Below are positions 1 to 24,907 of a stretch of 24,907 nt of DNA, one piece after another. Origin of the DNA: a virus. Each line of letters opens with the position of its first letter. Position 1 is the first letter of the stretch. The notes below the pieces were generated by a model. It searched no databases. It saw only the letters and a program-made list of their open reading frames with translations, and had not been told where the DNA came from. The position numbers were made by a program, and so were the translations under genes. Location of the stretch: positions 1-24,907 of IMG/VR virus record IMGVR_UViG_3300037586_001514. One strand, 5' to 3'.

Positions 1-575
1 TCCTGGCTAGATCCATTTAATTAATGGGGACCAGGGTCATTGCAAAAAGGAAGTCAGATTAGTATCTTCACTCTATCTGTTAAAAAATAATAACAAGGTT
101 GTTTGATAAAACTATTGTTGACACCACCTAGCCGTGAGGTACATGCTTGTATTGTTAGCTACAATACTTTAAGGTAGAGTAAAGAGGTGATGCGTTTATT
201 AGAGCTTCTAGAAAGCAGACAATAGGATGAGTCTTAATTATATATGAGAGGATAGTCTCAAACGTAATTCCTTGTTTTTACCAAATTACCCACTGAGACG
301 TTGGGGTATAGAAAAATACTCGTCTTCCATTCCTATATTAGGAATAGAACTAGGGAGATTAACTACTCATAGATGCATCTATAGAAGTAGAGTTGTAGGA
401 GTAATTACCTACAGCTGTTCGCCCAACCATATGTCCTAACCAAGACAGAAACTGGGAAGTAGAGGGTCCTGAGTATGACCAAAGATCTTAAACTAAACTA
501 CTCACTCACATACTTATAAGAGAGCCAAGCAAGACATGCACTTTAAGGAACAGATGATGTAGTGGTTTTTCCACG
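1..575 (+). ncRNA. Candidate large structured RNA, cut by the left window edge
   Basis: No credible ORF covers this stretch, but it is dense in perfect helices: 2-6/31-35 enclosing 13-17/23-27; a 7-bp hairpin 149-155/161-167; a 7-bp hairpin with a 3-base loop at 329-335/339-345; 392-399/408-415 (8 bp including one G-U); and 562-565/571-574 with a five-T loop at the 3' side. Such a density is not expected in AT-rich phage spacer DNA. The + strand is inferred from the direction of all genes and of the better-supported RNA blocks downstream. I do not recognise a family. The 3' end near 575 is set by the last hairpin, just before the first small gene; the 5' end may lie outside the window. It could also be two shorter RNAs or a long structured leader. 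Confidence 0.5.
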
Positions 576-582
576 ATTATTT

Positions 583-825
583 ATGACGTTCTGGCATGGT
601 GCTTTCTTTAAAAATCACCAAATTGTTTCAAGCATGATAATCTTAGATATTTATTTAGAAGATGATGTGATTTGCATGAAAATAAAAGATGTTGCTACAA
701 TAATTCTATTAGATAATAATATTGATAATCGTCAACTAATGAGAAAATTCAATTGGAAACGAATCAATATAGAATCTGGTCCTAGAATATTGAAAGACAG
801 ACCTTATTTATCAGTGTGGAAATAA
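583..825 (+). CDS. Small hypothetical protein
   Basis: A protein of about 80 residues with no family I recognise. It has a hydrophobic beta-rich middle (IILDIYLEDD, then DVATIILLDNN) and a basic, aromatic C-terminus ending in PYLSVWK. The frame is open further up to a GTG at 562, but that codon lies inside the hairpin ending the upstream RNA block, so I prefer ATG 583; ATG 634 (63 residues) is equally possible. The stop at 823-825 overlaps the open frame of the following gene by a few bases, suggesting co-transcription. Coding status is moderately supported by length and by the reading through to the next gene. Confidence 0.5.
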   Translation: MTFWHGAFFKNHQIVSSMIILDIYLEDDVICMKIKDVATIILLDNNIDNRQLMRKFNWKRINIESGPRILKDRPYLSVWK

Positions 826-848
826 CACATCATACAAATTTAGACAGT

Positions 849-1181
849 ATGAAAAATGTTATTAATATATTAACTCACCCAGTAGTATACAGTATACTTT
901 GTACAATTTTTATACTATGGGTGTTATCTTTTGTAGGGTGTAAGAAAGAGATCTTATATCCTGGAGACAGAGCTATTATCTTAGAATATAAGGAACCTAA
1001 ATCTCCTTATAAATATGGATATATAGCTAAAGGTACTCCAACGTATTACAGTGATTCATTAGGAATTATTTATAGCATAACCTATAAATTTGAACTATAT
1101 ACCGATACCCTTTGGCATATAAATGATGATATTACTGGTAAATTATGTCATTGTGATTCTTTGATAACTTTACACAATTAA
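849..1181 (+). CDS. Putative small lipoprotein
   Basis: About 110 residues. The N-terminus looks like a lipoprotein signal: a short polar start (MKNVINILTHP), a hydrophobic core (YSILCTIFILWVLSF), then V-G-C followed at once by KKE. A lysine/acid-rich stretch straight after the cysteine is typical of surface-exposed Bacteroidota lipoproteins. The rest (YPGDRAIILEY, then YYSDSLGIIYSITYKFELY) reads as a small beta-rich extracytoplasmic domain. I chose ATG 849 over GTG 816 because it places the signal at the true N-terminus. No family is recognised. A phage lipoprotein of this size could act in superinfection exclusion; that is inference from size and location only. It is followed within 10 bases by the tmRNA-like RNA. 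Confidence 0.6.
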   Translation: MKNVINILTHPVVYSILCTIFILWVLSFVGCKKEILYPGDRAIILEYKEPKSPYKYGYIAKGTPTYYSDSLGIIYSITYKFELYTDTLWHINDDITGKLCHCDSLITLHN

Positions 1182-1187
1182 ACATAT

Positions 1188-1267
1188 GGGGATGATACAG
1201 GCATTGACTGTCTGCAGGGCTTATTATGAGCACAGACAGGACGGGGGTTCGATTCCGCCCATCTCCA
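1188..1267 (+). ncRNA. tmRNA-like tRNA-like domain lacking the tag-coding part
   Basis: The ends match tmRNA, not an ordinary tRNA. The acceptor stem is GGGGATG (1188-1194) with CATCTCC (1260-1266): 7 bp, with G at position 3 facing U at position 70, the identity element for alanyl-tRNA synthetase, and A73 at 1267. The next bases (GATACAGGCATTGAC) resemble the conserved tmRNA 5' D-loop region. The 3' side GGACGGGGGTTCGATTCC is the tmRNA T-arm type; its 5-bp stem has one G-G mismatch and a 7-base TTCGATT loop. In place of the long insert with tag ORF and pseudoknots, a perfect 7-bp helix (1208-1214/1233-1239), equivalent to P2, is closed by a small hairpin (1219-1223/1227-1231). CCA is not encoded (CTA follows). 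A tRNA reading gives a D-stem (1197-1200/1208-1211) but no anticodon stem. A T-run follows at 1271. Confidence 0.7.
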
Positions 1268-1286
1268 CTATTTTTTTATTTTTTCA
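1268..1286 (+). terminator. T-rich end of the tmRNA-like transcript
   Basis: Two runs of T (seven at about 1271-1277, then six at 1279-1284 interrupted by one A) follow directly on the T-arm/acceptor helix. The RNA itself supplies the stem, so this may serve as a factor-independent stop or as trailer processed away before CCA addition. Confidence 0.4.
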
Positions 1287-1303
1287 CCGCTAAAACTTTG
1301 TAA

Positions 1304-1570
1304 ATGGCAAGATATAGCAATAATTCAATCGTAGGAAAGAGCCTAAGCCTAATACTCTTTTCTCCGTTTATACTTTTACTAATAGGCAAGTCGTTCGCTC
1401 TTTTTAGCGGATTCTTATTCAATTGGGAAACACATGATCAAATGATATCCTGTATACCTTTATGGATAGGATGGGGATTTCTTTTAATATTTCTTATAAT
1501 TTATGTTATCAGTGACTGGCAAGATGAATACCAGAAAGCTGAGACCATTAGAAAATATGGATCATCATGA
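1304..1570 (+). CDS. Small two-helix membrane protein
   Basis: 88 residues with two clear transmembrane segments: about residues 14-38 (LSLILFSPFILLLIGKSFAL) and about 48-68 (IPLWIGWGFLLIFLIIYVI), followed by a charged cytoplasmic-type tail (DWQDEYQKAETIRKYG). It starts 37 bases after the tmRNA-like RNA and its stop (TGA) overlaps the ATG of the next gene by four bases (ATGA), so translation of the two is probably coupled. No family recognised. Small membrane proteins in a phage accessory region may act in lysis control, membrane remodelling or exclusion, but nothing here decides between these. Confidence 0.65.
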   Translation: MARYSNNSIVGKSLSLILFSPFILLLIGKSFALFSGFLFNWETHDQMISCIPLWIGWGFLLIFLIIYVISDWQDEYQKAETIRKYGSS

Positions 1571-1764
1571 GCAGAATAAAAACATTAATAAATGGAAGCG
1601 TCCAAAGAAGGTCGTTTCGACTCCGTTATGATGCCTATTGGGGCATCTGTTTCGGTTTTATTATCAAAAGTGATAATGTGGATGTAGAACTATATTTAGT
1701 TCTTCCTTTTATGGCTCTTATGTTAGAGCTAGAAAAGAAACCATCAAATGCCGTAAGGATATGA
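1567..1764 (+). CDS. Small hypothetical protein, translationally coupled
   Basis: 65 residues: a basic N-terminal third (SRIKTLINGSVQRRSFRLRY) and a hydrophobic C-terminal half with a possible membrane segment (ELYLVLPFMALMLEL). It overlaps the previous gene and the following gene by four bases each (ATGA both times), which is the strongest evidence that it is a real, coupled gene. Function unknown. Confidence 0.5.
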   Translation: MSRIKTLINGSVQRRSFRLRYDAYWGICFGFIIKSDNVDVELYLVLPFMALMLELEKKPSNAVRI

Positions 1765-1961
1765 GATGGCCATTCCCTATTCTTGTAAAGAATAAGTTTG
1801 CGTATTGGGCAATAATAACTGTATTGTTTTTATTGTTCAATCCCATAACTATTATCATATTATTTTTATATGGATGTTGTGGGGAGTTTACTTGTGAAAC
1901 AGGATATGAACCTACTTGGTTTGAATCAACATATTTAGATTGGCTTCCTGGAGGAAACTGA
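1761..1961 (+). CDS. Small single-pass membrane protein
   Basis: 66 residues. A basic start (MRWPFPILVKNK) precedes a long hydrophobic segment at about residues 14-37 (YWAIITVLFLLFNPITIIIL), then an exported or lumenal tail with a cysteine pair and a third cysteine (GCCGEFTCETG) and many aromatic residues. The start overlaps the preceding stop by four bases. It is the last of three coupled small ORFs; after its stop the long non-coding region begins. No family recognised. Confidence 0.55.
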   Translation: MRWPFPILVKNKFAYWAIITVLFLLFNPITIIILFLYGCCGEFTCETGYEPTWFESTYLDWLPGGN

Positions 1962-1964
1962 TTT

Positions 1965-2370
1965 ATTAATTCCAACATGTTACAGCCGTCTTTGTCGTGC
2001 GTTGGGTTTAGTAGGGAGTATTCCCGAAACTGATGTAACATTGAGCAGGTGACAGCAAATGCCCTGCATGATAATGACAATGCTGTTATAACTCATTATC
2101 TATATTTGGTATATCTACGGATAGAATTATATTCCTATTAATGTACGTGATTGTATACAATATGAAAATAATATCTGAAAGATATAAGCCAGCTCTACTG
2201 CGTAAGTCCTATAACAAATAGGCAAAGTTCACAGAGCGAATTAATATTAGAGTTCCGCTATAATGTAGGCGTATGGATAGTAAAGCCATACTGGGTAATG
2301 ATTTCGCACTATTAACAACGATACCAAAGTGTGTCTACATCGGAACTCTTCTTTGATGCTATTAAGCATT
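1965..2370 (+). ncRNA. Candidate structured RNA with possible pseudoknot
   Basis: No ORF of note on the + strand. Helices seen: 1977-1984/2034-2041 (8 bp) enclosing 2006-2009/2027-2030 and 2014-2017/2022-2025; 2249-2257/2341-2349 (perfect 9 bp) stacked on 2263-2268/2335-2340 (6 bp), enclosing a 6-bp hairpin 2271-2276/2286-2291. Two further perfect helices cross each other, 2052-2057/2081-2086 and 2070-2077/2093-2100, so they form either a pseudoknot or alternative states. A weak terminator-like hairpin (2356-2360/2365-2369) lies at the 3' end, just before a promoter-like element. It may be an RNA of its own or the 5' part of the larger RNA that follows. Family not recognised. Confidence 0.5.
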
Positions 2371-2400
2371 TATATGTATTTACTTAATTAATTTATAGTT

Positions 2401-2426
2401 TTTGTATAAAACTGTTGGTATTTTTG
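2401..2426 (+). promoter_or_regulatory. Bacteroidota-type promoter element ahead of the large RNA
   Basis: TATTTTTG at 2419-2426 is an exact match to the Bacteroidota -7 consensus TAnnTTTG. A TTTG at 2401-2404 could be the -33 element but is closer than usual (14 bases between them), so only the -7 box is well supported. Initiation would fall at about 2431-2435, just before the first hairpins of the large structured RNA. Confidence 0.45.
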
Positions 2427-2439
2427 TATCGTTTAACTA

Positions 2440-3310
2440 ATAAAAAATGATATGGGGCTTGGCCCGATAACTCTTGTGAGAGAGTATAAAGATGTGTTAG
2501 GGGGATTAGATCCCTAACATGTTGCCATCGTAAGATGGTCAATCTAAGCACACGGATAACAGGAACAATGGGGAAATCCCTGAGTTTCTATTTTGCATTC
2601 TCATGCAGAGTTGAGTCAGAAATGGCAATAGGAAAATTCGTAGGTATAGTTATGAACTATCTTCTTCAGATAGATAATAGTATATATCAGTTATAAATGG
2701 TGCTCTTGCGAGTATGCGTATATAACGGTGATGTAGAAGGCATCGCAAACTGTAGTTTAGTATTTTGTGCTCCAAAAGAGTATGAAGCTATTCTGTAAGG
2801 ACTACAGTTAAATATGAGAAATCTGGAAAACGCCGTAAGGCATTAACTAGAAAGAGAAACACTTACAGCGTCAATCATCGAAAGGTGACTAATTCTCTAC
2901 ACTTCGGTGAATAGAGAGTCTTCAGATCCCTCAAAGATCTGTAGATTTAAATAAGAAAATACATTTTAGGGACGGCCATCCTTAACATGCTATGAGTAAG
3001 ATTTGAGTAGATGATGACGATACGAGTGGTCAACGCAATTGACCGTCACTGGAGAAATACCCTATGCAAATGGGGTGGATAAAAGGGTAACCATACGGAA
3101 CTAACCCATGAAAGATTCTCTGTAAGAAAGCCGTAATCTCAGGCTTTCGCCACTACGGTGGACAATAACAAATACTTTCCCTTTTCCTACCACTCAAATA
3201 TCAAACCCCTACTAGGACGTGGGACAACTAATAGACTTATGAATAGGCTGGGTTGTAATACCTTGGGAAATGGTTCACTCGTGCGTCGTGGTGACCTCTC
3301 CCTAAAATAG
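2440..3310 (+). ncRNA. Candidate giant ornate structured RNA (GOLLD/ROOL-like in style)
   Basis: About 870 bases without a credible ORF and with higher G+C than its surroundings (43% in 3001-3060, against 32% in the coding line 3421-3480). It is a chain of stable hairpins: 2495-2502/2512-2519; 2525-2529/2534-2538 with a GTAA loop; 2748-2756/2801-2809 (perfect 9 bp, long-range); 2832-2834/2839-2841 with GTAA; 2875-2879/2884-2888 with GAAA; 2900-2902/2907-2909 with TTCG inside 2894-2899/2912-2917; 2923-2928/2936-2941; 3028-3033/3039-3044; 3126-3132/3142-3148; 3150-3153/3158-3161 with TACG; and 3272-3278/3291-3296. The GNRA and UNCG loops occur in this form only on the + strand, which fixes the transcribed strand. 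Size, ornateness, phage setting and a nearby tRNA-like gene recall the GOLLD and ROOL RNAs, but I cannot align it to either. Ends are approximate. Confidence 0.65.
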
Positions 3311-3364
3311 ACTGTAAATAATAATAATAATTAATCTTAAAATCTAAACAAAAACTATAATTAT

Positions 3365-3877
3365 ATGTCACAAATAAATGAAAACGCTAAATTGAAATTG
3401 ACTTCAATGAGATTATCTGCAAATCCTGAAGCAACTGTAATAGATGCAACTGATGGAATTAACGGTAAATTAAATGAAACTTCTGATGGGCGAGCATATT
3501 ATATTGCTACATTTCAAGATCCAACTAATCCATTTTCTACTGAAAGGTATCGAGTGATTAGTCAGCAAACTGATTCTGCTGATAATCCTGTATGGAGAGC
3601 TGGAAATCCATCTTTAATCAAACAGTTCATTGGGAAGACTATTCCTGGCGATATTGTTACTAAAGATGTTCCTTCATATCATGTTGGAGAAAATGAAGTT
3701 AGCACATATTCTTGCGTCGTTCTTAAAGGCGAAAATATTGAAACAGTGTTCAGACAGCAAGGTCATGAACTCACAGAAACAGATGCTGAATATGATGCAG
3801 TACTAGATGATATAGAAGATGATGAAACTACGGATGAATCAGCTGCTATAGAATCTAATGCAGTAGAAACTGTTTAA
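3365..3877 (+). CDS. Hypothetical acidic-tailed phage protein
   Basis: 170 residues. Residues about 5-130 form a compact beta-rich domain with no transmembrane segment or signal. The last 40 residues are strongly acidic (LDDIEDDETTDESAAIE). This layout, a small folded domain plus acidic tail, is common in phage DNA-binding accessory proteins, but I do not recognise the family. The gene follows the giant RNA by about 55 bases of AT-rich leader and ends at a strong intrinsic terminator, so it forms a monocistronic unit, or the end of a unit that includes the RNA. Confidence 0.75.
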   Translation: MSQINENAKLKLTSMRLSANPEATVIDATDGINGKLNETSDGRAYYIATFQDPTNPFSTERYRVISQQTDSADNPVWRAGNPSLIKQFIGKTIPGDIVTKDVPSYHVGENEVSTYSCVVLKGENIETVFRQQGHELTETDAEYDAVLDDIEDDETTDESAAIESNAVETV

Positions 3878-3895
3878 ACATCTATGAATTTAATG

Positions 3896-3934
3896 AATAG
3901 GGCTTAATATAACTTAAGCTCTATTCTTTTTTTT
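3896..3934 (+). terminator. Intrinsic terminator
   Basis: AATAG plus GGCTTAA (3896-3907) pairs with TTAAGCTCTATT (3914-3925) around a short AT-rich loop, followed by eight T (3927-3934). It separates the acidic-tailed protein from the next small genes. Confidence 0.8.
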
Positions 3935-3963
3935 ACACTTTAACTTGCATAAATATTAACCTT

Positions 3964-4323
3964 ATGTTACAATTTAATCACAATCAGAAAAACTTTTGGC
4001 AGGCTTTAGGGCTTTCTGAAAAAATAGTAAAGACTCTTATTAGTAAAATATCTGAGTTTACTGCATTATATATGACCGAAAATAAGTTCAGAAAATCTTT
4101 TTCTGCTACTCCAAAGTCATATCAAACAAAATTCATCCTAAAAGATGTGTTTTTATTGACTGAAACTGATATGAAAGATCCAGCTATTATGTTTTTAGCA
4201 GGTCATTTATTAGGTGCTTTTGATTTACTTCAACGGAATGAAAAAGAGAATGCCGTTGATAGAATAACACAGATGAAGAATGATATTGTTAAAAAAATGG
4301 ATCAGGATTTTGAGGACTTTTAA
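3964..4323 (+). CDS. Hypothetical protein
   Basis: 119 residues, mainly alpha-helical by composition, basic in the first half and mixed charge in the second (ENAVDRITQMKNDIVKKMD). No signal or membrane segment and no recognised family. The leader before it contains TTACACTTTAACT (from 3933) and a similar TTACACTTAAATA precedes the next gene (from 4377). These may be a shared phage promoter motif or chance; two copies are not enough to tell. Confidence 0.7.
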   Translation: MLQFNHNQKNFWQALGLSEKIVKTLISKISEFTALYMTENKFRKSFSATPKSYQTKFILKDVFLLTETDMKDPAIMFLAGHLLGAFDLLQRNEKENAVDRITQMKNDIVKKMDQDFEDF

Positions 4324-4398
4324 TTTGTGAAAGTCCTTAAACTTTCCTAAATTAACTTATAAGGTAAATGTTCTTGTTACACTTAAATAATTTTAAAA

Positions 4399-4866
4399 AT
4401 GACAAATAAACTAAAATTAGATGTAAATAATTTTGATCATGTGAAAAAAGACATGAACAGAATTGAGAAAACACTAAAACGCATTGAAATGTATGAGAAC
4501 TATAAGAAAGTTCTTGATGATATTGCCATAAAGGCATTAGAGAATGAAGATGCAGAAGTGAAAATGAACTTAAATGTTCAAATCACTAAAAAACAACTAG
4601 AATGCGTAAAAGGGGAAGAATCTCCTAAACAAATTTTAGACAGAATTAAGTCTGCAGATAGTGCAGAATCCTTTATGAAAGCTATTGGAGATATCGAAAA
4701 AGTATTAGATGGAAATAGTATAGCAGCACATAAAGATAATGGCTTTAGTATTAATACGGATATTACTAATCTATCAAATGTTGCTTTTCTTTCTATATTA
4801 GAAGGAATGCAAATAGTTTTAGAGAAGCAGATTAAAAAATTAAAGATATCCGTAGGTAAAAAATAG
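4399..4866 (+). CDS. Hypothetical coiled-coil-like protein
   Basis: 155 residues, rich in Lys, Glu, Asp and Asn with long heptad-like helical stretches (DHVKKDMNRIEKTLKRIEMY and the C-terminal LEKQIKKLKISVGKK). No catalytic motif, signal peptide or membrane segment. The start has an A-rich leader (ATTTTAAAAATG). The next gene begins six bases after its stop, so the two are likely in one transcript. Function unknown. Confidence 0.7.
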   Translation: MTNKLKLDVNNFDHVKKDMNRIEKTLKRIEMYENYKKVLDDIAIKALENEDAEVKMNLNVQITKKQLECVKGEESPKQILDRIKSADSAESFMKAIGDIEKVLDGNSIAAHKDNGFSINTDITNLSNVAFLSILEGMQIVLEKQIKKLKISVGKK

Positions 4867-4871
4867 CAATT

Positions 4872-5564
4872 ATGGGTATGGATATATATGGAGTAAAACC
4901 TTTTCCTCTTAAGGGAAAGGAAACTCAAGGAAAAGCTGCTGAAGAAGCTTTAAATAAACTTCGAGAGAGAATAGGAGAATCATTTGGAGATTTACAAGAA
5001 GAGCAGAAGAAAGCAGTTCTAGAAATAGAGAATATTGTAAGGAAATACAATCCAGGTGAATATTTTAGAGCAAACATATGGGCATGGAGACCTATTCATA
5101 TGTTATGTGAAACCATTATTTCGGAAAACGAACTTGATATACCTACTTATGGTTGGGAAGAGAATAGTGGATATGGTATAGAAACACAGGATAAATGTGA
5201 TATGTTAGCTAAAGAGATAGATGTATTTCTTGATCAGCTAGATACTTCTATGCTTATACATCCAACTAAAGAGACAGAAGATCTTAGATTGTATATTAAT
5301 ATGATGGTATTAAGAGATGATTATACTAAACCTTTTGGGATATGTTATCCTGATGGTAAGTTTATAGCTGCTAAAGACTGGAATACAGTTATAGCAAATA
5401 ACTATAAAAAGTATTTAAAGGGTAAAGTTATCACGCATAATTTAGAACCACTTGAATTTAAAGTAAAAGACAAGACAGTGCGATCAAGCTATTCAGTTAG
5501 TTATGATCACATAAAGGAATTCTCCATGTTTTTAAAACATTGTGGAGGATTTACTATTTATTAA
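4872..5564 (+). CDS. Conserved phage protein of the MGMDIYG-start type
   Basis: 230 residues. The start MGMDIYGVKP, the EYFRANIWAWRPIHMLC segment (about residues 61-77) and the C-terminus HCGGFTIY match a pattern I know from uncharacterised proteins widespread in phages of diverse hosts. These begin MG(M/L)D(I/V)YG, contain a YFR(N/A)N(V/I)W.WRP motif and end in a GGF.I tail. No function has been established to my knowledge. The invariant Trp/Arg-rich middle suggests a conserved binding surface. Residues 20-55 are a charged helix (LNKLRERIGESFGDLQEEQK) that looks inserted between the two conserved motifs. A candidate small RNA follows. Confidence 0.75.
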   Translation: MGMDIYGVKPFPLKGKETQGKAAEEALNKLRERIGESFGDLQEEQKKAVLEIENIVRKYNPGEYFRANIWAWRPIHMLCETIISENELDIPTYGWEENSGYGIETQDKCDMLAKEIDVFLDQLDTSMLIHPTKETEDLRLYINMMVLRDDYTKPFGICYPDGKFIAAKDWNTVIANNYKKYLKGKVITHNLEPLEFKVKDKTVRSSYSVSYDHIKEFSMFLKHCGGFTIY

Positions 5565-5566
5565 TA

Positions 5567-5680
5567 TATAGAGGTGTCGTGAAGACTCTAAATTAAAACC
5601 AATCACCAATAGATTAACCGTAGGTAGCTTAGGAGTTATTTAATGGGCTGTAATCGTTGTGGTTTGAGCCTCTATTTTTT
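5567..5680 (+). ncRNA. Candidate small RNA ending in an intrinsic terminator
   Basis: ATAGAGG at about 5567-5573 is complementary to CCTCTAT at about 5669-5675, closing a roughly 105-base stretch; a second shell pairs AAACC with GGTTT, and the closing helix runs straight into six T. No credible ORF covers it: the ATG at 5643 would read through the terminator stem with a Cys-rich start unlike the following protein. It could be an independent small RNA, or a structured 5' leader of the next gene acting as an attenuator. Confidence 0.4.
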
Positions 5681-5693
5681 CAAAAATTTAAAT

Positions 5694-6368
5694 ATGAACA
5701 ATAATAGTAATCTAATTGAGATCATCTTAAAGGTGCTCCAGTTAAAAGAAGATTCAGAAAGTGGTAGCCCTCTTTCGCATTTAAACGAATCACAATTTAA
5801 AGGGCTACTAGAAAGTATAAATGTTAGACTTAGTAATGTAGAGAAAGCTTTTGAAGGATTATCAGAACTACTATTACGTTTAGATACTGTAGAAAGAACA
5901 ATAGATAGATTAAGAAGTCAAGAAAATAAGACAAAATTGGATGAAGGATCTGATTTTGATATTGATAAATCAAAGAAAACTTTGGGAGAAGGTCCTTTAA
6001 AAGAACTTAAAACTGCTTTATCTAATAGAAGTAAAGCTCAATTAGGAGTAAAGCGTGGTCCTTATAAAAAGAAAATTACTAAAGCCAAGGAAGAAGGTAC
6101 TGTAGTTTTACAGCATGGCCCACCTACTACAAATAATGGTAGTAATGTATTTGGTGCCAAAACTACTAGTAAATATAACAAAGCTATTAGTAGAGCTTTA
6201 AAATCTTTACATTTTACTCCTCAAGAAATAATAGCTGAAGTAAGATCTAAACATGTTAAAGTGCATAGATTTCCTGGTAAGGAACTATTATATCAAGTAA
6301 AAAAAGCTAAATGGAGATTAGATAGTAGAAGAAGACAAAAGGCAGGGCTCGTAAAAAGAAAACGATAG
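5694..6368 (+). CDS. Putative DNA-binding protein with N-terminal coiled coil
   Basis: 224 residues from ATG 5694. I prefer this start to ATG 5643 because the extra 17 residues lie within a terminator-like structure, and the A/T-rich leader AAAAATTTAAAT directly precedes 5694. The N-terminal 90 residues form a leucine-rich coiled coil (LSNVEKAFEGLSELLLRLD). A basic Lys/Gly/Pro linker (AQLGVKRGPYKKKITKAK) resembles an AT-hook or nucleic-acid-binding tail. The C-terminal 65 residues are very basic (YQVKKAKWRLDSRRRQK, ending KRKR). The design suggests an oligomeric nucleic-acid-binding protein. The stop is followed 50 bases later by a helix-turn-helix gene. Family not recognised. Confidence 0.65.
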   Translation: MNNNSNLIEIILKVLQLKEDSESGSPLSHLNESQFKGLLESINVRLSNVEKAFEGLSELLLRLDTVERTIDRLRSQENKTKLDEGSDFDIDKSKKTLGEGPLKELKTALSNRSKAQLGVKRGPYKKKITKAKEEGTVVLQHGPPTTNNGSNVFGAKTTSKYNKAISRALKSLHFTPQEIIAEVRSKHVKVHRFPGKELLYQVKKAKWRLDSRRRQKAGLVKRKR

Positions 6369-6417
6369 TTTTAGAAAACAATGGTATAAAGATTATAAAA
6401 AACGTAAATAAACTATA

Positions 6418-6678
6418 ATGAAAGGTAAACCATTAACAGAAGAGCTAAAAGCTCAAATAGTAGCAGAGTTTAATGACTCTGGAGAGACTATGAAGAATAT
6501 AGCAGCTAAATTTAATCTATCCATGTCTGCTGTTGGAAAAACTTTAAGCGATCATTATGCTAGTAAGCATCCTGCTCATGATAAAGAATTTGAAGAATGG
6601 ATAGAAGAAATAGAGAAACAAGCTGATAAAGTAAATAAAGCTTTTGCTAGTATTAGTAGTATATTTAAAAGACGTTAA
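6418..6678 (+). CDS. Small helix-turn-helix protein
   Basis: 86 residues. Residues about 6-48 (LTEELKAQIVAEFNDSG, then MKNIAAKFNLSMSAVGKTL) have the spacing of a homeodomain-like helix-turn-helix of the type used by transposase N-termini and small phage regulators. An acidic helical C-terminus (EEWIEEIEKQADKVNKAF) may mediate dimerisation. No transposase catalytic domain follows, so it is more likely a free-standing DNA-binding regulator than a transposase remnant. The next gene starts 14 bases downstream. Confidence 0.65.
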   Translation: MKGKPLTEELKAQIVAEFNDSGETMKNIAAKFNLSMSAVGKTLSDHYASKHPAHDKEFEEWIEEIEKQADKVNKAFASISSIFKRR

Positions 6679-6691
6679 AAAGGAATGTTAA

Positions 6692-7057
6692 ATGAAAAAG
6701 ACTGAAGAAAATAATATAGAATGGGTGAGTAAAGGATGTGGTGAAAACCGACAAAAAGAATGGCAGAAGAATAATAAAGATACTTCTATTCAAAAAGGAG
6801 ATCATGTTAAGATTCCGTTTAATTGTTTTATGTCTGAGGCAGAAGGTAAAGAATGGATGTGGGTACATATAGAAGAAGTTGGAATAGGTAATTTATTAAG
6901 AGGTACTTTGGATAATGAGCCTATACATAAATTAATAAATAATCTAAAATATGGAGATATAGTTTATTTTAGCAGAGATAAAATAGCTGATCACCTGCCA
7001 AGTAGAATTAATGAACCTGATTTTGAATGGATTTCAGAAGTAAACAGGGGAAGATAA
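6692..7057 (+). CDS. DUF2314-like protein
   Basis: 121 residues. Residues about 30-105 match the pattern of the DUF2314 family: a KIPFNCF stretch, GKEWMWVHIEEVGIG, RGTLDNEP, then YGDIVYFSRDKIADHLP. The family's hallmark is a polar domain with E-x-M-W-V, G-x-L-x-N-x-P and G-D-x-V followed by an I-x-D motif, all present here. The function of DUF2314 proteins is not established. In phages they are occasional cargo genes. The stop lies at the very base of the structured RNA that follows, so the RNA may be the 3' part of this transcript. Confidence 0.6.
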   Translation: MKKTEENNIEWVSKGCGENRQKEWQKNNKDTSIQKGDHVKIPFNCFMSEAEGKEWMWVHIEEVGIGNLLRGTLDNEPIHKLINNLKYGDIVYFSRDKIADHLPSRINEPDFEWISEVNRGR

Positions 7058-7208
7058 GGGACAAGACCGTAACATATCTGTTCAGCTACCCACGGTTATA
7101 GTTGAATATATCCTATCAGGCCTAACAGCTATTGTATAAGGTGAAAATCTATAATGTCAGAGCTTTAATTGGGGATATCAAGATCACTGGATGCAACCCA
7201 TTGTCCCT
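7058..7208 (+). ncRNA. Candidate structured RNA, first domain, closed by 7-bp helix
   Basis: GGGACAA (7058-7064) and TTGTCCC (7201-7207) form a perfect closing helix around about 135 bases without an ORF. Inside, 7066-7070/7092-7096 and 7081-7087/7100-7106 (one G-U) cross each other with short linkers, as in an H-type pseudoknot, and 7108-7113 pairs with 7173-7178. This degree of nesting suggests a compact folded RNA such as a riboswitch or stand-alone ncRNA. A weak B12-riboswitch-like GGTGAAAATC (7139-7148) is present but the B12 box is not. Family not recognised. Confidence 0.5.
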
Positions 7209-7215
7209 TTGTTAT

Positions 7216-7337
7216 AAAGGAGTCAAACTGTTTAAATATCCTATGCGAGGCGAGAACTCCGCTATTCAAATCCGATCCTAGATTGGTGTGGCCTACGGAG
7301 CCATAGGAGATTAAACGACCCGTGACTCCTTTTTTTA
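7216..7337 (+). ncRNA. Candidate structured RNA, second domain, with terminator
   Basis: AAAGGAGTCA (7216-7225) and TGACTCCTTT (7323-7332) form a perfect 10-bp closing helix immediately followed by a T-run (to 7337). Within it are nested 7230-7235/7311-7316 (GTTTAA with TTAAAC), 7240-7245/7302-7307 (CCTATG with CATAGG) and 7257-7261/7296-7300 (CTCCG with CGGAG). The nested shells make a long, rod-like RNA of about 117 bases ending in its own intrinsic terminator. It is separated by only eight bases from the preceding closed domain, so the two may be one transcript. It is not a tRNA: no cloverleaf fits. Confidence 0.55.
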
Positions 7338-7341
7338 AAAA

Positions 7342-7349
7342 TAACTTTG
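7342..7349 (+). promoter_or_regulatory. -7-like element before the next RNA block
   Basis: TAACTTTG matches TAnnTTTG exactly and lies just after the preceding terminator. No good TTTG is seen at the expected -33 position, and the same octamer recurs inside the block (7636, 7689), so this is a weak call. Confidence 0.25.
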
Positions 7350-7354
7350 AGTTC

Positions 7355-7749
7355 TGTGAAGATACAGGACACTGAGGGGATGGAGAAAGAAATAATTGTA
7401 TACCTAAATTTTAGGATTGTAATTGGGCGGAAGCTAAAAAAAATAAATAAAAGGCCTCTTAAGAAAGATTACGCCAGGGCAGCTTTAGAAACCTGGATAA
7501 AGAAGTAACTAAGGAAGCAATCAGGAAAGGGCAAGGATCATAGATTTATTTATACTACGCATACTCTTAGAAGTCCCTCTAGATTATTTAAATTATCATC
7601 GCTTGACCCTCCTGTACGCTTAAATAGACAGTGCATAACTTTGTGGAAAATAGCCATATTTTGGTTTGGAAACCGTGGCTAATTCTACTAACTTTGAGTT
7701 AGTGTGTGATACGAGATGAAAACCACTAAGAAAGATTCTAATCTTTTTT
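7355..7749 (+). ncRNA. Candidate structured RNA ending in a terminator
   Basis: About 390 bases without a credible ORF. Helices include 7474-7478/7492-7496 (CCAGG with CCTGG); 7651-7656/7676-7681 (TAGCCA with TGGCTA) enclosing 7663-7667/7670-7674; 7687-7693/7697-7703 (perfect 7 bp, 3-base loop); and a terminator-like hairpin 7731-7736/7740-7745 running into T at 7743-7748. A 12-base direct repeat, TAACTTTGAGTT, occurs at 7342-7353 and 7689-7700. The helix density is lower in 7380-7470, so the structured part may be mainly the 3' half. Family not recognised; I looked for group I and group II intron core motifs and did not find them. Confidence 0.4.
7729..7749 (+). terminator. Intrinsic terminator
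   Basis: AAAGAT (7731-7736) pairs with ATCTTT (7740-7745) over a three-base loop, continuing into a T-run to 7748. It ends the non-coding block before the small membrane genes. Confidence 0.5.
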
Positions 7750-7786
7750 AATCATCTTCCCCCACTTTACCAAGGGCTCGCTGTAA

Positions 7787-7936
7787 ATGAAAAATATATT
7801 ATCTAACATAAGATCAGTTTTATATGCATTATATTATAATGGATCTATTGTTTTATGGATAATATTCATTCCCGCTATCGCCCTTTTACTTTTTTTTAAA
7901 TATTTAATTTTAAACATTTTTAAATGGAAAACATAG
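7787..7936 (+). CDS. Tiny membrane protein
   Basis: 49 residues. After a short basic N-terminus (MKNILSNIRSVLYALYYNGS) comes one long hydrophobic segment at about residues 21-45 (IVLWIIFIPAIALLLFFKYL), ending in a basic tail (KWKT). Its last 13 bases overlap the start of the next small ORF, suggesting coupled translation. Size and topology fit a phage membrane microprotein, such as a holin-like or regulatory peptide, but nothing identifies it. Confidence 0.5.
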   Translation: MKNILSNIRSVLYALYYNGSIVLWIIFIPAIALLLFFKYLILNIFKWKT

Positions 7937-8046
7937 ATCACATTGCTATGGGTAGTGTATCAATTATATTCCTATTCGGATTATTGATACTCATAGCTTA
8001 TACAACTTACAAAGATGCTCAAGATGAGCAATTAAAAAAGAAATAA
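7924..8046 (+). CDS. Tiny membrane protein
   Basis: 40 residues: MENIDHIAMGS, a transmembrane stretch (VSIIFLFGLLILIAYTTY, about residues 12-29), then a charged tail (KDAQDEQLKKK). It overlaps the preceding membrane microprotein by 13 bases and is followed after one base by the next ATG, so it sits in a tight translational chain leading to the reductase gene. No family recognised. Confidence 0.5.
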   Translation: MENIDHIAMGSVSIIFLFGLLILIAYTTYKDAQDEQLKKK

Positions 8047-8047
8047 T

Positions 8048-8386
8048 ATGAATAATTTTATCACCACTGACTTGAATAGAAGAATAAAATCCTACCTAAT
8101 AAATTATCCAATGCTAAGAGACAGCGATAATATGCTGATGGCAAGAATATGGCATGATGAAATTGCTGCCTCTCAAGGTCTTATAGAAAATGCTACAGAA
8201 TTACTTATAGCCATTGCTAAAAGACAATTAACTCCTTGGGAATCTGCTACAAGATGTAGACGTAAAGTTCAAGAGAAATACCCTGAATTAAGAGGACAAC
8301 AATATAATAAAAGACAAGGAAAAGCTAAACAAGTCAATAAAGAAATGAAAAGGAAGACTCCTTTTCAACAAGGAAATATTTTTTAA
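8048..8386 (+). CDS. Conserved phage protein next to the ribonucleotide reductase
   Basis: 112 residues. The core (MARIWHDEIAA, then LTPWESATRCRRKVQEKYPELRG) has the form of a small helical protein often seen in phage genomes, where an arginine-rich R-x-R-R-K-x-Q-E helix follows a conserved S/T-x-x-R segment. It is thought to be a DNA-associated accessory protein but has no assigned role that I know of. A basic C-terminus (KRQGKAKQVNKEMKRK) supports nucleic-acid binding. It starts one base after the preceding stop and lies 17 bases upstream of the reductase, so it is probably in the same operon. Confidence 0.7.
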   Translation: MNNFITTDLNRRIKSYLINYPMLRDSDNMLMARIWHDEIAASQGLIENATELLIAIAKRQLTPWESATRCRRKVQEKYPELRGQQYNKRQGKAKQVNKEMKRKTPFQQGNIF

Positions 8387-8403
8387 CAAATAAACAAAGG
8401 GAA

Positions 8404-10263
8404 ATGGAAAAGAATAATCAAATCTTAAGTGACATTGTAGTATTTAATAAATATGCAAAATTTATTCCGAGTTTAGGACGTAGAGAGACCTGGGATGAGA
8501 TATGTAACAGGTATGAAAGTATGATGATAGATAAATATCCTAGCTTAACTGAAGATATAAAAGATTTCATGCCCTTTATAAGAAAAAAACAAGTGTTAAT
8601 GTCCATGCGAGCTGCTCAATTCGCTGGACCTGCAATTAAAAAATCTGAGTCACGGATTTACAATTGTGCATATTTACCAGTAGATGACTGGAGAGCATTT
8701 TCAGAGATTATGTTCCTTCTATTAGGAGGGACAGGAGTTGGTTACTCTGTTCAATATCATCATGTTGATAAGTTACCTGAAATACGTAAACCATTAGATA
8801 AACAAAAATACCTTATCAGTGATTCCATTGAGGGATGGGCTGATGCTGTAAGACATTTAATGGCTGCATATTTTGGAGAACGTAGAACTAAACCAATGTT
8901 TGATTTCTCTGATATAAGAACTAAAGGTTCAAGGCTAGTAACTGCGGGCGGTAAAGCTCCAGGTCCTGATCCTTTGAAGAAATGTTTATTCAATTTAGAA
9001 CTAATATTAGATAATAAAAATGACGGAGAAAAACTTACACCGATTGAAGTTCATGATATTGTATGCTATATTGCTGATGCTGTTCTGGCTGGAGGTATCC
9101 GAAGGGCTGCTCTCATCTCTCTTTTTAGTGCTGATGACGAACTAATGTTATCAGCTAAAGCAGGAGCTTGGTGGGAAACAAATCCTCAGCGTGGAAGAGC
9201 AAATAACTCAGCAGTTATATTAAGACATAGAGTAACTATAGACTTCTTTAAAGATATATGGACCAGAGTGCGAGAGAATGGATCAGGAGAACCTGGCTTA
9301 TATTTCTCTCATGATCGAGAATGGGGAACCAATCCCTGTTGTGAGATCGCATTGCGTCCATTCCAATTTTGTAATCTTACTGAAATAAATGTTGGTAATA
9401 TTAAAAACCAAATGGATCTTAATATGAGAGCAACTGCTGCGGCATTCTTTGGAACACTGCAGGCAGGTTTTACAGACTTCCATTACTTAAGACGTATATG
9501 GCAAACTACAACAGAAAAAGAAGCACTTATAGGTGTGGGCATGACTGGTATATGTAATGGTGTTATATGTCAGTATGATTTAAGAATGGCTGCTCAATCA
9601 GCTAAAGTAATAAATGCCGCAATTGCAGAAAGAATTGGAATTGCACCTGCGGCAAGAGTAACCACAATTAAACCGTCAGGAACGACCAGCTGCGTAGTTG
9701 GGACTTCTTCAGGAATACATGCATGGCATTCAAAGTATTATATACGCAGAATGCAATGCACTAAAGATGAACCTTTATATAAATATTTGGTTAAACACCA
9801 TCCTGAATTAGTGTCCGACTATAAGGCTATACCAAACACTGCAGTTATTGAGATACCTCAAGCTGCACCTGAAACAGGTATATGTAGAGAAGATGAAACA
9901 TCGTTAGATCTCTTAGAGCGAGTCAGCACATTTAATAATGACTGGGTCAAAAATGGCCATAAAGAAGGCTCTAATAGAAATAATGTATCTGCTACTATAT
10001 CAGTAAAAGATGATGAATGGTTTGAAGTTTTTGATTGGATGTGGGAAAATAAAGACTGCTTCAATGGCCTATCTGTTTTACCGTGGGACGGTGGAACGTA
10101 TGAGCAAGCACCTTTTGAAGCTATAAGCAAAGAAGAATTTGATAGACGTTATGAAGAACTACAAAAAGTAGATCTAACTGCTATTAAAGAGACTGATGAT
10201 AATACATCATTAAGTCAAGAAATAGCTTGTTCAGGAGGTTCATGTGAAGTAGTGAATGTATAG
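8404..10263 (+). CDS. nrdJ: Adenosylcobalamin-dependent (class II) ribonucleoside-triphosphate reductase
   Basis: 619 residues; it would make dNTPs from NTPs for phage DNA synthesis, using host adenosylcobalamin as radical source. It matches the monomeric class II type (Lactobacillus leichmannii RTPR, about 740 residues) and is shorter, as phage versions often are. Cysteines match the known mechanism: Cys88 (YNCAYLPVD) and Cys323 (FCNLTEINV) as the active-site redox pair, Cys312 in NPCCEI as the thiyl radical site with Asn310 and Glu314 as general acid/base, and C-terminal Cys609/Cys614 (ACSGGSCE) for re-reduction. The usual NPCGEI has an extra Cys in place of Gly (Cys313). IKPSGTTS (422-429) is the phosphate-binding region. 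No nrdA, nrdB or nrdD partner is needed or present. A strong terminator follows. Confidence 0.93.
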   Translation: MEKNNQILSDIVVFNKYAKFIPSLGRRETWDEICNRYESMMIDKYPSLTEDIKDFMPFIRKKQVLMSMRAAQFAGPAIKKSESRIYNCAYLPVDDWRAFSEIMFLLLGGTGVGYSVQYHHVDKLPEIRKPLDKQKYLISDSIEGWADAVRHLMAAYFGERRTKPMFDFSDIRTKGSRLVTAGGKAPGPDPLKKCLFNLELILDNKNDGEKLTPIEVHDIVCYIADAVLAGGIRRAALISLFSADDELMLSAKAGAWWETNPQRGRANNSAVILRHRVTIDFFKDIWTRVRENGSGEPGLYFSHDREWGTNPCCEIALRPFQFCNLTEINVGNIKNQMDLNMRATAAAFFGTLQAGFTDFHYLRRIWQTTTEKEALIGVGMTGICNGVICQYDLRMAAQSAKVINAAIAERIGIAPAARVTTIKPSGTTSCVVGTSSGIHAWHSKYYIRRMQCTKDEPLYKYLVKHHPELVSDYKAIPNTAVIEIPQAAPETGICREDETSLDLLERVSTFNNDWVKNGHKEGSNRNNVSATISVKDDEWFEVFDWMWENKDCFNGLSVLPWDGGTYEQAPFEAISKEEFDRRYEELQKVDLTAIKETDDNTSLSQEIACSGGSCEVVNV

Positions 10264-10297
10264 CAGAGACTCATAGTTTATGATTGGTTTTACTATG

Positions 10298-10339
10298 AAA
10301 CAGAGGAGGGCTAGGTCCCTCCTTTGCTCTGTTTTTTTT
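10298..10339 (+). terminator. Strong intrinsic terminator after the reductase
   Basis: AACAGAGG-AGGG pairs with CCCTCC and CTCTGTT around CTAGGT, followed by eight T (10332-10339). Confidence 0.85.
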
Positions 10340-10358
10340 AAAAATTAAATGTAAAAAA

Positions 10359-10913
10359 ATGAAACTAGGATATGAAGAATTTAAATTAAAGGTACTTCAG
10401 AAGGTAACAACCTTGTATCTTAAACACCATGATCACCCTCCTCTCTTTTGTTTTCAAGGAAAAGAAGGACAAAATAAACTTTTAGTAATGCCACCACAGA
10501 TATTTCAAGATAAATCTTATAAAGAATTCTTACCTGGAATGCTTTCAGATATTTTAGTAAAAACAGAATCTAAATATTCTTGTTATATAATGCAGTGTAC
10601 TGTTACAGAGGTAAATCCTGAAAATAGGGATGAGAGGCTTAAAGAAACGGAGTTAGGAAGAAAATTACTTGAAAAGTTTAAACAATATGATAAAGATGGA
10701 AATACTGAACCTCATCTTTCTGCAGAAGAACATCATCTTTTGTGTGAAGAAATGGGTGAAGATAGAGTAGTCTTTATATTTCAAGCTAAAGATGAAGGAA
10801 ATACTATGATGTCTTTTATTAAAGAAGCAGAAGGTAAATTAAAACCTTCTCAAACTTTTGAAGAAGAGGAAGGTAATCCTATGGGAGGAGTCTTTGGTAA
10901 TTTATTTAAATAA
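10359..10913 (+). CDS. Hypothetical protein upstream of the DNA polymerase
   Basis: 184 residues with an A-rich leader (ATGTAAAAAAATG). The first 90 residues form a mixed alpha/beta domain (LFCFQGKEGQNKLLVMPPQI); the rest is charged (EEEEGNPMGG) and ends GGVFGNLFK. The acidic stretch followed by a short hydrophobic F-x-x-L-F end resembles a protein-interaction tail, as in clamp- or polymerase-binding peptides; this is inference from the ending only. It is followed six bases later by the DNA polymerase, so it is probably co-transcribed and may be a replication accessory protein. Family not recognised. Confidence 0.65.
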   Translation: MKLGYEEFKLKVLQKVTTLYLKHHDHPPLFCFQGKEGQNKLLVMPPQIFQDKSYKEFLPGMLSDILVKTESKYSCYIMQCTVTEVNPENRDERLKETELGRKLLEKFKQYDKDGNTEPHLSAEEHHLLCEEMGEDRVVFIFQAKDEGNTMMSFIKEAEGKLKPSQTFEEEEGNPMGGVFGNLFK

Positions 10914-10919
10914 AATTTT

Positions 10920-12824
10920 ATGATTTATTATTTAGGACCTTCAGGTCTCACTTTAAGTGAGGGAATTGAAGAATGTACAGTGGAAGATATTGTAAAATAT
11001 TGTTCACAACAAGCAGTTTTAGGTGTTGATACCGAAACTGAAGGACTTGATTTTCTGTCCAAAAAACTTATAATGTTTCAAATAGGAGATCAACATAATC
11101 AATATGTAATTGATACTCGTATACATTCAATAGAATTCTTAAAGCCTATTTTAGAATCTAAAATAATACTTAAGATATTTCACAATGTTAAATTTGATTA
11201 TAAGTTCATTAAACAATGGGCTGATATAACATGTGAGAATATATATGATACAATGATAGCCGAAAAGGTTATCCACTGCGGTAGGCAGAATAAAAGCTAC
11301 AGCTTGACAAGTCTTACTGAACACTACTGTGGTATAACATTAGATAAAGAAGTAAGAAATAAATTTGTTGGGATGACAGGAGAGCCATTTACAAAATATC
11401 AAATAGTATATGGGGCTCAAGATGTAGTATATCTTCCTTTAATAAGAGATGATCAAATGGTACAAATAAATACTTATGATTTAGAAAATACTCTCAAACT
11501 GGAAAATGATGTCGCACTGTCATTTGCTGATATAGAATTTAATGGTATAGACATAGATTTAGAGAAATGGGACAGCATTGCTGAAATCTCAGGTGAAGAA
11601 GCTTTTATAATACTTGATAAGCTAGATGCATATATAGAGAATGATGTGCTTTTTGAGGCTTTCAGATCTAAAGCTATTCAAACTGATTTGTTTATGCCTG
11701 TATCAGAATTACGCCGTGTAGATGTTAAATGGACCAGCCCGACCCAGGTGCTTGAAGTTTTTAAATCTTTAATACCTGATTTAGAGAATGTTAATGGGAA
11801 AGAACTATATAAACATGCTTATTCTAATCCTATTATAAAAGACTATATAGAATTTAAGGAGAAGATGAAGCTATTTACGTCTTATGGTCGTGAGTTCTTT
11901 AAGTTTGTTAAATCAGATGGTAAAGTCCATACCTCTTTTAATCAAATATTAAATACAGGACGGGTTTCTAGCAATAATCCTAATATGCAACAGATTCCAA
12001 GCGATAATAAATACAGAAATTGTTTTATTACTCCTGGGGAAGGTTGGGTATTTGTTAGTTCTGATTATAGTTCTCAAGAACTATGTATTATTGCTGAGGG
12101 TGCTAAAGATCCTGTTTGGTTGAAAGCACTAAATGCAGGAGAAGACTTGCATAGTATATGTGCAGAACTGGTTTATGGAGACGAATGGAAGCATGCAGCT
12201 GAAGATAGCTGTGCATTCTATTTGCACAACAAACAAAAATGCAATTGTAAAGCGCATAAAAGCTTACGGACCAATGTTAAAACTATCAATTTTGGTTTAG
12301 CTTATGGAATGAGTGCAATGAAGTTATCTGAAACATTACAGATAACCTTTCAGGCTGCAGAAAAGTTAATTGATAAATATTTTAAAGCTTTTCCTGCTAT
12401 TAACAAATTCCTTAAAGCACTGGGAAATTACGGTAAGCACTTTGGGCACATTAAAACATATTCTCCTTTTAGTAGAATAAGATGGTTTGATGATTGGTCA
12501 CCAAGGCTTAAATATCAAAAGACTTCTATGAAAACTTTAGGACGTATAGAGAGAGCTTCTAAAAATACTCCGATCCAGGGAACTGGTGCGGATATGACAA
12601 AGAAAGCTCTTATACTTATCAGAGAAGAGATTCAAAGAAATTGGAAAGATAAAGTTAAGTTAGTTATGACTGTACATGATCAAATAGATACTATATGTAT
12701 TAAAGAATGTGCAAAAGAATGGACAAAAACAATGACAAGGCTCATGGAAGATGCCGCTAAAGAAATTCTACCCAGTGGATTACTTAAAGCTGAAACTAAT
12801 ATTACAACATGCTGGGAAAAATAG
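10920..12824 (+). CDS. Family A DNA polymerase with 3'-5' exonuclease
   Basis: 634 residues: the replicative polymerase of this cassette. The exonuclease domain (about 30-180) has Exo I VDTET (Asp37, Glu39), Exo II HNVKFD (Asn89, Asp93) and Exo III YGAQD (Asp168). The polymerase domain (about 310-634) has motif A SDYSSQE (Asp382), motif B RTNVKTINFGLAYG (Arg450, Lys454, Tyr462) and motif C VHDQ (His586, Asp587). Two oddities: the glutamate normally after the motif C aspartate (HDE) is Gln588, and just before motif B lies a Cys/His cluster (Cys431, His436, Cys441, Cys443, His446) that could bind zinc. There is no 5'-nuclease domain, as usual for phage enzymes of this length. It starts six bases after the preceding stop. 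Confidence 0.95.
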   Translation: MIYYLGPSGLTLSEGIEECTVEDIVKYCSQQAVLGVDTETEGLDFLSKKLIMFQIGDQHNQYVIDTRIHSIEFLKPILESKIILKIFHNVKFDYKFIKQWADITCENIYDTMIAEKVIHCGRQNKSYSLTSLTEHYCGITLDKEVRNKFVGMTGEPFTKYQIVYGAQDVVYLPLIRDDQMVQINTYDLENTLKLENDVALSFADIEFNGIDIDLEKWDSIAEISGEEAFIILDKLDAYIENDVLFEAFRSKAIQTDLFMPVSELRRVDVKWTSPTQVLEVFKSLIPDLENVNGKELYKHAYSNPIIKDYIEFKEKMKLFTSYGREFFKFVKSDGKVHTSFNQILNTGRVSSNNPNMQQIPSDNKYRNCFITPGEGWVFVSSDYSSQELCIIAEGAKDPVWLKALNAGEDLHSICAELVYGDEWKHAAEDSCAFYLHNKQKCNCKAHKSLRTNVKTINFGLAYGMSAMKLSETLQITFQAAEKLIDKYFKAFPAINKFLKALGNYGKHFGHIKTYSPFSRIRWFDDWSPRLKYQKTSMKTLGRIERASKNTPIQGTGADMTKKALILIREEIQRNWKDKVKLVMTVHDQIDTICIKECAKEWTKTMTRLMEDAAKEILPSGLLKAETNITTCWEK

Positions 12825-12830
12825 ATAAAT

Positions 12831-13007
12831 ATGTCATATATGAAATGGATTTCGACTCTCGATGACTTTGAGGTAGCATACTTAGAAAGAGAAGTCGATA
12901 AAGAAACTAGGATCATAGAACTGCAAGGACAGGAATATGAACTAGAATTTATTAAAAATGTTTTAAAAATTAAAAACAATGAAAGTGAAGAAAGCGAACC
13001 TCAATAA
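12831..13007 (+). CDS. Small acidic hypothetical protein
   Basis: 58 residues, acidic, mostly helical (LDDFEVAYLEREVDKETRII) with no recognised motif. It starts six bases after the polymerase stop and overlaps the helicase start by 29 bases, so it fills the only gap in the operon. The overlap and the clean start support it as a real coupled gene. Confidence 0.55.
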   Translation: MSYMKWISTLDDFEVAYLEREVDKETRIIELQGQEYELEFIKNVLKIKNNESEESEPQ

Positions 13008-14169
13008 AGACGAGGAACAGCAAGCTCATTTAAAATTGTGGAAAGAATCGGGGTGCAAGGGGACCTCAATAGCTGTTACTGGCTTAGGAAAGACTCGGAT
13101 GGGTCTTTTAGCTATTGCAGAAACCCTTGAAGACCACCCCGAACGAAGAGCGTTGGTTATAGTTCCAACAGAAAATTTGAGAGATAACGAATGGATTAAT
13201 GAATTTTATTCCTGGAGTTTAACTCATTTGTTGGATCAGGTAGACTTTGAATGTATACAAACTGCATATAAAATGGTAAATAAACATTGGAATGTAGTTG
13301 TTGTAGATGAAATTCATACTACCTTATCTCCTGAATATCGTAAATTCTATAAGAATAATACATGGAATAGAATTTATGGTCTTACGGCAACGATTCCTGA
13401 AAATGATGAGTATAAGGCTATTCTTAGCAAATTAGCTCCTATCATTTATACAACTGATACTAAAGATGCACTTAATTTGGGACTTATTTCTCCTTATAAA
13501 GTGTTTAATATTGGTGTTAGTTTTACTGCTGAAGAAGCAAAAGCTTATAATAAGATAGATACTATGTATAATGCTGCTGTTTCTAAGTTAGGAGGAATCT
13601 TTGAAGCGTTTAGAAATGCTACTATTTATAGAAATAAAGGAAATGCTACCCAAAAGAAATGGGCCAACATCTTTTATGTAATGATGCAGAAAAGAAAGCA
13701 ACTATGTTATGGTGCTCAAAATAAAGTAGGTGTCATAAAAAAGATAGTAGAAAAGTTTCCTGATCGCAAGACTTTAATTTTTAGTGAATCAATTGAATTC
13801 GCTGATTGTATTCAAGAAGCTATAGGAAATGAATGTGTAACATTTCATTCTAAACTTAAAGCTTCAGATAGAAAGACAGTTCTTACTGCATTTTCTTCTG
13901 GATATAAGCGCATTATAAGCTCTGTAAAGGCTTTAAATGTAGGATTTAATGTTCCAGACTGCTCTTTAGGTATTTGTGCTGCAGGAAGCTCCAAAGCATT
14001 GGATAATATTCAACGCCGTGGAAGAACTGTTAGATTACAAAAAGGAAAGACCGCAATTTATGTGAATTTGTATGTAAAAGGAAGCCAGGAAGTGAAATGG
14101 GTACGAAAGAGAACCCAGAATGACTATAATACCCAATGGGTAGATAGTATTGATGATATTAAATTATAA
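12979..14169 (+). CDS. Superfamily 2 DNA helicase
   Basis: 396 residues; an ATP-dependent DNA helicase or translocase of the DEAD/DEAH-like superfamily 2, of the phage type related to UvsW and SNF2-like enzymes. Motifs: I AVTGLGKT (Lys38), Ia IVPTENL (61-67), II VVDEIH (Asp110, Glu111, His113), III LTATIP (135-140), V-like NVGFNVP and VI IQRRGRTVR in the second RecA-like domain (about 340-350, Arg finger). A short N-terminus with KDEEQQAHL (Q-motif-like) precedes motif I. No nuclease or Zn domain. Likely role: unwinding branched DNA or R-loops in replication and recombination. The start overlaps the preceding small gene by 29 bases; the next gene begins three bases after the stop. Confidence 0.9.
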   Translation: MKVKKANLNKDEEQQAHLKLWKESGCKGTSIAVTGLGKTRMGLLAIAETLEDHPERRALVIVPTENLRDNEWINEFYSWSLTHLLDQVDFECIQTAYKMVNKHWNVVVVDEIHTTLSPEYRKFYKNNTWNRIYGLTATIPENDEYKAILSKLAPIIYTTDTKDALNLGLISPYKVFNIGVSFTAEEAKAYNKIDTMYNAAVSKLGGIFEAFRNATIYRNKGNATQKKWANIFYVMMQKRKQLCYGAQNKVGVIKKIVEKFPDRKTLIFSESIEFADCIQEAIGNECVTFHSKLKASDRKTVLTAFSSGYKRIISSVKALNVGFNVPDCSLGICAAGSSKALDNIQRRGRTVRLQKGKTAIYVNLYVKGSQEVKWVRKRTQNDYNTQWVDSIDDIKL

Positions 14170-14172
14170 AAA

Positions 14173-14463
14173 ATGGCTAAAAAAAGTATTCGTCTTATTG
14201 ACGTTAAACTAATTCCTCCCAATGGGGAAGAAAAAATATTAAAAGTTGATGCAGAGCGTCAATTAGAGGAGCTCCAAGCCTTGGTAAAAGGGTACATAGA
14301 AGTTGTGCCCTGTACTGAAGTTGGATTAATAATGATTGTTAACGAAGAAGGCAAGCTACAGAATTTACCACTTAATATAATGGCCACTAAACTTATGGAA
14401 TATAAAGGCTGTGACTTTATATGCGGTAATGCAATTCTTGTAGATGCTAACGATTTTAATTAA
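14173..14463 (+). CDS. Hypothetical protein
   Basis: 96 residues, beta-rich with acid/base balance (EEKILKVDAERQLEELQALV, then EVGLIMIVNEEGKLQNLPLN). The pattern of a short domain with LNIMATKLMEY near the end resembles small phage proteins of the DUF3846 kind, which share an (N/D)EEGKL-x-x-L-P-x-N motif. I think that is the likely family, without being able to check. Function unknown. It lies three bases after the helicase stop and five bases before the next gene, so it is inside the replication operon. Confidence 0.65.
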   Translation: MAKKSIRLIDVKLIPPNGEEKILKVDAERQLEELQALVKGYIEVVPCTEVGLIMIVNEEGKLQNLPLNIMATKLMEYKGCDFICGNAILVDANDFN

Positions 14464-14468
14464 ATAGT

Positions 14469-15119
14469 ATGATAGCAATAGGAAAACCGATGGTTTCAAT
14501 TCTAATAGAAAACAATTTAACTTTTGAAGAATATTGTATTCTATATTGCTATGTCTATAAGAAAGTAGATGCATTAGAACCTTATGCTTTAGATAAGAAC
14601 ATGATACCTGTCTTTAAATTGCAAGACAAAGGTTATGTACGTATCAAACCTAAAAGCATGAAAATTAGAGATGTGACTCCTACAAATAAAGGAATAACAT
14701 TTATTAAAAATTTAGTTGACAGTTATACTGATCAAAAAGCAGACAATCCACTTTTGGCAGATGAGAATCTTCTCGATCTGGCAGAAGATATTTATGGTGA
14801 AGAATTTAAAACATTCTTTGCTACCTATCCTGTTAAAGTAAGAAGAGTTAATGGAAGAGAAGACAATTTAAGAGAAGGTAAAAAAGAAATTAAACAACTA
14901 TATCTAACTACTATACAACGAAACAAAATAACACCTCAACGCCTGCAAAAAATATTAGAAGTCTATATAAAAGAGAAAAAAAGAACAGGAAGTATAGCCT
15001 ATCTTAAAACATTAAGAAATTGGCTTAAACAGGACATATGGAAAGATGTTATTGAATGGGTAACTAGTAAACGATCTACTAACAATAAAGATATAGATTA
15101 TGGAGGAAAACTCATCTAA
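14469..15119 (+). CDS. Probable replication initiator or helicase loader
   Basis: 216 residues. The N-terminal 70 residues (LTFEEYCILYCYVYK, then KLQDKGYVRIKP and VTPTNKGITFIKN) have the strand-helix spacing of a winged-helix domain. The C-terminal half has the pattern of the phage replisome-organiser/helicase-loader tail: FFATYPVKV, then a conserved run of helices, and LKTLRNWLKQDIW in place of the usual P-x-x-W-L-x-x-x-x-W. Proteins of this layout recognise the origin and hand DnaB to it. That role fits its place: its stop overlaps the start of the DnaB-like gene by 20 bases, so the two are translationally coupled. The assignment is by pattern and context. Confidence 0.6.
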   Translation: MIAIGKPMVSILIENNLTFEEYCILYCYVYKKVDALEPYALDKNMIPVFKLQDKGYVRIKPKSMKIRDVTPTNKGITFIKNLVDSYTDQKADNPLLADENLLDLAEDIYGEEFKTFFATYPVKVRRVNGREDNLREGKKEIKQLYLTTIQRNKITPQRLQKILEVYIKEKKRTGSIAYLKTLRNWLKQDIWKDVIEWVTSKRSTNNKDIDYGGKLI

Positions 15120-16110
15120 GGGTAATCCATTATTATTGGATTACAAACATATCAGCACAGCGGCTGATGAAATTATAGAGTATATAGATCTTAGAAGACA
15201 AGGTAAAATTAGATCCCTCCATACAAGATGGGATAAATTCAACAGATGTGCAGCAGGTGGTATTGACTGGAATACAGTTATGACTATTGCTGGTATGTCT
15301 GGATCAGGAAAATCATCAATAGCAAACGAAATGGAAACAAGTTTGTTTGATATGAATCCTAGTGAGAATTTTGCCGTGTTATCTTTTAATTTTGAAATGC
15401 TCGCTATGAAGCAGGTTGGTAGGAAACTATCATCTAAAATAGAAAAACCTGTTTCTGAATTGTATTCAAGCCATAAAGTGCTTGAAAATACTGATTTTGA
15501 TTCTTTAAAGAGAATAAAGGAAGAAACTATCAGTAAATATGGTATATATTATATTGATGTTCCTGGAAGTATTGAACAGATATATTATACCATTAAAAAG
15601 TTTTACTTTGAACAGAGAAAGCGAAAAGGCAATGACTTTGGTGTTGTTGTTTTTCTAGATCATACTTTGTTAACTAAAGGAAAACAGAGAGAATCAGAAA
15701 GAGAAATGTTATCTAGATTATATCGGGCTTTTATGGTGCTAAAAAAGGAAATAAAGTGTATATTTGTAGTACTAAGCCAGCTAAATCGTGACATTGAAAG
15801 TTCGGATAGATTATCTAATCCAACACTACAGTATCCTATGAAGAAAGATATCTTCGGTTCGGATGCAGTATTTCACGGTTCTGATTATGTTTTAATAACG
15901 CATAAACCTTATATGCTAAATTTACAGGCTTATGGCCCACATAACTTACCAGTTGTTAACCCTAAAAATTCACAACAAGCCATGATATATTGGCATTTAA
16001 TAAAGAATAGGGAAGGAGCACCTGGAGTAGTAATGTCCATGCTTGATAATTTAAAGTTTAATAAGGTAGATGAATTTTTTGATTCAGGAAGAATCGAATT
16101 TAATAGCTAA
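15100..16110 (+). CDS. dnaB: DnaB-like replicative DNA helicase
   Basis: 336 residues; a ring helicase of the RecA/DnaB fold that would move along the lagging strand. Walker A is AGMSGSGKS (Lys71, Ser72). FNFEM (Glu99) is the DnaB-type catalytic glutamate segment. Walker B is VVVFLDH (Asp187). The H3-like segment is VLSQLNRDIE (Gln227), and FGSDAVFHGSDYVLITHKP is the H4-like segment. The usual N-terminal primase-binding domain of cellular DnaB is missing, as in many phage helicases; only about 45 residues precede the ATPase core. Start overlaps the probable loader by 20 bases. The Toprim primase further on is the natural partner. Confidence 0.85.
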   Translation: MEENSSKGNPLLLDYKHISTAADEIIEYIDLRRQGKIRSLHTRWDKFNRCAAGGIDWNTVMTIAGMSGSGKSSIANEMETSLFDMNPSENFAVLSFNFEMLAMKQVGRKLSSKIEKPVSELYSSHKVLENTDFDSLKRIKEETISKYGIYYIDVPGSIEQIYYTIKKFYFEQRKRKGNDFGVVVFLDHTLLTKGKQRESEREMLSRLYRAFMVLKKEIKCIFVVLSQLNRDIESSDRLSNPTLQYPMKKDIFGSDAVFHGSDYVLITHKPYMLNLQAYGPHNLPVVNPKNSQQAMIYWHLIKNREGAPGVVMSMLDNLKFNKVDEFFDSGRIEFNS

Positions 16111-16122
16111 AAATAAATATAT

Positions 16123-16809
16123 ATGGCTCAAGAAATTTTAATTATTGGAGAAAGCGGTACAGGTAAAACCACTTCCTTCAGAACATTAGATCCTAAAGAA
16201 ACTTTCATTTTAAACGTAGCAAGAAAACCATTACCATTTAAAGGTTGGAAAACAAATTACACAACTATAAGCAAAGAGAATGCACAAGGAAATTATTTTT
16301 CTAGTGACAATGCTGATGCTTTAGTAAGAACCATGAAACATATTAATGATAATATGCCTCATATTAAGGTTGTTATTGTAGATGATTTTCAATATTTAAT
16401 GGCAAATGAGTATATGCGACGAGCAAATGAAAGAGGATTTGATAAATTTACCGATATAGGAAAACATGCTTGGGAAGTAGCACATGCAGGTAAAAACTTG
16501 CGTGATGATATTACTTTTATTATGGTAGGTCATGCTGAAGAGACTACAGATTTTAAAGGCACTAGAAAATTGAAATTTAAAACAATTGGAAAGCTAGTAG
16601 ATAATGTAATCACTATGGAAGGTCTATTTACTGTTGTTTTGTTTACTGATATACATATGAATGGAGAAAAAGAAGTTCAATATAGATTTCAGACTAATCA
16701 AAGTGATGGTGGTAATACCTGCAAATCCCCAATGGGAATGTTTTCAGAAACATTTATACCAAACGATATGAGTTCGGTTATAGATACAATTAATAACTAT
16801 TATAAATAA
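16123..16809 (+). CDS. Sak4-like RecA-fold ATPase
   Basis: 228 residues. Walker A GESGTGKTT (Lys15, Thr16) stands at the very N-terminus and Walker B is VVIVDDFQ (Asp87, Asp88). The chain continues with HAWEVAHAGKNL and FIMVGHAEE (sensor-like). This minimal RecA core, without a DNA-binding extension, is the layout of the Sak4/RecA-like phage annealing-promoting ATPases that work with a single-strand-binding protein. Two candidate SSBs follow at once, and a PD-(D/E)XK nuclease and a RusA-like resolvase lie in the same operon. So this is probably the recombination mediator. It could instead be an unrelated AAA_24-type ATPase; the sequence alone does not exclude it. Confidence 0.75.
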   Translation: MAQEILIIGESGTGKTTSFRTLDPKETFILNVARKPLPFKGWKTNYTTISKENAQGNYFSSDNADALVRTMKHINDNMPHIKVVIVDDFQYLMANEYMRRANERGFDKFTDIGKHAWEVAHAGKNLRDDITFIMVGHAEETTDFKGTRKLKFKTIGKLVDNVITMEGLFTVVLFTDIHMNGEKEVQYRFQTNQSDGGNTCKSPMGMFSETFIPNDMSSVIDTINNYYK

Positions 16810-16814
16810 TAATT

Positions 16815-17495
16815 ATGAGATTAATAGGTAAAAGGGTCGAAAGACAAAACAAGTTTGGAGATGACTATTGCATAGAAGTTCTAGAGAACGGAAAGCTTAA
16901 ACTATCTCCTGCACTGATTTCTATATTAGGAGTCAATGCAACTTCTAATAGAATTGGATTTGCATATCCCGATAAAGAAGGAGAGAAACTTTATATATAT
17001 AAATCCCCTGATAAAGATGGTGTAGCTGTTAATAAACAGGGATATGTAGTTAATCTTCCTCACTGGAGAGATCTTAAAAGTCATTTTAATGTAACAGAAG
17101 AAGGAGAGAAATTAAATATTTCTTCTCAAGAAACTATCATTGATGATTTTCTTGATTATAGATTTTTTGAAGTAAGTCAAGATAAAGAGTGGAAATATGT
17201 AGATAAAATTGGACCTGGTGTAAAAATTACATCAACAGCTGAACCTGTAACAGAAGATGAAACGTATTCTGAGCAGGAAGCTAAGATACAAGAAGAGTTA
17301 CCAGCTCATTCTACTGACCAATATGATGAAGAAGAAATTCCAGAAGCTGTTGTGCAAGAACAGGAAGATGAAGAAGTCCAACAAGCATATTATGATATTG
17401 AACAAGGCAAAGTTCAGAAAAATATTGTTAACAATGAGGTTGAACACGTGGAAGCTCCTGGGGAGCCTACGGGTGATTCAATGGATATTTTCTAA
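16815..17495 (+). CDS. Hypothetical protein with acidic SSB-like tail
   Basis: 226 residues. The first 130 are a folded beta-rich domain (KRVERQNKFGDDYCIEVLE, then NRIGFAYPDKEGEKLYIYK). The last 90 are very acidic and unstructured (DEEEIPEAVVQEQEDEE) and end GDSMDIF. The end resembles the acidic tip with a terminal hydrophobic pair used by SSB proteins to recruit replication partners. It sits between the Sak4-like ATPase and the next SSB-like gene. It may be a DNA-binding or coordinating protein of the same machine. The N-terminal domain is not one I recognise. Confidence 0.65.
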   Translation: MRLIGKRVERQNKFGDDYCIEVLENGKLKLSPALISILGVNATSNRIGFAYPDKEGEKLYIYKSPDKDGVAVNKQGYVVNLPHWRDLKSHFNVTEEGEKLNISSQETIIDDFLDYRFFEVSQDKEWKYVDKIGPGVKITSTAEPVTEDETYSEQEAKIQEELPAHSTDQYDEEEIPEAVVQEQEDEEVQQAYYDIEQGKVQKNIVNNEVEHVEAPGEPTGDSMDIF

Positions 17496-17520
17496 TTTTT
17501 TAATTTAAAATTTTTTAAAC

Positions 17521-18099
17521 ATGTTTGAAATAAATTCAAATTTAGAAGTGAGGGAAACCTCGTCAACTCCAACAATACCTGTTGGTATTAATGATAATAT
17601 AACATTGGTAAGTGTTACAAAGGAGCATGACAAAAATTCTAATCCTTACCTTCAATTCTTATTTAAGAGTGAAGATGGATCTGAATTAAAACACAATGAG
17701 TTTAGTGTTAATCCTGATTATGTCACGCCTAAGCCAGGTGAGTCTACAGATCAGGCTGTTAGTAGAAAAGTTAATTCTATGTTAATTAGAATTAAACACA
17801 TATGTACTAAATTCATACCTGCTGAATCTTTTACTGTAAAAGCAGATTCTTTTGGTGGATTATGTGATGTAATCTCTGAAAAATTAGCTTCTGCTGATTT
17901 AAGTAAGAAGGTAAGGCTTAAAGTGGTATATAATTATAGGGATTATGCATCATTACCAAACTTTTGTCCTTTCGTTGAAGATATGACAGTTCCAGTAAGT
18001 GGATTAAAAATAAATCCTACTTATGATAAATTGGAAAAAGCTGCCGTAGCCACAAATGGAGAGGTTGAAAGTACAGATGATACCCAATTACCATTTTAA
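17521..18099 (+). CDS. ssb: Probable single-stranded DNA-binding protein
   Basis: 192 residues. Residues about 15-160 form a beta-rich domain with ITLVSVTKEHD, YLQFLFKSEDG, VRLKVVYNYRDY and LPNFCPFVEDM; it is compatible with an OB-fold but is not the classical bacterial SSB sequence. The C-terminus (VESTDDTQLPF) is the acidic, P-F-ending tip typical of SSB proteins and the best evidence for the function. It lies in a recombination-replication operon, after the Sak4-like ATPase, and ends at a terminator. It would coat single strands and recruit partners through the tail. Confidence 0.65.
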   Translation: MFEINSNLEVRETSSTPTIPVGINDNITLVSVTKEHDKNSNPYLQFLFKSEDGSELKHNEFSVNPDYVTPKPGESTDQAVSRKVNSMLIRIKHICTKFIPAESFTVKADSFGGLCDVISEKLASADLSKKVRLKVVYNYRDYASLPNFCPFVEDMTVPVSGLKINPTYDKLEKAAVATNGEVESTDDTQLPF

Positions 18100-18104
18100 A
18101 GGAA

Positions 18105-18144
18105 AAAGAGAAAGGGCTGTTTATCAGCCTTTTCTTTATTTTTT
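18105..18144 (+). terminator. Intrinsic terminator after the SSB-like gene
   Basis: A 13-bp stem, 18107-18119 with 18125-18137 (GAGAAAGGGCTG against CAGCCTTTTCTTT, one G-T pair), over the loop TTTAT, then a T-rich tail. Confidence 0.85.
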
Positions 18145-18161
18145 AACTTAAACAAATCTAC

Positions 18162-19202
18162 ATGTATGATTTAAACGGAGTTTCTGATGGAACTGCTCTT
18201 AGTAAAGATGCAATTCTTGATAGAATATCTGAAGAAGAGATCATGAGACACTATGTAGGATTTGATTTTACAATTAATAGAGCATTTAAAAGTCCTTTAA
18301 GAGATGATGAGAGACCTTCTTTTGCTGTTTACTATAATGAAGGTAAACAACTAAGGTTTAAAGATTTTAATGGTGCACAAGGCACATGCTTTGATCTTGT
18401 TATGACGCTATATAACTTAAGTTTTATAGAGGCTATGGTAAGAGTTAACCAGGACCTATGTTTAGGTTTAGCTGGTTATGTAGGCAATGTGAATGATTCA
18501 CCAATAAGATATAATAACTTTAAACTTAATATAGAAAAGAAGAGTAATCTTATTCAATTCAAACCACAGGTCTTTACAGATATAGATATTAGATATTGGA
18601 AACAATTTGGTATTAATACCGAAATGTTAAAACTATTTAATGTGTATTCTGCTAAATATGTGTATCTCAATAAGAGGCCCACACTATTTTATAGTAGGGC
18701 TGAACCAATGTATTGTTATAAGTTTAATGGAGAGCGAGTTAAAGTTTACCGTCCTAAATCCAAACGGATTAAATGGATGGGAAATGTAACCGCAGATGAT
18801 GTTCAAGGATATGAACAATTATCTACTACTGTTAAACAATTGGGAGATAAAACATTAATTATTACTAAATCTTTAAAAGATGTAATGTGTTTATACGCAT
18901 TAGGCATGCCAGCAGTTGCTCCTCAATCGGAGAATACTAGAACTCAATATGAGACTCTAGCCACTTTGGTTCCACACTTTGATACTGTCAAAATATTATT
19001 TGATAATGACGAAGCAGGGAAGAAAGGAGCAGCAGAACTTCAAGCCTTTTTAGGCAATAATGGTATAGTAAGTAAAAAAATGAAATGGGTAGAACCTATT
19101 TTTATTCCTTACTATGGTAAATATAAAGATATTAGTGATCTTATCTGTGGAGAAGGATTTGAGAGTGGTCTTAAATTCTTAGAAAATGAGCAATTGGAAT
19201 AA
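18162..19202 (+). CDS. dnaG: DnaG-type primase with Toprim domain
   Basis: 346 residues; would make RNA primers for the lagging strand. N-terminal residues about 28-100 (VGFDFTINRAFKSPLRDDE, then PSFAVYY, LRFKDFNGAQGTCFDLV) have the layout of the DnaG primer-start region, including the S/P-x-R-x-D-x-x-P-S-F motif, but the CHC2 zinc cysteines are missing. The Toprim domain lies at about 230-300: LIITKSLKDVM (232-242, Asp240) and LFDNDEAG (279-286, Asp281 and Asp283). In bacterial DnaG the first motif reads EG-x-x-D; here the Glu is replaced by Lys236. The DnaB-like helicase in this operon is the expected partner. Stop overlaps the next gene by 17 bases. Confidence 0.85.
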   Translation: MYDLNGVSDGTALSKDAILDRISEEEIMRHYVGFDFTINRAFKSPLRDDERPSFAVYYNEGKQLRFKDFNGAQGTCFDLVMTLYNLSFIEAMVRVNQDLCLGLAGYVGNVNDSPIRYNNFKLNIEKKSNLIQFKPQVFTDIDIRYWKQFGINTEMLKLFNVYSAKYVYLNKRPTLFYSRAEPMYCYKFNGERVKVYRPKSKRIKWMGNVTADDVQGYEQLSTTVKQLGDKTLIITKSLKDVMCLYALGMPAVAPQSENTRTQYETLATLVPHFDTVKILFDNDEAGKKGAAELQAFLGNNGIVSKKMKWVEPIFIPYYGKYKDISDLICGEGFESGLKFLENEQLE

Positions 19203-19782
19203 CGGAAAGATTTGGAAAGTAGTTATTCCAAATTATGAAAGCAAAGTTCCTATAAGTAATAGGAGAAGAGCTAAATTCTATAAGAAAGGAGAAACTAATG
19301 TGGATACATTAGCTAAAAAATTTCAAGTAGGATTACAAACTGGCAAGTATAGATGGGAGAAGAATGGGTTTTTAGTAGATGATAAGAATAATCGAATAAT
19401 TGCTAATCCCCTAGCTGCAGGAACACCTAAATTTTGGACTATTAATGGACAGAGAATCTATGATGGTTCTTTACATTATACAGCACGGTCTAAAGTAGCT
19501 AGATGGGTACATGACTATCTAAGAGAATATATAAAGGAATTACCAGTAATTAAAGTCCCAAAGGGATGTCATTTACGTGTTTGGCTGGACATGTATAGGA
19601 TATCAGAGAATGAACGATGGGATGTGGATAACCAATGGCCGTGGATGAAATGGTTTTTGGATACTCTGGTAGAAGAAGGTAAAATCGAAGAAGATAGTGT
19701 TGCGGTTGTTAGATCGTCAGGTCAAATAACTTATATCGAATCTGAAGAACGAAAACTTGTATTTAATATTCAAATAATATAA
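19186..19782 (+). CDS. rusA: RusA-like Holliday junction resolvase
   Basis: 198 residues; would cut four-way DNA junctions formed in recombination. The C-terminal part carries the RusA signature: WDVDNQWPWMKWFLDTL (Asp146, Asp148, Asn149, Lys155, Asp159) followed by EEGKIEEDSV (Asp170). The three aspartates and the lysine match the catalytic set of RusA. E. coli RusA has about 120 residues; this one has an N-terminal extension of some 70-90 residues with many Lys/Arg (NRRRAKFYKKGE). The start overlaps the primase stop by 17 bases, and the next ATG overlaps its stop by one base. Confidence 0.8.
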   Translation: MSNWNNGKIWKVVIPNYESKVPISNRRRAKFYKKGETNVDTLAKKFQVGLQTGKYRWEKNGFLVDDKNNRIIANPLAAGTPKFWTINGQRIYDGSLHYTARSKVARWVHDYLREYIKELPVIKVPKGCHLRVWLDMYRISENERWDVDNQWPWMKWFLDTLVEEGKIEEDSVAVVRSSGQITYIESEERKLVFNIQII

Positions 19783-20873
19783 TGATGGAAATTGAAGAAA
19801 CCACAAAACCCAGAACACTGAAAGACCATACTGTTAGTTTTTCTGGATTAAATAAACTGGCGTATAGTCCTTTACTATACAAAAAGCATATATTAGAACC
19901 TAGATCTGAAGATACTACGTATTTTAGAAAAGGGAGTCTTTTAGACTGCATGTTAACAGAACCTGATAAAGAACTTGAAAAGTTTGCAATAGCAAATGTA
20001 GAAGTTCCTGGAGGAATGATGGAAATATTTTGTAAAGTATTTGCAAACTCTTTAGAGGCGGATGATCCCGCTTTTGAAGAAGCTTATGCTGCTGCTGGAT
20101 TTAAACTTAAAAAGGATACAGTAAAAAAGAGATTACAAGATCCTCTCTATAAAACTTATATTCAATTTATAAGAACTAACAAAGATAAACAAGTAGTTAG
20201 TATAGAAGAACATGCTGAGGCTAGACAAATGGCTGATATGCTAAAATATGGTACTTATACTGAAAAGTATTTTAAAGAATCTTCTGAAGTTGTAGAAGTT
20301 CATAATCAATTAAAGATAGATTGGGAATATGAGGTTTTAGATAAACTAGATGGTAATACTATAAGACGATATAACTGTAAAAGTATATTGGATAAAGTTA
20401 TCATTGATCATCTGGACAAAACTATTCAACCTATAGATATTAAATCTACTGGTAAATCTGTTTATGATTTTGAATCGAGCTTTAAACGCTTTGGATATTT
20501 TAGACAGGCTGCATTTTATATGACAGCCATAAGATATTGGGCCATCCTTAATGGATATGGCGAATATCAACTGTTGAATTTTATATTTATAGTAGCTGAA
20601 ACTGATTGTTATAATCTTCCTATGGTTTACAAAGTGTCTGGACAAGACATATATTGTGGAATATATGGAGGTAAATATCAGAATGGTACTAGACGTATAA
20701 AAGGATTTAACTGTTTATTAAACGATCTCGATCATCATCAACATACTGATAACTGGGATTATAGAGCTGAACACTTTGAAGAATACCAAAGAGATGGCAA
20801 TATAATAACAAGAGTATTTGAAGGTAACTCAGGCAGAAATGTAGAGAAGATTTTTAAACAAACAGACCTTTAA
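19782..20873 (+). CDS. PD-(D/E)XK exonuclease, RecB/RecE-like
   Basis: 363 residues; a nuclease that would resect DNA ends for strand annealing with the Sak4-like ATPase and SSB. Early motif FRKGSLLDCMLTEPD (48-62) matches the RecE/RecB-type G-x-x-x-H/D-x-x-L stretch, with Asp55 in the place often held by His. Catalytic core: ILDKVIIDH (Asp204, Asp209), then PIDIKST (Asp219, Lys221), and KRFGYFRQAAFYMTAI (Tyr239, Gln242) as the trailing helix that completes the nuclease. The D...D-x-K spacing is that of the DUF3799/PDDEXK family common in phages. A real start is supported by the one-base overlap with the RusA stop; ATG at the second codon is equally good. Confidence 0.8.
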   Translation: MMEIEETTKPRTLKDHTVSFSGLNKLAYSPLLYKKHILEPRSEDTTYFRKGSLLDCMLTEPDKELEKFAIANVEVPGGMMEIFCKVFANSLEADDPAFEEAYAAAGFKLKKDTVKKRLQDPLYKTYIQFIRTNKDKQVVSIEEHAEARQMADMLKYGTYTEKYFKESSEVVEVHNQLKIDWEYEVLDKLDGNTIRRYNCKSILDKVIIDHLDKTIQPIDIKSTGKSVYDFESSFKRFGYFRQAAFYMTAIRYWAILNGYGEYQLLNFIFIVAETDCYNLPMVYKVSGQDIYCGIYGGKYQNGTRRIKGFNCLLNDLDHHQHTDNWDYRAEHFEEYQRDGNIITRVFEGNSGRNVEKIFKQTDL

Positions 20874-20881
20874 ATAAATTA

Positions 20882-21451
20882 ATGCTTATGAACTCCAAAA
20901 AGAAACTGGAAAGAAGGATTAATACTTATACCACGACATTCTTAATGCCGATGATTATAAATATTTTTCCAAACCGTTCTAAGCTGGGATTTATTAATGC
21001 GTATATCGGAGATCACGGTCACACACGGCAATATAAAGAAGCTCTATATGTACTATGCAGTCCAAGATTTACTTCAGACTATATGAAGTTTGAAAGTATA
21101 TTAGAAGACCATCCTATGCATTTAGCAACTTATGATGTTAAAAGAGGATATGTAATGCATGTAATTAGTGTACCACCGAAATACCTAGAAGATTATTTTA
21201 ATTTCCTTGTGGGGGAATATTCCAAGTTTACTCCTGAGTATAAATCTTTATTTAAAAAAGGAACTAATGCACATATGGTTGTTAATAAAGCTCCTTATTT
21301 AAAGAAATATTGGGAAAAACGACTAGAAATGGAATTACCAGCTGATAAAGAATTATATTCTATCTGGAAACCAGAGAGAGAAATATACAGATTTGATGCT
21401 GATATTTACCACAAAGAACAAAATGATCAAGAAGAGAAAGAACGGGCTTGA
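20882..21451 (+). CDS. Hypothetical phage protein
   Basis: 189 residues, not recognised. Features: a basic N-terminus (NSKKKLERRINTY), a hydrophobic stretch (FLMPMIINIFPN), a middle with GDHGHTRQYKEALYVL and HVISVPPKYLEDYFNFLVG, and a charged C-terminus (EQNDQEEKERA). The pattern of a short conserved domain with several Tyr and Phe reads as a small globular protein with no catalytic triad. It follows the nuclease by eight bases and precedes the MoxR-VWA pair; the stop lies in a hairpin. Confidence 0.6.
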   Translation: MLMNSKKKLERRINTYTTTFLMPMIINIFPNRSKLGFINAYIGDHGHTRQYKEALYVLCSPRFTSDYMKFESILEDHPMHLATYDVKRGYVMHVISVPPKYLEDYFNFLVGEYSKFTPEYKSLFKKGTNAHMVVNKAPYLKKYWEKRLEMELPADKELYSIWKPEREIYRFDADIYHKEQNDQEEKERA

Positions 21452-21466
21452 GGAATATCCTCAAGT
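21447..21466 (+). other. Hairpin at the end of the preceding gene
   Basis: CTTGAGG (21447-21453) and CCTCAAG (21459-21465) form a perfect 7-bp hairpin that contains the stop codon. The T-run that a terminator needs is not adjacent (AATTAATTAATTAATTTTT follows after seven bases), so it may stabilise the mRNA end rather than end transcription. Confidence 0.4.
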
Positions 21467-21503
21467 CTGAATTAATTAATTAATTTTTAAAAAAACCAAT
21501 AAA

Positions 21504-22628
21504 ATGGAAATTAGAAAAGTAGTTACAAAACTAATAGGCAAAGATGATATATTTAAAATCTTAGCTTTAGGAGAAGCGATTAAGCTTCCAGTTCTTCTAT
21601 TAGGAGAACCAGGGACTGGCAAAACCCAATCATTATTAGATTATGCCGCTGCCAAATTTAATTATAATAGAGATCTTGTTCGTAAGAACACCTTTGTTAT
21701 TGAATTAGATGAGGGAACCAAAACTTCCGAGATCAAAGGAAGGGTTAATATGAAGAGCTTACTTGAGGATAAAAAGTATGAAATAGATGCTCCTATAGTT
21801 AATGCTAAGTATGTATTGATAAATGAAGTTGATAAAGGAACTTCAGGAGTTAGAAATACTTTGTTATCAATTATGAGAGAAAGAGCTATTTTCTATGGAT
21901 CTGATGTAAAGAAATGTCAATGGGATGTATTAGCAGGAAGCTGTAATGTTATCCCTGATGATGAGCTTGAAAATCCTTTTTGGGATAGATTTGTATTGAC
22001 TGTTAAAGTTGATAGAGTAGGAGTAGATGGTATTAAGAACATTTGGGCCCAAAAGGGTGCAAAGAATCTTGATGTCAAAGTTCCCACTTTAGATGAAATT
22101 TGTGCTGAAGTGATTGATAAAGGAAAAGCATTTAAATTCTTGGACTCTATTTATGATGCAGTATCTGATAGAACTGCCACATTTGCTCCTATAATAGCTA
22201 AGGCTATTAAACTTATCTATGATGTGGATGATAATGAAGCTCTAATGAAAGCTTGTGAGCTTATTGCTCCTAGTAAACTTACTGAACTGGCTACTAAGCT
22301 TGAAAGTAAAAGAGAGAATAATCTTAGAACTTCAATTTCAGAACTTCAAGGAGTTATAGAAGGAGGAAATGAGTCTTATACTCAAACCTATGTTGGACAG
22401 ATCATAACTGATTTGAAAGAAATGGGAGATATGAGGTCTTATAAGAACAAATCTCAAGAATTAGCTGCCGTATTAGTTGATACTGTTGTAAATCTGGAGG
22501 AAAGTAGTGATACTCTTATTGGATTTGTTAAGGAAAAGTTCTGTAATAATACAGATGGACTTTTTCCTGATGCATGTCAGAAATTAGAAGATGCGCTTGT
22601 AGAGGCAGAGGTTCAGTTAGGATCATAA
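21504..22628 (+). CDS. MoxR-type AAA+ ATPase
   Basis: 374 residues. Walker A LLGEPGTGKT (Lys40, Thr41); Walker B VLINEVDK, with Asn107 where the usual Asp stands but with catalytic Glu108; sensor 1 GSCNVIP (Asn148); WDRF (Arg162) fits the arginine finger. An all-alpha lid follows from about residue 210. The pairing with the VWA-domain gene just downstream is the mark of MoxR-family chaperone-like systems (RavA-ViaA, CbbQ-CbbO, NorQ-NorD), which remodel or activate a target protein. In a phage the target could be a host or phage enzyme; it is not known. A strong intrinsic terminator separates this gene from its VWA partner. The Asn in Walker B makes ATP hydrolysis worth testing. Confidence 0.85.
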   Translation: MEIRKVVTKLIGKDDIFKILALGEAIKLPVLLLGEPGTGKTQSLLDYAAAKFNYNRDLVRKNTFVIELDEGTKTSEIKGRVNMKSLLEDKKYEIDAPIVNAKYVLINEVDKGTSGVRNTLLSIMRERAIFYGSDVKKCQWDVLAGSCNVIPDDELENPFWDRFVLTVKVDRVGVDGIKNIWAQKGAKNLDVKVPTLDEICAEVIDKGKAFKFLDSIYDAVSDRTATFAPIIAKAIKLIYDVDDNEALMKACELIAPSKLTELATKLESKRENNLRTSISELQGVIEGGNESYTQTYVGQIITDLKEMGDMRSYKNKSQELAAVLVDTVVNLEESSDTLIGFVKEKFCNNTDGLFPDACQKLEDALVEAEVQLGS

Positions 22629-22640
22629 AAGTTAAAAAAG

Positions 22641-22676
22641 AGATAAGGGGGATAATTCCCTCTTATCTTTTATTTT
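22641..22676 (+). terminator. Intrinsic terminator or attenuator between the MoxR and VWA genes
   Basis: AGATAAGGGG (22641-22650) pairs with CCC-T-CTTATCT (22658-22668), followed by TTTTATTTTAT. It may lower expression of the VWA gene relative to its ATPase partner. Confidence 0.8.
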
Positions 22677-22699
22677 ATAAAAATTTAAAATTAAAAAAA

Positions 22700-24043
22700 A
22701 TGGGACAATTAGATTTTAATTGGGGAAGGTATAAAGGTATACTTGGTAATGTCGGTATGGACTGGCTAACCAATACTGCTTATGCTTTTACTCCATATAA
22801 GGATCCTCAAAAGGAAGGTGTTTTGCAAACAGATATTGCTAAAGATACTTCCCAGGATATTACTAAAAAAACCAAAGAACACGTAGGAAAAGTTACATAT
22901 GAGAAAGTATTACAAACAAATGATAGAGAATGGATGGTAACTGATGCCTTTAAAACTTTTTATAATGGTATAAATAAACTTAAAATTACTCCAGATAAAT
23001 ACTGGTGGCATTATCTTATAACCAAGATGAATAATCATCTTATGAAATTAGTTACTAAAGATAACAAGGGATATAGTTATATAGCTATGAGGGCTATTAT
23101 GGAAAGAGTTATTAAGCTTCTCAATGATATGCCAGCTGATCAACAGAAAGAAATGATAGATAAGGCAAATGAAGCTATTGCTAATGATAAAACTCCTGAT
23201 CTGGGAGCTATGGAAAGAGCTATTCAATTGGGATTAAATAAAGCAAGAAAGGATATTAAGAATGCAGAAGAGAATTTTGGTAAAAATGCAGGGAAAGGAT
23301 TAAAAGATGATCTTGATTTATGTGATATAGCTATAGACCCTAAAGTTTCTAAAGCTTTATCTGTAAATAAACATGAGATTAACAAGTTTGTTAAGCATGT
23401 TGCAGATCGTGCGATAGAAGCCACATATGGCGTACCAGAAGTCGTAGAGGAAAGTTTCTTTGATTCTGATACAGCTGATGTAGATGATATTATAAATATG
23501 GAAGACTTTTCACATGCGGCATTACTTTCTGATGTCAATATTAGAAAAAAGAAATATGCTATCAATTTTGATATATATCTAGATGATTCTGGTTCTATGA
23601 ACAGTACTATTAATATAGGAGGCAAATATATAAAAATGAGTACCTTAGCAAGGATATTAGGACTTAAGTTACATATTATGGGACTAGTTAGAGATATATA
23701 CTTATTCTCCAATGGTTATAAAAAAGTAACTATAGGAGAACTCTTTAAAACACGGTTTGGAGGAGGAACTGATATAGAAACTTGTATTAAAAATGCAAAA
23801 GAATTAAAGAGGGCTTCTATCATTATTACTGATGGATGGGATCGTATTAGCACCTATTATAATAAGTGCTATTTTGTTGGATTAGGTCTTAGGCAAACTT
23901 CTGGAGACTTTGCTCGCTATGCAGAAACAGGAAAGTATCATTTTTATGATGATGGTAAATTCCTTGAAAGTACAGTCAAAGAAGAGGATGGATATAACAA
24001 TCAAAAATATAAAGTTGTTGTAGCAAAAGAAAGAAAGAAATAA
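22700..24043 (+). CDS. VWA-domain protein paired with the MoxR ATPase
   Basis: 447 residues from ATG 22700; the frame is open upstream to 22574, but that reading runs through the terminator and gives a Cys/Arg-rich start. The first 280 residues are mostly alpha-helical with charged stretches (DITKKTKEHVGKVTYEKV). The C-terminal 160 form a von Willebrand factor A domain with a complete MIDAS: DDSGSM (Asp295, Ser297, Ser299), GGGTDIE (Thr357) and ITDGWD (Asp378). This is the layout of ViaA-like partners of MoxR ATPases, where the helical part contacts the ATPase and the metal-binding VWA site contacts the target. No signal peptide, so cytoplasmic. The next small gene follows after 24 bases. Confidence 0.85.
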   Translation: MGQLDFNWGRYKGILGNVGMDWLTNTAYAFTPYKDPQKEGVLQTDIAKDTSQDITKKTKEHVGKVTYEKVLQTNDREWMVTDAFKTFYNGINKLKITPDKYWWHYLITKMNNHLMKLVTKDNKGYSYIAMRAIMERVIKLLNDMPADQQKEMIDKANEAIANDKTPDLGAMERAIQLGLNKARKDIKNAEENFGKNAGKGLKDDLDLCDIAIDPKVSKALSVNKHEINKFVKHVADRAIEATYGVPEVVEESFFDSDTADVDDIINMEDFSHAALLSDVNIRKKKYAINFDIYLDDSGSMNSTINIGGKYIKMSTLARILGLKLHIMGLVRDIYLFSNGYKKVTIGELFKTRFGGGTDIETCIKNAKELKRASIIITDGWDRISTYYNKCYFVGLGLRQTSGDFARYAETGKYHFYDDGKFLESTVKEEDGYNNQKYKVVVAKERKK

Positions 24044-24067
24044 GAGACCTATAAAATAAAACCAATC

Positions 24068-24271
24068 ATGAGTAATAATAAAGTAATTAAAGTTGTCGTC
24101 AGAAACGGAGTAGTAACAATAGCGGATACAATTCCTAAAGGTGTCATAGTCATAATAGTTGACTATGACACCGAAGGACGGAATGAAACTGATACTATTC
24201 AAAAAGACGACGAAGGAAAAGAGTATATAGTGAGTATTTATGATAATAACCATAAATATAAACAGCTCTAA
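24068..24271 (+). CDS. Small hypothetical protein
   Basis: 67 residues, beta-rich start (KVIKVVVRNGVVTIADTIPK) and a charged, acidic second half (DYDTEGRNETDTIQKDDEGK). The frame starts just after the VWA gene with an A-rich leader and its neighbours are in the same orientation. Unknown function. Confidence 0.55.
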   Translation: MSNNKVIKVVVRNGVVTIADTIPKGVIVIIVDYDTEGRNETDTIQKDDEGKEYIVSIYDNNHKYKQL

Positions 24272-24318
24272 TTTTGTAACATAAATTTATTAAAAATGGC
24301 AATTAAAAAACCAAAAAT

Positions 24319-24516
24319 ATGACTGGATATGAAAGAACAATGCATGAAGCATACATCCCAGATATTGTAAGGTCTCTAAGATCAATTGCAGAATCTTTAA
24401 AGAAACTAGTTGATATACATGAGGTTATAATTTCTGATCCAGAAGATGAAACAGAACATATTACTGAAGCATACCCAGGAGCTGGATATGGTTATATTCC
24501 TAGAAAAAAAGATTAA
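24319..24516 (+). CDS. Small hypothetical protein
   Basis: 65 residues: an amphipathic helix (DIVRSLRSIAESLKKLVDIH), an acidic stretch and a Gly/Tyr-rich end (YPGAGYGYIPRKKD). An eight-codon mini-ORF (24297-24323) overlaps its start and could act as a leader peptide. A strong terminator follows. Unknown function. Confidence 0.55.
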   Translation: MTGYERTMHEAYIPDIVRSLRSIAESLKKLVDIHEVIISDPEDETEHITEAYPGAGYGYIPRKKD

Positions 24517-24530
24517 GTGTTTTTCATGGT

Positions 24531-24567
24531 AAAAGGGCTCTACAAGGTTGTAGGGTCCTTTTTTTTA
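24531..24567 (+). terminator. Intrinsic terminator
   Basis: AAAGG-(GCT)-CTACAA (24532-24545) pairs with TTGTAG-(GGT)-CCTTT (24548-24561), then a T-run. It separates the small gene from the ligase. Confidence 0.8.
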
Positions 24568-24585
24568 TTTATTAAAACGTAAAAG

Positions 24586-24907
24586 ATGAATTATAGTAAA
24601 ACTATATATAAAATAGATTCTAAAGGTAAAGCTAGATTTCTGCATGTATATGCTGAAGGATCTTGGCTAATACAAGAATCTGGACAGGTGGGTACTGAGA
24701 ATGTTTTAATACATCGCAGTGAGTGTACACCAAAGAATGTTGGTAGATCAAATGCTACTACAGCGGAAGAGCAGGCTGTGTCTGAAGCAGAGAGTAAAAT
24801 AGAAACTAAAATGAGTACAGGTTACTTTGATTCTATAGAAGCTGCTGAAAAAACTACTGTTCTATTGCCTATGTTGGCAAAGAGTTATGATAAAGAAGCG
24901 TATAAAG
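24586..24907 (+). CDS. ATP-dependent DNA ligase, 5' part, cut by the window edge
   Basis: The first 107 residues are present and the gene runs off the right edge. An N-terminal domain of the kind often fused to phage ligases (KIDSKGKARFLHVYAEGSWL, then IQESGQVG, ECTPKNVGRSNATT) is followed by TTVLLPMLAKSYDKEAYK, which matches the start of an ATP-dependent DNA ligase adenylation domain (L-P-M-L-A-x-x-Y-D-K). The catalytic lysine motif (K-x-D-G) lies beyond the window. The ligase would join Okazaki fragments and completes the replication set. Start chosen from the ATG after an A-rich leader (GTAAAAGATG). Confidence 0.7.
   Translation, partial: MNYSKTIYKIDSKGKARFLHVYAEGSWLIQESGQVGTENVLIHRSECTPKNVGRSNATTAEEQAVSEAESKIETKMSTGYFDSIEAAEKTTVLLPMLAKSYDKEAYK

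Follow-up and report, generated by a model that had tools for sequence, protein, structure and literature searches.

Positions 1188 to 1267 of IMG/VR virus record IMGVR_UViG_3300037586_001514 (24,907 bases, all of which were analyzed and are called the window here) hold an 80-nt element that looks like the two ends of a tmRNA joined together. Is this element a genuine member of the tmRNA family, and what could the tRNA-like part of a tmRNA do for a virus when nothing is left to encode a peptide tag?

Anatomy of the element

The element lies on the positive strand and runs from G1 of the acceptor stem to A73. Reading the sequence directly, we found that GGGGATG (1188 to 1194) pairs with CATCTCC (1260 to 1266) at all seven positions, the third pair being G-U (G3-U70). 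The discriminator A73, at position 1267, is followed by CTA, and CCA is not encoded. The match to the Rfam tmRNA model places a tmRNA-type D-loop region, which has no D stem, at 1195 to 1207. A P2 helix and its cap follow (1208 to 1239). The helix has 7 bp, formed by CTGTCTG (1208 to 1214) and CAGACAG (1233 to 1239), and is compensated in relatives; an 18-nt capping hairpin (1215 to 1232; 5-bp stem, TTA loop) replaces the tag-coding and pseudoknot part. The T-arm (1243 to 1259) has a 5-bp stem and a TTCGATT loop. The first-pass annotation had described tmRNA-like ends (a 7-bp acceptor with G3-U70, A73, and a tmRNA D-loop) and a closed 18-base hairpin in place of the tag frame and pseudoknots, and both descriptions hold. 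The tmRNA-type T-arm that it reported is also present, but the middle pair of its stem is a G-G mismatch that had gone unnoticed. In sister contigs, this pair is a U-G wobble.

The Rfam tmRNA model (RF00023) matches 1188 to 1267 with 52.7 bits (E = 2.7e-18; gathering score, 47). The match spans model positions 1 to 374, including both ends, with 310 positions skipped. In keeping with the tmRNA-like character first claimed, there was no confident tRNA call: ARAGORN reported neither a tRNA nor a tmRNA at this place in the window, Rfam reported no RF00005 match, and the D stem and anticodon arm of a tRNA are absent. The element has the tRNA-like domain of a full bacterial tmRNA, with G3-U70, and lacks the tag frame and pseudoknots, which fall within the skipped model positions. 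The acceptor-then-coding order of a permuted tmRNA is likewise absent, as RF04321 stayed below its cut-off in 21 records. What we found is a complete tRNA-like domain (TLD) in a virus record, with no tag frame and with 18 nt where a tmRNA has its middle part, in a record that may itself be a fragment. This corresponds to a TLD-only phage tmRNA, which we call a mini-tmRNA.

The folding energy of the mini-tmRNA is modest when taken alone (z = -1.67), so the evidence for the element consists of its covariance-model score and its conservation. A promoter scan at the mini-tmRNA gave matches no more numerous than in shuffled sequences, none of them clear. On the evidence of the model score and of the relatives described below (L002, L005, and L153, among others), 1188 to 1267 is a real, conserved, and complete tRNA-like domain of tmRNA without the tag-coding part.

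We also searched for the missing half. No second tmRNA piece scored above cut-off in the mini-tmRNA records searched (RF00023, and RF04321 over the 21 records), and the separate tag-coding half that the first-pass annotation had held against its own reading was thus not found. No SmpB gene was found in the mini-tmRNA records searched either. Many of these virus contigs are fragments; for three Streptomyces phages, the search covered the entire record. Lacking an SmpB gene in the same records, the mini-tmRNA would depend on SmpB of the host.

The window encodes phage-type replication proteins, namely ribonucleotide reductase, DNA polymerase, helicases, and primase, and the virus probably infects bacteria. 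A DNA search of the whole window against the phages collection gave no match, and Pfam and PHROGs assigned no function to the genes beside the mini-tmRNA.

Conservation and spread of mini-tmRNAs

Two sister contigs, L002 and L005, were found through the reductase, which is 96 to 97% identical at the protein level. Both carry the mini-tmRNA with 2 changes in 84 nt. The block conserved between them and the window stops at the end of the mini-tmRNA, and the adjoining DNA is unalignable. In the more diverged contig L153, the inner hairpin of the window is kept letter for letter, and the P2 stem is different in sequence but paired. L005 additionally contains an orphan tRNA-like T-arm (GGTAGGGTTCGATTCCCGC, positions 2029 to 2056) about 1 kb upstream of its mini-tmRNA, without a complete tRNA.

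To look further afield, we scanned virus contigs with a pattern in which only loop and junction letters were fixed, and with a second pattern that additionally required an initial GGGG. These scans yielded further mini-tmRNAs (L018/L033, L019, L020, L021, L022, L030, L031, L152, L153, L154, L155, L157/L164, L158/L161, L159/L163, and L160), and roughly a dozen unrelated contigs are represented. The members are 67 to 85 nt long, including a 4-nt 3' tail. The shortest (L152 and L159) have a 5-bp P2 closed by a loop of 4 to 5 nt; in many others, a small internal loop (5' strand approximately xAAG, 3' strand A) separates P2 from a short capping hairpin. Two narrower patterns gave no match over viral contigs; one base of the T-stem, as well as the T-loop, is different in the relatives.

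Cultured phages carry the same form. Streptomyces phages Shaeky, LuckySocke, pSt2308, BRock, and Alone3 have mini-tmRNAs among their tRNA genes, none annotated as tmRNA, and phage GiJojo has a copy identical over the matched 81 nt. The Alone3 copy scores 36.8 bits, which is below the Rfam gathering score. Location within tRNA arrays fits a translation-related cargo gene. The search of related phages that had been proposed for this 80-nt form therefore found it in sister contigs, in other virus contigs, and in Streptomyces phages. ARAGORN missed nearly all members of the family, and such genes have thus probably been overlooked in many annotated phages. The tmRNA that ARAGORN did call in L033 appears to overextend the 5' end of the mini-tmRNA, and we regard its "tag" as spurious.

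Conservation of G3-U70 and of the P2 helix had been put forward as a check on the element, and both are kept in relatives. We aligned 17 sequences and scored three helices. Standard pairs made up 98.0% of the pair cells, as opposed to 70.3% in shuffled alignments and 45 to 55% with slid partners. Pair cells changed on both sides numbered 87 versus 28.5, and the covariation score was 0.681 versus 0.145; shared ancestry inflates these pair counts, though the phages are diverse. G3-U70 was invariant in 17 of 17 aligned sequences, and in 22 of 22 phage sequences once those from Streptomyces phages were included, even though U70 was fixed in no search pattern. Neighboring pairs do change. Pair 5-68 occurs as G-C, A-U, C-G, and U-G, and three phages (LuckySocke, Alone3, and BRock) have U-A at 4-69 next to an unchanged G-U at 3-70.

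A pattern scan was also run over genome contigs; among the matches listed, those scored were unrelated or did not belong to the mini-tmRNA family. A model of the family was scanned over two phyla (395 and 396 genomes). Nine loci were checked, six of which overlap full tmRNAs of the hosts themselves and one a tRNA-Ala, with two unexplained. Only a few candidates were scored per genome, so the scan does not prove that bacterial chromosomes lack mini-tmRNAs. Two genomes of one bacterial phylum (L179 and L180, sampled around a Bacteroidetes genome) contain 78-nt TLD-like sequences with G3-U70 and A73 and no tRNA call (L179, 447 to 524, negative strand; L180, 1501 to 1578, positive strand). These score 28 to 29 bits with the tmRNA model, below gathering, and each genome has a second match. 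They are possibly a divergent TLD-only gene.

The GOLLD neighborhood

Downstream of the mini-tmRNA, on the same strand, the window contains a GOLLD RNA, whose 3' domain matches RF02032 at 2748 to 3145 with 211.4 bits; homology to the GOLLD region of the relatives begins near 2444. GOLLD is also found in L002, L005, and L153, just downstream of the mini-tmRNA and on the same strand. The gap from the 3' end of the mini-tmRNA to the GOLLD-homologous stretch is about 3 nt in L153 and about 110 to 120 nt in L002 and L005, where the mini-tmRNA sits between a conserved block and GOLLD. Thus, it lies immediately 5' of GOLLD in three of the four relatives. In the window, by contrast, about 1.2 kb with open reading frames separates the two. 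This difference in position between the window and L002/L005 indicates that the mini-tmRNA moved as a unit relative to GOLLD.

No GOLLD was seen at the other mini-tmRNA loci, and the mini-tmRNA was absent from twelve other records, ten of which had been fetched by a GOLLD motif. The association is therefore specific to this clade. GOLLD RNAs occur near tRNA islands and may hold tRNAs in their linker (PMC12286853), so a tRNA position may simply have been filled by the mini-tmRNA. Binding of GOLLD to ribosomes has also been reported (PMC12286853). GOLLD at 2748 to 3145 is a neighbor and at most a candidate part of the same system.

Possible functions and known relatives

The RNA to be explained has a defined structure, is conserved with compensatory change and an invariant G3-U70, and is spread over unrelated phages. 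Without a tag frame, it can neither tag nascent chains nor free a ribosome by means of a stop codon, which points to a decoy. Our preferred reading, to which we give a probability of roughly 0.6, is a TLD-only phage tmRNA that acts as a charged decoy and blocks host trans-translation during infection. Once transcribed, the RNA would undergo tRNA-like 5' trimming and receive CCA, and the host would charge it with alanine by virtue of G3-U70. Assuming that the host has tmRNA and SmpB, the charged form would bind SmpB and EF-Tu, compete with host tmRNA for SmpB and for stalled ribosomes, and so suppress trans-translation, presumably to the benefit of the phage.

The decoy idea, raised in the first-pass annotation, has an experimental precedent in relevant passages of PMC4131195 and PMC11915505. 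Mycobacteriophage DS6A has a tmRNA listed as "TLD only" (PMC4131195). As that paper recounts from Mao et al. 2009, a molecule similar to the DS6A TLD strongly inhibits tmRNA in E. coli whether or not it can be charged, perhaps by titrating SmpB, and the corresponding passage of PMC11915505 repeats this account with the same citation. Phage tmRNA has also been suggested as a possible counter to host tagging (PMC5648845). If inhibition is independent of charging, as the passage in PMC4131195 has it, and G3-U70 is yet invariant, this suggests selection for more than SmpB titration. Simple titration would then be less favored than tag-free rescue or than a charged decoy entering the ribosome together with EF-Tu and SmpB. 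The T-stem mismatch in the window copy and the lack of a clear promoter in the scan count against a decoy.

Tag-free rescue, which we consider doubtful, would have the alanine-charged RNA and SmpB accept the stalled peptide and add one alanine, with release factors or ArfB then freeing the ribosome; phage proteins from broken messages would thereby escape the tag and proteolysis. It would account for the strict retention of G3-U70 despite charging-independent inhibition in the DS6A-like case, and tag-less mitochondrial tmRNAs, which co-occur with SmpB, are believed to assist when mRNAs are incomplete (PMC11915505). However, the mini-tmRNA has no stop codon with which to end translation, no release-factor gene was seen beside it in the window, and the DS6A-like molecule, in the account given in PMC4131195, inhibited tmRNA rather than helping. 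The close spacing in L153, L002, and L005, together with the tRNAs near or within other GOLLD RNAs (PMC12286853), could instead mean that the mini-tmRNA is made with GOLLD as a tRNA-like passenger or a 5' processing signal. The intervening reading frames in the window, the loci without GOLLD, and the twelve records without a mini-tmRNA make this improbable. Finally, ssrA is a common integration site, with its 3' end as the usual leftover (PMC10865867), and full tmRNAs do occur in phages, so the element might be what remains of a degraded tmRNA gene, or an attachment-site duplicate left by integration into host ssrA. Against this, many lineages retain both halves together with a closed P2 that covaries, the sister contigs preserve the element next to unalignable DNA, and cultured phages carry it in tRNA arrays. 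We therefore disfavor a remnant as highly improbable.

If the charged-decoy reading is correct, phages are predicted to interfere with bacterial ribosome rescue through an 80-nt RNA, and mini-tmRNAs could serve as small RNA inhibitors of trans-translation. To our knowledge, trans-translation is absent from human cells. A bolder extension seems unlikely as a whole: phages of very different hosts would share a class of alanine-chargeable anti-tmRNA RNAs under strict selection on G3-U70 and a capped P2, acting by charging and A-site entry beyond SmpB titration, and in the window clade the RNA would be produced together with the GOLLD nanocage RNA or ride on it.

Among known systems, bacterial tRNA-Ala shares G3-U70, A73, the T-arm, and the 7-bp acceptor with the mini-tmRNA, which differs in having no D stem or anticodon arm and in matching tmRNA, not tRNA, as its best Rfam family. 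Full phage tmRNAs (that of Gordonia phage PatrickStar and the permuted ones of Ruegeria phage RpAliso, Pseudomonas phage PaMx31, and others) are likewise phage-borne and have the same tRNA-like ends. The PatrickStar tmRNA is 417 nt long with a middle part, whereas mini-tmRNAs are the ends alone, and the permuted ones match RF04321. Six cultured phages (L168, L169, L170, L172, L174, and L176) have permuted tmRNA matches over gathering where no tmRNA is annotated. In one of them, Tunturiibacter phage Tunturi_4, the match adjoins an RF-1 domain peptide chain release factor gene, ArfB-like by annotation (L176, 1618 to 2379), giving two ribosome-rescue-type genes in one phage. PatrickStar has a Pistol ribozyme match (L173, 996 to 1069; 36.9 bits; gathering, 34.5) about 0.5 kb upstream of its tRNA-Leu and full tmRNA genes.

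Organellar tmRNAs of jakobid and oomycete mitochondria and Mallomonadaceae plastids have also lost the tag-coding part, and the plastid forms, at about 65 bp, are similar in size to the mini-tmRNA (PMC11915505). They differ in that they are not phage genes, the mitochondrial ones are usually permuted, and they co-occur with SmpB (PMC11915505). The first-pass annotation knew of no such minimal form, but DS6A and other TLD-only forms are already published, as passages of PMC4131195 and PMC11915505 attest. The form itself is thus known, though little explored; the features that appear new are the wide spread of the family, beyond what the cited papers describe, the conserved G3-U70, and the place just 5' of GOLLD. 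This breadth suggests that DS6A, a single published oddity, represents a recurrent phage strategy. Like the window element, the DS6A tmRNA (tmRNA Website tmID 11587) is phage-borne, has little beyond the tRNA-like domain, and has no tag frame. It is to the DS6A tmRNA, a molecule similar to which inhibits host tmRNA according to the published account, that we liken the window element by description, whereas the link of its clade to GOLLD and the spread of its family far beyond mycobacteriophages set it apart.
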